From contig NZ_CP114778.1 in assembly GCF_027359395.1 (NCBI RefSeq), positions 1,178,001 through 1,242,000 on the forward strand: a stretch of 64,000 nt of DNA, given 5' to 3'. Each line of letters starts with the position of its first letter. Positions within the stretch are counted from its first letter, which is position 1. The notes below the pieces were generated by a model. That model searched no databases, was not told the origin of the DNA, and saw nothing but the letters and a program-made list of their open reading frames with translations. Positions 1 to 64,000 of the stretch are shown here, in pieces. The position numbers and the translations under genes are program-made. Source of the DNA: Prochlorococcus marinus str. MIT 1013. GTDB taxonomy: Bacteria; Cyanobacteriota; Cyanobacteriia; PCC-6307; Cyanobiaceae.

Positions 1-166
1 ACCTTTATTAGCTTTCCTATAGGGAGACTCACTTTTAGTGAACTCAAAAACCTCCTGGATTCTTTCTTTAAGCACAGCTTAGATTTATCTAAAACTACAA
101 GAACGAAAACATAGCAGAAAGTCAGAATAAAAAAGTTGCTTTCTCATAGTTATTCGTGAAATTGAA

Positions 167-1192
167 TTACCCAGCAATAAATACCATCGCAGAAATAAGA
201 ATAGCCGAAGCCAAAATCCCTATAGAAGCTATTGACACAATCTTTCCAGTGTTTAAGGAGACTGAAACCGATAACAATTCTGTTCTTGAGTCTCGTTTCT
301 GTTGTGAATCAATTTGAGTTCGAGAATTAACAGTTTTGCTGGCTTGTGCTTTCTTGTCTGCTGCGGCTTTTTTATCTGCTGCAGCCTTCCTCTCCGCTTG
401 AGCTTTCTTCTCTGCTAAGGCTTTTTTATCTGCTAAGGCTTTTTTATCTGCTAAGGCTTTCTTCTCTTCTGCAGCCTTCCTCTCCGCTTGAGCTTTCTTC
501 TCTGCTAAGGCTTTTTTATCTGCTAAGGCTTTTTTATCTGCTAAGGCTTTCTTCTCTTCTGCAGCCTTCCTCTCCGCTTGAGCTTTCTTCTCTGCTAAGG
601 CTTTTTTATCTGCTAAGGCTTTCTTCTCTTCTGCAGCCTTCCTCTCCGCTTGAGCTTTCTTCTCTGCTAAGGCTTTTTTATCTGCTAAGGCTTTCTTCTC
701 TTCTGCAGCCTTCCTCTCCGCTTGAGCTTTCTTCTCTGCTAAGGCTTTTTTATCTGCTAAGGCTTTCTTCTCTGCTGCAGCCTTCCTCTCCGCTTGAGCT
801 TTCTTCTCTGCTAAGGCTTTTTTATCTGCTAAGGCTTTCTTCTCTGCTGCAGCCTTCCTCTCCGCTTGAGCTTTCTTCTCTGCTAAGGCTTTTTTATCTG
901 CTAAGGCTTTCTTCTCTGCTGCAGTCTTCCTCTCCGCTTGAGCTTTCTTCTCTGCTAAGGCTTTTTTATCTGCTAAGGCTTTCTTCTCTTCTGCAGCCTT
1001 CCTCTCCGCTTGAGCTTTCTTCTCTGCTAAGGCTTTTTTATCTGCTAAGGCTTTCTTCTCTGCTGCAGTCTTCCTCTCCGCTTGAGCTTTCTTCTCTGCT
1101 AAGGCTTTTTTATCTGCTAAGGCTTTCTTCTCTTCTGCAGCCTTCCTCTCCGCTTGAGCTTTCTTCTCTGCTTGAGCTGTTTTCGCTTGCAC
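167..1192 (-). CDS. Lys/Ala/Glu-rich hexad-repeat protein with C-terminal membrane anchor
   Basis: The 341-residue product consists for roughly residues 1-280 of hexads of the type KKALAD, KKALAE, KKAQAE, RKAAEE, grouped in 24-residue units. It is predicted to be one long, strongly basic helix. A polar linker follows, and the last ~24 residues (after SLNTGK) are hydrophobic and end at the stop codon, so the protein looks tail-anchored. The composition recalls the central helix of TolA, but there the membrane segment is N-terminal. The start is GTG at 1192; an in-frame TGA lies nine codons upstream and there is no ATG between. Two units carry an extra KKALAD hexad, a sign of repeat slippage. 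No enzymatic domain is visible and the function is unknown. A structural spacer or a nucleic-acid or envelope binding role are both possible. Confidence 0.7.
   Translation of the reverse strand: MQAKTAQAEKKAQAERKAAEEKKALADKKALAEKKAQAERKTAAEKKALADKKALAEKKAQAERKAAEEKKALADKKALAEKKAQAERKTAAEKKALADKKALAEKKAQAERKAAAEKKALADKKALAEKKAQAERKAAAEKKALADKKALAEKKAQAERKAAEEKKALADKKALAEKKAQAERKAAEEKKALADKKALAEKKAQAERKAAEEKKALADKKALADKKALAEKKAQAERKAAEEKKALADKKALADKKALAEKKAQAERKAAADKKAAADKKAQASKTVNSRTQIDSQQKRDSRTELLSVSVSLNTGKIVSIASIGILASAILISAMVFIAG
370..1185 (-). repeat. 72-bp tandem repeat array inside the Lys/Ala-rich gene
   Basis: About eleven copies of a 72-nt unit (24 codons) are nearly identical at nucleotide level, including silent positions. 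The main variation is GCA/GAA (Ala/Glu) at one codon and two units lengthened to 90 nt by an extra hexad. The nucleotide identity points to recent expansion or concerted evolution rather than selection on the protein alone. Confidence 0.85.
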
Positions 1193-1508
1193 TTTAAATC
1201 CAAAAATTTGCCTTATTCAAGCATCCAGATCACAATGATTTAAAAAAAATAACTAGTTGCAACGAAGTAATGCAATAGAATTTATTTTCTTTTAACCCAT
1301 TTAGATCTTTTGCACTTAATTAAATAGGAGATGAACTTCATTAGTAGCGCCGTAAATAAACGGCATAGGAAGGAAATGAACTAAATCAACTAAAAAATGG
1401 GAATATTGCTACCAATTATTTAAATATTAATTAAGAGCAATAAATAATTAATCTAAATCTATTAATTATTTACACGTATTCTTCTAAAGAGTTTCAAGTA
1501 GTTAGTAG
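1193..1508. other. Intergenic region, AT-rich
   Basis: This 316-bp stretch separates the divergent Lys/Ala-rich gene and the first TPR cassette. I see no coding potential. The last ~30 bp (AAAGAGTTTCAAGTAG) resemble the block upstream of the other TPR cassettes. Confidence 0.5.
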
Positions 1509-1514
1509 TAGAAT
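1509..1514 (+). promoter_or_regulatory. TPR-cassette promoter, -10-like box, copy 1
   Basis: TAGAAT lies in the shared AGTAGTAGAATTA block, 28 nt before the TTG start. The same block with nearly the same spacing precedes the other tagged TPR cassettes, which is why I read it as a -10 element rather than a chance match. Confidence 0.5.
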
Positions 1515-1542
1515 TAATACCATCAGAAGTTCTCAAAAGATT

Positions 1543-3348
1543 TTGGAATCTAGCGATAAAAATCAAGGGAGAAAAAGATTCACTGAAATCAAAACATTCC
1601 CCATTCCTTTTACTTTAGAAGAAGGTAAAGACCTTATTTCAATTTCTAATAATCAACCTAATAAAACTTCTAAAGAAACACTAATTAATCAAGCACTAAA
1701 ATTTCATCTGAAAGGTAATCTTTCAGAGGCAATAAGATATTATAAATACTGTATTAGTCATGGTTTTAATGATCACAAGATTTTTTCTAATTATGGAGGA
1801 ATTCTAAAAGATCTTGGTAAACTAAAAGAAGCAGAGCTATATACCCGCAAAGCAATTCAACTTAAACCTAACTATGCGATAGCATATTCTAATCTCGGAA
1901 TCATATTGGCAGATCTTTGTAAACTAAAAGAAGCAGAACTATATACCCGCAAAGCAATTCAACTTAAGCCTGACTTCGCAGAAGCGCATTCCAATCTGGG
2001 AAATATATTAAAAGATCTTGGTAAACTAAAAGAAGCAGAAATCTCCACTAGAAAAGCAATTAAATTCCAACCTAACTATGCCTATGCTCTCTCAAATCTT
2101 GGAATGATATTAAAAGATCTTGGCAAACTAAAAGAAGCAGAAGTTTACGCTCGTAAAGCCATTGAAATTGATCCTCATATCGCAATGGCATATTCCAATT
2201 TCGGAATCATATTGAGAAGTCTTGGCAAACTAAAAGAAGGAGAAGTTTATGCTCGTAAAGCCATTGAAATTGATCCTCGTATCGCAATGGTACATTCAAA
2301 TCTCGGAATCATATTAAAAGATGTTGGTAAAACTAAAGAAGCAGAATTATCAACCCGCAAAGCAATTAAACTTAAACCTGATTACGCAGATGCTTATTTC
2401 AATCTTTCATACTTAGAACTTCTAAAAGGAAAATATAAATCTGGCCTAGAAAATTATGAATTTAGATTCAAAAAGAAAGAGACTCCATCTCTGCACGGAA
2501 ATCCAATTATCAAAAGACTCGATAATCAAGATTTACAAAAAGAAGAAAAGATCTTAGTCATTAGTGAGCAAGGTTTAGGCGATACTCTTCAATATATGCG
2601 CTACATACCATATCTAAGAAATCAAGGTTTTGATATTTCTTTTTGTGCTCAGGAGAAACTACATTCATTAATCCAGGCATCAGATATTGATCCAAATCCA
2701 TTAACCCCAGATCAATCCACTTTGGTTTCAGAAGGTCAATGGATTCCACTCTTATCTTTACCTCGGTCTCTCAAGGTAACTCCCAAAAATCCAATAATTT
2801 CTAAACCATATATCTTTTCAACAGATGAATTAAATAAGAAGTGGAAACAATTACTCTCCAAAGAAAAAAAACCGATTATTGGTATTAATTGGCAAGGTAA
2901 TCCAAAAATGGAAACCACTTATCAAGGACGATCAATTCCTTTAGAAGAATTCTCAAGGCTCTTTAACAGTAATGAGATCACTATGCTATCTCTCCAAAAA
3001 GGATTTGGTTCAGAGCAATTAGAAACTTGCTCATTCAAAAATAAGTTTGTTAGTTGCCAAAAAGAAATTGATTCAACTTGGGATTTTCTGGAAAATGCTG
3101 CCATTATTGAGAACTGTGATTTAATTATTACTTGTGATACGTCAATTGCTCATTTAGCTGGAGGTATGGGCAAAAAAGTTTGGTTACTATTAAAAGACAT
3201 TCCCTTTTGGACTTGGGGACTTAAAGAAGAGAGTACATTTTGGTATCCATCTATGAGATTATTCCGACAAAAAGAACGACATAATTGGTATGAAGTGATG
3301 GAAAGAGTATCAAATGAAATACAAAAAGAAATAGAAGATAAAATATAA
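1543..3348 (+). CDS. TPR protein fused to GT9-type glycosyltransferase domain, copy A
   Basis: The 601-residue product has the family tag (ESSDKNQ... then TFPIPF near residues 18-23), an asparagine-rich linker, a degenerate first TPR, and about seven canonical 34-residue TPRs to about residue 290. From about residue 325 it has a glycosyltransferase domain of the kind commonly joined to TPRs in bacteria. The marks are EQGLGDTLQY (donor-site loop), GINWQGNP, and CDTSIAHLAGGMGKKVW followed by a WYP...LFRQ tail. The likely activity is sugar transfer from a nucleotide sugar to a protein or glycan; donor and acceptor are unknown. The start is TTG, aligned with ATG in sister genes by the conserved tag and promoter spacing. 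The last 1.02 kb is almost identical to the gene at 9431. A methyltransferase follows after 56 bp. Confidence 0.85.
   Translation: MESSDKNQGRKRFTEIKTFPIPFTLEEGKDLISISNNQPNKTSKETLINQALKFHLKGNLSEAIRYYKYCISHGFNDHKIFSNYGGILKDLGKLKEAELYTRKAIQLKPNYAIAYSNLGIILADLCKLKEAELYTRKAIQLKPDFAEAHSNLGNILKDLGKLKEAEISTRKAIKFQPNYAYALSNLGMILKDLGKLKEAEVYARKAIEIDPHIAMAYSNFGIILRSLGKLKEGEVYARKAIEIDPRIAMVHSNLGIILKDVGKTKEAELSTRKAIKLKPDYADAYFNLSYLELLKGKYKSGLENYEFRFKKKETPSLHGNPIIKRLDNQDLQKEEKILVISEQGLGDTLQYMRYIPYLRNQGFDISFCAQEKLHSLIQASDIDPNPLTPDQSTLVSEGQWIPLLSLPRSLKVTPKNPIISKPYIFSTDELNKKWKQLLSKEKKPIIGINWQGNPKMETTYQGRSIPLEEFSRLFNSNEITMLSLQKGFGSEQLETCSFKNKFVSCQKEIDSTWDFLENAAIIENCDLIITCDTSIAHLAGGMGKKVWLLLKDIPFWTWGLKEESTFWYPSMRLFRQKERHNWYEVMERVSNEIQKEIEDKI
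2311..3331 (+). repeat. 1.02-kb direct repeat, copy A (glycosyltransferase module)
   Basis: The stretch matches 10100-11120 with only two substitutions found by eye (positions 2910 and 3090). It begins inside the last TPR and ends ten codons before the stop, after which the two genes have different tails. The offset is a constant 7789 bp. Confidence 0.9.
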
Positions 3349-3404
3349 CTGCAAAAACTCAAAAGAAGATTAATATTATAAATGTTTCTTGAAGAAACTT
3401 CCTG

Positions 3405-3986
3405 ATGAATGCTCTTAAACTAAATCTAGGATGTGGAGAGAAGAAACTTCAAAATTATATAAATGTAGATAAGTTTGGGACCCCAGACATAAAGCTTGAT
3501 TTAGAATCATTTCCTTGGCCTTGGGAAACAAATTCAGTCTCAGAGATTCAATTAATACATGTACTTGAACATCTAGGTAAAGATGTAGAAATATACTTTG
3601 GAATATTCAAAGAGATGTATAGAATATGTCGTAATGGGGCAGAGATTCTAATAAAAGTTCCTCACTTTAGGCATCAATTCTTCTATGATGATCCAACTCA
3701 TGTGAGAGCTATCACTCCACTAGGTTTACAATTATTTTCAAAAAAATTAAACAAGCAGTGGATAGAGAAAAAAGCATCAAATAGTCCTCTTGGAATATAT
3801 TTAGATATCGATTTTGAACTAAAGAAAACAGGTATCAAGCCAAGTCAAGACTGGTTCAGGCTACATCCAGAAAAAAATACTGATATTAAATTGCTTATTC
3901 AAGAATCTAACATATATAATAATTTAATTGAAGAGTATGAGCTAGTGCTTGAAGTAATTAAAAGTAAAGATTTAGAAACAGTTTAA
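3405..3986 (+). CDS. Class I SAM-dependent methyltransferase
   Basis: The 193-residue protein starts with LNLGCGEKKL, the SAM-binding motif I of class I methyltransferases. It then has NVDKFG (acidic residue at the end of strand 2), the DLESFPWPW segment, and LIHVLEHL, the arrangement of the Methyltransf_11/23 type often found in glycan clusters. It has no TPRs of its own. It sits between a TPR-glycosyltransferase and a DUF6165 gene with only a 5-bp gap to the latter, so the three may be co-transcribed and act on the same glycan or protein. The substrate cannot be read from sequence. Confidence 0.8.
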   Translation: MNALKLNLGCGEKKLQNYINVDKFGTPDIKLDLESFPWPWETNSVSEIQLIHVLEHLGKDVEIYFGIFKEMYRICRNGAEILIKVPHFRHQFFYDDPTHVRAITPLGLQLFSKKLNKQWIEKKASNSPLGIYLDIDFELKKTGIKPSQDWFRLHPEKNTDIKLLIQESNIYNNLIEEYELVLEVIKSKDLETV

Positions 3987-3991
3987 ATGAT

Positions 3992-4393
3992 ATGACTTCA
4001 AAAGCTAAATACTTATCTAATATTCTCGTTCCAGTCTCTATAGGAGAACTAATAGATAAAATCACAATTCTAGAAATAAAAAAAGCACATATGACTGGCA
4101 TAAAGCTCAAAAATGTAGAGAAAGAGCTGGAACTACTAAAATGTATTCTTGATGATAAGAAACTAGAAATCAATATTGATTTAGTTCATCGTCTTAAAAC
4201 AATAAATAATAGTCTTTGGGAAATAGAAGATAAAATCAGGATCAAAGAAAGTAAAAAAGAATTCGACAACGATTTTATTCAACTAGCACGATCAGTATAT
4301 CAAGAAAATGATATACGGGCTGCTATAAAACAAGAAATAAACTATAAGTATAATTCAAACCTGGTAGAGGAAAAATTATACAATGAATACTGA
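3992..4393 (+). CDS. DUF6165-like protein
   Basis: The 133-residue protein opens with ILVPVSIGELIDKITILEIK, which I recognise as the signature of the DUF6165 family. This family is small and alpha-helical and often found beside TPR or sugar-modifying genes. The rest is charged helix with no catalytic motif that I can see. The gene begins 5 bp after the methyltransferase stop and the gap has no terminator, so it likely belongs to the same transcript. Biochemical role unknown. Confidence 0.65.
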   Translation: MTSKAKYLSNILVPVSIGELIDKITILEIKKAHMTGIKLKNVEKELELLKCILDDKKLEINIDLVHRLKTINNSLWEIEDKIRIKESKKEFDNDFIQLARSVYQENDIRAAIKQEINYKYNSNLVEEKLYNEY

Positions 4394-4680
4394 AAATAAA
4401 TCAAAACAATTAGAAAGTAATATGGAAGTAAATTTTTATAAGTTAAATGGATCTTCATTCATGTAGGTTCCTAAGAAATACTAAGCTACTTACTTATAAA
4501 CTTAAGTTTTAATACTAAAATAATTATTGCAAATTTTATGCTAAATCTTATACGGGACGTATCTAAACTCATAGCATTAAAAGATGTGATTAACTTAGAG
4601 ACATCCTGAAAAATAATTCGAAACTAGCAGTAATTTATCTCGCTCTAGATTATAAAGAAGAATAATTTTAAAGTTAGTAG

Positions 4681-4820
4681 TAGAATTAAACCATTAGAAG
4701 ATAGTCAAGAGGAAAATGAAGAAATCTGATAAAAAAGATAAAGACAAAAAAATTATACCTGAAGCAGCTACATTTTAAGTGCCATTTAGATCAGAAGAGA
4801 TCCATCAGAAAATCAATATA
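4681..4820 (+). pseudogene. Relic of a TPR-cassette promoter and N-terminal tag
   Basis: The -10-like TAGAAT at 4681-4686 and an ATG at 4716 reproduce the cassette start with normal spacing. The frame reads MKKSDKKDKDKK...PEAATF, then TAA (4776-4778), then VPFRSEE. The stop codon therefore falls exactly inside the conserved TFxVPF motif. No TPR follows in frame. The surrounding 4394-4955 gap otherwise shows nothing. This is a dead leader ahead of the tag-less TPR gene at 4956. Confidence 0.75.
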
Positions 4821-4955
4821 AATACAAACATTTAAAGATTGAGCGCCAGATTATGAGAACTTCTCAAAACCTAAGATTTACAACTAAGGCGAATATAAAA
4901 GCTTTATATAGTAGACTTCATGGTTATTATATATAAATGAATCTGAGGACTTAGC

Positions 4956-6812
4956 TTGACAATAGAAATAGCTAACTCACTCTTTAAACAAAATAAATAT
5001 CAAGAAACAATTTATACTTGTAATCAAATATTAACTACTAATAATGACTCGGTAGAAGCTTTAAAATTAATCGCAAAATCTTTTTTAGCAATCAGAAAGA
5101 TAGATGATGCTCGTTTATATTTTAATAAGGTGCTAAAAATTAAATCTGATGATTATGAAGTCATTAAAGATCTCGGAAATACATATCAAGCGGTTGGAGA
5201 TGTGAATACTGCTAAGGATTATTATCAAAAGGCACTAGAGATTAATAGTTCTTATGCTCCAGCTTTAACGAATATAGGGAACATTGAAATCAATATACAT
5301 AACAAAAAAGAAGGATTATCTTTATTAATCAAAGCGACTAAATCTGACCCAAAATTCGCTCCTGCATGGGTGAGCCTTGCCAATGGGTATGGTCGATTTG
5401 GGAAAATAAAAGAAGCTGAGATTTGTTGCCGCAAAGCAATAAAACTTGACCCCAATCCCTTCAACTCTCATTTCCTTCTCGGAACAATCCTTCTTGGACA
5501 AAAAAAACTTCAAGAAGCTGAACTACCTCTTCGCAAAACTATTGAACTCAAGCCTGATTTCTTTCAGGCTCATCTAAACCTTGGAGCAGTTTTAAAAGAA
5601 CTTGGACAACTACAAGAAGCAGAAGTATCTATACGAAAAGCAATAGAACTTAACCCCAATCTCTTCAACTCTCATTTCCTTCTCGGAACAATCCTTCTTG
5701 GACAAAAAAAACTTCAAGAAGCTGAACTACCTCTTCGCAAAACTATTGAACTCAAGCCTGATTTCTTTCAGGCTCATCTAAACCTTGGAGCAGTTTTAAA
5801 AGAACTTGGACAACTACAAGAAGCAGAAGTATCTATACGAAAAGCAATAGAACTTAACCCCAATCTCTTCAACTCTCATTTCCTTCTCGGAACAATCCTT
5901 CTTGGACAAAAAAAACTTCAAGAAGCTGAACTACCTCTTCGCAAAACTATTGAACTCAAGCCTGATTTCTTTCAGGCTCATTCAGCTTTAGGAGGTTTAT
6001 TAGGCGAGCTTGGCAATATACAAGAAGCAGAGACATCACTGCGTCAAGCAATTCTAATTAAACCTGATTTCGCAATGGCGCATTCCAATCTAGGACTCAC
6101 ATTGAAAGATCTTGGTCAATTACAAGAAGCAGAAATCTCCACTCGCAAAGCAATTGAACTAAAACCTGATTTCGCAGAGGCGCATTCCAATCTAGGACTC
6201 ATATTGAAAGATCTTGGTCAATTACAAGAAGCAGAAATCTCCACTCGCAAAGCAATTGAACTAAAACCTGATTTCGCAGAGGCGCATTCCAATCTAGGAC
6301 TCACATTGAAAGATCTTGGTCAATTACAAGAAGCAGAAGTCTCTACTCGCAAAGCAATTGAAATTAAACCTAATTATTCAGAGGCGCATTTCAATCTGGG
6401 AAATATTTTGAGAGATCTTGGTGAGTTACGAGACGCAGAATCATCAATTTGCAGAGCAATTGAGCTGAATCCTAATTACGCAGAGGCGCATTCCAATCTG
6501 GGAAATATCTTTAAAGATCTTGGTCAATTCCAAGAAGCAGAAATCTACACTCGCAAAGCAATTGAAATTAAACCTGATTTCGCCGAGGCGCATTACAATC
6601 TTGGAATCATATTGAGAGAGCTTAAAAAACGAGATAGTGCGATTTCCAGCCTCGATAAAGCTAGTAAACTTGGAATGGACTACAAACTATGTCTATCGGG
6701 AATTGGAGGTATGCTGTTAGAAAAAGGAAAGCATGCTGAAGGAATATCCAAGCTCAAAGCTGGACAAGGAAGAATTGAATTCAATCTCAAACAAGGCTTA
6801 TCTTTTAATTAA
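4956..6812 (+). CDS. TPR-only protein (about 16 repeats), no family tag
   Basis: The 618-residue product is TPR from end to end. It starts at TTG 4956, the first usable codon after an in-frame stop, and so lacks the tag and linker. Residues ~165-345 are made of an exactly repeated 68-residue double TPR. The C-terminus (GMLLEKGKHAEGISKLKAGQ... then a short GLSFN tail) matches the C-terminus of the TPR gene at 14138. Both genes are followed at once by the same kind of oxygenase (here after 2 bp), which suggests an obligate scaffold-enzyme pair. The protein probably presents a partner or substrate to the oxygenase. Confidence 0.85.
   Translation: MTIEIANSLFKQNKYQETIYTCNQILTTNNDSVEALKLIAKSFLAIRKIDDARLYFNKVLKIKSDDYEVIKDLGNTYQAVGDVNTAKDYYQKALEINSSYAPALTNIGNIEINIHNKKEGLSLLIKATKSDPKFAPAWVSLANGYGRFGKIKEAEICCRKAIKLDPNPFNSHFLLGTILLGQKKLQEAELPLRKTIELKPDFFQAHLNLGAVLKELGQLQEAEVSIRKAIELNPNLFNSHFLLGTILLGQKKLQEAELPLRKTIELKPDFFQAHLNLGAVLKELGQLQEAEVSIRKAIELNPNLFNSHFLLGTILLGQKKLQEAELPLRKTIELKPDFFQAHSALGGLLGELGNIQEAETSLRQAILIKPDFAMAHSNLGLTLKDLGQLQEAEISTRKAIELKPDFAEAHSNLGLILKDLGQLQEAEISTRKAIELKPDFAEAHSNLGLTLKDLGQLQEAEVSTRKAIEIKPNYSEAHFNLGNILRDLGELRDAESSICRAIELNPNYAEAHSNLGNIFKDLGQFQEAEIYTRKAIEIKPDFAEAHYNLGIILRELKKRDSAISSLDKASKLGMDYKLCLSGIGGMLLEKGKHAEGISKLKAGQGRIEFNLKQGLSFN
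5457..5981 (+). repeat. 204-bp tandem repeat, 2.6 copies
   Basis: Units begin at 5457, 5661 and 5865 with a period of 204 bp (68 codons, two TPRs). The second and third are identical by eye, including silent sites; the first differs at single bases (CCCTTC versus CTCTTC). The third is cut off at 5981 by a different TPR. This is a recent in-frame duplication. Confidence 0.9.
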
Positions 6813-6814
6813 TA

Positions 6815-7411
6815 ATGAAAAGATCCGACTTAGGTAAAACAAATCTTACTCCCAACTTTATTGGTTCATGGACAATAGAACCGTCCTTATGTAATGAGAT
6901 AATCTCATATTTTGAAAACAACAAACAAAAACAAACCCAAGGTTCAACCTCAGAGGGTATAAATCTAGAAGTTAAAAATAGACAAGATATCAGTCTTACT
7001 CCAGAAGAATTAAAACTCCCAGAAAATAAAGTATTTAAATTATACTTTGAAAGTCTATTTGAATGCTACAAAGACTACAATATCCAATGGCCATACTTAT
7101 CTTTAATTGCTTATCGTTTAGATATAGGTAAGTTTAATATTGGTAAATATATGCCTGGTCAACATTTTCAGGAAACACATTGTGAAAGAGCTGGATTAAG
7201 TACTCTCCATAGAATCTTTGCCTTTATGACCTATTTAAATGATGTAGAAGAAGGTGGTTCAACATATTTCAATCATTACGATCTAGATATAAAGCCAAAG
7301 CAAGGTTTAACTTTGATTTGGCCAGCTGAATGGACTCACTCTCACAAAGGGAATGTATTAAAATCAGGTCTAAAATATATAATTACTGGCTGGCTGACAT
7401 TTCCAAATTGA
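6815..7411 (+). CDS. 2-oxoglutarate/Fe(II)-dependent oxygenase (prolyl-4-hydroxylase-like), TPR-partner 1
   Basis: The 198-residue protein has the double-stranded beta-helix pattern of the family common in marine cyanobacteria and their phages. It shows PGQHFQETHCE with likely iron ligands H122 and E124 (an HxE instead of the usual HxD), MTYLNDVEEGGSTYF, WPAEWTHSHKG with distal ligand H175, and KYIITGW, whose Lys187 probably binds 2-oxoglutarate. Expected reaction: hydroxylation of a protein or small-molecule substrate with O2 and 2-oxoglutarate. It starts 2 bp after the TPR gene stop, so the two are translationally linked. Its closest relative in the window is the gene at 15122, in the same arrangement. 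Confidence 0.85.
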   Translation: MKRSDLGKTNLTPNFIGSWTIEPSLCNEIISYFENNKQKQTQGSTSEGINLEVKNRQDISLTPEELKLPENKVFKLYFESLFECYKDYNIQWPYLSLIAYRLDIGKFNIGKYMPGQHFQETHCERAGLSTLHRIFAFMTYLNDVEEGGSTYFNHYDLDIKPKQGLTLIWPAEWTHSHKGNVLKSGLKYIITGWLTFPN

Positions 7412-7687
7412 CTAATATTTTAAAATTCAGAGTGATTGATTAGTGCAATATTGCTTCTATATTAGAAACCTTTTATTCCGTTGATTTCATTAGTTTTTCT
7501 CTTAAGATTCCTTACCCTAGATTTTTTGAATATCTGCAACCATTTAATTAAAGAAGATCTCTTCCTTACATGGGCAATCTCTTTCTAGATAATCTTAGAG
7601 AGTTTGTTATTAGTTAACAGAGGACTTTGCTTGATGATGAGTGAAATGCTCTGACAGATCAAGGTCTGAAGTTCGAACTAATTGAAG

Positions 7688-7720
7688 TAGTTCTCTAATC
7701 AGTTATTAACTAGAGAACTA
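7688..7720. other. Perfect 10-bp inverted repeat in the gap between convergent genes
   Basis: TAGTTCTCTA (7688-7697) and TAGAGAACTA (7711-7720) are exact reverse complements around a 13-nt spacer, followed by TTTTAGG. It lies between the oxygenase and the convergent TPR gene (gap 7412-7758, otherwise empty). It could be a weak terminator or a protein-binding site. Confidence 0.45.
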
Positions 7721-7758
7721 TTTTAGGATGACATCCCTTCAATTCCAAAAGTCTTTTC

Positions 7759-8640
7759 TTATGATTTTCTAAAATTTCTCAATTTGTTTCCCAAATTGGA
7801 ATGAGCCTCTTCAATATCATGTTTTAGTTCAATTGCTTTTCGCGTGGAGATTTCTGCTTCTTGTAATTGACCAAGATCTTTCAAGATGCTTCCTAAATTA
7901 TAATGCGCCTCAGCGAAATCAGGTTTAATTTCAATTGCTTTGCGAGTGTAGATTTCTGCTTCTTGGAATTGACCAAGATCTTTCAAGATATTTCCCAGAT
8001 TGGAATGAGCAATTGCGTAATCAGGTTTGATTTTAATTGCTTTTCGGGTTGATACTTTTGCTTCTTCTAACTTGCCAAGATTACTCAATATTTCGCCTAA
8101 ATTCGAATAAGCAATTGCGAAATTAGGATTCAGTTCAATTGCTTTTCGAGTGGAGGTTTCTGCTTCTTCTAACTTGCCAAGATCTCTTAATATGTTTCCC
8201 AAATTAGAATGAGCCTCTGCAATATCATGTTTCAGTTCAATTGCTTTTCGCGTGGAGATTTCTGCTTCTTGTAATTTGCCAAGATCTCTTAATATGTTTC
8301 CCAAATTGGAATGTGCTTCTGCATAATTAGGTTTCATTTCAATTGACTTGCGAGTTGATACTTCTGCTTCTTTTAGTTTATTTTGATCTTTTAAAATTAT
8401 TCCATAATTGGAAAAAACCTTGTGATGATTAAAACCTTGATTAATAAAATATTGATAAGATTTTTCTGCTTCTGAGATATTTCCTTGTGAATGAAACTCA
8501 AATGCTTGATTCATTATTTGCTCTTTAGAAGGTTTGGTCTTCTTATTACTTTTCTTTTTAGATTTATGCTGCTCTCCAAAGCCTTTTATCTTCTTATTGC
8601 ATTTCTTTTTAGATTTATGCTGCTCTCCAAAACCTTTCAT
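7759..8640 (-). CDS. TPR-only protein with duplicated basic leader, inverted and 3'-truncated
   Basis: The 293-residue protein is the only TPR cassette on the minus strand. In place of the family tag it has two tandem copies of a 17-residue basic leader (KGFGEQHKSKKK.NKK). The usual KPSKEQ linker and the family TPRs then follow, about seven of them. The last TPR decays to NLGNKLRNFRKS and stops, where sister proteins read NLGNILRDLGKL, so a C-terminal domain has probably been lost. No shared promoter block is visible ahead of it. Its genes neighbour on the 3' side is convergent. Confidence 0.75.
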   Translation of the reverse strand: MKGFGEQHKSKKKCNKKIKGFGEQHKSKKKSNKKTKPSKEQIMNQAFEFHSQGNISEAEKSYQYFINQGFNHHKVFSNYGIILKDQNKLKEAEVSTRKSIEMKPNYAEAHSNLGNILRDLGKLQEAEISTRKAIELKHDIAEAHSNLGNILRDLGKLEEAETSTRKAIELNPNFAIAYSNLGEILSNLGKLEEAKVSTRKAIKIKPDYAIAHSNLGNILKDLGQFQEAEIYTRKAIEIKPDFAEAHYNLGSILKDLGQLQEAEISTRKAIELKHDIEEAHSNLGNKLRNFRKS

Positions 8641-9065
8641 CTTTAAAACTTCAGTTACTTTCTTTAATGCGATAATACTATCTCTCCATGAGAATCAATA
8701 ACATCAGTCTATTTTTTGGTTGGAAATATTAAATGAGAATAATTCACTTTCCAGAAAACAATAATTCACAACGACCAACATGCGTCCTAAATCGTCAGTC
8801 ATCTTGTGCCTGAAATTTATGGATACTGATCTATTCATCTTCCTAAAAGCATCTTCTTAGTATGTGTTGGTGAAATACTTTTACCAAATCACATGTTGGT
8901 TTTGCAAGTAAATATGAAACTGATTAAATACTTTTCACCAAGAATTATTTTTCAAATTAAAAACATAAGTTTAGTCTAGAGATATTAGGTCCACATTAGG
9001 AAACCAACCTCCAAACAACTCATCTCCAGAGATCCCTTGCATAGACTGAATTCTCTCCCAACAAT

Positions 9066-9190
9066 ACACGAGTGAATTAATATAAATCCTCCTGAATCTC
9101 TTTAATCAAACATTTCAATAGATTGGAGTGATTATGAACTCATCTTAATCCATCTGAACCTGATGAAAACGGAGAGAGCGAGAGGGATTT
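9066..9190 (-). repeat. tRNA-Ser 3'-end remnant and flank, copy 1 (oldest-looking)
   Basis: The block ATGAAAACGGAGAG...GAGAGGGATT resembles the 3' end of the intact tRNA-Ser and is preceded by a flank also present at 21965-22176 (TATAAATCC..C.GAATC, GATTATGAACTC, CTGAA.C.GATGAAAA). It is the most degenerate copy. The rest of the 8641-9430 gap shows no coding potential. Confidence 0.55.
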
Positions 9191-9399
9191 AACAGTTTAA
9201 AGGTTGATTAGCGATATTTCCCCTTTAAAAAAGATTCTAGGCAGTAAAAGGCCAATCCCTTATCTGAAAGTAAAAACTTCAAACTTGTTGCCGCAAAAGA
9301 AATTGGTGCTATCTGTTTATATCCAAATTAAAGATATTGCTTTAAAAATTTAATTATTGAGTCAAAGGGATTCCTTCAAATAAAAATTATATTGAGTAG

Positions 9400-9405
9400 T
9401 AGAAT
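9400..9405 (+). promoter_or_regulatory. TPR-cassette promoter, -10-like box, copy 2
   Basis: TAGAAT in the shared GAGTAGTAGAATTG block. The spacing is 28 nt if translation starts at the second codon (TTG 9434) and 25 nt to the ATG at 9431. Confidence 0.5.
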
Positions 9406-9430
9406 TGCTAAATTCATAAGTTCCTAGAAG

Positions 9431-11143
9431 ATGTTGGGATCTAGCGATAAAAATCAAGAAAAAAGAAGGATCATAGAAATAAAAACATTCTCAGTTCCAT
9501 TTTCTTTAAAAGAGACTCAAAAAGATATTGCTCTTTCTACGAATGCTTCTTCAAAATATTCTAAAGAACAAATAATTAATCAGGCAATTCAATATCATCT
9601 ACAAGGTAATATTCAAGAAGCTTCAAAGTATTATAAATATTGTCTTTCTCAAGGATATAAAGACCCAAAAGTATTCTGTAATTATGGAATCATATTAAAC
9701 AATCTTGGTAAATTACAAGAAGCAGAACTATATACCCGCAAAGCAATTCAACTTAAGCCTGACTTCGCAGAAGCGCATTCCAATCTGGGAAATATATTAA
9801 AAGATCTTGGTAAACTAAAAGAAGCAGAAATCTCCACTCGCAAAGCAATTCAACTGAAACCTAATTATGCAGAGGCGCATTTCAATCTGGGAAACATTTT
9901 GAGAGATTTTGGAAAATTACGAGATGCAGCATCATCAATTCACAAAGCAATTCAACTTAAGCCTGACTTCGCAGAAGCACATTCTAATTTGGGAAATATA
10001 TTAAAAGATCTTGGCAAATTACAAGAGTCAGAATCATCAATTCGCAAAGCAATTGAGCTGAATCCTAATTACGCAGAGGCATATTCCAATCTAGGACGAA
10101 TATTAAAAGATGTTGGTAAAACTAAAGAAGCAGAATTATCAACCCGCAAAGCAATTAAACTTAAACCTGATTACGCAGATGCTTATTTCAATCTTTCATA
10201 CTTAGAACTTCTAAAAGGAAAATATAAATCTGGCCTAGAAAATTATGAATTTAGATTCAAAAAGAAAGAGACTCCATCTCTGCACGGAAATCCAATTATC
10301 AAAAGACTCGATAATCAAGATTTACAAAAAGAAGAAAAGATCTTAGTCATTAGTGAGCAAGGTTTAGGCGATACTCTTCAATATATGCGCTACATACCAT
10401 ATCTAAGAAATCAAGGTTTTGATATTTCTTTTTGTGCTCAGGAGAAACTACATTCATTAATCCAGGCATCAGATATTGATCCAAATCCATTAACCCCAGA
10501 TCAATCCACTTTGGTTTCAGAAGGTCAATGGATTCCACTCTTATCTTTACCTCGGTCTCTCAAGGTAACTCCCAAAAATCCAATAATTTCTAAACCATAT
10601 ATCTTTTCAACAGATGAATTAAATAAGAAGTGGAAACAATTACTCTCCAAAGAAAAAAAACCGATTATTGGTATTAATTGGCAAGGTAATCCAAAAATAG
10701 AAACCACTTATCAAGGACGATCAATTCCTTTAGAAGAATTCTCAAGGCTCTTTAACAGTAATGAGATCACTATGCTATCTCTCCAAAAAGGATTTGGTTC
10801 AGAGCAATTAGAAACTTGCTCATTCAAAAATAAGTTTGTTAGTTGCCAAAAAGAAATTGATTCAACTTGGGATTTTCTAGAAAATGCTGCCATTATTGAG
10901 AACTGTGATTTAATTATTACTTGTGATACGTCAATTGCTCATTTAGCTGGAGGTATGGGCAAAAAAGTTTGGTTACTATTAAAAGACATTCCCTTTTGGA
11001 CTTGGGGACTTAAAGAAGAGAGTACATTTTGGTATCCATCTATGAGATTATTCCGACAAAAAGAACGACATAATTGGTATGAAGTGATGGAAAGAGTATC
11101 AAATGAAATACAAAAAGAAAGCAGAACGAATCTACTAAAATAA
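9431..11143 (+). CDS. TPR protein fused to GT9-type glycosyltransferase domain, copy B
   Basis: The 570-residue product has the family tag (GSSDKNQ..., TFSVPF), six to seven TPRs, and the same glycosyltransferase domain as the gene at 1543 (EQGLGDTLQY, CDTSIAHLAGG, LFRQ). That domain is identical except for Met/Ile at one residue. The TPR halves of the two genes differ in number and order of units, so the C-terminal module has been copied onto a different scaffold. The last nine residues differ from copy A (ESRTNLLK versus EIEDKI). ATG 9431 or TTG 9434 are both possible starts; the promoter spacing favours 9434. Confidence 0.85.
   Translation: MLGSSDKNQEKRRIIEIKTFSVPFSLKETQKDIALSTNASSKYSKEQIINQAIQYHLQGNIQEASKYYKYCLSQGYKDPKVFCNYGIILNNLGKLQEAELYTRKAIQLKPDFAEAHSNLGNILKDLGKLKEAEISTRKAIQLKPNYAEAHFNLGNILRDFGKLRDAASSIHKAIQLKPDFAEAHSNLGNILKDLGKLQESESSIRKAIELNPNYAEAYSNLGRILKDVGKTKEAELSTRKAIKLKPDYADAYFNLSYLELLKGKYKSGLENYEFRFKKKETPSLHGNPIIKRLDNQDLQKEEKILVISEQGLGDTLQYMRYIPYLRNQGFDISFCAQEKLHSLIQASDIDPNPLTPDQSTLVSEGQWIPLLSLPRSLKVTPKNPIISKPYIFSTDELNKKWKQLLSKEKKPIIGINWQGNPKIETTYQGRSIPLEEFSRLFNSNEITMLSLQKGFGSEQLETCSFKNKFVSCQKEIDSTWDFLENAAIIENCDLIITCDTSIAHLAGGMGKKVWLLLKDIPFWTWGLKEESTFWYPSMRLFRQKERHNWYEVMERVSNEIQKESRTNLLK
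10100..11120 (+). repeat. 1.02-kb direct repeat, copy B (glycosyltransferase module)
   Basis: Partner of 2311-3331, same orientation. The substitutions found by eye are at 10699 and 10879. Confidence 0.9.
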
Positions 11144-11167
11144 TAGTTTTATATTAGAAATAATTCT

Positions 11168-11268
11168 ATTAGAAGAGTTTTTTCAAGCCTTTAATTATGG
11201 ATTCAAGGACCTAACTAAGTTGGATGCCTTCAATTAAGTATTTGATAAGGAAAAAAATTCTTTTCACA
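11168..11268 (+). pseudogene. 3'-end fragment of the small RHH-like gene, copy 1
   Basis: In frame it reads EEFFQAFNYGFKDLTKLDAF, then a stop where the sister copies have Gln, then VFDKEKNSF. This matches the C-terminal half of the gene pieces at 24743 and 26922. It lies directly upstream of the TPR cassette at 11380, as in the copies at 23015 and 27716. Confidence 0.65.
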
Positions 11269-11349
11269 AAGGAATTAATCATTCATCTCACTTATTGAAT
11301 TAAATAAAAATAATCTCAGAAAGAGTTTCAAAGGGCATATATTGAATAA

Positions 11350-11355
11350 TATAAT
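11350..11355 (+). promoter_or_regulatory. TPR-cassette promoter, -10 box, copy 3
   Basis: A perfect TATAAT replaces the TAGAAT of the sister cassettes in the same place, 24 nt before ATG 11380 or 27 nt before GTG 11383. Confidence 0.5.
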
Positions 11356-11379
11356 TATTGAGACAGAAGTTCGTGGAAG

Positions 11380-13281
11380 ATGGTGGAATCTAGTGATAAA
11401 GATCAAGTGAAAAAGAAGATCACTGATGTTAAAACGTTCCCTGTTCCATTTGCTTTTGAAGCAATCAAAGAGAACATCGCTTCTTATAGTAATAACACCA
11501 ATAAGCCAACTAAAGAACAAATAATTAATGAAGCATTTAAGCTTCATTCAGAAGGAAACACTCAAGAAGCAGCAAAAATTTATCAATATTTGATTGATCA
11601 AGGGTTTAGTGATCACAGAGTTTTTACTAATTATGGAAACATATTGAGCGCTTTTGACAAATTAAAAGAAGCAGAATTATTAATACGCAAAGCAATTGAA
11701 CTTAATCCTGACTACGCAATTGCTCATTACAATCTGGGAAATATATTGCTAGATCTTGGTAAATTAGAAGAAGCAGAATTGTCCACTCGCAAAGTAATTG
11801 AAATCAATCCTGATTTCACTGAGGCGCATTCAAATCTAGGAATTATATTAAATAATCTTGGCAAATCACAAGAAGCAGAATTATCACTACGCAAAGCAAT
11901 TGAACTGAAACCTAATTACGCAGAAGCACATTCTAATCTGGGATCAATATTAAGAAATCTTGGCAGATTAAAAGAAGCAGAATTATCACTGCGAAAAGTA
12001 ATTGAACTTAATCCTAATTATTCAGAGGCGAATTTCAATCTGGGAACAATATTGAGAGATCTTGGTAACTTACAAGAAGCAGAGACCTATATTCAAAAAG
12101 CTATTAAACTTAAACCTGATTACGCAGAGGCACATTCCAATCTGGGAAATATATTGCTAGGTCTTGGTAAATTAAAAGAAGCAGAATTATCACTACGCAA
12201 AGCAATTGAAATTAATCCTGACTACGCAATTGCTCATTATAATCTGGGGATAATATTAAAAAATCTTGGAGTATTACAAGGAGCAGAAAAATCCTATCGT
12301 AAAGCAATTGAACTTAATCCTAATTTCGAAGACGCTTATTTCAACCTGGGAAGCATATTGAAAGACCTTGGTCAATTAAAAGAAGCAGAGTTATCACTAC
12401 GCAAAGCGATTGAAATAAATCCTAAATTCGCGATGGGACATTACTTACTTAGTCTTATTTACAGTGAAGAGAAGTTATATAGCAAGGCATATAAGGAAAT
12501 TAATTTAGCATTTAAATATGACTCAAAAAATCATTTAATTCAAGGAGAACTAACCCGTATAAAATTTATTATTGGTACATATGATGAGAAAGAATCTGAA
12601 ATAAATGGTCTTTGGAGTGATAAAGATGATTATTTTTATGAAGATAATAATTCGGATATTCTATTAATATCCTTCGGTAGTATGGGAAGAAATAGAAAGT
12701 TTATACCATCATTTAATTTCTATAATCTATTGAAAAAAGATAAATCATTTGATAAACTTTTTCTCAGAGATATCGATAGAAATTACTATTTAACTGGTCT
12801 TAAGAATAGTACAAGTAATTTAGAAGAGACAATTGAGTTAATCAAAAATCTAAGTTCAGTAAAAAGATATAAAAAGACAGTCTCAGTAGGAGCTTCGGCT
12901 GGTGGATTTGCTGCCATACTATTTGGAAATCTACTAAAGTTCTCAAAAGTTATAGCCTTCAATCCTCAAACTGCTATTTCCGGAGAAAAGGAAACAATAA
13001 TAAAAGATACATTCTATACAGTAGATCTTTGCAAAAGATTAAGAGATCTAAATCCTTCAAATGCTTTATATCAAAAATGCTTAAGCCTAAAGAAACTAAT
13101 ACCATTCAAAACTAATGTAGAAATTCATTTCTCTAATCTTTCAGAAATTGATAAGAACCACGCAAAATTTATTGAGCATAAAAACTGTAAATTAATTAAA
13201 CATAATTCATCCAGTCATTTATTAGCCCTTCAACTAAGGGAAAGCAAAAATCTCAAAGAGATAATAAAAGAGAGTCTTTAG
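11380..13281 (+). CDS. TPR protein fused to alpha/beta-hydrolase-like domain
   Basis: The 633-residue product has the tag (ESSDKDQ..., TFPVPF), about ten TPRs to about residue 370, and a C-terminal domain with DILLISFGSMG, SVGASAGGFAA and KVIAFNPQTA. GASAGG fits the nucleophile elbow GxSxGG of alpha/beta-hydrolases, with Ser506 the candidate nucleophile. The late His residues near 608 and 613 (KHNSSSHLL) are candidates for the catalytic base. A hydrolase or acyltransferase is therefore likely, but no family is certain. Start is ATG 11380 or GTG 11383. A PKHD-type hydroxylase follows 64 bp downstream. Confidence 0.75.
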   Translation: MVESSDKDQVKKKITDVKTFPVPFAFEAIKENIASYSNNTNKPTKEQIINEAFKLHSEGNTQEAAKIYQYLIDQGFSDHRVFTNYGNILSAFDKLKEAELLIRKAIELNPDYAIAHYNLGNILLDLGKLEEAELSTRKVIEINPDFTEAHSNLGIILNNLGKSQEAELSLRKAIELKPNYAEAHSNLGSILRNLGRLKEAELSLRKVIELNPNYSEANFNLGTILRDLGNLQEAETYIQKAIKLKPDYAEAHSNLGNILLGLGKLKEAELSLRKAIEINPDYAIAHYNLGIILKNLGVLQGAEKSYRKAIELNPNFEDAYFNLGSILKDLGQLKEAELSLRKAIEINPKFAMGHYLLSLIYSEEKLYSKAYKEINLAFKYDSKNHLIQGELTRIKFIIGTYDEKESEINGLWSDKDDYFYEDNNSDILLISFGSMGRNRKFIPSFNFYNLLKKDKSFDKLFLRDIDRNYYLTGLKNSTSNLEETIELIKNLSSVKRYKKTVSVGASAGGFAAILFGNLLKFSKVIAFNPQTAISGEKETIIKDTFYTVDLCKRLRDLNPSNALYQKCLSLKKLIPFKTNVEIHFSNLSEIDKNHAKFIEHKNCKLIKHNSSSHLLALQLRESKNLKEIIKESL

Positions 13282-13345
13282 ATATAGAGATATTTTTTAA
13301 CTTAAAATATATTTATTATATAATATTAGATTATCAGTTCAAACC

Positions 13346-14011
13346 ATGCTTTATTTTACCCATAAGTTATTTGAAGAAACAAAAGCTAAGGATCTAGCAA
13401 AGCGTTTAATCATGTCAAATGAGTGGGTAGATGGAAAGGCATCATCAGCTAGAGGGAGTCAAGTAAAAAAAAATCTACAGTTAGATTTTGGTACGGAGCA
13501 ATATTCAAAATTATCAACCGAGATAATTAACATTTTAGAGAATGATCATAAGATTAAAAACTATTCTTTTCCAGCCAAGATATTTAACATTTTATTTACA
13601 AGAACTGGAGAAGGTATGTTTTATGGAGCGCATATAGACGCACCTTATGTTCCTACTGGTCGTAGAGACTTATCTTTTACAATCTTCTTAAATGAGAAAC
13701 AAACTTATAAAGGAGGTGAATTAATACTTTATATTTCGCCTGAACAAAAGCAAATTAAACTTAATCCAGGAGAAATGATTATATACCCTACTAAGTATCT
13801 TCATGAAGTAAAAGAAGTCACGGAAGGAGAACGAATGGTTTGTGTTGGATGGATTGAAAGTCAAATACCAAGAGATGATGATAGAGAATCCCTATTTTTA
13901 ATGAGAACAGGAATATCTGAAATAACCAAACAATTAGGAAATACTCCTACTCCAGCTATACATGATCTGAATGTTAGTTTCAATAAAATTTATAAACGTT
14001 TTTTGAATTAA
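13346..14011 (+). CDS. PKHD-type 2-oxoglutarate/Fe(II) hydroxylase
   Basis: The 221-residue product matches the PiuC/YbiX group of PKHD-type hydroxylases in length and motifs. GMFYGAHIDAP gives iron ligands H96 and D98, and YLHEVKEVTEG gives H153. R163 in GERMVCVGW binds 2-oxoglutarate, and GWIESQI begins the C-terminal part typical of the group. PiuC-type proteins are elsewhere linked to iron uptake, but here the neighbours are TPR cassettes. It has no TPR and lies between two tagged cassettes on the same strand. The Fe(II)-dependent oxygenase fold is secure; substrate unknown. Confidence 0.85.
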   Translation: MLYFTHKLFEETKAKDLAKRLIMSNEWVDGKASSARGSQVKKNLQLDFGTEQYSKLSTEIINILENDHKIKNYSFPAKIFNILFTRTGEGMFYGAHIDAPYVPTGRRDLSFTIFLNEKQTYKGGELILYISPEQKQIKLNPGEMIIYPTKYLHEVKEVTEGERMVCVGWIESQIPRDDDRESLFLMRTGISEITKQLGNTPTPAIHDLNVSFNKIYKRFLN

Positions 14012-14103
14012 TCTCATCAAATAAACCAATCATTTTTCTAAATCTATGAATTAAATGAAAAAAAATCTCAGGAAAAGTTTCAAATAGCAATGATACGAAA
14101 TAG

Positions 14104-14118
14104 TAGACTTACTATAAT
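14104..14118 (+). promoter_or_regulatory. TPR-cassette promoter, copy 4
   Basis: The aligned position holds TAGACT (14104-14109) and a perfect TATAAT follows at 14113-14118, 19 nt before the ATG. The upstream AGTTTCAAATAG also matches the sister blocks. Confidence 0.4.
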
Positions 14119-14137
14119 TAGGAATTCTTAGAAGATA

Positions 14138-15115
14138 ATGGCATCTAGCGATAAAAAGAAGGTAAAAAAGAAAGTTCCTGAAATTAAAACATTTTCAGTT
14201 CCATTTGCTTTAGACGAAATTAACGAAAGTAGTCCTATTAAAACTCAGGCACCTTTGAAATCTACGAAAGAAGAAATAATGAATCAAGCCTTTAAGTTTC
14301 ATTCACAAGGAAACATTTCAGACGCAATAAAATATTATCAACAGTTCATAAATCAAGGCTTAAATGATCACAGAGTTTTTTCTAATTACGGGACAATTTT
14401 AAAAGATCTTGGCAAGTTAAAAGAAGCGGAAATCTCAATTCGCAATGCAATTGAACTACGCCCTGACTACGCGATAGCCCACTCGAATCTGGGCCTAATA
14501 TTGAAAGATCTTGGCAAATTACAAGAAGGAGAATTAAGCATTCGCAAAGCGATTGAACTTAATCCTAATTTTGCTGATGCTCATTCGAATCTAGGGAACA
14601 CATTAAAACAGCTTGGCAAATTAAAAGAAGCAGAAATCTCCTATCGTAAAGCAATTGAGCTGCAACCTAATTTCGCAGAGGCACATTCCAATCTAGGAAA
14701 TATTTTAAAAGAGCTTGACAAATTTAAAGAGGCGGAAATCTCATATCGTAAAGCAATTGAACTGAAACCTAATTACGCAGATGCACATCACAACCTGGGA
14801 AATATATCGATGAATTTAGGTAACTTAAAAGAGGCAGAATGTTCATATCGCAAAGCAATTGAGCACAGGCCTGATCTAATAGAAGCTCATACCAGTCTAG
14901 GATTTAACCTCATAAATCAACAGAGATTAGATGAGGCATCTTCTAGTTTTCAAAGCGCAATTAATATCCAAAAAGATTATAAAAAGGCCATAAGTGGATT
15001 TGGAAAAGTCTTAATGAAACAAGGAAAATATTTAGAAGGTATGAAAAAATTAAGAGAAGGAAATGGTTCTATTATATTTGACTATAGTAATTTAAAAATG
15101 ACTATAGTCTCATAA
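14138..15115 (+). CDS. Tagged TPR protein paired with the downstream oxygenase
   Basis: The 325-residue product has the tag (ASSDKKK..., TFSVPF), linker, degenerate first TPR and about seven canonical TPRs. The C-terminal segment (GFGKVLMKQGKYLEGMKKLREG) is shared with the protein at 4956 and not with the other cassettes. The oxygenase gene starts 6 bp after the stop, with an AAAG upstream. Pairing with the same oxygenase subtype at both loci suggests that this C-terminal segment docks or positions the enzyme. Confidence 0.85.
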   Translation: MASSDKKKVKKKVPEIKTFSVPFALDEINESSPIKTQAPLKSTKEEIMNQAFKFHSQGNISDAIKYYQQFINQGLNDHRVFSNYGTILKDLGKLKEAEISIRNAIELRPDYAIAHSNLGLILKDLGKLQEGELSIRKAIELNPNFADAHSNLGNTLKQLGKLKEAEISYRKAIELQPNFAEAHSNLGNILKELDKFKEAEISYRKAIELKPNYADAHHNLGNISMNLGNLKEAECSYRKAIEHRPDLIEAHTSLGFNLINQQRLDEASSSFQSAINIQKDYKKAISGFGKVLMKQGKYLEGMKKLREGNGSIIFDYSNLKMTIVS

Positions 15116-15121
15116 TTAAAG

Positions 15122-15721
15122 ATGAAAAGAGTAATCACTAATAAAGCATCCCTGAATCCAACTTTTATTAATTCATGGATCATAGAACCACTATCATTAT
15201 GTGAAGATCTGATCAACTATTTTGAACTCAATTCAGCCAAGCATCAGAAAGGAAACTCAGCCTCTGGCGTCAACCCCAATATCAAAGATAGTACAGATGT
15301 AGCAATTCATCCCAAAGATATTCTTATCCCAGGTAATGAGATATTCAAACAATACTTTGAGGAATTATTTGAATGCCATAAGGATTACATTTCACAGTGG
15401 TCTTTTTTAAAAGAAAATTCTCAAAAGTATGAAATTGGTACTTTCAACCTTCAACGATATCAACCAGGGCAACATTTCAAAAAGATCCATACCGAACGTT
15501 TTTCTATAGAAAATCTTCACCGTATTTTTGTATTTATGACTTACTTAAATGATGTGCAAGAGGGCGGTTCAACATATTTCAGTAATTATGATATTGAGAT
15601 ACAACCCAAAAAAGGCTTAACATTGATTTGGCCCGCTGAATGGACCCATGCGCACAAAGGAAACGTTTTAAAAGCAGGCAATAAATACATCATTACTGGT
15701 TGGATTAATATCACGAACTAA
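15122..15721 (+). CDS. 2-oxoglutarate/Fe(II)-dependent oxygenase, TPR-partner 2
   Basis: This 199-residue paralogue of the protein at 6815 has the same motif order: PGQHFKKIHTE (H123, E125), MTYLNDVQEGGSTYF, WPAEWTHAHKG (H176) and KYIITGW (Lys188). All expected iron and co-substrate residues are kept, so it should be active. It is linked to the TPR gene at 14138 by a 6-bp gap. Sequence drift between the two oxygenases is much larger than in the duplicated glycosyltransferase, so this pairing is old and under selection. Confidence 0.85.
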   Translation: MKRVITNKASLNPTFINSWIIEPLSLCEDLINYFELNSAKHQKGNSASGVNPNIKDSTDVAIHPKDILIPGNEIFKQYFEELFECHKDYISQWSFLKENSQKYEIGTFNLQRYQPGQHFKKIHTERFSIENLHRIFVFMTYLNDVQEGGSTYFSNYDIEIQPKKGLTLIWPAEWTHAHKGNVLKAGNKYIITGWINITN

Positions 15722-15759
15722 ATATAGGAAAGGATAACAGGTAAAAGAATCTCCCACAT

Positions 15760-15975
15760 CCAAAAAAAGTTTCCCTACGCGTAGCACCCTAAATAGACCA
15801 ACATACCTGAGATCTCCCTTCCATTCAATAAACTCAGAGCACCGTTTCTGTGGCGTACTTAAGGAAGGTAATCATCTTTTTAGTCTTCTAATCCCTGCTG
15901 CTACTGCGCTTTTTCTGTTTTCTGAACTCTACAAACTCGCCTGAACCAATAAACAATGGAGAGGGAGAAACTTTA
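15760..15975 (-). repeat. tRNA-Ser 3'-end remnant and flank, copy 2
   Basis: The block runs AAAAGTTTCCCTACGCG, ATACCTGAGATCTCCC, TTCTGTGGCGTAC, CTAATCCCTGCTGCTACTG, CTGAACT, AACTCGCCTGAACCAATAA, then AATGGAGAGGGAG. The same order occurs at 20030-20258 and 27312-27541. The final GGAGAGGGAG equals the acceptor/T-arm 3' end of the intact tRNA-Ser read on the opposite strand. Confidence 0.65.
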
Positions 15976-15985
15976 TCTGATGCCA

Positions 15986-16026
15986 AGAGGACTATGGTGG
16001 TGGAGCAGCAGAGTCCCTTTCTTAAT
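15986..16026 (+). terminator. Hairpin with CCCTTTCTTAATGC tail, copy 1
   Basis: AGGACT and AGTCCC pair around GGTGG..AGCAGCAG and are followed by TTTCTTAATGC. The same tail follows hairpins at 17592 and 22313, so this is a dispersed terminator-like element of the island. Confidence 0.45.
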
Positions 16027-16127
16027 GCCTTGAATTCGCAAAAAGCGATTTAGATCATTTGCTCTTTTGTCTATTTTGAAGAGCTAATAAATTTATTTTT
16101 GCTAATGAAAAAAGTACATGCAGGAGT

Positions 16128-16212
16128 AGAAAAGGAATAATAGAACAACTCCTCACACATACTTCTGTTAAACAAAAAGCACCCAACTCTAATGAGAAGG
16201 ATGCTTTTTTAA
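16128..16212 (+). ncRNA. Yfr1-like small RNA candidate with terminator
   Basis: ACTCCTCACAC at 16148-16158 is an exact match to the 11-nt unpaired core that I know from the cyanobacterial RNA Yfr1. A terminator hairpin follows at 16174-16210 (AAAAAGCACCC paired with GGATGCTTTTTT, one mismatch). An AGGAGT at 16121-16130 could pair with the core. The usual first Yfr1 stem-loop is not clear and Yfr1 is normally single-copy near guaB/trxA, so this may be a second or degenerate copy, or only chance. Confidence 0.35.
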
Positions 16213-16231
16213 TCGCAAATGTTTTTGTTAT

Positions 16232-16379
16232 CTAATGATCATGATGATGTCCTTTATGATCATCTTTGTGATCATGCTCTTCTATCTTTTCTTCCGAATC
16301 CATTTGGCAACAACCAGTTACAAGAAGAGGTGTAAATAAAGAAAAAGCAGCGCACAAAGAGATTGAGAACTTACCGCAT
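16232..16379 (-). pseudogene. Small His-rich lipoprotein gene, frameshifted at codon 3
   Basis: Reading from the ATG at 16379 gives Met-Arg-stop. Dropping one T after CGG opens a 48-residue frame: MRKFSISLCAAFSLF... as signal peptide, a lipobox LLVTGCC, then a short acidic and His-rich tail (HDHKDDHKGHHHDH) that looks metal-binding. The lipobox and the clean tail say this was a real surface-anchored metal-binding peptide. It is either newly broken or affected by a single-base sequence error. Confidence 0.5.
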
Positions 16380-16515
16380 TAAGAAATTCTGAAAATAGTA
16401 TTCATTTTCAATTTATCTATTCCTCGCTTCCTCGCTTCCTCGCTTTTTATTGTGCCAATCTTCAAACCAACCTGCTAGGGGTTTATTACTAGTCCTATTC
16501 AGGTAAATTTATTTT

Positions 16516-16609
16516 GTGAGGAGTAGAGATCCTCCGCAGTGGAAACAAGGAAACACTTGCGCCTGATCTCACAAAGAAACCGCCTTTTTCATAACGGGCG
16601 GTTTTTTTG
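16516..16609 (+). ncRNA. Yfr2-family small RNA
   Basis: A first hairpin (GAGGA/TCCTC, 16518-16534) is followed by a stem GCAGTG/CACTTGC. Its loop carries two adjacent GGAAACA motifs (16541-16547 and 16549-16555), the hallmark of the cyanobacterial Yfr2 family. The RNA ends in a strong terminator (AAACCGCC / GGCGGTTTTTTT, 16577-16608). Size (~90 nt) and element order fit the family. Targets are unknown. Confidence 0.75.
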
Positions 16610-16766
16610 TGCCTATTAATCTTCATACCCAATATTGTTTTCAGGATTAGTAATAAAGAGAATTAGTTGAAAAACAAAGTTTGCAGGCAATGAAAGTTTT
16701 TTAAGAAGTAACAGGGTCATTCCCTGTGTCACGTTGAAAATCTCTTTCTTTTTACTCATATCTTTC

Positions 16767-16910
16767 TTATTTCATCAATACCTTTCTATTAACCACTCTG
16801 CAAAAGGGATTTCTTGCTTTTGCGACCTTATCGGCATCCTCAAATTTGTCTACATCAACTATTTCTTTGATGACCATCCCTCCAACGAAACAAGAAACTT
16901 CTACTTTCAT
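16767..16910 (-). CDS. Small hypothetical protein with strong ribosome binding site
   Basis: A 47-codon frame starts at ATG 16910 (MKVEVSCFVGGMVI...) and ends ...NPFCRVVNRKVLMK. A GGAGGAGG sequence sits about 6 nt before the ATG, much stronger than the ribosome sites of the neighbouring genes, which supports translation. The ARNP..VV ending recalls other short picocyanobacterial proteins, but I cannot assign a family. The plus-strand frame over the same bases is a shadow. Confidence 0.5.
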   Translation of the reverse strand: MKVEVSCFVGGMVIKEIVDVDKFEDADKVAKARNPFCRVVNRKVLMK

Positions 16911-17020
16911 TTTTGACCTCCTCCCAGTTGGGAATGAAGAGTTCATCTTTAATGGACATGTCTATGAAAACCCATTCACCTTTCTCAAGCAATAGAGCAT
17001 CAAATCAATGGGGATGCTGT

Positions 17021-17461
17021 CTAACCATAGTTAACTCTAATTTGCTCAAAAGGAAGACCAGTTTTACCTTCAAACTCTTTTTCTAACGAGATCCACCATT
17101 CCTCTTCGTCTAGCGATAAGTCATAAAACCTTCTTGCAAAATGTGCGTTGATTTCATCAATGCTTTTAACTCCATATTCATCTAACGCTTTTTGCTCTGA
17201 CTTAAAAATTCCTTCACCATCTTCATCCATAACAACACCTACTTGCCACCAATTTTTACTTTCCCATTCGGGTAGCAAATCAAGTACTGCTTGTGGGACA
17301 ACAAGTTCTACTGACCAATTTCCACCACCTCTAAATCTCTTGCTTCCGTTTATATCTCCTTCGTCTATGTGATCCAAATAATTATCTACTCGCATCCGCT
17401 CAACTTGTTCTGGATTGAATGCCTTAATCCATTTCTCAATTTCTTTTTTATTTTTATACAT
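17021..17461 (-). CDS. Hypothetical acidic protein
   Basis: The 146-residue, acidic, Trp-rich protein (KEIEKWIKAFNPEQVERMRV..., GNWSVELVVPQAVLDLLPEW, LDEEEWWISLEKEF) has normal amino-acid use and no signal peptide or membrane segment. I do not recognise a family. It stands alone on the minus strand with no obvious operon partner, in the part of the island richest in gene fragments. Confidence 0.6.
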   Translation of the reverse strand: MYKNKKEIEKWIKAFNPEQVERMRVDNYLDHIDEGDINGSKRFRGGGNWSVELVVPQAVLDLLPEWESKNWWQVGVVMDEDGEGIFKSEQKALDEYGVKSIDEINAHFARRFYDLSLDEEEWWISLEKEFEGKTGLPFEQIRVNYG

Positions 17462-17591
17462 TTCTCAAGACCCTTTGGATAGAAATAATAGAGCGATTAG
17501 GAATAATTTCCGATTCTTCTCTTTGATTATTGGATTAGAAAACAAAAGCAGAACAAATCCTTACCAGTGTTGGTTCTGCCGACAGAGAAAG

Positions 17592-17634
17592 AAGGGGACT
17601 CAAGGTTGCTGAAGCAGCAGGGTCCCTTTCTTAA
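17592..17634 (+). terminator. Hairpin with CCCTTTCTTAATGC tail, copy 2
   Basis: AAGGGGACTC pairs with GGGTCCCTT around an inner TGCTG-AAG-CAGCA stem, followed by TTTCTTAATGC. The 17462-17913 gap holds nothing else that I can support. Confidence 0.5.
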
Positions 17635-17913
17635 TGCTTCAACGAAAGATTCACATCATTGATCAACTAGACAGAAGTAGTTTTTCAGCCCCAATCACAA
17701 ACATCAAAGGAACCATAGTGAAAAGATAGTTTTTTGTTTCTATTTTTAGAATTAATGAGAAGAATTAATTTACTCCTAAATCCTTGTATCTATAGGTGTT
17801 GGAATAAGAACTAAAAATGCTAGAAATAGTTTATATTTCTACTTAATATTCAAAAAATATTATTAAATTCATAGGATAATATGTCAGCAGATTGATGCCA
17901 AGGTAAAGGGAAA

Positions 17914-18261
17914 GATTTGGAAAAAATAAGAACCAAGCATTCCAAAATTTTATGGATCGTGCTTTAAATAAATATCATAATGTTTGTAGTTGAACTTATA
18001 AATAAAATTCATGCTAATTCACTTTCTCTTGCTGGCGAGTCACTTGATATACTTGGAGATTCTCTTGTGTATTCTAGTAGTTTATTTCTTATTCATAGAT
18101 CCCAAAATGCTCAAGCAAGAGTATCATTGCTTAAGGGTTTTATTATGAAAAATCTGGGAGAGAGATTGCTTCGCTTACCCAATGTATTAGAAAGATTTCT
18201 ATTTGAGAAAACAACTCTTTCTACCCCTATGCGTGAGGGTTCATTTCCTCAAAATATATAG
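17914..18261 (+). pseudogene. Fragment of a CDF cation-efflux gene joined to an RHH-gene tail
   Basis: Residues LWIVL-stop-INIIMFVVELI..., SLSLAGESLDILGDSLVY and ARVSLLKGFIM match the first transmembrane segments of CDF (CzcD-type) cation diffusion facilitators, including the metal-site DxxxD pattern in helix 2. An in-frame TAA at 17965-17967 interrupts helix 1. After GFIM the frame runs into ERLLRLPNVLER, the middle part of the small RHH-like gene seen at 24743. It is a chimeric, dead remnant. Confidence 0.65.
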
Positions 18262-18264
18262 TTA

Positions 18265-18336
18265 GGCAGCGATATGGTCGCTTGGGTTCCATCCGAGATT
18301 GAGGAGTGGATTAACAAAAAAATAAAGAATAGATAG
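18265..18336 (+). pseudogene. C-terminal remnant of an AlpA-like excisionase/regulator
   Basis: The short frame reads GSDMVAWVPSEIEEWINKK and stops. The VAWVxSEIxEWI pattern is the conserved C-terminus of AlpA-family phage or island regulators, which bind DNA and often control integrase genes. The helix-turn-helix part upstream is gone. Confidence 0.5.
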
Positions 18337-18343
18337 GTGATAT

Positions 18344-18487
18344 ATAGAACCAATAAAAAGAGGTGGTGGTAAGTATTATATTGGCAAATATAGAGTACCA
18401 AGCAAGAGACAAGTACTTGATTATCAAATTGGAGTATTTGGTAATAAAAAACCTAAATTAATTCCTTCAGAAGCAATGCTAAAGTAG
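18344..18487 (+). pseudogene. Orphan coding fragment fused to the cassette promoter
   Basis: An open frame of 47 codons (IEPIKRGGGKYYIGKYRV... LIPSEAMLK) has no start codon. Its TAG stop is the TAG of the next cassette's TAGAAT box. The peptide looks protein-like but I cannot place it. The junction shows that foreign sequence was joined exactly at the edge of the shared promoter. Confidence 0.4.
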
Positions 18488-18490
18488 AAT
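18485..18490 (+). promoter_or_regulatory. TPR-cassette promoter, -10-like box, copy 5
   Basis: TAGAAT, 28 nt before ATG 18519. Upstream of GTAGAATTA the sequence no longer resembles the sister cassettes, so the conserved unit here is only the -10 box and leader. Confidence 0.5.
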
Positions 18491-18518
18491 TAATTCATAC
18501 AGAATTTCTGAGAAGATA

Positions 18519-20006
18519 ATGGGATCTAGTGATAAATATCAAGGACAAAAGAAGATCACTGAAGTAAAAATATTCTCAGTGCCATTTGCTTTAGGAGAAA
18601 TCAAAGAAAACATTATTATTTCTACTAATAATCCATCTAAACCTTCTAAAGAAAAAATAATCAATCAAGCATTTAAGTTTCATTCACAAGGGAAGATTTC
18701 AGAAGCAGCAAAATATTATCAACTTTTTATTAATCAAGGGTTTAAAGATCACAGAGTTTTTTCTAATTATGGAGTGATATTAAAAGATTTTGGTAAATTA
18801 AAAGAAGCAGAATTATCACAACGCAAAGCAATTGAACATAATCCTAACTTCACTGAAGCTCATTTAAATCTGGGAATCATATTGAAAGATCTTGGACAAT
18901 TACAAGACGCAGAATTATCCACTCGCAAAGCAATTCAACTTAACCCTAATTTAGCAGAGGCGCATTCCAATTTGGGAACCATATTGAAAGATCTTGGGCA
19001 ATTACAAGACGCAAAATTATCTATCCTCAAAGCAATTCAAATTAAGCCTGACTTCGCAGATGCGCATTTCAATCTGGGAACCATTTTGAAAGATCTTGGG
19101 CAATTACAAGACGCAGAATTATCCACTCGCAAAGCAATTCAACTTAACCCTAATTTAGCAGAGGCGCATTCCAATTTGGGAACCATTTTGAAAGATCTTG
19201 GGCAATTACAAGACGCAGAATTATCTATCCTCAAAGCAATTCAAATTAAGCCTGACTTTGCAGACGCGCATTTCAATCTGGGAAATATATATTTCGATAA
19301 TAGTAAATACAATCAAGCCTCAAAGTGCTTAAGTAATGCTTTAGCTTTAGATCCAGATAGGCATGATATAAATTATATATTAGGATTTTCTCTAGAAAAT
19401 GAATCTAAATTTGAATTTGACCATCATTTGAAATTTTCTTTAGAAAATAAATCTAAATTTCAATTTGGTCAAGCCTTCAAAAAAAATGATGTAAGAGCTA
19501 AGATGAATTCATTAAATCAGAAACTTATAAAATATACCAAAAGAAATATTAAAATTAATCAGAATATCATTGAATTACTAAATAAAATTTCTCAATCAAT
19601 TAACTATATATATGGTTTCACTCATGATGGAAAACCGAAAATAAACACTGGTAATTGCGCAGTATTTGCTAATGAATTTTATATGTTATGGAATTCACGA
19701 TTTATAAATGAAGTTAAATTTGGCTTTCTAACTAAAATTAACCGATCTCATCCCTTTCATGTATTTATTAAACTACCAAATAATCAATTATTTGATGGAG
19801 GGCAAGGCGTTCATCAAGTTAATACTTATAATAAAGAAAATACTGAATTAATTATTATGGAAACATATAATTTAGAGACTTTAGATAAATATTCATGGGG
19901 AATAGTTTCATTCAAAAATAGAAAATTACCCGAATTTTCAAGACGTGAAGCCTCAGAGATTATATCTAAATATTTAGATGAAATTTATTATTCCCTATCT
20001 GAATAA
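18519..20006 (+). CDS. TPR protein fused to papain-like (Cys-His-Asp) candidate domain
   Basis: The 495-residue product has the tag (GSSDKYQ..., IFSVPF), the KPSKEK linker and about seven TPRs, with a 68-residue double unit repeated almost exactly. From about residue 330 there is a different domain with TGNCAVFANEFYMLW (Cys380), PFHVFIKL (His414) and LFDGGQGVH (Asp426). The order Cys, His, Asp with a helix after the Cys suggests a papain-like or transglutaminase-like fold, so a peptidase, amidase or cross-linking enzyme. This is inference from motif order. The gene is isolated on its strand. Confidence 0.7.
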   Translation: MGSSDKYQGQKKITEVKIFSVPFALGEIKENIIISTNNPSKPSKEKIINQAFKFHSQGKISEAAKYYQLFINQGFKDHRVFSNYGVILKDFGKLKEAELSQRKAIEHNPNFTEAHLNLGIILKDLGQLQDAELSTRKAIQLNPNLAEAHSNLGTILKDLGQLQDAKLSILKAIQIKPDFADAHFNLGTILKDLGQLQDAELSTRKAIQLNPNLAEAHSNLGTILKDLGQLQDAELSILKAIQIKPDFADAHFNLGNIYFDNSKYNQASKCLSNALALDPDRHDINYILGFSLENESKFEFDHHLKFSLENKSKFQFGQAFKKNDVRAKMNSLNQKLIKYTKRNIKINQNIIELLNKISQSINYIYGFTHDGKPKINTGNCAVFANEFYMLWNSRFINEVKFGFLTKINRSHPFHVFIKLPNNQLFDGGQGVHQVNTYNKENTELIIMETYNLETLDKYSWGIVSFKNRKLPEFSRREASEIISKYLDEIYYSLSE

Positions 20007-20029
20007 TAGGTAAGAGACAAGCCCCCAAA

Positions 20030-20258
20030 GCATCAAAAAAGTTTCCCTACACGCAGCACCCGAAAAAGATAGATATACCTGAGATTTCCCTTCCATTCAG
20101 TAGTTTGCCTCTCTACACACAGAGCATAGTTTCTGTGGCACACTTACGTAATGCTATGAACTCTTTGATCATCAAATCCTATACTTTAACTGCGTTTTAA
20201 CTCTTTTCTGAACTGATATAAACTCGCCCGACCTTAATGAGAACAAAGAGGGAGTAAT
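20030..20258 (-). repeat. tRNA-Ser 3'-end remnant and flank, copy 3
   Basis: It has the same order as 15760-15975: AAAAAGTTTCCCTACACGCAG, ATACCTGAGATTTCCC, TTCTGTGGCACACT, GAACTCTTT, CTGAACT, AACTCGCCCG, ending GAACAAAGAGGGAG. The tRNA part is degenerate. Confidence 0.6.
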
Positions 20259-20275
20259 TCCGATTAAAGAATAAA

Positions 20276-20796
20276 AGAACGTATATGTTTTTTTTTTGAT
20301 TTAGTACAGAAATAAATTTTATTCAACTTTCTTATAATTACTCCATTTAATTAAATACCACTAACGAATTATTTCCCAGAAAACAAAATAAAACAGCTTA
20401 CAAAACTGGGCAAGATTTGAAGAGAAGCATACAGATCCTTTCAGAGCAGGGAATCCTATTTCTCTTGAGGTAAAAGCACCTGCTTGGTAGGTGTTTTTTT
20501 AATGCCTTAAATAATAAACAGATCACACATATCCACCCAAGAAACTTCAATCCCCTCCACACAGCAAAAAACCCCCTCCACGAGCTTGAAGCCGATTGAC
20601 ATACCTGAGATCTCTATCTCCTACTGAGTTCTCAAAATCCCCCCTCAAAATCCCCCTCCACATTTCCGCTCTCTATGGCACACTAAGGGAACGCTTGAAA
20701 CTCTTTATATCTCTAAACCTTTACTAATAATGTATTTTTAATCTGTTTAGAACTGCTTAAAACCCTCTTACACCAAATAAGAACGGAGAGGGAGGA
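20276..20796. repeat. 520-bp direct repeat, left copy: oxygenase gene tail plus tRNA-Ser flank
   Basis: It matches 29586-30110 closely over its whole length. It begins with the last codons of the TPR-oxygenase gene (the frame ERIC.F.DLVQK then TAA), although no oxygenase gene is present here. It continues through the terminator and ends in AACGGAGAGGGAGG, the 3' end of tRNA-Ser, where similarity to the tRNA stops. Confidence 0.85.
20472..20500 (+). terminator. Rho-independent terminator, island type B copy 1
   Basis: AAAAGCACCT pairs with AGGTGTTTTTTT around GCTTGGT. A GAATCCTATTTCTC motif precedes it by a few bases, as at 27236 and 29785. Confidence 0.7.
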
Positions 20797-20973
20797 CTTT
20801 CGTTTGAACCTGTATGCCCCCATTTGAACTTGATTGAACGGGTAATATTCAAAATTCGATTTACCAACAACAATACCAACAACACGTTAAAATGTTAACT
20901 AAGGATTGCTTTTTTGTCCTCAAATATATTATTTAAAAAATAAAAATACAATCAAGAATTCAAGATTTTTCTT

Positions 20974-21828
20974 TTATTTTAAAGTCATTTCTTCATAATT
21001 ATTTGAACACATTTTTGAATATTTTTTTGCTTTATTTTGGAGTTCAGATAATCTTTGATTATTATATTTTGAATCGTTTTTACCCAATTCATAAAATTGA
21101 TTTAACTGTTGATTAATTGTCTCAAAACTTGTCGGTACTTTAGAAAATCCCTTGATTATCGCAAAATCACGAACGACTGTTAACCTAGAGCAATTTTTTA
21201 TATTTACATTGGAAAGAATACCTTCATGAAATAACTTTGCCATATGCGTTACACATAAATAAATCTTATTTGCACCAGAAAAAAATGGTACAAATCTTCT
21301 TGGTCTATCTATCTCACAAAAATCAAGAACTGCTGCTTCTATTCCTGGAAATTCAGGGTCTTGATAATCATCAACAACTATTATCCCATTATTTATGACA
21401 TATGGAGAAAAAGATAATAGCGAATGAAAGACTTCATGATATTCATGCCCAGCATCAATATGAAGTATTCTTATTCCCTTTCCATCAATCTTTGCTTTTA
21501 TATCATCATTATTTAATTCAGAAGTATCTGCTTTGATTAATTCATATTGAACATTTGCTCCGTAATTTTCTAATGCTAAGTTAGTAGATTCATAGAAATC
21601 TTCAGGAAATGTATCATACCCATATAAATTTTCAGTATCTTTTATAAAATGACTAAGGAAGGAGAATGATTTACCCTTATATACTCCTATTTCAACTATA
21701 TGACCTTTGATATTATTTTTAGAATGCAATTCATTAAAAATTGCCAAAGAGAGCATATCTTGAGGAAAGAACCAACCTTCTAAATCATGTTCATCTTTTA
21801 AAAATCCATTTAGAACATTTACATCCAT
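20974..21828 (-). CDS. Class I SAM-dependent methyltransferase (Methyltransf_24/TylF-like)
   Basis: The 284-residue product has HIVEIGVYKGKSFSFL (SAM-binding motif I), LYGYDTFPEDF and IRILHIDAGHEYHEVFHSL, followed by NNGIIVVDDYQDPEFPG. The HIDAGHEY and GxIVVDDY pattern is typical of the TylF/MycF and Methyltransf_24 group, which often use a metal ion and methylate sugars or other hydroxyls. It is the only gene in its module between two tRNA-Ser remnants, on the minus strand. No TPR tag. Substrate unknown. Confidence 0.8.
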   Translation of the reverse strand: MDVNVLNGFLKDEHDLEGWFFPQDMLSLAIFNELHSKNNIKGHIVEIGVYKGKSFSFLSHFIKDTENLYGYDTFPEDFYESTNLALENYGANVQYELIKADTSELNNDDIKAKIDGKGIRILHIDAGHEYHEVFHSLLSFSPYVINNGIIVVDDYQDPEFPGIEAAVLDFCEIDRPRRFVPFFSGANKIYLCVTHMAKLFHEGILSNVNIKNCSRLTVVRDFAIIKGFSKVPTSFETINQQLNQFYELGKNDSKYNNQRLSELQNKAKKYSKMCSNNYEEMTLK

Positions 21829-21964
21829 AGATATTGAATACCGCTTTTAAAATCATACATTGAAGCATCTACAAAACTAGTTTATCTAGTTCAAAAAACA
21901 GGAATCAATTAATTTGCTTTTACAGCAAAATTGATAGTTTTCAATTTGACAATGATATTTCCTA

Positions 21965-22176
21965 GTGCCAGAAAAATCTTACCAACAACACATTTCCTGA
22001 GATCTATTGCAGTAACTTAACTTCTTACCAACAACAATACCAACAACACGTGTTTGAGTTAGTATAAATCCGTCCGAATCCTTGTGAACCCCTTTAATAA
22101 TTCATATCAGTAGTTTGAGCGATTATGAACTCTTCTGAATCCGTCTGAATCTAATGAAAAAAGGAGAGGGAGGACT
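21965..22176 (-). repeat. tRNA-Ser 3'-end remnant and flank, copy 5
   Basis: The block has ACCAACAACA motifs, TATAAATCCGTCCGAATCC, GATTATGAACTC, CTGAATC.AATGAAAA and ends AAAGGAGAGGGAGGACTTTTG. The flank pairs with copy 1 (9066-9190), the tRNA part with the copy ending at 20796. A similar ACCAACAACA string lies at 20860-20890. Confidence 0.6.
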
Positions 22177-22312
22177 TTTGAGTGACACCAAGTGGACTGT
22201 GGTGAAGCAGCATGACGCAAGTGGATGAGATTTTGGGGTTATTCCACCCAACACATTTAAAATGTTATTTAAGGAGAACGATTACACTCTAAAATATACT
22301 TTCAAAATGAAG

Positions 22313-22355
22313 AGAGGGACTCATTGTCGCTGAAGCAGAAGGGTCCCTTTCTTAA
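22313..22355 (+). terminator. Hairpin with CCCTTTCTTAATGC tail, copy 3
   Basis: AGGGACTC pairs with GGGTCCCT around GTCGCTGAAGCAGAA and is followed by TTCTTAATGC. Confidence 0.45.
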
Positions 22356-22364
22356 TGCAAAAAA

Positions 22365-22535
22365 TTAAGGTTTCCAATACTCATCCCATTCATCCTCAAG
22401 TTCTTTCTGCGATAAAGAGTTGTAGAAACCTCTCCACTTCTTTTCTGAATTTGCGTCAGTTGCACTCAATGACACCATGAGATCTATTGCTTCTTCTTTA
22501 GGAAAGGATTTGCCTTGATTTGATTTGAATATCAC
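22365..22535 (-). CDS. Small hypothetical protein
   Basis: A 56-codon frame begins with GTG (22535) immediately after the TAA of the upstream gene and reads MIFKSNQGKSFPKEEAIDLM... DEWDEYWKP. The charged, aromatic-rich composition and tight coupling to the 76-residue gene suggest that it is translated. No family recognised. Confidence 0.45.
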   Translation of the reverse strand: MIFKSNQGKSFPKEEAIDLMVSLSATDANSEKKWRGFYNSLSQKELEDEWDEYWKP

Positions 22536-22766
22536 TTACGAAGCAATCTCTTCCCAAGGATCACGTGAAGACAGTTCCTTGAATGGTATCAATTTAAAAT
22601 CACCTCTCCTGATACCACTACAGATCAATCCATCTGGATGTTCTCTCTTAAATATTTCAACTGCATCTTCTTTTCGTTCTGATGGAATAGTGACTTTATA
22701 AATCACATCACCTGAATCACGAATCTTATAAACAAAAATCCAATCATATTCTTTACTATCCATCAT
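22536..22766 (-). CDS. Small hypothetical protein
   Basis: The 76-residue soluble protein (DSKEYDWIFVYKIRDSGDVIYKV..., EDAVEIFKREHPDGLICSGI) shows alternating beta and alpha character and normal composition. It is followed without a gap by the 56-residue frame, so the two probably form a small operon. I recognise no domain. Its upstream sequence holds no clear promoter. Confidence 0.55.
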   Translation of the reverse strand: MMDSKEYDWIFVYKIRDSGDVIYKVTIPSERKEDAVEIFKREHPDGLICSGIRRGDFKLIPFKELSSRDPWEEIAS

Positions 22767-22889
22767 CAGTTCATGCTGACTAACTTTGTTTTAACTCACT
22801 TTGGTCTGATGAACCAATTACACAAATGGAAACAGGTGTTTTCTCTCATGTTCCAATGATTTTGTTTGATTAGAAATGGGTTGGAGTTC

Positions 22890-23004
22890 TAGCACTTGTC
22901 TTCCCGTAGGTCAGGGAAGTGGTTAGTTAAAGGGAATCGGATTGTTCACAAGGATAAACAAGTGCTGAACTTAAAGGGGGCAACCAAAATCTTGCCCCCT
23001 TCTT
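22890..23004 (+). ncRNA. Structured RNA candidate with terminator, unassigned
   Basis: A closing stem GCACTTGT/ACAAGTGC (22892-22899 with 22958-22965, 8 perfect pairs) encloses a hairpin CTTCCC/GGGAAG (22900-22905 with 22914-22919). A strong GC-rich terminator AAGGGGGCAA/TTGCCCCCTT with tail (22974-23001) follows after 8 nt. No frame of note overlaps it. The three-part design is what one expects of a small RNA of about 110 nt; it matches no family that I know. Confidence 0.5.
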
Positions 23005-23014
23005 TATGCCTAAA

Positions 23015-23143
23015 AAATTTATATCAAAATTTAACTATGGGTTAAAAGAGATAACCAAATTGGATAACTTCAATCAAGTAGTTGATTGGGAAAACAGTTC
23101 TTTTTATCAATCAACTAATCAATCATCTAGCGTTATTAGTTAA
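23015..23143 (+). pseudogene. 3'-end fragment of the small RHH-like gene, copy 2
   Basis: The open frame reads KFISKFNYGLKEITKLDNF, NQVVDWENSSFYQSTNQ and ends in TAA. It is the C-terminal half of the gene at 24743, without a start. It directly precedes the TPR cassette promoter. Confidence 0.7.
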
Positions 23144-23191
23144 GTATCAATAATCTCAGAAAGAGATTCAAATGGCACTTATGGTTAGTAG

Positions 23192-23197
23192 TAGAAT
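23192..23197 (+). promoter_or_regulatory. TPR-cassette promoter, -10-like box, copy 6
   Basis: TAGAAT within GTTAGTAGTAGAATTACTTC, 28 nt before ATG 23226. The surrounding ~90 bp match the block ahead of 25136 almost base for base. Confidence 0.55.
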
Positions 23198-23225
23198 TAC
23201 TTCATACAGAAGTTCTTAGAAGATA

Positions 23226-24701
23226 ATGGAATCTGCTGATAAAGATCAAGGGAAAAAGAATATACCTGAAGTCCAAACATTTACTGTTCCATTTACTTTA
23301 GCTGAAATCAAAGAAAATATTACTCTGAATACCAGTACTCCTTCTAAACCTTCTAAAGAACAAATAATAAATCAAGCAATTCAGTTTCATCTAAAAGGAA
23401 ATATTCCAGAAGCAACAAAATATTATCAGTATTGTATAAATCAAGGTTTTAATGATTACCGAGTTTTATCTAATTATGGAATAATTTTACAAGGTCTTGG
23501 TAAATTACAAGAAGCAGAATTATCTATACGCAAAGCAATTGAAATTAAACCTGATTACGCAGAAGCACATTACAACCTAGGTAACATATTGAAGGAAATT
23601 GATAAGTTAAAAGAAGCAGAATTGTCATACCAAAAAGCAATTGAAATCAAACCTGATTTCAAAGAGGCGCATTATAATCTGGGAAACATATTGAAGGATC
23701 TTGGCAAATTAAAAGAAGCAGAATTTTCACTACGCAAAGTAATTGAAATCAAACCTAATTTCGCAGAAGCACATTCCAAGCTGGGAAACATTTTGTATGA
23801 TCTTGGCAAACTAAAAGAAGCAGAATTATCTGCTCGCAAAGCAATTGAAATCAAACCTGATTTCGCAAATGCTCATTCCTATCTGGGAAATATTTTGAGA
23901 GATCTTGGCAATCTAGAAGAAGCAGAATTATCTATTCGAAAAGCAATTAATCTTGATTCTAAATCAGCAAAGTTTAAATTAAACTTAGGAATTTGTCAGT
24001 TTGCTCTTGGAGATATAAATTCTTCATTAGAAACACTAGACTTAGCTTATAGAATAGACCCTAATGATCAACAAATTAATAGTTTAAGGGCTATTCTAAA
24101 GGGAAGGAAAAGAAAAAATTCTAAAAGCCTAAGAGTCAAAAATATAATAGATTCTTTATATGAAGAAGAATCCAATTGGAATCCAATCGTTTTACATAGA
24201 CCTGTAGAAGAAGAGCTAATTCAAAAGTTATATACACTTAAAGCCGAGGCATCTTACCGTCCAATATATGGAAATATCAAAGGATCAGACTATTCTTTAT
24301 TCGAGAATGATATCCCCATATTAAGATGTTTTCGGGAAGATTTAATGAAAAGACTAAGTGACTATTTTGAATCAGAAATACATATCAAATCATCCTTTTT
24401 TAATATAATCAGACCAATAGATGGAGTTGGAGGGGGTAGCAAAATTCACGGACATTTAAATCCAATAGACAGAATACCCCAGATTGACATCGCAAAGCAG
24501 AAGTTTAGCTTAGTTTATTATTTATCTATAGGTGACAAAAGTGGCAAAGATCAAGGTATATTGAAATTCCATAATCCAAATAAAATCTTTCTACCCGAAG
24601 AGGGAATGATAGTTATTTTCCCAGCATCCAGATTACATTCTGTTTATTATGATGGGAAGAAAGATAGAGTTGTTTTAGCAGTTAATTTTTACTTGATATA
24701 A
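23226..24701 (+). CDS. TPR protein fused to 2-oxoglutarate/Fe(II) oxygenase domain (type 1)
   Basis: The 491-residue product has the tag (ESADKDQ..., TFTVPF), a single PSK linker unit, about seven TPRs to about residue 285 and an oxygenase domain from about 310. KIHGHLN (His408 and His410), LVYYLSIGDKSG, GILKFHNP, GMIVIFPASRLHSV (His471) and DRVVLAVNF (Arg481) fit the double-stranded beta-helix of 2-oxoglutarate/Fe(II) oxygenases with unusual spacing at the first ligand. A peptide hydroxylase acting on something held by the TPRs is the simplest reading. An RHH-gene fragment lies upstream and another downstream. Confidence 0.75.
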   Translation: MESADKDQGKKNIPEVQTFTVPFTLAEIKENITLNTSTPSKPSKEQIINQAIQFHLKGNIPEATKYYQYCINQGFNDYRVLSNYGIILQGLGKLQEAELSIRKAIEIKPDYAEAHYNLGNILKEIDKLKEAELSYQKAIEIKPDFKEAHYNLGNILKDLGKLKEAEFSLRKVIEIKPNFAEAHSKLGNILYDLGKLKEAELSARKAIEIKPDFANAHSYLGNILRDLGNLEEAELSIRKAINLDSKSAKFKLNLGICQFALGDINSSLETLDLAYRIDPNDQQINSLRAILKGRKRKNSKSLRVKNIIDSLYEEESNWNPIVLHRPVEEELIQKLYTLKAEASYRPIYGNIKGSDYSLFENDIPILRCFREDLMKRLSDYFESEIHIKSSFFNIIRPIDGVGGGSKIHGHLNPIDRIPQIDIAKQKFSLVYYLSIGDKSGKDQGILKFHNPNKIFLPEEGMIVIFPASRLHSVYYDGKKDRVVLAVNFYLI

Positions 24702-24742
24702 TTATAATAAGTTATACTCTTAAAGACTCCTTTTAAGATAGA

Positions 24743-25036
24743 AGAAATGATGATCTACCTCAATTAATTGAGGAGTATTCAGAACAGTTCAACCTATCCA
24801 AAGCGAATACTATTGCTGAGATTCTTAGAGCGTTTCCAAAACTTCTTGCTTACAACCACAGAGTATTGGAGCAAGAAAACAGATTACTTCGCTTGCCCGA
24901 AGTATTAGAGAGAGTTCCAATAGAAGAGTTTTCGCAAACCTTTGATTATGGATTAAAAGACATCACCAAATTGGACGACTTCAATCAAGTAGTTGATTGG
25001 GAAAACAGTTCTTTTAATCAAGCAACTAATCAATAA
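24743..25036 (+). pseudogene. 5'-truncated small RHH-like gene, longest C-terminal copy
   Basis: The frame from 24743 reads RNDDLPQLIEEYSEQFNLSK... and continues through ENRLLRLPEVLERVPIEEF and FDYGLKDITKLDDF to QATNQ and TAA. The start region present at 26922 is missing. Joined with 26922 it reconstructs a protein of about 105 residues. Confidence 0.65.
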
Positions 25037-25101
25037 TCTAGCGTTATTAGTTAAGTATAAATAATCTCAGGAAGAGGTCAAACTGGCACTTATAGTATTA
25101 G

Positions 25102-25107
25102 TAGAAT
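25102..25107 (+). promoter_or_regulatory. TPR-cassette promoter, -10-like box, copy 7
   Basis: TAGAAT, 28 nt before ATG 25136, inside the same ~90-bp block as copy 6. Confidence 0.55.
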
Positions 25108-25135
25108 TACTTCATACACAAGTTCTTAGAAAATA

Positions 25136-25756
25136 ATGGAATCTAGTGATAAAGATCAAGGAAAAAAGAATATACCTCAAGTCCAAACATTTACTGTTCC
25201 ATTTCCTTTAGGGGAAAATAAAGACAATATCACTATTACTACTAATGCGCCTTCTAAACCTTCTAAACCTTCTAAACCTTCTAAATCTTCTAAATCTTCT
25301 AAATCTTCTAAATCTTCTAAGGAACAAATAATCAATCAAGCAATTAAGTTTCAGCTAGAAGGAAATATTCCAGAAGCAACAAAATGTTATCAGTATTGTA
25401 TAAATAAAGGTTTTAATGATCACCGGGTTTTTTTTAATTATGGAACAATCTTAAAAGATCATGGTAAATTACAAGAAGCAGAATTATCTACTCGCAAAGC
25501 AATTCAAATTAAACCTGATTTCGCAGAGTCGCATTACAATCTAGGAAACATATTGAGAGATCTTGGCAACTTACAAGAAGCAGAATCGTCACACCGCAAA
25601 GCAATTGAAATCAAACCTGATTTCGCTGATGCTCATTACAATCTAGGAGACATATTGAGAAATCTTGGTAAAAAAGTTGAATCAAATAAATGTTATCAAA
25701 AAGCAATAGAATTGAAACCTTGGCATGTCGCAACCGCTTGGAAAATAAATAGTTAA
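25136..25756 (+). CDS. Tagged TPR-only protein with expanded PSK/SSK linker
   Basis: The 206-residue product has the tag (ESSDKDQ..., TFTVPF), an unusually long linker of four PSK and four SSK tripeptides, a degenerate first TPR and about three canonical TPRs. It ends shortly after (ELKPWHVATAWKINS) with no C-terminal domain. It is convergent with the SET-domain gene, with 3 bp between the stop codons. It may be a truncated cassette or a bare scaffold used by neighbouring enzymes. Confidence 0.75.
   Translation: MESSDKDQGKKNIPQVQTFTVPFPLGENKDNITITTNAPSKPSKPSKPSKSSKSSKSSKSSKEQIINQAIKFQLEGNIPEATKCYQYCINKGFNDHRVFFNYGTILKDHGKLQEAELSTRKAIQIKPDFAESHYNLGNILRDLGNLQEAESSHRKAIEIKPDFADAHYNLGDILRNLGKKVESNKCYQKAIELKPWHVATAWKINS
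25250..25321 (+). repeat. 9-bp tandem repeat in the linker, 8 copies
   Basis: CCTTCTAAA occurs four times, then TCTTCTAAA/G four times. Sister cassettes have one copy (18519, 23226) or two (27921), so copy number varies within the family. Each unit adds three residues and keeps the frame. Confidence 0.9.
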
Positions 25757-25759
25757 TAT

Positions 25760-26755
25760 CTAGAAGGAATTATCTATTGTTTGAAGCTCTATAGATAAAG
25801 ATTTTATTAATGATTTGGAGTAAAAGCTATTTAAACCTCCTATCTTTTCAATTACCTCTATTCTTGTTTTGATATTATAATCTATAATCTTTTCAAGTAT
25901 ATTATCTAAGTCAAATTTGACATTTATACTTTTAGATAAATAAGAAAGATAATTCATAGGAAAGTTCTTTAAATTAATATTTGCTATTGGTAAGCCTTCT
26001 ATTATAAAACTTTTATTTATCCTAGGGAAATTTATTTGCTCTGTATCTAAATATTTTCCTTTACAGAAACATTTTAAGCCAGATTCACTTATCCTGAATT
26101 CAAGCGGTAATGAAAAAACCATTGGTTCCTGAACACTAAATCCACATAGAATCCATCTTGCCAAAGAACTCATATAACAATAATGATGTGTTATTTCTTG
26201 GTCTAATCTATCAATTTCAGGATGATATATACCCTCATTAGTATATAATAGAGTAGATGATTTTGGAGAATAGTTAACCAACTCTAGATATGGAGCTAAA
26301 ACTATTTTCCCTTTAAATTTAAACCCTCTATTAATAAGAAAAGTTTTATGAATGAACTCATCAGAGAGCATATTATGTCTTTGATTAATATCAATTATTC
26401 CTTTTTCTCTCAAAAAATCTTTAATATGTTCAGGAAATTTAGCTAAATCTTTCTCAAAAGCTTCAGTTGATTCTTTACCTCCATTTCCCCAAGAAAAATG
26501 TTTTTGATAAAAATTAAAAAAATCGACTACTTCTTTTGAATAATCTGTACCATCTTTTATCTTTAATTGACCCTCCTTAAGAATAACATCTTCGCGATTT
26601 ATTAAAAGATTACTAGGTACAAAAATTTTTGACTTTAGTTTAGGATCTACAGGAAATATTCCACGACCATTAATACCTACTTTTTGAAAAATATTTTCAG
26701 CTACTCCTCCACAACTTCTAAACTTAGATATTCCAATCTCCCATATTTGATCCAT
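25760..26755 (-). CDS. SET-domain protein (putative protein-lysine methyltransferase)
   Basis: The 331-residue product begins like a SET domain of the Rubisco-LSMT/SETD type: NGRGIFPVD near residues 29-37, then FVPSNLLI. It has a long insert and then IVLAPYLELVNYSPKSSTLL, corresponding to the conserved LxPxxDxxNH segment that binds SAM and lysine. The usual NH is NY here, and the catalytic Tyr is not certain (HHYCY near residue 193 is a candidate). A helical C-terminal domain follows, as in LSMT-type enzymes. Expected role: methylation of lysine on a protein. It lies convergent to the tagged TPR-only gene. Confidence 0.6.
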   Translation of the reverse strand: MDQIWEIGISKFRSCGGVAENIFQKVGINGRGIFPVDPKLKSKIFVPSNLLINREDVILKEGQLKIKDGTDYSKEVVDFFNFYQKHFSWGNGGKESTEAFEKDLAKFPEHIKDFLREKGIIDINQRHNMLSDEFIHKTFLINRGFKFKGKIVLAPYLELVNYSPKSSTLLYTNEGIYHPEIDRLDQEITHHYCYMSSLARWILCGFSVQEPMVFSLPLEFRISESGLKCFCKGKYLDTEQINFPRINKSFIIEGLPIANINLKNFPMNYLSYLSKSINVKFDLDNILEKIIDYNIKTRIEVIEKIGGLNSFYSKSLIKSLSIELQTIDNSF

Positions 26756-26921
26756 TCAGATGATTCATTATAAATATTGTTCATCATACCTTATATCAAA
26801 ATAAATAATCTTAAAAATCGAGGAAACATTTAAAGAGAAAATCCAAATACCTTCAGAGCGATGTATCAAGCCTGGGTTTCTAAAGACGAATAAATAATTA
26901 TTATAAAAATAAGAAAATCAA

Positions 26922-27131
26922 ATGAGAGCACAAGGCATTTACTTAAATGTTTCAAGCAGAAATGATGATCTACCTCAATTAATTGAGGAGTATTCAGAAC
27001 AGTTCAACCTATCCAAAGCGAATACTATTGCTGAGATTCTTAGAGCGTTTCCAAAACCTCTTGCTTACAACCACAGAGTATTGGAGCAAGAAAACAGACC
27101 ATTTGGGAGGCTATTTTCTAATGCCGTATGA
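26922..27131 (+). CDS. Small RHH-like DNA-binding protein, 3'-altered copy
   Basis: The 69-residue product starts RAQGIYLNVSSRNDDLPQLI, a strand followed by two predicted helices, which fits a ribbon-helix-helix (Arc/MetJ/CopG) fold; this is inference. It is the only copy with an intact start. Up to LEQENR it agrees with the fragment at 24743, then diverges to PFGRLFSNAV and stops. It may still give a functional RHH domain without the usual tail. The stop overlaps the next small frame (ATGA). Confidence 0.5.
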   Translation: MRAQGIYLNVSSRNDDLPQLIEEYSEQFNLSKANTIAEILRAFPKPLAYNHRVLEQENRPFGRLFSNAV

Positions 27132-27205
27132 GAAAGAATAAAACCGCCTCCCAAGACGAGGAGTGGTTTGAGAGAGAGCAAAGAGAAGAGTTAGTGAATA
27201 CATAG
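27128..27205 (+). CDS. Very short frame coupled to the RHH-like gene
   Basis: A 25-codon frame (MRKNKTASQDEEWFEREQRE...) starts in the ATGA overlap with the preceding stop. It is acidic and helical. It could be a real coupled peptide or the tail of another truncated gene. A terminator follows about 30 bp downstream. Confidence 0.3.
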   Translation: MRKNKTASQDEEWFEREQREELVNT

Positions 27206-27235
27206 AACAGAGAATCCTATTTCTCATTTGGAGTA

Positions 27236-27268
27236 GAGAGCACCCACCGTTACGGGTGCTCTTTTTTT
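27236..27268 (+). terminator. Rho-independent terminator, island type B copy 2
   Basis: GAGAGCACCC pairs with GGGTGCTCTTTTTTT around ACCGTTAC. A GAATCCTATTTCTC motif lies just upstream, as in the two other type B copies. Confidence 0.8.
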
Positions 27269-27311
27269 ATGCCTTCTTTTAAGAAGAAAGAGGAAAAAAG
27301 AAACCCCCGCA

Positions 27312-27541
27312 TCCTCAAAAAAGTTTCCCTACACGCAGCACCCGAAAAAGAAAGATATACCTGAGATCTCCCTTCCCTTCAGTAATTTCCATTCCCCCCC
27401 CCACACAGAACTCGGAATCTGTGGCACACTACGAACAGGTGCGAACTCTTTATTCTTCTAATCCCTTACTGCTACTGAGTTATTTCTGTTTTCTGAACTT
27501 ATACGAACACGCCCGAACCAATAAAGAACGGAGAAGGAGTG
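27312..27541 (-). repeat. tRNA-Ser 3'-end remnant and flank, copy 6
   Basis: The order AAAAGTTTCCCTACACGCAG, ATACCTGAGATCTCCC, CTGTGGCACACTA, CTAATCCCTTACTGCTACTG, CTGAACT, CGCCCGAACCAATAAAGAAC, GGAGAAGGAG repeats that of copies 2 and 3. Only one base differs from the tRNA end in GGAGAAGGAG. Confidence 0.7.
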
Positions 27542-27715
27542 ATTCAGAATAAGAGGAAAAAGAACGGGATAGAACGGGTTGGGAAGAGATAAGGAGGGGA
27601 GGGCGATTAAATCCCCCTCCACAGAAAAATGTTACTTAAGAGCACTAATTAACCAAGCCTGACTAAAGAGATAAAAGACCCAAATACCTTGCCAAAAAAC
27701 GAATTTTGCGCTATA

Positions 27716-27835
27716 AAATTTATATCAAAATTTAACTATGGGTTAAAAGAGATAACCAAATTGGATAACTTCAATCAAGTATTTGATTGGGAAAACAGTT
27801 CTTTTTATCAAGCAAGTTTCCATCTAACTCTATGA
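27716..27835 (+). pseudogene. 3'-end fragment of the small RHH-like gene, copy 3
   Basis: The frame KFISKFNYGLKEITKLDNF, NQVFDWENSSFYQ is nearly identical to 23015-23143, then diverges and ends in TGA. It directly precedes the TPR cassette at 27921. The rest of the 27206-27920 gap holds the terminator and remnant listed separately. Confidence 0.7.
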
Positions 27836-27886
27836 ATTAAGTAACAATAATCTCAGTTAGAGTTTTAATAAGAATATACTGAGTAA

Positions 27887-27892
27887 TAAAAT
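27887..27892 (+). promoter_or_regulatory. TPR-cassette promoter, -10-like box, copy 8
   Basis: TAAAAT replaces TAGAAT, 28 nt before ATG 27921, in an otherwise recognisable shared block. Confidence 0.45.
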
Positions 27893-27920
27893 TACTCAAA
27901 TTAGAAGTTCTTAGAATATA

Positions 27921-29627
27921 ATGGTATCTAGTAATAAAGAGCAAGGAAAGAACAAAGTCAATGAAGCAAAAACATTCAATGTTCCATTTGCTTTAGAAGA
28001 AATCAAAGAAAATCTTACTATTAATACTAATGCTCCTTCTAAACCTTCTAAACCTTCTAAAGAAAAAATAATCAATCAAGCATTACGGTTTCATTCACGA
28101 GGAAAGATTCAAGAAGCAGCAAAATATTATCAATATTTTATTAATCAAGGTATTAAAGATCACAGGATTTTTTCTAATTATGGAGTCATCTTAAAAAATC
28201 TTGGCAAATTACAAGAAGCAGAATTATCTCAACGCAAAGCAATTGAAATAAAACCTGATTACGCAGATGCGCATTTCAATCTGGGAAATGTATTGAGAGA
28301 TCTTGGCAAATTAGAAGAAGCAGATTTATCTCAACGCAAAGCAATTCAACTGAATCCTAACTTCGCAGAAGCGTATTCCAATCTGGGAGGCATATTGATC
28401 TATCTAGGTAAATTACAAGACGCAGAATTATCTCTACGCAAAGCAATTGAAATAAAACCTGATTACGCAGAGGCATATTACAATCTTGGAAACATATTAA
28501 TAGATCTTGGAAAACTAGAAGAAGCAGAATTATCTCTACGTAAAGCAATTGAAGTTAAACCTGATTACGCAATGGCACATGCCAATTTAGGCACCATAAT
28601 GAAAGATCTTGGCAACTTACAAGAAGCAGAAATATTCACTCTCAAGGCAATTGAAATTAACTCTGATCTCGCCCAGGCGCATTACAATCTAGGAATCATA
28701 TTAGAGGATTTGGGCAAATCAAAAGAATCATTAAGACATTGGATTAAGGCAGCTGAATTAAAGCCTAAAGATGAGAAATTAATTATAGGATTAGCTCATA
28801 ATTTATGTTATGGGAACAAATATGAATTAGCATTAAAATATCTAAGTAAAAATCAATCTAATTCTTCTCAAAGTGTATATCTAGGTTGTTTACTATCTCT
28901 TGATAGGGAAAAAGAATTCAATGAGAAGTACAAAGTACTCTACGAGAAAAAAGTTTGCAATGCCGATATCGGAGGCATAGTAGCGCATGCCAATATTATT
29001 TACGGAAAACAATACGAATCGCATTTCTGTAATGAATCAATTAAGTATGTATTAATAGATAAAATAAATGAAGAATTATTCTCCGAAAGTAACTTAAATC
29101 AACTAATCGCTTATAATAAAATGAGTAAGAAGGAAGGGAAATCTCAGGTCCTTCTCAGTAATGGTATTCAAACTTCGGGGAATTTATTTTCATTAGACTA
29201 CTCATTTATTAAAGCAATGAAAAAGGCTTTAGAAATGAAGATTGAACAATACAAACAAAAATTCAAAGATAGTGGGCAAGGTTTCATAAATAATTGGCCC
29301 GAAAGTTATGAACTTCGATCATGGATGATTAGCATGAAAACTGGTGGATTTCTGAAGAGCCACAATCATGAATATGGATGGATTACTGGTAGTTTTTACC
29401 TTCAAATTCCCAAATATAATGATAATAAGAATGATGATTCAGGTAACATAGCTTTTAGCTATCAAGGTCCTAGATATCCTAATAAAGACAAGAATTTTAA
29501 TTTAACTGTTAAGAAACTAGAAACTAGAGATATTTGTATATTTCCTTCTTCTTTATTTCATCATACAATTCCGTTTGAAAGTTCAGAAGAACGTATATGT
29601 TTTGTTTTTGATTTAGTACAGAAATAA
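27921..29627 (+). CDS. TPR protein fused to 2-oxoglutarate/Fe(II) oxygenase domain (type 2)
   Basis: The 568-residue product has the tag (VSSNKEQ..., TFNVPF), a two-unit PSK linker, about seven TPRs to about residue 275, a helical spacer and a C-terminal oxygenase. GGFLKSHNHEYG (His481/His483), SFYLQIP, GNIAFSYQGP, ICIFPSSLFHHTIPF (His547/548) and EERICFVFD (Arg558) fit the putative 2-oxoglutarate/Fe(II) oxygenase family 2OG-FeII_Oxy_5. It is the cassette nearest the intact tRNA-Ser and so probably the latest arrival. Its 3' end recurs as a fragment at 20276. Confidence 0.8.
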   Translation: MVSSNKEQGKNKVNEAKTFNVPFALEEIKENLTINTNAPSKPSKPSKEKIINQALRFHSRGKIQEAAKYYQYFINQGIKDHRIFSNYGVILKNLGKLQEAELSQRKAIEIKPDYADAHFNLGNVLRDLGKLEEADLSQRKAIQLNPNFAEAYSNLGGILIYLGKLQDAELSLRKAIEIKPDYAEAYYNLGNILIDLGKLEEAELSLRKAIEVKPDYAMAHANLGTIMKDLGNLQEAEIFTLKAIEINSDLAQAHYNLGIILEDLGKSKESLRHWIKAAELKPKDEKLIIGLAHNLCYGNKYELALKYLSKNQSNSSQSVYLGCLLSLDREKEFNEKYKVLYEKKVCNADIGGIVAHANIIYGKQYESHFCNESIKYVLIDKINEELFSESNLNQLIAYNKMSKKEGKSQVLLSNGIQTSGNLFSLDYSFIKAMKKALEMKIEQYKQKFKDSGQGFINNWPESYELRSWMISMKTGGFLKSHNHEYGWITGSFYLQIPKYNDNKNDDSGNIAFSYQGPRYPNKDKNFNLTVKKLETRDICIFPSSLFHHTIPFESSEERICFVFDLVQK

Positions 29628-30110
29628 ATTTTATTCAACTTTCTTATAATTACTCCATTTAATTAAATACCACTAACGAATTATTTCCCAGAAAACAAAA
29701 TAAAACCAACTTACAAAACTGGGCAAGATTTGAAGAGAAGCATAAAGATCCTTTCAGAGCAGGGAATCTTATTTCTCTTGGATTAAAAGCATCTACTTGG
29801 TAGGTGCTTTTTTAATGCCTTAAGTAATAAACAGAGCACACATATCCACCCAAGAAACTTCAATCCCCCTCTGACGCAGCAAAAATCCCCCTCAACGAGC
29901 GTGAAACCGATTGGCATATCAGAGATCTCTCTCTCCTACTGAGTTCTTAAAATCCCCCTCAAAATCCCCCTCGCACTTTTCGTTCTGTATTGCACACTAA
30001 GGGACCGCTTGAAACTCTTTATCTCTCTAAACCTTTACTAATACTGTATTTTTAATCTGTTTAGAACTGCTTAAAACCCTCTTACACCAAATAAGAACGG
30101 AGAGGGAGGG
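29586..30110. repeat. 520-bp direct repeat, right copy: oxygenase gene tail to tRNA-Ser
   Basis: This is the partner of 20276-20796. It contains the terminator at 29785 and runs into the 3' end of the intact tRNA-Ser. Confidence 0.85.
29785..29813 (+). terminator. Rho-independent terminator, island type B copy 3
   Basis: AAAAGCATCT pairs with AGGTGCTTTTTT around ACTTGGT, one mismatch. It lies about 160 bp after the TPR-oxygenase stop. Confidence 0.7.
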
Positions 30111-30186
30111 ATTCGAACCCTCGACAGAAGTTACCTCCTGTAACTCCTTAGCAGGGAGCCGCTTTCAACCACTCAGCCACCTCTCC
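30098..30186 (-). tRNA. tRNA-Ser(GCU), intact; integration target
   Basis: On the minus strand the acceptor GGAGAGG pairs with CCTCTCC, discriminator G, with a long variable arm (TTACAGGAGGTAAC) typical of tRNA-Ser. The anticodon loop CTGCTAA gives GCU. The T-loop GGTTCGAATCC is complete. CCA is not encoded. Its 3' end faces the island. Confidence 0.95.
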
Positions 30187-30246
30187 ATAATAAATACCTT
30201 ATCAAGTCAACGCTCCAAAAAATTAGATTGTGCTTCTCTACAAATT

Positions 30247-31446
30247 TTAAGTGACAATCCTAGGAAGTCGATTCCTGAAACTGCAAAGAACTTCCCATGG
30301 AATTGATCCAGACAAATCACACCAATGCTGAGGAGAAAGAAAAACCTCACCATCAGTTCCAAGAAGTGTTAAAACTTGACCTGTTTTAGTATCTGGTTTG
30401 TCAGTTATATCAAAAACCATTTGATCCATTGCAATTGCGCCTACTTGAGGAACCAACACTCCATCTATCGAGGCTGAAATTTTCCCAGAAAGAGTTCTGC
30501 TTACTCCATCTGCATAGCCAATAGCTACTACGGCAAGCTTACTTTTTCTTTGGGTTTTAAAAAAATGTCCATAACCAACTCCTATCCCTTTTTCAACATC
30601 CCTAATCAAAGTAACTCGAGCCCTAACTTTCAAGGCTGGAGTAAGGTTTAAATCAGACTCAAACTCATTTAGAGGAAGGTAGCCATAGAGGCTAAGTCCT
30701 ACACGAACCATGTCAAAATGAAGACGACTATCTGAAAGTGTTCCCGCCGAATTTGCGAGGTGTCTACATAGAGACTCATTTCTTTTGCTCAAATCTTTTA
30801 AAACCTTTTTAAATCTATTTAACTGAATCCAAGTAAAACTTATTTGAGTATTGTTTTCTAAATCTTTTTCAGCAATTGCCAAATGACTATATATACCTTT
30901 TAAAGATATGTTTTCTAAACAATCAATTTTAGAAATTAATTCTTCCACTTCATTACAATCACAGCCAAGTCTTGTCATACCTGTGTCAACTTTTAAATGA
31001 ATAACAAATTTTTTATTATTATTTTCCGCGATATTATTGCAAATTATTGCCTCACGAATTCCACTAATTGTAGGAATCAGATCCCAGCAAAAGGAAGAAT
31101 AAAGTTCTTCTGCATTTATTAAATTTCCAAGAATTAATATCGGACACTTCAAGCCAGCATTTCTTAATTGAATCCCCTCTTCTAAAGTTGCTACTCCAAG
31201 ACTATCGGCGCCTCCAGTCAAAGCAGACTTAGCAACAGTCTCTGAACCATGTCCATATCCATCAGCTTTTACAACTGCCATTAATAAGCAATCTTTGCCA
31301 ATAAAATTTTTCAAAACTCTTGCATTATTTTCTATAGCTTTCGAATCAACCTCAACCCATGCGCGACTTTGGGGATCAGGGCTCATTACATTTTCAGTCG
31401 TCCCATCAAAAGTGACAAATTTTTGACTTCTATTGATCTTTGTCAT
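30247..31446 (-). CDS. alr: Alanine racemase
   Basis: PLP-dependent interconversion of L- and D-alanine for peptidoglycan. RAWVEVDSKAIENN and AVVKADGYGHG hold the PLP lysine region, HLKVDTGMTRLG and HLANSAG the barrel, and VRVGLSLYGY and AIAMDQMVFD the C-terminal active-site motifs. The open frame reaches 31530, overlapping the HNH gene start. I chose ATG 31446 because family members have only a short N-terminal extension before RAWVEV; ATG 31386 is also possible. It is the first core gene to the right of the tRNA-Ser island. Confidence 0.9.
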   Translation of the reverse strand: MTKINRSQKFVTFDGTTENVMSPDPQSRAWVEVDSKAIENNARVLKNFIGKDCLLMAVVKADGYGHGSETVAKSALTGGADSLGVATLEEGIQLRNAGLKCPILILGNLINAEELYSSFCWDLIPTISGIREAIICNNIAENNNKKFVIHLKVDTGMTRLGCDCNEVEELISKIDCLENISLKGIYSHLAIAEKDLENNTQISFTWIQLNRFKKVLKDLSKRNESLCRHLANSAGTLSDSRLHFDMVRVGLSLYGYLPLNEFESDLNLTPALKVRARVTLIRDVEKGIGVGYGHFFKTQRKSKLAVVAIGYADGVSRTLSGKISASIDGVLVPQVGAIAMDQMVFDITDKPDTKTGQVLTLLGTDGEVFLSPQHWCDLSGSIPWEVLCSFRNRLPRIVT

Positions 31447-31528
31447 ACTCAGCATGCAATCAATGTAATAAGGGAAACTGCAACAAGGTCGGAATACCAC
31501 TAGCATGCCGCTTATATAGCTTGCTTGC

Positions 31529-32035
31529 ATGGGTCAAGTTCTTGTTTTGAATGCGTCCTATGAGCCATTGAACATCACTTCATGGCGACGCGCGACTGTT
31601 TTAATGCTTAAAGGTAAGGCTGAAAGTCTTGAAGAAGATACTGCGCACAATATTAGACAAGATTTCAAAGCTCCTACCGTAATAAGATTAAGACAATTTA
31701 TTAGAGTTCCATATCGAGATATTCCTCTATCTAGAAAAAATATATTTCAAAGAGACGATAACTGCTGTCAATATTGTGGGCAGAAAAATAAAAAGCTTTC
31801 AATTGATCATGTCTTACCTCGAAGCAGAGGTGGAATGGATAATTGGGAAAATGTGATTACTGCATGTCTTCAATGCAACGTAATGAAAGGTAATCGAACT
31901 CCTGAAGAAGCAAAGATGCCATTAAAAACAAAACCTTATAAACCTTTAAACAATATGAGTTTTGAAACTACAAAGCAAATTCACTCTGGTCGCCATCAGG
32001 AATGGAGTAAATATGTAATTGGGTGGGCAGCTTAG
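31529..32035 (+). CDS. HNH endonuclease family protein
   Basis: The 168-residue protein contains CCQYCGQ, LSIDHVLPRSRGG, NWENVITACLQCNVMKGNRTPEEA: the two zinc-binding CxxC pairs and the DH...N core of an HNH nuclease domain. The N-terminal part (VLNASYEPLN, WRRATVLMLKGKAE) is conserved in a cyanobacterial group of these proteins. A chromosomal, non-intein HNH protein, possibly in DNA repair; exact role unknown. It diverges from alr and converges with prfA, 4 bp apart. Confidence 0.85.
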   Translation: MGQVLVLNASYEPLNITSWRRATVLMLKGKAESLEEDTAHNIRQDFKAPTVIRLRQFIRVPYRDIPLSRKNIFQRDDNCCQYCGQKNKKLSIDHVLPRSRGGMDNWENVITACLQCNVMKGNRTPEEAKMPLKTKPYKPLNNMSFETTKQIHSGRHQEWSKYVIGWAA

Positions 32036-32039
32036 TTTT

Positions 32040-33137
32040 TTACTCTTCAGATTGATTGCTGAGCTCTTCCATTTGCCTTTTTTGTTCCTCTGCAACACAA
32101 GCTCCGATAACATCCTCTAATTGACCTGCTAGAACTTGTTCTAATGGGAAATTAATTCCTAATCTATGATCAGTTGTTCGATTATCTTTATAATTATAAG
32201 TCCTTATTTTTTCACTTCTATCACCTGTTCCAACCTGAGACAATCGAGCAGATCTTTCTTTTGCATTGGCTTCAGCTATTTCTAATTCTAATAATTTAGC
32301 TCTTAAAATCTCCATGGCTCTTTCTCTATTTTGCAGTTGAGAACGTTCCTGTGTACAGAAAACTCTTATACCTGATGGCTTATGAAATAAATCAATGGCT
32401 GTTTCCACTTTATTTACATTTTGCCCACCAGCGCCACCAGACCTTGCTGTACTAATTTCTAAGTCAGTAGATTCTATTTTAACCTCAACTGGATCAGCTT
32501 CTGGCATAACAGCAACAGTTGCAGTGGAGGTATGTACTCTCCCTTGAGATTCAGTTGAAGGAACTCTTTGAACTCTATGAACACCTGCTTCAAACTTTAA
32601 TTGACTATAAACAGACTCTCCTTTAACTGAGATAATCATTTCTCGAAAACCACCCATATCAGCTTCTGTTGAACTAATAGGTTTTACATTCCAACCTAAT
32701 TTTTGTCCATATCTCTCATACATTCTTGCCAAGTCACCAGCCCATAAACAAGCTTCATTTCCTCCCGCTCCAGCCCTTATCTCAAGCATCACACTTCTCT
32801 CATCTCTTGGATCTTTGGGTAAAAGAGCCAAAGTCAATTTTTGAATTAATTCATTTTTTGAAAGTTCAAGATTTTGGAGCTCTTCTCTAGCTAAAAGTTC
32901 CATTTCCTTGTCATCTCTGCTCTCTTTTACTAAACCTTTGGCTTCTAAACATTCTCTCTCTATTATTTGAAGTTTTAAATAATCATTAACCAAAGGTTCT
33001 AGTCGAGACCTCTCTCTAGCAATTTTCTCTAGTTGTTTAGGATCTGATGCAACATCGGGATCTGCAAGTTGCAACTCTAAATTTTGAAAACTACTTTTAG
33101 CTGTCTCTAAACGTTTTATGAGGGTTGAAGAATCCAT
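32040..33137 (-). CDS. prfA: Peptide chain release factor 1
   Basis: The 365-residue RF1 recognises UAA/UAG and releases the peptide. GAGGQNVNK holds the catalytic [12 protein letters not shown] carries the PxT stop-codon motif that separates RF1 from RF2, and the N-terminal coiled-coil domain has normal length. It ends the ribosomal gene series, 39 bp after rpmE. Confidence 0.95.
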
Positions 33138-33176
33138 TCTTTGAATGCCCTACCTAAATATTTCAATCAAAAGCTA

Positions 33177-33437
33177 TCAACTTTCTTTTTTTTCTTTTGA
33201 AGATTCATCTTTTTCTTCATTTAAATCTGATGAAGCCATACCATATTTTCTCATAAATCTATCCACTCTTCCTTCCGTATCTAAAATCTTTTGAGTCCCT
33301 GTGAAGAAAGGATGATTTCCACTCCAAACATCAACCTGTATTTCTGGCTGCGTGGAACCTGTTGTCATGACAACTTCACCATTACAAATAACTTTTGCTT
33401 CTGGATACCAAGTTGGATGTATATCTGATTTAGGCAT
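33177..33437 (-). CDS. rpmE: 50S ribosomal protein L31
   Basis: The 86-residue protein starts PKSDIHPTWYPEAKVICNGE and has the conserved WSGNHPFFTGTQ block. Of the Cys positions of zinc-type L31 only one remains, so it is the zinc-free form. A Lys/Glu-rich C-terminal tail extends it. Between rpsI and prfA, as in other picocyanobacteria. Confidence 0.93.
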   Translation of the reverse strand: MPKSDIHPTWYPEAKVICNGEVVMTTGSTQPEIQVDVWSGNHPFFTGTQKILDTEGRVDRFMRKYGMASSDLNEEKDESSKEKKES

Positions 33438-33474
33438 GATAAAAAAAGAGCAAGATAGAAGGTAAAAAATAAAA

Positions 33475-33882
33475 TTATCTCTTTGAGAATTGTGGAGCTT
33501 TACGAGCTTTTTTTAGACCATATTTACGTCTCTCTTTTGCTCTAGGATCGCGACTAAGGTGACCCTCTACTTTAAGAGGCTTACGATTATCGAGAGATAA
33601 TTCACACAAAGCTCTAGCAGCACCCTGCTTGATAGCATCTGACTGGCCAGTCAAACCACCACCAAATACATTAACTAGAACATCGTAAGATTCACTCAAA
33701 CCTAATGTTTTCAAAGGAGCTTTTACAGCAGATATATAAGCGGGATTGAAATTCAAATAATGATCGCCTGGTCGACCGTTGATAACTATTTCACCTTTTC
33801 CAGGGGTTAACCTTACTCTCGCAACTGATGTTTTACGTCTACCAGTTCCCCAGTAAACTACATTGTTTGTGGAACTAGTCAT
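33475..33882 (-). CDS. rpsI: 30S ribosomal protein S9
   Basis: The 135-residue protein starts with [16 protein letters not shown] and ends in the invariant [12 protein letters not shown] tail that reaches the P-site tRNA. It overlaps the stop of rplM by 4 bp (ATGA), the usual rplM-rpsI coupling. Confidence 0.96.
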
Positions 33883-34331
33883 TTCGCAACAGATTCAGAA
33901 TTTAAAATGAGAGTCTTTGGCTCTTGGGCTGAATGGGGGTGATCAGAGCCTTTGTAGACTTTGAGCTTAGTAAATAATTGCCTTCCAAGCCTTGTGTGAG
34001 GAAGCATTCCTTTGATTGCCTTTTCCACTATCCTCTCTGGAATTCTAGATTGAAGAGCCTTAAAAGTTTCAACTTTCATTCCTCCAGGACGTCCAGAGTG
34101 TCTGCGATAAAGTTTTTGATCAGTTTTTCTGCCAGTTACTTTAATCTTTTCTGCATTTACAACAATCACAAAATCACCAGTATCTAAGTGAGGGGTGAAA
34201 TTTGGTTTTGTTTTACCCCTAAGAACACTAGCAACTTCCGTTGCAAGTCTACCTAGGGTCTGATTCTCTGCATCCACAAGAAACCACTGGCGATCTATAG
34301 AATCCGGAGATGGAACGGATGTTTTGTTCAT
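33879..34331 (-). CDS. rplM: 50S ribosomal protein L13
   Basis: The 150-residue protein has [30 protein letters not shown] and the HSGRPGG block with [11 protein letters not shown]. It is translationally coupled to rpsI. A 219-bp gap with no gene or clear signal separates it from truA. Confidence 0.96.
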
Positions 34332-34550
34332 TTTTCCTGAACACCTTTAACGCTGAATAAGCATTATCGTTGTCATAATGCTGTTTTAAGGAAGTTATCA
34401 AGTCAAATAATTGATCTGATTCTTCGGAAAATTAATTCTACACTTTAATGGCTGAAAACTGGCCTTTTTGTTGGCATAAAATTTAAATTACTGATTTCAT
34501 AAAACTCCAATCTCTGAATTACTCATAATTAATAGTTTTTAGTATTTTGA

Positions 34551-35378
34551 TTAATCAAATATTGGGAGCGAAAAACTAGGAAACGTGTCAAAACTTTTCT
34601 CTTTTGAAAAGATTTTGTCCTCATAACCAACTCGAATCAAACAGAGTCCATGAGGTGGAGCAGCCTCCTTAACCTCAGAGCGCAAACCCTTTCTCCATAT
34701 GTATTTAAACTTTTCAAGAGGAAGTCGTTTTTCTCCTACAGCAACTAATTGACCCATCAGGAGTCTGACCATTCCATATAAAAAGCCACTAGCTTGTATT
34801 TCAACTGTGACTATGTCACCATTACGGCAAATTGAAACATCTTGCACGGTGGTCAATGAATTAGTTCTATTACTTCCTGCTTTTTGAAAAGCTGAAAAAT
34901 CATGTAAACCTAATAAGTCATTCAATGCATTATTCATTAAATCGACATCTAGTCTAAATCGATATTTAAGCCAACTGATATTTTGAAGAAAGAGATTTGG
35001 ACAGGATCCGTTGAAGATAGTATATCTATATCTTCTATACTTCGCAGAATAACAAGCATGCCAATTCTTAGGAACACTCGCTGCTTCAAGGACTTTAATA
35101 GATGATGGAAGCCTGCCATTCAATGCTGATGGCCATTTATGAATAGGAATTGGACCTACGCAATCAAAATGAGCAACTTGTCCAGAAGCATGAACACCTG
35201 AATCAGTTCTGCCTGCTGCTATTACTTTGACTGGTCTAATGGGATCAAGTTCAGCAACTTTCTCTTCTAAAGTTCCTTGAACGGTTACTGAATCTTTTTG
35301 ATTTTGCCAACCTCTGAATCCTGAGCCATCGTATTGAATAACTAGAGCAATTCTGTTAGTCAAATTAAAACTAAACAA
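34551..35378 (-). CDS. truA: tRNA pseudouridine(38-40) synthase
   Basis: The 275-residue protein has [14 protein letters not shown] and [19 protein letters not shown], with the catalytic Asp in GRTDSGVH, and [14 protein letters not shown] near the C-terminus. It modifies the anticodon arm of tRNAs. It lies between rplQ and rplM. Confidence 0.95.
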
Positions 35379-35434
35379 TCAACTTGGTGAAGAAATTAGA
35401 AAATATTGAATTACTTTTCCGAGGAATTAATACC

Positions 35435-35785
35435 CTATACAAGCTCAACAATAGCCATTTCAGAATTATCTCCTCTTCTTGGTGTAGTTCTCACGATTCT
35501 CGTGTATCCCCCTTGGCGATCACCATAACGCTCTTGGGCCTTTTCAAAAAGTGCATGAACCAATTGCTTATCGTATACATAACCAATAGCTCTTCTTCTT
35601 GAAGAAAGACTGCCATCCTTAGCCAAAGTAATCATTCTTTCAGTTTCATCTCTCAAAGCTTTTGCCCTAGCTTTGGTTGTAGTAACTCTACCTTCACGAA
35701 TTAGTTGAGTAGTTAATCCTCTTAAAAGTGCCTTCCTTTGATCAGCAGGGCGACTCAGTTGTGGAATTCGACGTTGATGACGCAT
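35435..35785 (-). CDS. rplQ: 50S ribosomal protein L17
   Basis: The 116-residue protein starts [20 protein letters not shown] and contains [18 protein letters not shown] and the [18 protein letters not shown] block, full bacterial length. It follows rpoA by 39 bp. Confidence 0.96.
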
Positions 35786-35824
35786 TTGATTAGCTTTGAA
35801 ACGTAGTAGGAATAAAACTGAAAG

Positions 35825-36763
35825 TCATGCAGAAGTTCTACTTTGTGGAATAGAAATTCCAATTCTTTCTAGAGCTTCAATAACTTCATCAGCAGATTTA
35901 GAACCGAAGTTCTTAATTTCCAACAAATCCTCATAACTGAAACCCATCAAATCTGAAACAGAATTAACTTGGGCACGTTTTAGGCAGTTGTAAGCTCGTA
36001 CAGATAAGTTTAGCTCTTCAAGGGGGATTTGAGCCTCTGCAGCAGGTTCTGGTTCCTCTGGAATCTCTTCTACCATTGAGACAGTTGCAAGAGGCTGAAA
36101 AAGTTCGATTAATTGATTCGCAGCTTCCGCTAATGCATCATCAGGAGAGGTAGATCCATCAGTAACTAGCTCCATCTTCAATCTTTCTCTAGTAGAACCT
36201 CCCTCAGCTACAGCAGTTTCATCAATAGTGAAATTAACTCTATTTATAGGCATAAAGACAGCATCAATTTGAAGCAAATCAATTGCGCTTGTCTCTTCAT
36301 TCCTTCTATCAACGGGTCGATATCCAACACCTCTTTCTACATGTAATTCCAGTTCAAGGTTGTGACCCTCATGGACTGTTGCTATTGGACGATCACCATC
36401 AACAACGTCAACTTGAGATGAGAACTGAATATCCCTTGCTTTAACTTCAGCTGGACCAGTCACAACAATCCTTCCTATTTCAAGTTCTTGACTGCGACTA
36501 TCAACGGCAATTTGTTTGCAATTTAGAAGAATGTCTAAAACGTCCTCTCTCACACCAGGGATGGTTGCATATTCATGATTTACACCTGCAATCCTAACGG
36601 CAGTAACTGCGCTGCCTTCGAGTCCGCCCATTAATACTCTGCGTAGAGAATTACCCAAAGTGGTTGCCTGACCTCTTTCAAGAGGTCCAATTAGGAAGAC
36701 GCCTGTTTGGGAACGATCGTTAGAAACTTGATGATCGATCCTGTCAATCTGGTATTGCAACAC
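35825..36763 (-). CDS. rpoA: RNA polymerase alpha subunit
   Basis: The 312-residue protein has the N-terminal dimerisation domain ([19 protein letters not shown]) and an acidic linker. The C-terminal helix-hairpin-helix domain ([32 protein letters not shown]) contacts UP elements and activators. It sits at the usual place between rpsK and rplQ. Confidence 0.97.
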
Positions 36764-36814
36764 GGTCTAATGCGATGTGGAAAAAAAAGAAAAGTTCACT
36801 AATGTGAATAGAAT

Positions 36815-37207
36815 TTAAACGCGTCTGCGTTTAGGCCTCCTACAACCGTTATGAGGGAGAGGAGTTACATCTCTGATTAAAGTAATTTCAAGTCCAGCTA
36901 CTTGCAATGCCCGTATTGCGGTTTCACGACCTGAGCCTGGACCTCTTACAAGAACTTCTATTTGTCGCATTCCTTGCTCTAAAGCTCTTCGGGCTGCAAG
37001 TTCAGCAGCGGTTTGAGCAGCGAAAGGAGTACCTTTTCGAGCCCCTTTAAATCCGCTTGCTCCAGCTGATGACCATGAAATGACTTCACCAGAAGTGTCA
37101 GTAATTGAGACAATGGTGTTATTGAAGGTACTTTGAATATGCACAACTCCATTTGGAACGTTGCGCTTTGATTTCTTAGAACCGGATTTCTTTGAGGTTG
37201 TAGCCAT
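36815..37207 (-). CDS. rpsK: 30S ribosomal protein S11
   Basis: The 130-residue protein contains [32 protein letters not shown] and the C-terminal [15 protein letters not shown], the invariant tail of the platform protein. It lies 63 bp after rpsM. Confidence 0.97.
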
Positions 37208-37270
37208 TTGGCTGTTCCTTATTTAAAAAGATTTAGTAAATTAACAAGTGGTAACAGGAGACTTAAGAAA

Positions 37271-37636
37271 TTATTTCTTTCTTCCTGCAACAGTTTTCCT
37301 GGCTCCTCTACGAGTACGAGCATTAGTTCTAGTTCGCTGTCCACGAACAGGGAGACTCATTCTATGCCTACGTCCACGTACACATCCTATATCTTGAAGT
37401 CGTTTCAACGCCATTCCTTCTTGGCGCCTCAGATCTCCTTCAAGTGTGAATTCTTCAGTAACAGCTCTAAGCTTCTGAACATCACTATCGTCTAAATCCT
37501 TTACACGAATATCAGGATTAACTCCTGATTTTTCAAGGATTTTTTGAGCTCTGGTTAAGCCGATACCATAGATGTATGTAAGAGCAACTTCTACCCGCTT
37601 TTCGCGAGGTATGTCGATGCCTGAAATCCGTGCCAC
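37271..37636 (-). CDS. rpsM: 30S ribosomal protein S13
   Basis: The 121-residue head protein starts [20 protein letters not shown] and has [19 protein letters not shown] and the basic tail TVAGRKK. rpmJ precedes it. Confidence 0.97.
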
Positions 37637-37749
37637 TTAGGAATAAAATCGAAGAGGACAATTAAAATCATCAAAATTAATGATGACATTGCTTAAGAAG
37701 TTAACGAGAAGAAAATTAATCGTTAAGGGCTTCTAAAAGAAGTCAGGAA

Positions 37750-37866
37750 TCAGCCCTGACGCTGTTTGTTTCGAGGCCTTTTCTTGTTGATCACATAGAT
37801 CCGGCCTCTGCGCCTAACGATCTGATCGTCAGGACTAATTTTTTTGACTGAGGATCTAACCTTCAT
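37750..37866 (-). CDS. rpmJ: 50S ribosomal protein L36
   Basis: A 38-codon gene reading [20 protein letters not shown] and ending [11 protein letters not shown]. The first two zinc cysteines of classical L36 (CxxC) are replaced, so it is the zinc-free form. It sits between adk and rpsM, its usual place in cyanobacteria. Confidence 0.93.
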
Positions 37867-37910
37867 TTGGTGAGACTCTCCTATTTCCAAACTATAACTT
37901 TACTACATCA

Positions 37911-38459
37911 TCAGCCTAAAGCTTTCTCAATAGATGAAAAAACAACATCTATGTCAGCATTACCTTCTATCTCCTCAAGAATTCCTTGTTTGTTATACAA
38001 ATCAATAAGAGGAGAAGTTTTATCTCTATATATTTGAAGTCTGTTAACAATTACTTGTTCATTATCATCTTGTCTTCCTCTTCCTAAAAGTCTTTTAATT
38101 AAATATTCGTCTGCAATTTTTATTAAAATCACACCTTCTAAAGGTTGATTGATTTTTTCTAAAAGAATTTTTAGAGAATTAGCTTGATTAACGTTTCGAG
38201 GGAAACCATCAAGCAACCAACCATCATTAATATTTAGCAATCTTCCCTCAACAATTGATAAAACTAATTCATCACTTACTAATTCTCCTTTATTCATAAT
38301 CTCAGCAGCCTTAAGTCCTAATACAGATCCTGATGAAACCTCATCTCTAAGCAAATCTCCAGTTGAAAGATGATTTAATCCGTATTTCTTGCAAAAAAGA
38401 TTTGCTTGGGTGCCTTTACCTGCCCCAGGTGGACCAAGGAATAATAGTTTCTTTTTCAT
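37911..38459 (-). CDS. adk: Adenylate kinase, short form
   Basis: The 182-residue protein has the P-loop LGPPGAGKGTQ, the AMP-binding STGDLLRDE and DGFPRN motifs, and RQDDN in a short lid. It lacks the long zinc-type LID insert, giving the short form. AMP + ATP = 2 ADP. It lies 21 bp after secY. Confidence 0.95.
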   Translation of the reverse strand: MKKKLLFLGPPGAGKGTQANLFCKKYGLNHLSTGDLLRDEVSSGSVLGLKAAEIMNKGELVSDELVLSIVEGRLLNINDGWLLDGFPRNVNQANSLKILLEKINQPLEGVILIKIADEYLIKRLLGRGRQDDNEQVIVNRLQIYRDKTSPLIDLYNKQGILEEIEGNADIDVVFSSIEKALG

Positions 38460-38480
38460 ATGAAAATCATAGTAAAGATT

Positions 38481-39800
38481 TTATTGACGTACTAATCCTT
38501 CATATCTTTGAGATATCACATATGTCTGAACCTGCTTAGATGTATCTATTGCAACTCCTACCAAAATTAACAATGAAGTGGCTCCAAGCCCTTGAAAAGT
38601 TTGAACATTAGTTGCTCTCTCTACTGCAGCAGGAACAATTGCTACTGAGCCAAGAAACAATCCGCCTAGAAGAGTTAGACGGTTTTGAACACCTGAAAGG
38701 TAATTAGAAGTAGACCCTCCTGGCCTTACACCTGGGATTGCGACACCACCTTTTTTTAAATTAGACGCAATATCTATTGGATTAATTGTTAAGGAAGCAT
38801 AAAAATAAGCGAATCCCAAAATCAATGCAAAAAAGGTTATTGCATATGGCCATGGATTAGACGAACCTGGATTCAGTGAACTAGCAGCCTTAATAAGTAA
38901 GGGGTTTTGAGTGAAATTTGCAATTGTTATTGGAAGAAAAATCAATGCAGAGGCAAAAATTATTGGCATGACACCTCCCGCATTCAACTTAAGAGGAAGG
39001 TAACTTTGTCTACTTGGCAAGAGGGCTGTTCCTCCCATTTGACTTTTTGCACTTACGATAGGAATTCTTCTAGCGCCTTCTTGAACAAAAATAATACCTA
39101 CTATGGTTATTAAAAAAACTATCAAAAGAATTATTATTCCAAGAACATCTGCTCGATCACCAGTCTGAGCTTTTTCAATAGTAGAGCTAAGTGCCTTAGG
39201 CAAAGTTGCAACAATATTCAAAAAAATAACTAAAGAAGCTCCTTGGCCTATTCCTTTATCAGTAATAATCTCACTGAGCCACATAACTATCATCGATCCA
39301 GTAACTAATGCCAGAGATGTTTGAACAACAAATTCAGTTTCTCCAAGGCCTTCGACTGAATATTGTCTAAGAATTAAGGCAAAAACTGTACTTTGTACTA
39401 ATCCCCACCCTAAAGCAACATATCTAGTGATTTGAGCAATCTTCCTTCTTCCTGCTTCCCCCTCGTTTTTCTGTAGGTCTTCTAATTGAGGTAAAGAAGC
39501 TGTGAGCAACTGTATAATTATTGATGCATTAATGAATGGCAGAATACCTAATGCAAAAATACCCAAAGTTGAAATACCACCGCCTGTGAAAATATCAAGA
39601 AATCCAATTAGTTGCCCGCCTTGATCAATAAAAGTTTTAAAAGCCTCCCTATCTATTCCAGGCATAGGAATATAAATTCCCAATCGAACAATTAATAATA
39701 AACCCAAGGTAGTAAAAACTCTTCCTCTAAGTTCCTCGTTACTTAAAAGCTGAGTAATTACTTCACCTGCACTTGGATTTCGACCACGACTAATTAACAT
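38481..39800 (-). CDS. secY: Preprotein translocase subunit SecY
   Basis: The 439-residue membrane protein has ten predicted transmembrane helices and the plug region (IPMPGIDREAFKTF). IPIVSAKSQMGG leads the large cytoplasmic loop, and RPGGSTSNYL marks the C-terminal half. It is the pore of the Sec machinery in the plasma and thylakoid membranes. It follows rplO as in most bacteria. Confidence 0.97.
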   Translation of the reverse strand: MLISRGRNPSAGEVITQLLSNEELRGRVFTTLGLLLIVRLGIYIPMPGIDREAFKTFIDQGGQLIGFLDIFTGGGISTLGIFALGILPFINASIIIQLLTASLPQLEDLQKNEGEAGRRKIAQITRYVALGWGLVQSTVFALILRQYSVEGLGETEFVVQTSLALVTGSMIVMWLSEIITDKGIGQGASLVIFLNIVATLPKALSSTIEKAQTGDRADVLGIIILLIVFLITIVGIIFVQEGARRIPIVSAKSQMGGTALLPSRQSYLPLKLNAGGVMPIIFASALIFLPITIANFTQNPLLIKAASSLNPGSSNPWPYAITFFALILGFAYFYASLTINPIDIASNLKKGGVAIPGVRPGGSTSNYLSGVQNRLTLLGGLFLGSVAIVPAAVERATNVQTFQGLGATSLLILVGVAIDTSKQVQTYVISQRYEGLVRQ

Positions 39801-39860
39801 TGAATTATGTGAATTTATTTAATGCTAATGTATAAAAAAGAATTTTTAATAAAAAATAAA

Positions 39861-40313
39861 TTAGGTGTATAACTCACATGTCCCTCCAACGTCTTCAATT
39901 TTCTTTTTGGCCGATGTTGTAAACGCTGCAGCTTGAACAGTCAATTTCACTTCTAATTTACCGTTACCGAGAATTTTGAGAGGATTTTTTGGCTTTGTCA
40001 AAATACCTTCTTTCACCAATAAATCAAGATTAACAACAGTTCCTGCTTTCAATTCATTCAAACTGGAAACGTTGAGAACAGTAAAACTTTTCTGATTAAC
40101 TATTGGGAAATGTTTTAATTTTGGTACCCGCCTATATAAAGGCATTTGACCACCCTCAAATCCTGGCCGAGTAGGTCTTCCAGATCGGGATTTTTGCCCC
40201 CTCATTCCAAATCCGCAACTAGCTCCTTGTCCAGCAGCTATACCACGACCTTTCCGCATTTTTTTACGCCTAGATCCTTTATTTGATTGAAGGGATTCCA
40301 ATTTAATAGTCAT
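39861..40313 (-). CDS. rplO: 50S ribosomal protein L15
   Basis: The 150-residue protein has [40 protein letters not shown] and PLYRRVPK, the Gly-rich N-terminal extension typical of L15. It starts 5 bp after rpsE. rpmD (L30), which sits between these genes in many bacteria, is absent. Confidence 0.96.
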
Positions 40314-40318
40314 GATTT

Positions 40319-40945
40319 TTAAGAATAAATCTGCTCAAGTGAAATACCACGCTCTTTGGCTGTGGCTTTATGAGTTCTCAACTCACTTAATGCAACCATT
40401 GCCGCACGAGCATTATTAAGAGGGGTCTTACTACCTAATCTCTTAGCAAGTACATTTTTTATTCCGGCCAATTCTAAAACAGTACGAATTGAGCCCCCTG
40501 CAATTACACCCGTACCAGGAGCTGCAGGACGTATCAATACACTTGCTGCTCCATCTCTACCATTAGAGAGAGTTGGAATGGAGTTGTTTCTCGTTAGAGG
40601 GACACGAACCAAATGTTTTTTTCCATCAGCTACACCTTTACGAACAGCTCCAATGACATCTCCTGCTTTTCCTACTCCAACTCCAACTTGACCTTTTTCA
40701 TTTCCTACTACAACTATCGCCCTAAAACTCATTTTTTTCCCCCCTTTGACTGTTTTCGAAACTCTTCTAATTTGGACAACGCGTTCCTGCCATTCAGAGT
40801 CTCTTTCTTGTCCTCTTCTGTCTCTCCTTCCTCCACGTTTATCGCCTCTATTTCGACGGTTTTCCTGCCTTCCATCTGCAGCAGGAGGAGCATCTGATGA
40901 ACCAGAAGTTCTTTTATTTTGAGACTGGTTTTTGGTGTCTGTCAT
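40319..40945 (-). CDS. rpsE: 30S ribosomal protein S5
   Basis: The 208-residue protein contains [37 protein letters not shown] and [20 protein letters not shown] basic, Asn/Arg-rich N-terminal extension of about 50 residues precedes the conserved double-stranded RNA-binding domain, as in other picocyanobacteria. Confidence 0.96.
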
Positions 40946-40959
40946 TATTAAAGCAATAA

Positions 40960-41328
40960 TTAAAAGTTCAAGCCTGCCACTCTGGCAGCGTCGGCTAGAG
41001 CTTTAACCCTGCCATGATAGATGTTCCCACCTCTATCAAAGATAACTTGTTTGATGCCTTTTGATAAAGCTTTTTTCGCAACAAGCTCACCTACTGCTGT
41101 AGAGGCATCACAACTTCCAGCATTGGCTGTTAACGAAGATTTCAAGTCTTTATCCAGGGTTGATGCAGCACATATAGTGTTTTGAGCATCATCATCTATT
41201 ATTTGAGCATAGATGTGGTTGTTAGAACGAAAAACAGCAAGTCTTGGTCGAGCTTCTGTTCCGCTTAAGTTTCTCCTCAAGCGTTTATGTCGTTTTTGTG
41301 TCTGTTGTTTTCTTGAGAGTTTTGACAT
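40960..41328 (-). CDS. rplR: 50S ribosomal protein L18
   Basis: The 122-residue 5S-rRNA binding protein has [30 protein letters not shown] and [20 protein letters not shown]. It lies between rplF and rpsE. Confidence 0.96.
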
Positions 41329-41361
41329 GGCTAAAAAATTTTAAAAAACAAATAAGCAAGA

Positions 41362-41901
41362 TTAAGCTTTGCCAGACTTACCAGCTTTTCTAATTATCTG
41401 TTCTCCTTCATATTTGATTCCCTTCCCTTTATAAGGTTCTGGAGGTCTAATTGCTCTTATTTTGGCAGCTTCATTGCCAACTAATTCTTTATCAGATCCA
41501 GTGACAGTAACATTTGTATTATTTTCAACTTTGAAAGTTATACCTTCTGGAGGCACAACCTCAACAGGATGACTATAACCGGCGCTAACGACAAGAGTTT
41601 TTCCTTTTACTTGGGCTCTTGAGCCAACACCAACAATCTCAAGTTTTTTTGTAAAACCATTACTAACTCCTTCAACCATATTGGCCACAAGCGATCTACA
41701 TAGCCCATGCATTTCCCTGGACTGTCTCTTTTCGTTTATTGGTTTAACAACAATAGTGTTGTCTTCTTTGCTTAGGCTTACTCCATCAGGAAGAGTTCGT
41801 TGCAATTCACCTTTTGGACCTTTAACAGTAATAGAAAGTCCTTCAAGTTTTACATCTACCTTTTCAGGAAGGGAGATTGGTTTTTTTCCAGTACGAGACA
41901 T
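41362..41901 (-). CDS. rplF: 50S ribosomal protein L6
   Basis: The 179-residue protein starts [20 protein letters not shown] and ends with [20 protein letters not shown], the conserved C-terminal RNA-binding motif. Confidence 0.97.
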
Positions 41902-41918
41902 AATAAATACCTAATCAA

Positions 41919-42320
41919 TCAACAGACATAGCAGAGGACTTCTCCTCCAACACCTTGTTTACGAGCGTCACGATCACTCATGACTCCCTTAGAGGTAGAA
42001 ATTATTGCGACTCCAAGGCCTCCTAATACTTTTGGTAATCCTCGAGTATTTTTATAAATCCTTAATCCTGGTTTACTCACTCGTTGCATTGAACGAATAA
42101 TGGGTGAGCGGTGCTTACCAGTATATTTCAATCCAAGAATGAGCTGCTTTCGAAAGCCTTCTCCTTCTTCATTGATATCTGCAATAAATCCCTCTCGCTG
42201 AAGAACCTTAGCGATACTAAGAGACATTCTTGAAGCAGGGACTTTAGTTTTTTCATGCCGTTTTTCACTTGCATTTCGTATGCGAGTGAGCATGTCTGAA
42301 ATTGGATCGTGGTTGGCCAT
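41919..42320 (-). CDS. rpsH: 30S ribosomal protein S8
   Basis: The 133-residue protein has [30 protein letters not shown] and [19 protein letters not shown]. rpsN (S14), between rplE and rpsH in many bacteria, is missing here, as is normal for cyanobacteria. Confidence 0.97.
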
Positions 42321-42339
42321 AGTATTTAGCTAATCAAAC

Positions 42340-42879
42340 TCAATTTTTACGGAAGGGCATTCCCATTTCACTAAGAAGAGCCTTACCTTGTTCATCAGAG
42401 GAAGCACTGGTCACAATTGTGATATCCATGCCTCTAATGGTGTCGACTTTGTCAAAAGTAATTTCAGGGAAAATAAGTTGCTCTTTGACTCCAATGGTGT
42501 AATTTCCTCGGCCATCAAAGCTTTTTGGACTGACACCACGAAAATCTCTGATTCTTGGAAGTGCCAAATTAATGAACCTTTCCAAAAATGCATACATTCG
42601 ATCACCTCTAAGTGTGACTGCGCAACCTATAGGCATTCCCTGTCTGATCTTAAATGTAGCAATAGCTTTTTTGGCCCTTGTCACAAGAGCTTTTTGCCCA
42701 GAAATTGTTGCCATTTCTGCTAGAGAAGCTTCTAAAGCTTTTGAATTAGATGCAGCTTCACCAAGTCCTCTATTTAAAGTGACTTTCTGCACCTTTGGAA
42801 CTTGATGAACATTTTTCAGACCAAGATCTTTTAAAAGCTTTGGTCTTATTGTCTCTCGATAGCGGGTTTTTAGTGACAT
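42340..42879 (-). CDS. rplE: 50S ribosomal protein L5
   Basis: The 179-residue 5S-rRNA binding protein has [34 protein letters not shown] and [19 protein letters not shown]. Confidence 0.97.
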
Positions 42880-42972
42880 GGCTGGAAAAAAAGTTGACTC
42901 TGGTCTTGGTCAGAATTCAATTAGGTAAGAAAGTCTGCTTTAGTTAATTCAGACAAAGGAAAAGTGAATTAA

Positions 42973-43329
42973 TTAATCAATTAATTCTCCTGTCTTCTTT
43001 AATCGTCGTTTCTTTGAGCCATCTTTATCTACAAAAATCTCAACCTTGCTAGCAACTTTTTCCTTGGTTGAGTAGATCATTACATTTGAAGCATGCAAAG
43101 AAGTTTCTTTGGTCTCTATTCGACCAGTTTCTCCTTCTTGTGATGCTTTTACATGCTTTGTTCTTTGATTAATTCCTTGAACTACAACTCTATTTTCATA
43201 GGGAAGTGTTTGAAGGACTTCGCCGGTTTTACCTTTATCCTTTCCAGAAATAATCTGAACTGTATCTCCTTTGCGGATCTTCATTTTGATCCGATCAGCA
43301 GAAGCTTTGGTTTTGTTAATTGCTGGCAT
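42973..43329 (-). CDS. rplX: 50S ribosomal protein L24
   Basis: The 118-residue protein has the KOW motif ([20 protein letters not shown]) and [14 protein letters not shown] 14-residue N-terminal extension before MKIRKGD is usual in this group; an internal ATG at MKIRKGD is the alternative start. Confidence 0.95.
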
Positions 43330-43331
43330 GA

Positions 43332-43697
43332 CTAAATAACCTCCGGTGCTAAAGAGACGATTTTAGTAAAATTGCGTTCTCTTAATTCTCGTGCGACAGG
43401 ACCAAATACCCTCGTTCCTCTTGGGTTTTGATCATCATTGATAAGAACAGCAGCATTGTCATCAAAGCGTATTGAATTTCCAGTCTCTCTTCGCATTGTT
43501 GCTCTAGTACGAACAACAACCGCTTTCACCACATCTGATTTTTTGACTCCCATATTTGGCATCGCATCTTTAACAGAAGCAACGATCACATCGCCTACGT
43601 GAGCATAACGACGATTGGAACCCAAGACTCGAATACATTGCAAACGCTTGGCGCCACTATTATCTGCAACGGTTAAGAATGTTTCTTGCTGAATCAT
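43332..43697 (-). CDS. rplN: 50S ribosomal protein L14
   Basis: The 121-residue protein starts [20 protein letters not shown] and has [20 protein letters not shown] and GPVARELRE. It overlaps rpsQ by 4 bp. Confidence 0.97.
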
Positions 43698-43960
43698 TTT
43701 GCAGCCTCCTTAGATTTCATACCCTTAACAAGAACATCTGTAACCGTCCAACGTTTGTGAGCGCTCATAGGAGGTGACTCTTTAATACGAACTCGGTCAC
43801 CCACTTTGCAATGATTTTCTGCATCATGAGCTTTATATCTAGTCGTACGACTAATAATTTTCTGGTAGATAGGATGTGGAAATCTATTTTCCACAGCTAC
43901 AACTACTGTTTTTTGCATTTTGTCACTGACAACAGTGCCGACCATTTCCTTAAGTGCCAT
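43694..43960 (-). CDS. rpsQ: 30S ribosomal protein S17
   Basis: The 88-residue OB-fold protein has [35 protein letters not shown] and [18 protein letters not shown]. Confidence 0.96.
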
Positions 43961-43969
43961 AACTAAAAA

Positions 43970-44182
43970 TCAAGATGATGTGTTTGAGCGGCTTCGCTCG
44001 TTAGTAACCGTTAAAAGTTGTGCCAATTCAATTCGTGCCTCTTTGAAACGGTGAGTTTTAGCTAGCTGTCTAGTGGCTTGCTTAAAACGAAGATCAAAAA
44101 GTTCTTTACGAAGATTTTCAATCTTTTCTGATATCTCGGAATCAGAGAGATTCCTTACATCTTTCGTAGTTGTTTTGCTCAT
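43970..44182 (-). CDS. rpmC: 50S ribosomal protein L29
   Basis: The 70-residue two-helix protein contains [20 protein letters not shown] and [20 protein letters not shown]. It overlaps rplP by 4 bp. Confidence 0.96.
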
Positions 44183-44664
44183 GATGATGACTCCGAATCA
44201 TCTGCTGCAACTGGCGTTTTAGCAGGTTTATAATTTCCCTTATTGAGATCTTCATCTAGGGAAATAAATTTTGTTTTTACTGGCAGCTTGTATTGAGCAA
44301 GACGCATTGCCTCTTTTGCAATTGTCTCTGTAATTTCTTCGCCACCCATTTCAAACAAGATTCGACCAGGCTTGACAACTGCAACCCAAAATTCTGGGTT
44401 ACCTTTACCAGATCCCATTCTTGTCTCAGCAGGCCTCATCGTTACGGGCTTATCAGGGAAAATACGAATCCAAATTTGTCCTCCCCTTTTTACATAACGA
44501 GTCATCGCTCGTCTACTTGCCTCGATTTGTCTTGAGGTAACCCAACCACAATCTTGAGCTTGCAATGCAAACTGACCAAAAGCGATTTTGTTGCCTCTAG
44601 TAGCAACGCCACGCATACGGCCTCTCTGTTGTTTGCGAAATTTAGTTCTTTTGGGACTAAGCAT
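44179..44664 (-). CDS. rplP: 50S ribosomal protein L16
   Basis: The 161-residue protein has [39 protein letters not shown] and [20 protein letters not shown]. The C-terminal tail is about 20 residues longer than in E. coli. Confidence 0.97.
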
Positions 44665-44676
44665 GATTAAAACTCC

Positions 44677-45411
44677 TTATTTAGCTTCATTGGAACGATC
44701 CTCAAATTGTTGAGGTCTTCGATTCCCCCTATTGCGTCTAGGAGAAGAACCAACAGGTAATGGCTGTTCTTCTTTAGGAAGAACTTCACCTTTGAAAACC
44801 CATACTTTGATTCCTAAAACTCCATAGGTTGTACTAGCAACTTTGGTTGCATAATCAATTTCTGCTCTCAAAGTGTGGAGAGGAACTCTTCCTTCTCGAG
44901 TCCATTCAGAACGTGCGATTTCAGCGCCATTCAACCTTCCGCCTACTTGTATTTTAAGACCTAAGACACCAGCTCTTTGTGCTCTTTGAACCGCCATTCG
45001 AATAGTTCGTCTAAAGGCAACACGCTTTTCTAGTTGCTGAGCAATATATTCGGCAAGAAGATAAGCATCTGCATCAACTTTTTCTACTTCGACTACATTT
45101 ATGCGTACTTGTCTATTTCTATCACCGATTGTTTTTTGAATACCAGATCTGAGTTCTTCAATACCACTTCCCTGCCTACCAACAATTACTCCTGGCCTAG
45201 CAGTTTTTAATTCGACCTCAAGCTGATCTGCTTTTCGAGCAATCAATACATCGCTTATCCCTGCTGCTCCATACTTTTTCTTGATGAAAGTGCGGATCCG
45301 ATCATCTTCTTGGAGTAGTAAAGGATAAGTTTTACTTGGTGCATACCATTTAGAACGATGCTCTTGGGTGATGCCAAGCCTAATTCCAGTGGGGTGAATT
45401 TTATGTCCCAT
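44677..45411 (-). CDS. rpsC: 30S ribosomal protein S3
   Basis: The 244-residue protein has [15 protein letters not shown], the KH domain ([15 protein letters not shown]) and the C-terminal block [16 protein letters not shown] with [14 protein letters not shown]-like ending. It shares one base with rplV. Confidence 0.97.
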
Positions 45412-45791
45412 CAGTCTGAGTCCTCAGAATTGGTTGATTGAGTGGCCGAAACAGCAATGCTGATGTGGCATGTCTGCTTTTTAATTGCAAATGCTCTGCC
45501 CTGGGCCCTAGGCCTATAACGTTTCATTGGTGGGCCCATATCAGCGGTAGCAGTGCTAATCACCAGCGAAGAAGGTTCAAGACCAAGATTGTTTTCTGCA
45601 TTCGCAACAGCTGATCGCAATACTTTTGTTATTGGCTCAGTTGATCGATAAGGCATAAATTCAAGCATGATCAAAGCATCCCTGTAAGTTCTTCCTCTTA
45701 TTTGATCAAGGACACGTCGAACTTTTGAAGCAGATCCGCGAATATAACGCCCATGGGCCTGGGCTGTCGTTTTGGTAGATGAAGTAGTCAT
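45411..45791 (-). CDS. rplV: 50S ribosomal protein L22
   Basis: The 126-residue protein has [20 protein letters not shown] and [20 protein letters not shown], the tip of the exit-tunnel loop. Confidence 0.97.
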
Positions 45792-45793
45792 GA

Positions 45794-46069
45794 TTAGCGT
45801 GCTCCTTTTTTATCTCTGATGTGACCTCTGTAGGTTCGAGTTGGTGCAAACTCTCCTAACTTGTGTCCAACCATTTGCTCAGTTATGAAAACGGGTATGT
45901 GACTCTTTCCATTGTGAACAGCAATTGTATGGCCAATCATCATTGGCAAAATTGTTGAGGCTCTGGACCATGTTTTGATGACAGCTTTATCGTCATTAGA
46001 GTTTTGCTTCTCGATTTTACGAAGCAAACTGTCTGAAATAAATGGCCCTTTTTTTAGTGAACGTCCCAT
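45794..46069 (-). CDS. rpsS: 30S ribosomal protein S19
   Basis: The 91-residue protein has [40 protein letters not shown] and [16 protein letters not shown]. Confidence 0.97.
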
Positions 46070-46104
46070 AACTGTTTAAAAGAATTGGTAAAGAAAGATA
46101 GAAA

Positions 46105-46968
46105 TCATGAATCGCGACCTCCTCTACTCCGTTTAGATACCTTGCGTCGTTTTCGAAGAACATACTTATTACTTGGCTTGTTCTTCTTCCTGGTTTTCAA
46201 ACCAAGAGCAGCTTTACCCCAAGGTGTCACAGGACCAGCACGTCCAACAGGTGCCTTTCCTTCTCCTCCTCCATGTGGGTGATCACATGGATTCATGACA
46301 CTTCCTCTAACTTGAGGTCGTCTGCCAAGCCATCTTCTTCTTCCAGCTTTTCCTAGGCTTGTATTTCTAATCTCAGAATTACCAACCTCTCCAAGGGTGG
46401 CATAGCATTCCTTTCTGACTAAACGAACCTCAGTTGAAGGTAATTTCAACGCAACGTAATCTCCTTCTTTAGCCATGACTTGGGCGCTAGCTCCAGCTGT
46501 ACGAACCATCTGTCCGCCTCGACCTGGATAAAGTTCAACACAATGAACGCTCGAACCTAAAGGCATTGAAGAAAGTGGTAAAGCATTACCAATTTCAATT
46601 GGTGCATCTGGACCTGAAATAACTTCTTGCCCAACTGTTATGTCCGCAGGTGCAAGAATGTATCTCTTTTCACCATCAGAGTAAAAGATTAGAGCAAGTC
46701 TTGCATTCCGATGTGGGTCATAATGAATTGCCGCAACTTTGGCCGAAACGCCATGCTTATTTCGACGAAAATCAACAATCCTATATAGCCTTTTATGCCC
46801 TCCTCCTCTGTGACGACAAGTAATTACCCCTCTGTTATTACGCCCTTTCTTTCGATGTTTGGATACGACAAGTGAGCGCTCAGGTTTATTGGATGTAACT
46901 TCACTAAAGTCAGTTACTACTCTTGTACGAGTACCAGGTGTGTAAGGTTTGAAACTTCTTATGGCCAT
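46105..46968 (-). CDS. rplB: 50S ribosomal protein L2
   Basis: The 287-residue protein starts [17 protein letters not shown] and carries [20 protein letters not shown] with the conserved HPHGGGEG peptidyl-transferase loop and the [15 protein letters not shown] tail. Confidence 0.97.
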
Positions 46969-46972
46969 TGTT

Positions 46973-47284
46973 TTAACCCTCCTCTGATTCTGGGAACAAC
47001 TGTATTGAGTTGCCTTCTGCTAGGCGAACCACAGCCTTCTTCACTTGAGGTCTCTTTCCAGAAAACCTACCAACTCTTCTGCTTTTTGTTGGGGGATTCA
47101 TAGTACTAATACCAAGAACCTTGACATCAAACATCTTTTCCACAGCAGCTTTTATGTCAGGCTTAGCTGCTCTTGGATCGACTTCAAAAGTGTACTGGTT
47201 TAGATCCAAAGCTTTTGTAGCCTTCTCGGTTATCAAAGGACGCTTAATCACATCAGTAAGTCGATTATCAAAAAATTTAGTCAT
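46973..47284 (-). CDS. rplW: 50S ribosomal protein L23
   Basis: The 103-residue protein has [20 protein letters not shown] and [19 protein letters not shown], with the C-terminal [12 protein letters not shown]. It overlaps rplD by 8 bp. Confidence 0.97.
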
Positions 47285-47912
47285 TACCGTAGACCTCCTT
47301 AATGGTTGATAATGCGTCTTCGCCTATTACCAAAGAATTGGCATTGAGAAGGTCAAACACATTTAATTGATCAGCAGAGATAAGCTTTATCTTTTCTAAG
47401 TTTCTAATTGAGCGCTTTATAATTTCTGATGGCTTATTGAGAATAATAAGAATTTTCGCATCAGCATTGATGCCTACTCGCTGGAGTAGAGCAAGAATTT
47501 CGCTTGTTTTAGGAACTTCTAGCTTTGAACCAAAGTCTTTAATTATTTTTGCGTCTGAAATCCTACTCATTAGAGCAGTCCGAAGAGCTAGCCTTCGTTC
47601 CTTCCTATTCATTTCCAAGTTATATTTGCGAGGCTTGGGACCAAAGATAATTCCACCTCCTGGTCGAAGAGGAGTCCTGATTGAGCCTTGCCTTGCTCTA
47701 CCAGTACCCTTTTGCTTGTAGGGTTTACGGCCGCCGCCTCGAACCTCAGATCTAGTCAAAGTACTTGCAGTACCTTGACGGCTGTGAGCTTGTTGACGCA
47801 AAACAGCACGATGTAATAAATCTGCCGCCGAGGATTCTTTGGCAGTTTTCAAATCAATTGATGATTCTCCAGCCTCTTTTCCTTGCCAATCAAGAACAGT
47901 ACAGTTAGTCAT
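47277..47912 (-). CDS. rplD: 50S ribosomal protein L4
   Basis: The 211-residue protein has [20 protein letters not shown] and [19 protein letters not shown], the extended loop at the exit tunnel. In E. coli L4 represses its own operon through the leader RNA; compare the leader structure at 48787. Confidence 0.97.
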
Positions 47913-47914
47913 GA

Positions 47915-48571
47915 TTATTTACCTCCTTGCTGAGTAGAAACGCCAACTCTTTTGGCAGGTCTTATGTTTAAAAGAGATCCAGGCTTCCCTGGAACAGATC
48001 CTTTTACAACTAATAAATTGTGATTTGTATCTATCTTTAAAATTTCAAGGCCTCTGGTAGTGACTTTTTTACCGCCCATACGACCAGCCATCCTTTTCCC
48101 AGGGTAAACACGACCAGGAGTTGTTCCAGCGCCTGTCGAACCAGGCAATCGATGATTCTTTGAACCGTGACTCATAGGCCCGCGGCTAAAACCATGTCGC
48201 TTTTGATAGCCTGCGAATCCTCTACCCATGGTGTCGCCACTAACATCAACTTTTTGACCTTGTTCGAAATCATCGACAGTTATTGCGGCTCCAAGTTGAA
48301 ATTCACCTGAATTTTCTACTCGGTACTCCCGAAGATGACGCAAAAGGTCATCTCCTGATTTTGCAAGATGACCTTTTGAAGGCTTGTTAATAAGTTTTTC
48401 ACGAATCAATTGGAAACCTATCTGTACAGCGGCATAGCCATCCGTATCTGCAGATTTCAATTGAGTGATTCGACAGGGACCCGCTTCGATCAAAGTGACT
48501 GGAACGGCTCTGCCTTGATCATCGAAGAGTTGGGACATACCCAACTTCTTACCTAGGATTCCTAAAGACAT
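47915..48571 (-). CDS. rplC: 50S ribosomal protein L3, first gene of the ribosomal super-operon
   Basis: The 218-residue protein has [20 protein letters not shown], the W-finger region [20 protein letters not shown] and [16 protein letters not shown]. It is the first gene of at least 25 co-directional genes ending at rpoA/rplQ and beyond. rpsJ, often first, is not here. The 216 bp ahead of it carry a terminator-like leader. Confidence 0.97.
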
Positions 48572-48786
48572 GAGTTAAATAAACGCCAGCTCAAAGGTCA
48601 ATCTGTAAAGAGAGAGACTTGGAATCTGAATTAAATCGCTTATCTAGCCAAAAAAGTTGAAGTTAATTGAAGTTCAAATTATTTGGAAAAATGCTAGCGA
48701 CAATCAGCTGGCTGAGACTTTTTCAAACTTTTTAAAAAGTTCAAAGAGTATCTCGACAAAAGAAAATAAATTCTTCTGCACTGGCC

Positions 48787-48850
48787 AAAAAGACTAAACG
48801 CAAACGTCTAGTCTGCTCAAGCGTCTAGAGGCCCGGCTAGCGGGCGGGCA
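48787..48850 (-). promoter_or_regulatory. Terminator-like hairpin in the rplC leader
   Basis: On the minus strand AGACTAGACG pairs with CGTTTAGTCT (48814-48791) through ten pairs, one G-U, around TTTG, and runs into TTTT: an intrinsic-terminator shape about 220 nt before rplC. Upstream, GCCCG..CGGGC and a second CTAGACG (48828-48822) could pair with CGTTTAG instead and prevent the terminator. No minus-strand gene lies upstream that would need a terminator. The remaining 48572-48941 gap holds only divergent promoters. Confidence 0.5.
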
Positions 48851-48941
48851 TAGAAAAGCTTTAGCAACTTAAAAGATTACACTATTAACACCCATTTTGT
48901 GTGATGCTTCACTTGAATAAGATAAAGAATTTGATTTAAGG

Positions 48942-49406
48942 ATGCCTTTATTACTCTCTGGTCAGAAATTTCGCACTGATCTTGAATCATTCGGCTGCCT
49001 TGCCATCCTTAGCCCATTAGAAGGCGGAGCAGAAACTCGTTTACTTCGAAGACTTAGAGCTAGCGGATATCAAACACAGATAACTTCCGCTAGAGGATTA
49101 GGAGATCCAGTTGTCTTTCTTACTCAATTACATGGAATCAGACCACCACATTTGGGACATCAAAATGTTGGGAGAAATGGGGCCTTAGGGGAAGTTCAAC
49201 AAGTTATTCCTCAACTAAATGAATTGTTAGTCGAAAATAAACCCTTGGTTCTATGGTTGTTAGAAGGTCAAGTCCTGTCCAAGTCAGAACTATTAGCAAT
49301 AAATAATCTCTGCCAAAAGGAACCTAGAATCAAAATTGTTATTGAGATGGGAGGAGCTCGAAGTATTAAATGGCAACCATTAAATGAATTCATCAATAGA
49401 GATTAG
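48942..49406 (+). CDS. ndhN: NAD(P)H-quinone oxidoreductase (NDH-1) subunit N
   Basis: The 154-residue protein starts [20 protein letters not shown] and has [15 protein letters not shown] and [15 protein letters not shown], clear NdhN. This subunit is found only in cyanobacterial and chloroplast NDH-1, in the peripheral arm used for cyclic electron flow and respiration. It is 12 bp from ldpA, so likely one transcript. Confidence 0.95.
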
Positions 49407-49418
49407 AAACTCATCAAG

Positions 49419-50441
49419 GTGATTACTCAAAATTCGATTTGCAATTCTGAAGCTCTCAAAAAAGGTAACTGGGTAAAATTAATTTGTGGCGCAAGTAATC
49501 AAGACTTAGCTGCAATAAATGATCTTTGCTCAATTTATGGAGCTGCAGGGGTGCATTGCATTGACCTAGCTGCCGACGAAGCTGTTATCCATGCTGCTCG
49601 CAATGCTATTGATTGGGTTTTCGAAACTTATGGAAAAAAACCATGGCTGATGATCAGCTTAAGTGATGGAAAAGATGCACATTTTCGCAAAGCTTGGTTT
49701 AATCCAGACCTATGTCCTTCGAATTGTTTAAGACCCTGTCAAAGCATTTGTCCAGCTCACGCGATTGAAAACGAAGGTGGTGTAAAGGCTAATAAATGCT
49801 ATGGATGTGGCCGATGTATTGATTCATGCCCATTAGGAATCATTCAAGAAAAGGATCGAAGACTAACTCTGAAAGATTTTGCTCCGTTGTTAAAAACTAT
49901 CAGACCAGATGCAGTAGAAATCCATACTGCCCCAGGAAGAGGCCAAGAATTTGAAAAAACAATCAAGGAGATTTTTAAAGTCGATCTGGAGCTACAACGA
50001 TTATCTGTCAGCTGCGGTTTACAAGGGCATGGAATAAACCATGAAAAATTAGCAGAAGAACTTTGGCTGCGACATAAATTCCTGAGAATTCATAATCAAA
50101 AACCTCTTTGGCAAATTGATGGGCGTCGAATGAGTGGAGATCTCGGAGCAGGTGCGGCCAAAATTGCAGTAAAACTCTGGGAAAGAATACGCCCAATAGC
50201 TCCACCAGGCCCCTTACAACTTGCTGGAGGGACTAATGAATCAACCATTAAGTACTTACCAGAGATTAAGGGGCCTGAAGGAGTTGCTTTTGGAGGGAAA
50301 GCAAGAAAGATAATCCAACCATGGTTAGAAGAGGCTCAACGAAAAAGAATTAGTCTTAGAGAATGGCCTGAAGGCTGGGAGGCGGCTCTTGCAGAGGCAA
50401 AACAACTTATAAATCCTTGGCTTATAAGAAAATCTTTATAA
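49419..50441 (+). CDS. ldpA: LdpA-type iron-sulfur protein (light-dependent period)
   Basis: The 340-residue protein starts at GTG and has two 4Fe-4S motifs (CQSICPAHAI and CYGCGRCIDSCPLGI) after an N-terminal LICGASNQDL domain. LdpA in Synechococcus senses redox state and tunes the circadian clock. The ndhN-ldpA order is conserved in cyanobacteria. The C-terminal Rossmann-like half binds no cofactor that I can name. Confidence 0.9.
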   Translation: MITQNSICNSEALKKGNWVKLICGASNQDLAAINDLCSIYGAAGVHCIDLAADEAVIHAARNAIDWVFETYGKKPWLMISLSDGKDAHFRKAWFNPDLCPSNCLRPCQSICPAHAIENEGGVKANKCYGCGRCIDSCPLGIIQEKDRRLTLKDFAPLLKTIRPDAVEIHTAPGRGQEFEKTIKEIFKVDLELQRLSVSCGLQGHGINHEKLAEELWLRHKFLRIHNQKPLWQIDGRRMSGDLGAGAAKIAVKLWERIRPIAPPGPLQLAGGTNESTIKYLPEIKGPEGVAFGGKARKIIQPWLEEAQRKRISLREWPEGWEAALAEAKQLINPWLIRKSL

Positions 50442-50624
50442 TTGAATTTCCCCTAGCTAAATCAATCATTCGAAAGCCCGCGTTGAGCTGTATTAATGAA
50501 GAAATCTACCGATTCACTAAAAAAAACTGGATAAAGACATGACAGGATTGAATCAAATATGCAATTATCTAATAGAAAGAATCCAAATCTATGTCTTTCA
50601 AGTGCAAACATAGATCTGGAACAA

Positions 50625-50696
50625 TGGGCCGTCGCCAAGTGGTAAGGCATCGGGTTTTGGTCTCGACATTCCTAGGTTCGAATCCTAGCGGCCCAG
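50625..50696 (+). tRNA. tRNA-Gln(UUG)
   Basis: Acceptor TGGGCCG pairs with CGGCCCA, discriminator G. The anticodon loop TTTTGGT gives UUG, and the T-loop GGTTCGAATCC is intact. CCA is not encoded. Confidence 0.95.
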
Positions 50697-50709
50697 TTTT
50701 CAACAGTTA

Positions 50710-51486
50710 GTGATAGAGCCTCTACTTGTTCTTGATTTTGATGGCGTCATCGTTGACGGCATTAAGGAGTATTGGTCAAGTTCTCGTCAAACTTGTCTAA
50801 ATATACTTTCTGCCAAAGAACAAGAAATTATTTCTTTTCCTAGTGAGATTCCCAAAGCTTTTAAGGCAATGAGGCCATGGGTTCATCATGGTTGGGAAAT
50901 GGTTATTCTGGCTGCTGAATGTTCAAATAAAACTAGTCAATTAAACTTAAAAGGTTTACAAAATTTCTCAAGAAATTATCAAAAAGAATGCTCCTTAGCT
51001 CTTGAAAACTGGGGTTGGACACCTTTTCAATTACAAGAAGCTTTAAATCAAACTAGGAGAGAAGCAATATCAAATAATTTTAATCAGTGGTTAAATTTTC
51101 ATCAGCCTTTTTCTTTAGTCACTCAACGCCTCAAGACACTTGAGAGGGAAGGTATTGAATTTGCTGTTTTAACAACAAAAAGTATTGAGTTCACAAAAAA
51201 ACTTTTGGATTGTTTCGATCTTCAGCCAAAGCTTGTTTTCGGTCACGAATCAGGAAGTAAAGTTGATGTCTTAAACCAACTCTTACAGACAAGAATAATT
51301 CAAGGTTTTATTGAAGATCGAAGAACTACCTTAGAAAAAGTCTTGGAAGATCCAAAGCTGAAATCTATCCCTTGTTACTTAGCAAGTTGGGGATACTTAA
51401 AACCTCAGGATAAAAATAATCTTCCTTCCGGTATCAAATTATTAAATTCAGATACTTTACGAAAACCTATTTCTAAGTGGTCTTGA
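50710..51486 (+). CDS. HAD-superfamily hydrolase
   Basis: The 258-residue protein starts at GTG 13 bp after tRNA-Gln. LVLDFDGVIVDG carries the catalytic Asp pair (DxD), VLTTKS is motif II, KLVFGHESGSK holds the motif III lysine and GFIEDRRTTLE the motif IV acids. A phosphatase on a small metabolite is likely; the substrate is unknown. It lies ahead of recA. Confidence 0.85.
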   Translation: MIEPLLVLDFDGVIVDGIKEYWSSSRQTCLNILSAKEQEIISFPSEIPKAFKAMRPWVHHGWEMVILAAECSNKTSQLNLKGLQNFSRNYQKECSLALENWGWTPFQLQEALNQTRREAISNNFNQWLNFHQPFSLVTQRLKTLEREGIEFAVLTTKSIEFTKKLLDCFDLQPKLVFGHESGSKVDVLNQLLQTRIIQGFIEDRRTTLEKVLEDPKLKSIPCYLASWGYLKPQDKNNLPSGIKLLNSDTLRKPISKWS

Positions 51487-51494
51487 CTTAATAG

Positions 51495-51508
51495 CGTACG
51501 TCTGTACT
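51495..51508 (+). promoter_or_regulatory. LexA-type (SOS) box ahead of recA
   Basis: CGTACGTCTGTACT agrees with the cyanobacterial LexA palindrome AGTAC-N4-GTACT at all core positions except the first base. It lies about 90 bp before the recA start. Confidence 0.5.
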
Positions 51509-51598
51509 ATCGGTTTAATTGCTATTCGTTGAGGAGCTGAGTATTTCATCATCAATCCCAACGTCTGTTGTTATTCCTCTGAATTAACGTTATTTGTC

Positions 51599-52732
51599 AT
51601 GTCAAACGAAGGTAAGTCACTCCAATCAACTGAACCTAAGAAAATAGTCGCAAAATCTGGAGAAAAAGAAAAAGCATTGAGCTTAGTGGTTGGGCAAATA
51701 GAACGCAATTTCGGGAAGGGTTCGATCATGCGCCTTGGGGACGCGTCAAAGATGCGGGTAGAAACAATATCTACGGGTGCCTTAACTCTTGATTTAGCTC
51801 TTGGTGGCGGCTATCCCAAAGGACGTGTAATTGAAGTTTATGGTCCCGAAAGTTCTGGGAAGACAACGCTGACATTACATGCGATAGCTGAGATTCAACG
51901 TAATGGCGGAGTTGCTGCATTTGTAGATGCAGAACATGCTCTTGACCCAGTCTATGCAGCTTCTCTTGGTGTTGATGTAGAGAATCTTCTCGTATCTCAG
52001 CCAGATACAGGCGAGATGGCCTTGGAAATCGTTGACCAACTTATTAGATCTGCTGCAGTCGATCTAGTTGTTGTTGATTCAGTCGCTGCACTTACGCCTC
52101 GTTCAGAGATAGAAGGAGAAATGGGTGATCATTCAGTAGGTGCTCAAGCTCGTCTAATGAGTCAAGCAATGAGAAAAATCACTGGAAACATTGGCAAGTC
52201 TGGTTGCACAGTAATTTTCTTAAATCAATTACGTCTAAAAATTGGTATTACATATGGGAATCCAGAGACAACAACTGGTGGAAATGCTCTTAAATTTTAT
52301 GCCTCAGTAAGATTAGATATTCGTCGTATTCAAACTTTAAAGAGAGGAACTGAAGAATATGGAATTCGTGCAAAAGTGAAAGTCGCAAAAAACAAAGTTG
52401 CACCTCCATTCCGAATAGCCGAGTTTGATATTCTTTTTGGAAAAGGAATTAGTACTCTTGGTTGTCTTCTTGATTTAGCAGATGAGACTAATGTTGTTAC
52501 TCGTAAAGGAGCGTGGTATAGCTATGAAGGTGACAATATTGGGCAAGGGAGAGATAATACCATTACTTGGCTTGAACAAAATCCTGAATCAAAAGAAATA
52601 ATTGAAAAATTAGTCAAAGAAAAATTAACTGAAGGCTCAGAAGTAAGTGCTAATTCAATGAGACCGTTAGCGGCAGCTGCTCGACAGGCTTCATCACGAC
52701 CAAACCTAAGCCAAGTTTCAGCGAACGGTTAA
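51599..52732 (+). CDS. recA: Recombinase RecA
   Basis: The 377-residue protein has the Walker A motif GPESSGKTT, the conserved IEVYGPE and [10 protein letters not shown] regions, the loop L2 [13 protein letters not shown], and a normal C-terminal domain with an Ala/Ser-rich tail. It carries out strand exchange and activates LexA cleavage. Confidence 0.98.
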
Positions 52733-52752
52733 AGGTAAAAACATACTATGGT

Positions 52753-52992
52753 TTATCTGATATCAGCAGGAATCCACCACCCTGCAGCAGGTCCAACAAA
52801 GCGAACAATGATCCAAAGAATAACTAAAGCAGCAATACCTACCCATCCTGCACGAACACTTAATTGTATAAATTGATCTCTTTGCGCTTGTGTAACAGGA
52901 AACCAAGAGACAATACGAGGTGACTCATTCCTAGGGTTTTTCTTACCACGAGGTTTCAAGCCTTGCTCAGATCTTCGGCGTGCTTCTCCCAT
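52753..52992 (-). CDS. DUF2839 membrane protein
   Basis: The 79-residue protein starts MGEARRRSEQGLKPRGKKNP and has one membrane segment near residues 48-68 (GWVGIAALVILWIIVRFVG). This is the cyanobacterial DUF2839 family of unknown function. It converges on recA and precedes the helicase-like gene's 3' end, 38 bp away. Confidence 0.85.
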   Translation of the reverse strand: MGEARRRSEQGLKPRGKKNPRNESPRIVSWFPVTQAQRDQFIQLSVRAGWVGIAALVILWIIVRFVGPAAGWWIPADIR

Positions 52993-53030
52993 TATAAAAA
53001 AACAATATTTTTTAATCTAAGAGATTGATT

Positions 53031-54479
53031 TTAATAAGGCAATAAGCGCTCTAAAGAGACCCATGGTTCAAGAGCTTCGAATATTAGTTTTCCCCAACTT
53101 CTATAGTGCATACGGCCGTCAAGTATGGCGACTCGAACATCTTTACCCCTAATGATTACAAGCGATTTAAGAAGAGTAGTAATGGTTTCTGGGAAAAGGA
53201 ATTCTCGAAACCAGTCACGACCTTGATGCTTAAGCATTTCAACTTTAGCGGCAATCCAGGGTGATTCTAAAGTAGGCAATGGAATCACTGGAAAAATTAA
53301 TTGATCTGGAGTTGGCAAATTGTACTGATTAATAATCCACCAATTACAGCTACAACAAATAATTCCATTAGTCTTAATATTAGTAGTTTCATGAACGACT
53401 CTCAATCCAAATTCCCCAGCTAATTCACTAGTTATCTGAAGTCGTAGTTGCACATCATCTACCAAAATAATAGTTGAATGAGTACGACCAAGAATTAATC
53501 TTTGACATTGTCTTATAATATGACGATAAAAGTGAGATGTATTTGGCAAAGGTTGTCTTTTAGGAACAAATAAAGGTGTAGGTTCTTGATCAAATTTATT
53601 CCCTAAATTCACCTTCACATCGAAAGTAAATTTTTTCCTATTTAAATCTAAAAAGAAAGAATCACTTTGACCTAAGTTATTCAGCATCAAAAGAGTATTT
53701 TTTGATAGCAAGCCTGAGAGAGTCTGCAAAGGAAGCAAGGGTTGAATATACCAGTCCCAACTAAGTTTTTTATTATCTAGTTTTGCCCATGTCACCCATT
53801 CATCGTTGACGACATTAAGAGCTCGTTTCCAAGGCATTTCTGAAGGTAAGTCATCTTTGAGAATTTCTTTTAATGCTAAAAGTTCCCTATAATCAATTCT
53901 TATAACAGCATCAGAACTTTGGGACTGACTGAAAAGACTTCGACTTAGACGCTCATGAAATTCAATAATTGGGACTTCAAAATGTGAGTGAGAAGTAAGC
54001 AAATTCTCCCAATCTTTTGCAGTAATTTTAATAGACATCGATTCTCTTAGCTCACTAGAAATAAACTCAGATTCAATAAAAATTAATTGGCGATTTTTTA
54101 ATAAATCTTTTTCATTTGCAGAAGTAAGATCTTGATATCTTAGAACCCAAATTTTTTTGTCTGAAGGAATTAATTCAATTCCTTCTACATAATCAAAACC
54201 TAATTGACTAGATCTTAACTTTGGTAATTCCACTTCAAACAAGAGTCGATTTTGTCTCTCTGAAAGAATCAGCACAATATTATTGTTATACAAGCAAAGT
54301 GGAATCAAAAGACCAGGCCACCAAAAATTTTTACTGTCATTTGACAATTGAATAAAAGTATTATCTTTACGACTTAAGCTTCTAGAGATCAATCTAGCTA
54401 GGGTCAAATTATGAGGCCATAGAGCAAGATTGTTTTGATAGTATTTTTTTAGATGTTTATGTGAATTCACCTCAAGCAT
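53031..54479 (-). CDS. DinG/XPD-like helicase-related protein, Walker A lost
   Basis: The 482-residue protein ends like DinG-type helicases (VIPLPTLESPWIAAKVEML, DWFREFLFPETITTLLKSLV, RVAILDGRMHYRSWG; helicase motifs V-VI). The N-terminal half has no GxGKT P-loop and no DEAH box, so ATP-driven unwinding is unlikely. It is probably a non-catalytic relative fixed in picocyanobacteria, where a gene of this kind lies near recA. The role is unknown. Confidence 0.6.
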   Translation of the reverse strand: MLEVNSHKHLKKYYQNNLALWPHNLTLARLISRSLSRKDNTFIQLSNDSKNFWWPGLLIPLCLYNNNIVLILSERQNRLLFEVELPKLRSSQLGFDYVEGIELIPSDKKIWVLRYQDLTSANEKDLLKNRQLIFIESEFISSELRESMSIKITAKDWENLLTSHSHFEVPIIEFHERLSRSLFSQSQSSDAVIRIDYRELLALKEILKDDLPSEMPWKRALNVVNDEWVTWAKLDNKKLSWDWYIQPLLPLQTLSGLLSKNTLLMLNNLGQSDSFFLDLNRKKFTFDVKVNLGNKFDQEPTPLFVPKRQPLPNTSHFYRHIIRQCQRLILGRTHSTIILVDDVQLRLQITSELAGEFGLRVVHETTNIKTNGIICCSCNWWIINQYNLPTPDQLIFPVIPLPTLESPWIAAKVEMLKHQGRDWFREFLFPETITTLLKSLVIIRGKDVRVAILDGRMHYRSWGKLIFEALEPWVSLERLLPY

Positions 54480-54552
54480 TAGTAGGACCTTTTATCAATA
54501 AATTCTTTTAATCATGTTGCCCTATCAATAAAGATATAGAACAATACTATTT

Positions 54553-55428
54553 ATGGAGCTTAAAACAAAACCCTCTAAAAATATTGGAATTGTTGGATTA
54601 GGTCTAATTGGAGGCTCCTTAGGCTTAGATCTCCAAAAGCTTGGATATACAGTTTATGGGATTACTCATCGAGAAAAAACTGCACACAAAGCTAGAGAAA
54701 GAAAACTAGCCCAAATCGTTAGTACTGATCCAAGTGTATTGAAAGATTGTTCTCTTATTTATATTGCTTTACCACTTAAACAACTCCTAAATCCTTCATC
54801 CGTTTTAATCAATGCCATTCCTAGGAATGCTGTTGTTACTGATGTTGGATCTGTAAAAGTCCCTATTTTAAATACTTGGAACAAGCTACATCCGCGTTTT
54901 GTGGCCAGTCATCCAATGACAGGAACTGAAGAATCTGGTGTTAACGCAGGTCAACATGATTTATTTAAAAATAAGCCATGGGTCGTTACTCCAAATAAAG
55001 AAACTGATCAAAAAGCCCTCGAAATAGTTCGCCAAATTTCTTTATCACTTGGGAGTCAATGGATAAGCTCTGAAGCTCAAATACATGATGAAGCTGTTGG
55101 CTTGATTTCACATTTACCAGTTCTAATTAGCGCAGCATTGATCAATACACTCAGTACAGATGTAAAGCCTTCCTTATATTCACTTGCAAAAAGTATTGCA
55201 TCCAGTGGGTTTGCTGACACCTCTAGGGTCGGAGGTGGCAACCCAGAGCTAGGAGTCTCTATGGCAAAATTTAACAAGAAAAATATACAGAGACATTTAG
55301 CATCTTATAGATATTCTCTAGATCTATTTGAAAAATATTTACTTGAAGAGAACTGGGATGAACTCAAAAAAATGCTAGTTCATACAAAGGAAGAAAGACA
55401 GAATTTGATTTTGAAACCTCCTAATTAA
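54553..55428 (+). CDS. tyrA: Prephenate/arogenate dehydrogenase
   Basis: The 291-residue protein starts with a Rossmann motif IGIVGLGLIGGSLG and has DVGSVKVPI, SHPMTGTEESG and VSHLPVLISAAL, the TyrA pattern with the catalytic His in SHPM. It makes tyrosine, in cyanobacteria normally via arogenate and NADP. It overlaps the convergent crtD-like gene by 8 bp. Confidence 0.93.
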   Translation: MELKTKPSKNIGIVGLGLIGGSLGLDLQKLGYTVYGITHREKTAHKARERKLAQIVSTDPSVLKDCSLIYIALPLKQLLNPSSVLINAIPRNAVVTDVGSVKVPILNTWNKLHPRFVASHPMTGTEESGVNAGQHDLFKNKPWVVTPNKETDQKALEIVRQISLSLGSQWISSEAQIHDEAVGLISHLPVLISAALINTLSTDVKPSLYSLAKSIASSGFADTSRVGGGNPELGVSMAKFNKKNIQRHLASYRYSLDLFEKYLLEENWDELKKMLVHTKEERQNLILKPPN

Positions 55429-56941
55429 AGACAGGAATATTCAAATGTCTACCTTTAGATTCCATTAGTTGTCTAACAACCATCATGGCTGATTGGCTTA
55501 CGCCAGCTGTACCTTCACCGGGATAAATCGAATCCCCACAAAGCCAAAAGCCTCTAAGAGGGGTTCTACTTGACAAGCCAAAAGGGCCAAATTGATCTGG
55601 ATGTTGACCGAGCCCTCCGACTATTCCACGAGGGCGTCCTGTCCACCTTTCAAAGCTTCTTGGGGTTGAAAGTTCTTGATGATCCCAACTCGTCTCGAGC
55701 AAATCAAACTTTTTATTTAAAATAGTTCTAATCTTTTTTGCGAAAATATTTTTTTTCCTTGCATAGGATTGACTATCTAGATTAGACCATTGATCAATAT
55801 CAACAAATACACTTGCAATTAAAGTAGCCATGCCAGCTGGTGCACGCTGATCATCTTCCATACTTATTGAAATAAATAAAGAGCCAAAAATCTCATCGAA
55901 TATTTGAATATGCCCTGGACAATCAACTGGCAAGTCAGAACGAGGGAGAGCCCCGTAAAATACAAGGGCACCACTGGGCTTGGGTAGTTTTTTTATACTT
56001 TCACGATATGTTGTGGGTAAACCTCCATCAATAGGAATTAAATCTAAAAGAGATTGAGGAGGCAAGCTAAAAACAATATCTGATGCTTTCAGCTGTATCA
56101 AATTCTTTCTACTATCAATTACATTAACATCAAAAATATTTGAATTTTTTTTACTTACTATTTTGGTCACTCTATGCCCAATCAAAAGGCTTCCACCATC
56201 TCTCAAGAAACTATCTTTCAACAAATCGCTAAGAATTTGCATTGATCCATGAAGATGCCATAGGCCTCTTGGGGATTGGGCCATTTGAAGAACAGTTGCA
56301 CCGTATAAAGCTGCCGTTCTACTTGCTGGCTCTTGAGAATAAAGTTTTAATTGAAGGTCTAGAAAACTACGTAGACGTCTATCTTTATGACAACCAGTTA
56401 TAGTAAGCAAGTCTGCAATAGTCAACTTACTCAAAAAACCTGTTAAAAGATTTGAAGGACGTATGGCTCTAATTAATTGACTTAAATCCCAAAAATTTCT
56501 TACCGGAAGTATCGGATCTCTTTCGACAAAGCCCCAGTTACTTTCGTGAATTTTAGAACATAATGACCAGAAGATCTCACTCCCGGGAAACTGTTCTTGT
56601 CTTTCTTTCTGCCATCTCCATGGATCATGCCAAAGATTAATTGGCCTACTTCCATCACCTAAAACAACTGAACATCCAGGATCTAAAATTTTTGCATCAG
56701 GTAACGGAATATCTAAATAATTAAATAAACGATGATGGATTCCTCCACTCTCAAGGCCTGCAACTTGGGTAGCGCCTACATCAAAAGTATAAGAACCTCT
56801 TTTAAAAGTTCCTGCACAACCACCTAATTGACTATGTGATTCGATCAAAGTTACCTGATAACCCTCTTTAGAGAGGAGAGCAGCACCTGTTAAGCCAGCT
56901 ATCCCTCCCCCAACAACAATGATAGATTCTTCAGACATCAA
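55421..56941 (-). CDS. crtD: Carotenoid desaturase/isomerase family oxidoreductase, CrtD-like
   Basis: The 506-residue protein has the FAD motif IIVVGGGIAGLTGAAL, GGCAGTFKRGSYTFDVGAT and the C-terminal GTAGVSQSAMMVVRQ, the pattern of CrtI/CrtO/CrtH-type proteins. GLWHLHGSMQILSDLL and LPKPSGALVFYG favour the C-3',4' desaturase (CrtD) branch over the CrtH isomerase, but I am not certain. It acts on carotenoids in the membrane. Confidence 0.75.
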   Translation of the reverse strand: MMSEESIIVVGGGIAGLTGAALLSKEGYQVTLIESHSQLGGCAGTFKRGSYTFDVGATQVAGLESGGIHHRLFNYLDIPLPDAKILDPGCSVVLGDGSRPINLWHDPWRWQKERQEQFPGSEIFWSLCSKIHESNWGFVERDPILPVRNFWDLSQLIRAIRPSNLLTGFLSKLTIADLLTITGCHKDRRLRSFLDLQLKLYSQEPASRTAALYGATVLQMAQSPRGLWHLHGSMQILSDLLKDSFLRDGGSLLIGHRVTKIVSKKNSNIFDVNVIDSRKNLIQLKASDIVFSLPPQSLLDLIPIDGGLPTTYRESIKKLPKPSGALVFYGALPRSDLPVDCPGHIQIFDEIFGSLFISISMEDDQRAPAGMATLIASVFVDIDQWSNLDSQSYARKKNIFAKKIRTILNKKFDLLETSWDHQELSTPRSFERWTGRPRGIVGGLGQHPDQFGPFGLSSRTPLRGFWLCGDSIYPGEGTAGVSQSAMMVVRQLMESKGRHLNIPVFN

Positions 56942-56966
56942 AAATTATTAAGCGAGAATACAGTGA

Positions 56967-57854
56967 ATGGAGGAATTAATCCAAAAGGCTCTTTTAAGTT
57001 CAAATAAAATAAGCAACAACTCATTAATAGAAAAAATAATTCCGGTAGGCGGAGGTTGTATCCATAAAGCTTGGTGCATTCTTTTCCAAAATGGCAAGAG
57101 AGTTTTTGCCAAATCAAATCATATTGACAATATTAATATGTTTAAGTTCGAACGTGAGTGTCTTTCTGTTCTCACAAAATTTGCCAATAAATCGTATATC
57201 TGCGTTCCTAAAACACTTGATCTCATAAGTTATCAAAATATATCTATACTTTTTTTAGAATGGATAGATCTCAAACAATCCCAACAAAATCTCCTTGGTA
57301 AAGGCTTAGCACTCCTGCATAAATCATCCAGTGAATGCAGTCAAAAAAATTTCGGATGGGAAGAAGAAGGTTTTATAGGTTCTAACAACCAAATAAGAGG
57401 GTGGGACAGTAACTGGGGAGAATTCTTTGTAAATTATCGTCTTAAACCACAACTTATACAAGCAAAAGCATGGGGGGTTAGAGTTGATGATTATGAGGAT
57501 GTTTTAATATATTTAAGCTCATATCTAAATAATCATCACCCAAGGATCTCAATAGTTCATGGTGATCTATGGTCCGGTAATTGTGGAAGTACTAAAAATG
57601 GTTTAGGAAGTCTTTATGACCCTGCGAGTTATTGGGCTGACAGAGAAGTTGATATCTCAATGACTAAATTATTTGGTGGTTTTAATAAAGAATTTTATCA
57701 AGGATACGAAGAGATTTGGCCACTAGATAAATTTTCAAAAGATAGGACTGATATTTATAATCTTTACCATTTGCTTAATCACGCAAATATATTTGGTGGA
57801 TCCTATAAAGAAAATTCACTACAAACGCTAGAAAATCTGAGATCTCGTGCGTAA
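56967..57854 (+). CDS. Fructosamine/ketosamine-3-kinase family protein
   Basis: The 295-residue protein has IIPVGGGCIHKAW, VFAKSNHID, WIDLKQSQ, and IVHGDLWSGNCG followed by YDPASYWADREVDISM, the catalytic loop and DxA/G-type region of the FN3K (aminoglycoside kinase-like) fold. It phosphorylates glycated lysines or small ketosamines in repair. It diverges from crtD-like. Confidence 0.88.
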   Translation: MEELIQKALLSSNKISNNSLIEKIIPVGGGCIHKAWCILFQNGKRVFAKSNHIDNINMFKFERECLSVLTKFANKSYICVPKTLDLISYQNISILFLEWIDLKQSQQNLLGKGLALLHKSSSECSQKNFGWEEEGFIGSNNQIRGWDSNWGEFFVNYRLKPQLIQAKAWGVRVDDYEDVLIYLSSYLNNHHPRISIVHGDLWSGNCGSTKNGLGSLYDPASYWADREVDISMTKLFGGFNKEFYQGYEEIWPLDKFSKDRTDIYNLYHLLNHANIFGGSYKENSLQTLENLRSRA

Positions 57855-57891
57855 CGAAACCTCAGATCTGATGGTCTCTCTCTTATTTAGT

Positions 57892-58260
57892 TTATCCTAA
57901 GTACTCTTTTTTGAGATTTTGAACTTTGTCAAATACAGCTGTTCTTTTTTCACTTGTTGTTAAGTTTTGCCAACTCCATTGGCCTAAAACAACAATTCCA
58001 AGAAGTTCCAGCAAACCAGGAAGAATTGGGAAAAAATTAACTGTATCAATAACAACCTTGATTAGTACTTGAGCTAAAACAACAACGGCAATGATCCCTG
58101 CCGCCTTGCCATACTTACCCATTTGAGTCCAATCAATTTTGCTCAAAGATTCATTAACTTTTCCCATTACGTCACTGTAACGTTCTGAAAAATTAACACC
58201 TTCTGTTTTCCCTGCCTTTGATTCATCTTTAGAATCAGGATTTACATCAGACATGAACAC
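57892..58260 (-). CDS. CAAD-domain membrane protein
   Basis: The 122-residue protein has an acidic soluble N-terminus and two membrane segments (AAGIIAVVVLAQVLIKVV and the FFPILPGLLELLGIVVL region), then WSWQNLTTSEKR. This is the cyanobacterial CAAD/CURT1-type domain, a thylakoid membrane anchor. The start may be the second Met (MSDVNPD). Confidence 0.88.
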   Translation of the reverse strand: MFMSDVNPDSKDESKAGKTEGVNFSERYSDVMGKVNESLSKIDWTQMGKYGKAAGIIAVVVLAQVLIKVVIDTVNFFPILPGLLELLGIVVLGQWSWQNLTTSEKRTAVFDKVQNLKKEYLG

Positions 58261-58352
58261 AAGCTACTAAGCAAATATGGACTGAGCGTATCGAATTAAT
58301 TTAATAAATGCCATAGGCTGAATAGAGATAAGTCCGAACCAAAATAGAGAGG

Positions 58353-58889
58353 ATGCCGAATCAAATCATTTTTTTCATGAAAATCCCAAAATATATAGAA
58401 TTCCATAACGAAACGAATTATGTTCTCTCTAGATTTTTAAAGGCAGCAGAGCCAGAGGAAGGCTGCTGTATATTAATTGGCAAAACCAACAGCTCAGCTA
58501 AAGATCACAAAAAACATATTTGGGAGATAACTCACATCTGGAATTGTCGAAATATTTGGGGAGAACAAGAATCGAAATTAATTGATCAAAAAATAAGAGG
58601 ATTTTCTAATCAAAAAGATATGCAATTGTCCAAAAAAAATCGGTTCGAAATAGACACTAAAGATCAAATTGCATCTCAAAAATGGGCAAGAAAAAATGAT
58701 CTAGAAGTTTTATGCTGTGCTCACTCTCATCCTACGGGTGAAAACAAACCTTCGAAAATGGATCTATTCTTACACCAATCGCCTGGTCTTATGGTTATCT
58801 CAAATAAAGATGGAGATTTAAAAGCATGGTGGGTCAAAAATAAATTAAACTTTCAGAGCGTGAAAATTGAAATTTTTTCTTTAACGTAA
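58353..58889 (+). CDS. M67-family JAMM metallopeptidase
   Basis: The 178-residue protein has a Glu in EPEEGCCILIG and the zinc motif HSHPTGENKPSKMD (HxHPx7SxxD), complete for a JAMM/MPN+ peptidase. Bacterial M67 proteins remove the tail from sulfur-carrier or ubiquitin-like proteins. The next gene, 23 bp on, encodes the matching E1-like enzyme. Confidence 0.88.
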   Translation: MPNQIIFFMKIPKYIEFHNETNYVLSRFLKAAEPEEGCCILIGKTNSSAKDHKKHIWEITHIWNCRNIWGEQESKLIDQKIRGFSNQKDMQLSKKNRFEIDTKDQIASQKWARKNDLEVLCCAHSHPTGENKPSKMDLFLHQSPGLMVISNKDGDLKAWWVKNKLNFQSVKIEIFSLT

Positions 58890-58912
58890 ATCAATCAGGA
58901 AAGGTTTGATTA

Positions 58913-60061
58913 ATGGAGCAAAGCCAGAATGAAACAAATTTAAGTTCTGAAGAAATTGCTAGGTATGCAAGACACATAAGTCTTCCTGAAATAGGTATTA
59001 AAGGCCAAGAGAAATTAAAGACAGGCTCAGTTGCTTGCATTGGAACAGGAGGACTAGGATCTCCACTTTTAATTTATCTTGCAGCAGCTGGAATTGGGCG
59101 TATCGGAATAGTTGATTTTGATGTCGTTGAATACTCAAACTTACAAAGGCAAATCATTCATACAACAAATTCAATAGGTCTATTAAAAACAGATTCTGCC
59201 AAGCAACAAATACTTAAAATAAATCCTTCTTGCCGAGTTGACTTATTCAATCAAAAGCTAACAAGTAGTAATGCTTTGGAAATACTTAGGAGTTATGATG
59301 TGATATGTGATTGTTCAGACAATTTCCCAACGCGATACTTAATTAATGATGCTTGTCTAATACTTAAAAAACCTAATATATATGGTTCAATTGCAAGATT
59401 TGAAGGTCAAGTAAGTGTATTTAATCTGAAAAAAGATAGCCCTAACTATCGAGACCTTATCCCAACACCTCCTCCACAAGAATTAATTCCATCATGCTCT
59501 CAAGCAGGCGTAATGGGAATTCTTCCAGGAATTATTGGTACAATTCAAGCAGCAGAAGCTATCAAGATAATAACAAATATTGGTTATCCACTTAACGGTA
59601 GGCTCCTAATTTTTAATGCATTACAGATGAGATTTAAAGAGCTAACATTGAAATCAAAGAAAGAAAATAGAAATATAAATAAACTAATAGATTATCAAAG
59701 TTTCTGTTCAGAGGTCACGGTTAAAAATGAGGTGGCTTGTGATATACAAGGTATTTCAACTAAGGAATTAAAAATACTCCTTAGCCAATCATCAAAAGAA
59801 ATACTCTTAATAGATGTTCGCGATCAAAATGAATACAATCAATGTTCAATTAAAGGTTCAAAGCTTATCCCTCTTAGCACTATTGAAAGTGGGGAAGCCA
59901 TTAATGAAATAAAAATCCTTACCGCAAAAAAAAATCTTTATGTATTTTGTAAAAGTGGAAAAAGATCATTACGTGCATTAAAGCATTTAAACAAATTTGG
60001 AATAAGAGGTATTAATATCGAAGGAGGTATTGAAGCATGGAATAAAGCAACAATTAATTAG
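58913..60061 (+). CDS. moeB: E1-like adenylyltransferase with rhodanese domain (MoeB/ThiF type)
   Basis: The 382-residue protein has the ATP motif CIGTGGLGSPLL, the RQIIHT and SDNFPTRYLIND segments and CSQAGVMGILPGIIG. Its C-terminal rhodanese domain (LIDVRDQNEY, active Cys in VFCKSGKRS) supplies sulfur. It activates the C-terminus of MoaD/ThiS-type carriers. None of these carriers is in the window. Confidence 0.92.
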   Translation: MEQSQNETNLSSEEIARYARHISLPEIGIKGQEKLKTGSVACIGTGGLGSPLLIYLAAAGIGRIGIVDFDVVEYSNLQRQIIHTTNSIGLLKTDSAKQQILKINPSCRVDLFNQKLTSSNALEILRSYDVICDCSDNFPTRYLINDACLILKKPNIYGSIARFEGQVSVFNLKKDSPNYRDLIPTPPPQELIPSCSQAGVMGILPGIIGTIQAAEAIKIITNIGYPLNGRLLIFNALQMRFKELTLKSKKENRNINKLIDYQSFCSEVTVKNEVACDIQGISTKELKILLSQSSKEILLIDVRDQNEYNQCSIKGSKLIPLSTIESGEAINEIKILTAKKNLYVFCKSGKRSLRALKHLNKFGIRGINIEGGIEAWNKATIN

Positions 60062-60063
60062 AG

Positions 60064-61215
60064 TTAATAATCAACTCCCCTTTTCAAATCAACTCCTTTT
60101 TCTGCATAGTGTTTGTGACACACCATCTCAGAATGAACACTTGCTAAATCAAAATATATGGGTTGATGTTTACATCTTCCTGTGATAATCACTTCTGTCT
60201 CTGATGGTTTGCGTAGCAATGTTTGAACAATTGGCTCGACTGGTAGGAGTTCCAAATCAACTGTTGGATTTAACTCATCCAAAATCACAGTCTTATAAAG
60301 ACCACTGGATATAGCTGCCCTTGCAATTTCCCAGGCTCTTTCAGCTTCTATATAATCAATGGGCTTTTGCTGGCCCCTCCAAACAATCGCATCTCTACCA
60401 GATCGAAGATGGTCAACTAGATGAGGGTAGCTTTCTCGAAGAGCTGCAATAGCGGCATCTTCTGTGTAACCACTACCACCCTTAAGCCATTGCAAAATCA
60501 ATACACGATGACTTTTATCCTGGCTAATCCCTCTTCCAATAGCTTGTAAAGCTTTACCCAAAGCGCTGGTAGATTTGCCTTTTCCTTCTCCGGTATATAT
60601 TTCAATCCCACCAATATTGTTCTCAAAAATAATTTCATCGTTATTAATTTCAGGGCGTCTATGAGCTTTCATCTCTGAATGAAGTTCCGCAACTTTAATC
60701 AGAGGGTTTGGTGCAGCTCTTCCCGTAACGATAACTTCCATACCATTTGGTCTTGAAGTTAGAGTCTTAACAACTTCTTCAACAGGTAATAATCCTAAAT
60801 CTAGAACAGGATTCAATTCATCTAGAACAACAACTGAATATAAAGCACTAGCAATGGCACCCTTTGCTATGTCCCATCCTCTTTGAGCTTCTTGATAATC
60901 AAATTTTGTAGATTGGTCGGAGTTAAAAAATTCACCCCTGCCAGTTCTAACTTGATCAATCAGGTGAGGGAATCCTTGTTGTAAAGCGTCTATCGCTGCA
61001 TCTTCGTCATACGAGCGACCAGGCCCTTTCAAGAATCTCAGAAGTAATACTCTTGTTTGTCTTTTCTCACATATGCCAAGGCCTATAGTTCTCAAAACCA
61101 CCCCCAAAGCCGCCTGGCTCTTCCCTTTCCCCTCGCCGTCATAAACATGTAATTGTCCGTGACTACGTTCCTGGCTTTCCGATGCTGTAGTAATTCCTAT
61201 TCCGTTTGATACCAC
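60064..61215 (-). CDS. cobO: Two-domain cob(I)yrinic acid a,c-diamide adenosyltransferase
   Basis: The 383-residue protein is a tandem of two CobO/CobA-type domains, each with a P-loop (DGEGKGKSQAA and TGEGKGKSTSA), a D/E-rich DELNP motif and VTGRA/ITGRC. It adds the adenosyl group in B12 synthesis. The two halves differ enough (R/K and loop changes) to suggest that only one or a shared site is active. The duplication is common in cyanobacteria. Confidence 0.9.
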   Translation of the reverse strand: MVSNGIGITTASESQERSHGQLHVYDGEGKGKSQAALGVVLRTIGLGICEKRQTRVLLLRFLKGPGRSYDEDAAIDALQQGFPHLIDQVRTGRGEFFNSDQSTKFDYQEAQRGWDIAKGAIASALYSVVVLDELNPVLDLGLLPVEEVVKTLTSRPNGMEVIVTGRAAPNPLIKVAELHSEMKAHRRPEINNDEIIFENNIGGIEIYTGEGKGKSTSALGKALQAIGRGISQDKSHRVLILQWLKGGSGYTEDAAIAALRESYPHLVDHLRSGRDAIVWRGQQKPIDYIEAERAWEIARAAISSGLYKTVILDELNPTVDLELLPVEPIVQTLLRKPSETEVIITGRCKHQPIYFDLASVHSEMVCHKHYAEKGVDLKRGVDY

Positions 61216-61348
61216 GATCGAAAATTCTGCTTCTTATGCATGCAACTTAACTTCTTCTTCATTAGACGTCATAGTATGTGCGAAATACATACAAAGATGA
61301 AAGAATGTAGAAATTTCAATTTCATCAAATTAATGATCAATTAAAAAA

Positions 61349-62191
61349 GTGTTTTTTAGTCAACTTGAATCTTTAACCGAATCAGAGCTGAAGCAATTAA
61401 GGTTGTTAAGAGAATTTATTAAAGACATAAATAATGCTTGTGTTGCATTCTCTGGTGGTGTTGATAGTTCTTTAATAGCAACAATAGCGCAAGAACAACT
61501 AGGTTCAAAGGCCTTTGCCGTAACTGGCATCTCTCCTTCGTTGGCTCCATACTTACTTAAGCAAGCACGTCTTCAAGCAAATTGGATTGGCATTCGTCAT
61601 GAAGAATGCCAAACGAATGAAATCAATGAGCCAAATTACTTTAAGAATCCTGAAAATAGATGCTTTGCTTGTAAACAAGAATTGCATAAGCATTTAAATC
61701 AAATTTCAAAAAGATTCAATAATGCTCAGGTGCTCGATGGAGTTAATTATGACGATCTTCACGACTTTCGACCAGGAATTAAAGCATCCAATCACGCAGG
61801 AGTGATATCACCTCTTGCCGAACTGAAAATAGATAAAAAATCAATTCGTTCGATTTCTAAATCATTGGGTTTACCTTGGTGGGATAAACCTGCTCAACCA
61901 TGTTTAGCCTCTCGGATTCCCTTTGGAGAGGAAATAAGTTCGAAAAGGCTTGAGCAAATTGCCTTAGCAGAAGAATGGATTATTAATCAAGGTTTTTCTC
62001 GAGTTCGTGTCAGAAGTCAAGGCCTATCAGCCAGAATCGAATTACCCGCAAATGAAATAGATAAATTTATTCAGCTTATTGAAAGGAGTAAATTAGTTAA
62101 ATATTTTTTATATTTAGGCTTTCATTCAATAAGTCTCGATCTAGAGGGGTTGGTTAGTGGAAAACTCACCAGAGACATAAAAACTACTTAA
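61349..62191 (+). CDS. larE: LarE-type ATP-dependent sacrificial sulfur transferase
   Basis: The 280-residue protein starts at GTG and has the PP-loop AFSGGVDSSL, NRCFACKQELHKHL and the C-terminal PCLASRIPFGEEIS. LarE-type enzymes make the nickel-pincer cofactor from nicotinic acid derivatives and sacrifice a Cys sulfur; the Cys in CFACK is a candidate. No larB or larC is near, so the physiological partner is open. Confidence 0.85.
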   Translation: MFFSQLESLTESELKQLRLLREFIKDINNACVAFSGGVDSSLIATIAQEQLGSKAFAVTGISPSLAPYLLKQARLQANWIGIRHEECQTNEINEPNYFKNPENRCFACKQELHKHLNQISKRFNNAQVLDGVNYDDLHDFRPGIKASNHAGVISPLAELKIDKKSIRSISKSLGLPWWDKPAQPCLASRIPFGEEISSKRLEQIALAEEWIINQGFSRVRVRSQGLSARIELPANEIDKFIQLIERSKLVKYFLYLGFHSISLDLEGLVSGKLTRDIKTT

Positions 62192-62245
62192 AAATAAACT
62201 CTGATAATGAAAGGGTTGTTGATTTACTTTCACCATTAATTTTGA

Positions 62246-62713
62246 TCAAGGCTGGCGATGCAAATTTTGAATTTCTGAAGGTATTTCTCTTGCGATATTT
62301 TTAAATGAGAAGTTCTTAGCCAAAAACTCTTTAAAAAGTAACTTGCAAGCTTTTTCAGGCATCGTATGATCTCCACACGTGAATACATCTATAGCGGCAT
62401 AACCAATCTCTGGCCAAGTATGTATTGAGATATGAGATTCAGCCAATAAAGCTAACCCCGTAACTCCCTGAGGCTTAAAACCATGTGTTACCAAATTTAT
62501 AAGCGTTGCACCGGAAATTTTAGCTGATGATGTGATAGTTGTCCTTATAAAAGCTTCATCATTAAGCTTCGCATGATCACATTGATAAAGTTCAAGTATG
62601 CAGTGCCTGCCAATATTCTCACGAGAATTTGTATGTAAGGTTTCTATGTCATTCGACTTGCAAGAGCCATGCCATCCAGGATTTGGATGTAATTCTGTAA
62701 AAAAAGGTTCCAT
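62246..62713 (-). CDS. speD: S-adenosylmethionine decarboxylase proenzyme
   Basis: The 155-residue protein has [20 protein letters not shown] with the ES self-cleavage site that makes the pyruvoyl group, and [14 protein letters not shown]. This is the short bacterial type. The N-terminal ~20 residues before HPNPGWHG are an extension. It gives decarboxylated SAM for spermidine. Confidence 0.92.
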
Positions 62714-62754
62714 ATCTATTTAAAAAGCATTCCCACAATAACCGACCAATAGTT

Positions 62755-63855
62755 TCAACAAAAGGAATCTAATTGCATTAATTGCGAGTTTCTTACCCAT
62801 TCACCTTCAAATGATTCCAGATGTGTTGCACTTATTAAACATTGATGTTTTTGACCGACAGCATCTAAAAGCAATAATTGTCGTTTAGGATCCAGTTCAG
62901 CCAAAACATCATCTAAAAGCAATATTGGAGATTTACCATACAAAGATTTGATTAACTCTAATTCCGCCAATTTCAAGGCCAAAACAATAGTTCTCTGTTG
63001 TCCAGCAGAACCAAAACGTCTAGCATCCACTCCATTTAATAAAAACTGAACATCATCACGATGAGGACCTACTCGACAATTACCCGTTATCTCTTCCTCA
63101 GATCTAATTTCTAAAAGTTGACGTTCAATACTCTCCCTCCAAAGTCTTTCACTTTCTTCACCCTCGAGTTTGCTACCAGGCAAATATAGAATATTTAGTT
63201 TTTCCTTACTGTTGCTTAAATGTTGTTGCCAACTTGCAGCAATAGGAAGTAGACGATTTAATATACGCCTCCTTCTTCGATGAATTCTTGTACTCACCAA
63301 GGCCATCTGCATATCAAAAGAATCTAATAAAATATTTTGATCCTTGTTCGATTCAAGATTTAAGTTACGCCATAGCTGACTTCTTTGTCTAAGCAATCTA
63401 GAAAACCTTCCCATTAAATCAGAATATATAGGCTCGAGTTGTTGAACGATTCTATCCAGCCAATTTCTTCTTAGAGATGGTTCCCCCCGAATTAATTCTA
63501 GATCAAGTGCGCTAAACCCTACACTTCTCATAGGCCCAATCAAATCAATTTGACGAGTTAAAAGTTTTTCATTTTTGTAGGCTTTTCTGCCACCTTTTCT
63601 ATTTATTTCTAAAGAAAGTTTTTGATCATCTTCAATCGTCGCAGTTAAACAAGCTTTATCTTGATCCCAATAAATCAAATCCTGATTTCGGTTTGATCGA
63701 TGAGAACGTAAACTAGATAAGAGCTCTACAGATTCAAGTAGATTAGATTTCCCAATTCCATTTGGCCCTATTACTATCAAACGATTTTCAGTAAACTCAA
63801 CCTGAAAACGTTGATAATTTCGAAAATAATTAAGTTCTAACTGGTGAAGTTGGAT
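62755..63855 (-). CDS. recF: DNA repair/recombination protein RecF, apparent ATC start
   Basis: The 366-codon frame carries [12 protein letters not shown] (Walker A), the signature [19 protein letters not shown] and [15 protein letters not shown] (Walker B), full RecF. The stretch before the P-loop ([16 protein letters not shown]) is the usual N-terminus. There, ATC 63855 stands where Met is expected and an in-frame TAA lies two codons further up. The only standard start is TTG 63780, which would remove the first 25 residues. The true start is uncertain. Confidence 0.85.
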
Positions 63856-63934
63856 GTTTCTTTATGGGATTTGTATGTAAGCTAATTTTAATAAGGTCTC
63901 AGTATTTGGCCTTTTTTAATAACAACCCTTTATT

Positions 63935-64000
63935 GGGCATGTAGCTCAGTTGGATAGAGCATCAGATTCCGGTTCTGAGAGTCGGGGGTTCGAGTCCCTC
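63935..64000 (+). tRNA. tRNA-Arg(CCG), cut by the window end
   Basis: GGGCATG acceptor start, D-loop AGTTGGATAGA, anticodon loop TTCCGGT giving CCG, and T-arm GGGGGTTCGAGTCCC. The last ~8 bases lie beyond the window. Confidence 0.92.

Follow-up and report, generated by a model that had tools for sequence, protein, structure and literature searches.

Recent exchange of a GT9-like glycosyltransferase module between two TPR genes of Prochlorococcus marinus, probably by ectopic gene conversion

Introduction

How did two Prochlorococcus genes that differ in their N-terminal parts and in their last codons come to end in almost the same glycosyltransferase module? The genes lie at 1543-3348 (+; copy 1, an ORF of 601 aa with a TTG start that encodes a header, a TPR array and a GT9-like module) and at 9431-11143 (+; copy 2, an ORF of 570 aa) of the window, by which we mean the whole stretch of 64,000 nucleotides analysed here (G000:C1:1178001-1242000); coordinates of other loci, such as 1028769, are genome positions on C1. 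An earlier note had proposed that a recent conversion or recombination through TPR homology moved the catalytic end, and we have followed this proposal through the home genome and its sister species.

TPR domains are described as one of the most strongly enriched groups of domain families in low-light Prochlorococcus, where they have been linked to photosystem assembly (PMC11357015). Our literature search found this enrichment and, in the portions of the sources that it covered, no account of module exchange in a family of header-TPR-enzyme genes.

Results and Discussion

The shared block and its edges

Positions 2311-3331 (+), which hold the last TPRs and the GT9-like module of copy 1, agree with 10100-11120 (+) of copy 2 at 1019 of 1021 bp at a fixed offset of 7789, exactly the length and the two differences that had been claimed. 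The first difference, at 2910, is ATG in copy 1 and ATA in copy 2 (Met to Ile), and the second, at 3090, is CTG and CTA respectively, and is silent. Both fall at third codon positions, and in each case copy 1 has G where copy 2 has A. A DNA identity of 99.8% is far beyond the background, as the other GT9-like modules of the home genome show 29-75% protein identity; the nearest modules in other species, each species being represented by one genome, reach 77% in protein.

Beyond the block the copies differ on both sides, in agreement with the earlier note, edges being taken as the rightmost or leftmost identical base. The right flank (3332-3404, 73 bp) matches at 31.5%, which is the chance level, random pairs from the same window having 26.4% identity (s.d. 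2.9%, maximum 36.4%). The left flank is a diverged TPR stretch (2050-2310, +) in which 173 of 261 positions match 9839-10099 (66.3%), so that the homology at this junction, which the note had suggested comparing with chance, clearly exceeds it. Measured against the range of the random pairs, the left junction thus lies in real TPR homology and the right junction does not. As had been proposed, the left edge falls within a TPR, at codon 257 in copy 1 and codon 224 in copy 2.

The earlier note overlooked a second identical patch within the two TPR arrays, 122 bp at 1928-2049 (+) and 9717-9838 (+), which has zero differences and is in the same register as the 1021-bp block. It ranks as the fourth longest shared run among the 780 TPR-array pairs in the genome, for which the median is 20 bp. 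Since it is flanked by two diverged stretches, it points either to two tracts or to one tract that was broken up later.

Near-identical repeats misassemble easily, and an assembly artefact or a collapsed repeat could produce such a block. This is very improbable, however, as the home genome is one contig of 2,046,712 bp (completeness 100, contamination 0.37), the copies are set apart by two bases, have open frames and unlike flanks, and similar events are seen in two other one-contig genomes.

Identity of the exchanged module

The exchanged C-module is a predicted GT9-like glycosyltransferase, its domain with a GT-B fold being placed at 2404-3345 (+) by Pfam, AlphaFold2 and Foldseek. The query module scores 17.2 bits against Glyco_transf_9 and does not reach the curated cut-off of 22 bits; of 56 aligned modules, 52 match the profile with an E of 0.1 or lower (best 5e-6). 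An AlphaFold2 model made from 56 relatives (pLDDT 82.9, pTM 0.83) has a predicted GT-B fold nearest to GT9 structures, the best solved structures found by Foldseek being the GT9 structure 3tov, TibC (4rap), WaaF (1psw) and also WaaC (E 8e-8 to 1e-3), with TM-scores of 0.36-0.48 and identities of 9-14%. A sequence search of the PDB with the module found no relative. Given the modest TM-scores, the low identity and the profile score under the cut-off, we use the label 'GT9-like' rather than GT9. The GT9 heptosyltransferases (WaaC/WaaF, TibC) share with the module the GT-B fold, the top PDB matches and the Pfam Glyco_transf_9 profile, but the module differs in being fused to TPR arrays, and most of its members are weak against that profile. 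Its relatives in the named genome collection are all from Prochlorococcus.

Direction of the exchange and the mosaic nature of copy 2

Downstream of copy 1 lie a methyltransferase-like gene (3405-3986, +; weak match to Pfam Methyltransf_11) and a DUF6165 gene (3992-4393, +; Pfam DUF6165, 1e-11), both apparently ancestral neighbours of the GT9 module. This order of module, methyltransferase and DUF6165 is kept at copy 1 and recurs in other species: the methyltransferase-like gene is found in seven of them and adjoins the GT9 module in G016, G002, G004 and G006, many GT9 loci in sister species include the DUF6165 gene, and G004 and G006 carry the arrangement 6-9 kb from alr, the gene that adjoins the island containing the copy 1/copy 2 pair. 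The DNA across the copy 1 stop codon also resembles the tails in G004 and G016; the tail of copy 2 (SRTNLLK) is unique, and a search for the origin of its DNA (11121-11143) gave no match, with the surrounding DNA matching only the leaders of other family genes. From the ancestral gene order and the copy 1 tail, copy 1 is likely to be the native copy and donor, and the 1021-bp exchange is likely to have run from copy 1 to copy 2. The GT9 tree, in which the two copies are not grouped with the syntenic modules of G004 or G006, neither adds to this reading nor contradicts it, so that the direction is drawn from gene order and tail.

Copy 2 is a mosaic gene. Its leader and first codons follow the type seen in the local island (47/60 to copy 1, 22/60 to the gene at 1028769), its header and first TPR (9452-9716, +) are 88-94% identical to C1:1028769-1031276, a gene 157 kb away with a GT41 C-module (51-57/60), and further on the match is 60/60 to copy 1. 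In protein, the copy 2 header is 79% identical to that of the 1028769 gene and 54% to that of copy 1. Duplication of the whole gene, with later divergence of its N-terminal half, would account for the like architecture and orientation of the two genes; it is hardly credible and was rejected on the edge pattern and the header affinities, in that the copy 2 header is closer to a distant gene than to copy 1, identity drops suddenly at both edges, and the 5' and 3' flanks are unrelated.

Mechanism

We consider it probable that a segment of copy 2 was recently replaced by the corresponding segment of copy 1 through ectopic homologous recombination, with gene conversion as the most likely form, which makes the earlier proposal the best reading, and similar blocks occur in the home genome and in two sister species. 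As in ectopic conversion, a near-identical tract sits within otherwise diverged paralogues (flanks of 66% and 31%). The left flank is homologous between the copies (TPR); the right flank today shows no homology. The tract would extend from the middle of the last TPRs of copy 1 to the last conserved GT9-like codon. Strand invasion would have begun in the TPR DNA, where junctions in register keep the frame because the unit is 102 bp, and the tract would have ended a few codons short of the stop, at the point where homology between GT9 paralogues gives out. Copy 2 would then already have held a diverged GT9-like module, whose tail survived.

A different course would be that copy 2 had another C-module, for example GT41, and that a TPR crossover combined with end-joining attached copy 1's GT9 module to it. 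A GT41 module is indeed present in the header relative at 1028769, and identical N-halves are joined to unrelated C-modules at 836589/839973 and 844073/866554, so that re-pairing of halves does occur. Such a graft is nonetheless unlikely, as N-half conversion of the ordinary kind can equally re-pair halves, and as the likeness among GT9 genes ends where the right edge falls, which is the last conserved GT9 codon of the home genome and the matching codon of G004. This exact coincidence of the edge with the end of homology favours conversion of a resident GT9 paralogue over a non-GT9 graft.

Horizontal transfer could also have brought in the finished chimera, built on a mobile element or in a different strain. 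The genes do lie in islands, one of them bordered by the tRNA-Ser gene at 30097-30187, and exchange of islands between strains via homologous recombination is documented in aquatic prokaryotes (PMC4033161). We regard such an arrival as quite improbable, though, as a donor copy with 99.8% identity is present 7.8 kb away in the same genome, and only two distant relatives turned up when 2.9 million viral contigs were scanned (35%; a 32-residue match).

Other exchanges in the home genome and in sister species

Copies 1 and 2 are not alone, as several swaps of this kind have taken place among the roughly 39 genes of their family. The same C-module stands behind different headers at 831214-833029 and 867221-869036 (1816 bp, 99.7%) and at 851488-853403 and 866333-864418 (1916 bp, 99.95%). 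The same N-half is joined to unrelated C-modules at 837519-838167 and 840633-841281 (649 bp, 99.8%), at 1020628-1021151 and 1022384-1022907 (98.7%), and at 845471-846236 and 867000-866235 (95.4%). The gene at 866554 took part in two exchanges, its N-half matching 844073 and its C-module 830826, and the block 886291-887849, paired with 1022424-1020866 (1559 bp, 98.1%), has both edges in the TPR arrays of neighbouring genes. Eight near-identical blocks of 480 bp or more shared between genes were hand-chosen from the list of such blocks for their link to TPR genes. In every one of them, one edge or both fall within TPR arrays in both copies, and the excess of TPR edges in the home genome is significant (p=0.0012, permutation by sliding blocks).

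The sister species G004 repeats the same exchange anatomy: 1072080-1073341 and 1389126-1387865 are 97.4% identical, the left edge lies in a TPR, the right edge is at the same codon as in the home genome by correspondence of the genes, and a methyltransferase adjoins one copy only. In G004 a 741-bp patch of 99.9% identity falls wholly within two GT9 modules, and in G005 the GT9 modules form a patchwork with 98-100% identity; both have the look of gene conversion between modules already in place. In the GT9 tree the youngest pairs, at the tips, are within genomes. Tracts in the sister species often end within the module, and enrichment of TPR edges is not significant there (G004, p=0.46; G005, p=0.89), so TPRs are one set of boundaries among others. 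Edge enrichment as a genus-wide law was rejected, being significant in the home genome only.

The header-TPR-enzyme family

The Prochlorococcus family, in which membership of some genes is based on simple patterns, has about 39 genes in the home genome, with a shared N-terminal header, an array of 34-aa TPRs and a variable C-module. The consensus header KTFxVPFxL...KEQIINQAFKFHSQGN...VFSNYG with the first TPR is present in 37 of the 41 genus genomes searched, with 39 matches in the home genome, 44 in G004 and 38 in G005. C-modules in the home genome include GT9-like, GT41 (Glyco_transf_41, E to 2e-80), sulfotransferase and 2OG-Fe(II) oxygenase types, and others without a profile, one of which is hydrolase-like by reading of its sequence. 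The TPR DNA of family genes is about 65-80% identical in a 102-bp register. Headers and C-modules are decoupled genome-wide: the nearest header relative has the same C-class for 3 of 34 genes (5.6 expected at random) and lies in the same island for 15 of 34 (7.5 expected, p=0.006). Most TPR genes found in the home genome are members of this one family, whose modular products are predicted to be mostly modifying enzymes and whose halves recombine.

Several known systems share parts of this design. FlmG, the flagellin O-glycosyltransferase of Caulobacter, is alike in architecture, with an N-terminal TPR array and a C-terminal GT-B domain in one protein, as is the predicted fold here; it is described as a single gene serving flagellins, whereas here there are about 39 genes with a common header and several enzyme classes (PMC7591256). 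In the meningococcal tpsA/tpsC island the 5' part is likewise conserved and the 3' module exchanged when related sequences recombine, but that system, which includes tpsC cassettes and immunity genes, makes a secreted growth inhibitor (PMC3848433); here the partners are two full-length genes and the TPR array is the junction. O-GlcNAc transferase and SPINDLY (GT41) join a TPR array to GT41, as do other members of this family, although the module exchanged here is GT9-like instead.

If, by analogy with FlmG, the TPR array picks the substrate that the C-module modifies, such exchanges would re-pair targets and enzymes, and the present one would hand one enzyme a second set of targets. We raise as a tentative possibility that the family is a combinatorial diversification system, in which TPR arrays act as in-frame recombination hubs that re-pair substrate-binding arrays with GT9-like, GT41, sulfotransferase and 2OG oxygenase modules. 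Prochlorococcus strains would then differ in the proteins or surface structures that they modify and in the manner of modification, and recombining halves would explain many target-enzyme combinations in a small, streamlined genome. The recent junctions offer material for asking whether the TPR array sets the target of the fused enzyme.

Further features of the window and its relatives

Two family genes, 7759-8640 (-) and 25136-25756 (+), have a TPR array with no C-module and are possibly array reservoirs or truncated genes. In each of the stretches 4956-7411 and 14138-15721, a TPR gene with a short C-end precedes a 2OG-Fe(II) oxygenase-like gene that stands separately (at 6815, by Pfam match; at 15122, by sequence likeness), as if array and module had been split. 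Within the TPR gene 4956-6812, 204-bp (two-TPR) repeats at 5433-5981 (2.7 copies, 99% identity) are a recent array expansion inside one gene. The headers of two family genes contain 9-bp CCTTCTAAA repeats, at 25250-25320 (7.9 copies) and 28035-28061 (3 copies), which form a coding length repeat of (Pro/Ser)-Ser-Lys. Outside the window, a broken GT9-like remnant with one in-frame stop (G000:C1:830044-830393) lies just before the family gene at 830826, which itself has a GT41-like C-module. The tRNA-Ser(gct) gene at 30097-30187 separates the TPR island from the conserved alr/prfA/ribosomal-protein region, a tRNA at an island border being a common situation. Beside copy 1, the ORF at 167-1192 (-) carries a coding array (342-1172) with a 72-bp unit in about 10 copies at 95%, and it encodes a repeat protein that is rich in Lys, Ala and Glu and has a hydrophobic segment at its C-terminal end.
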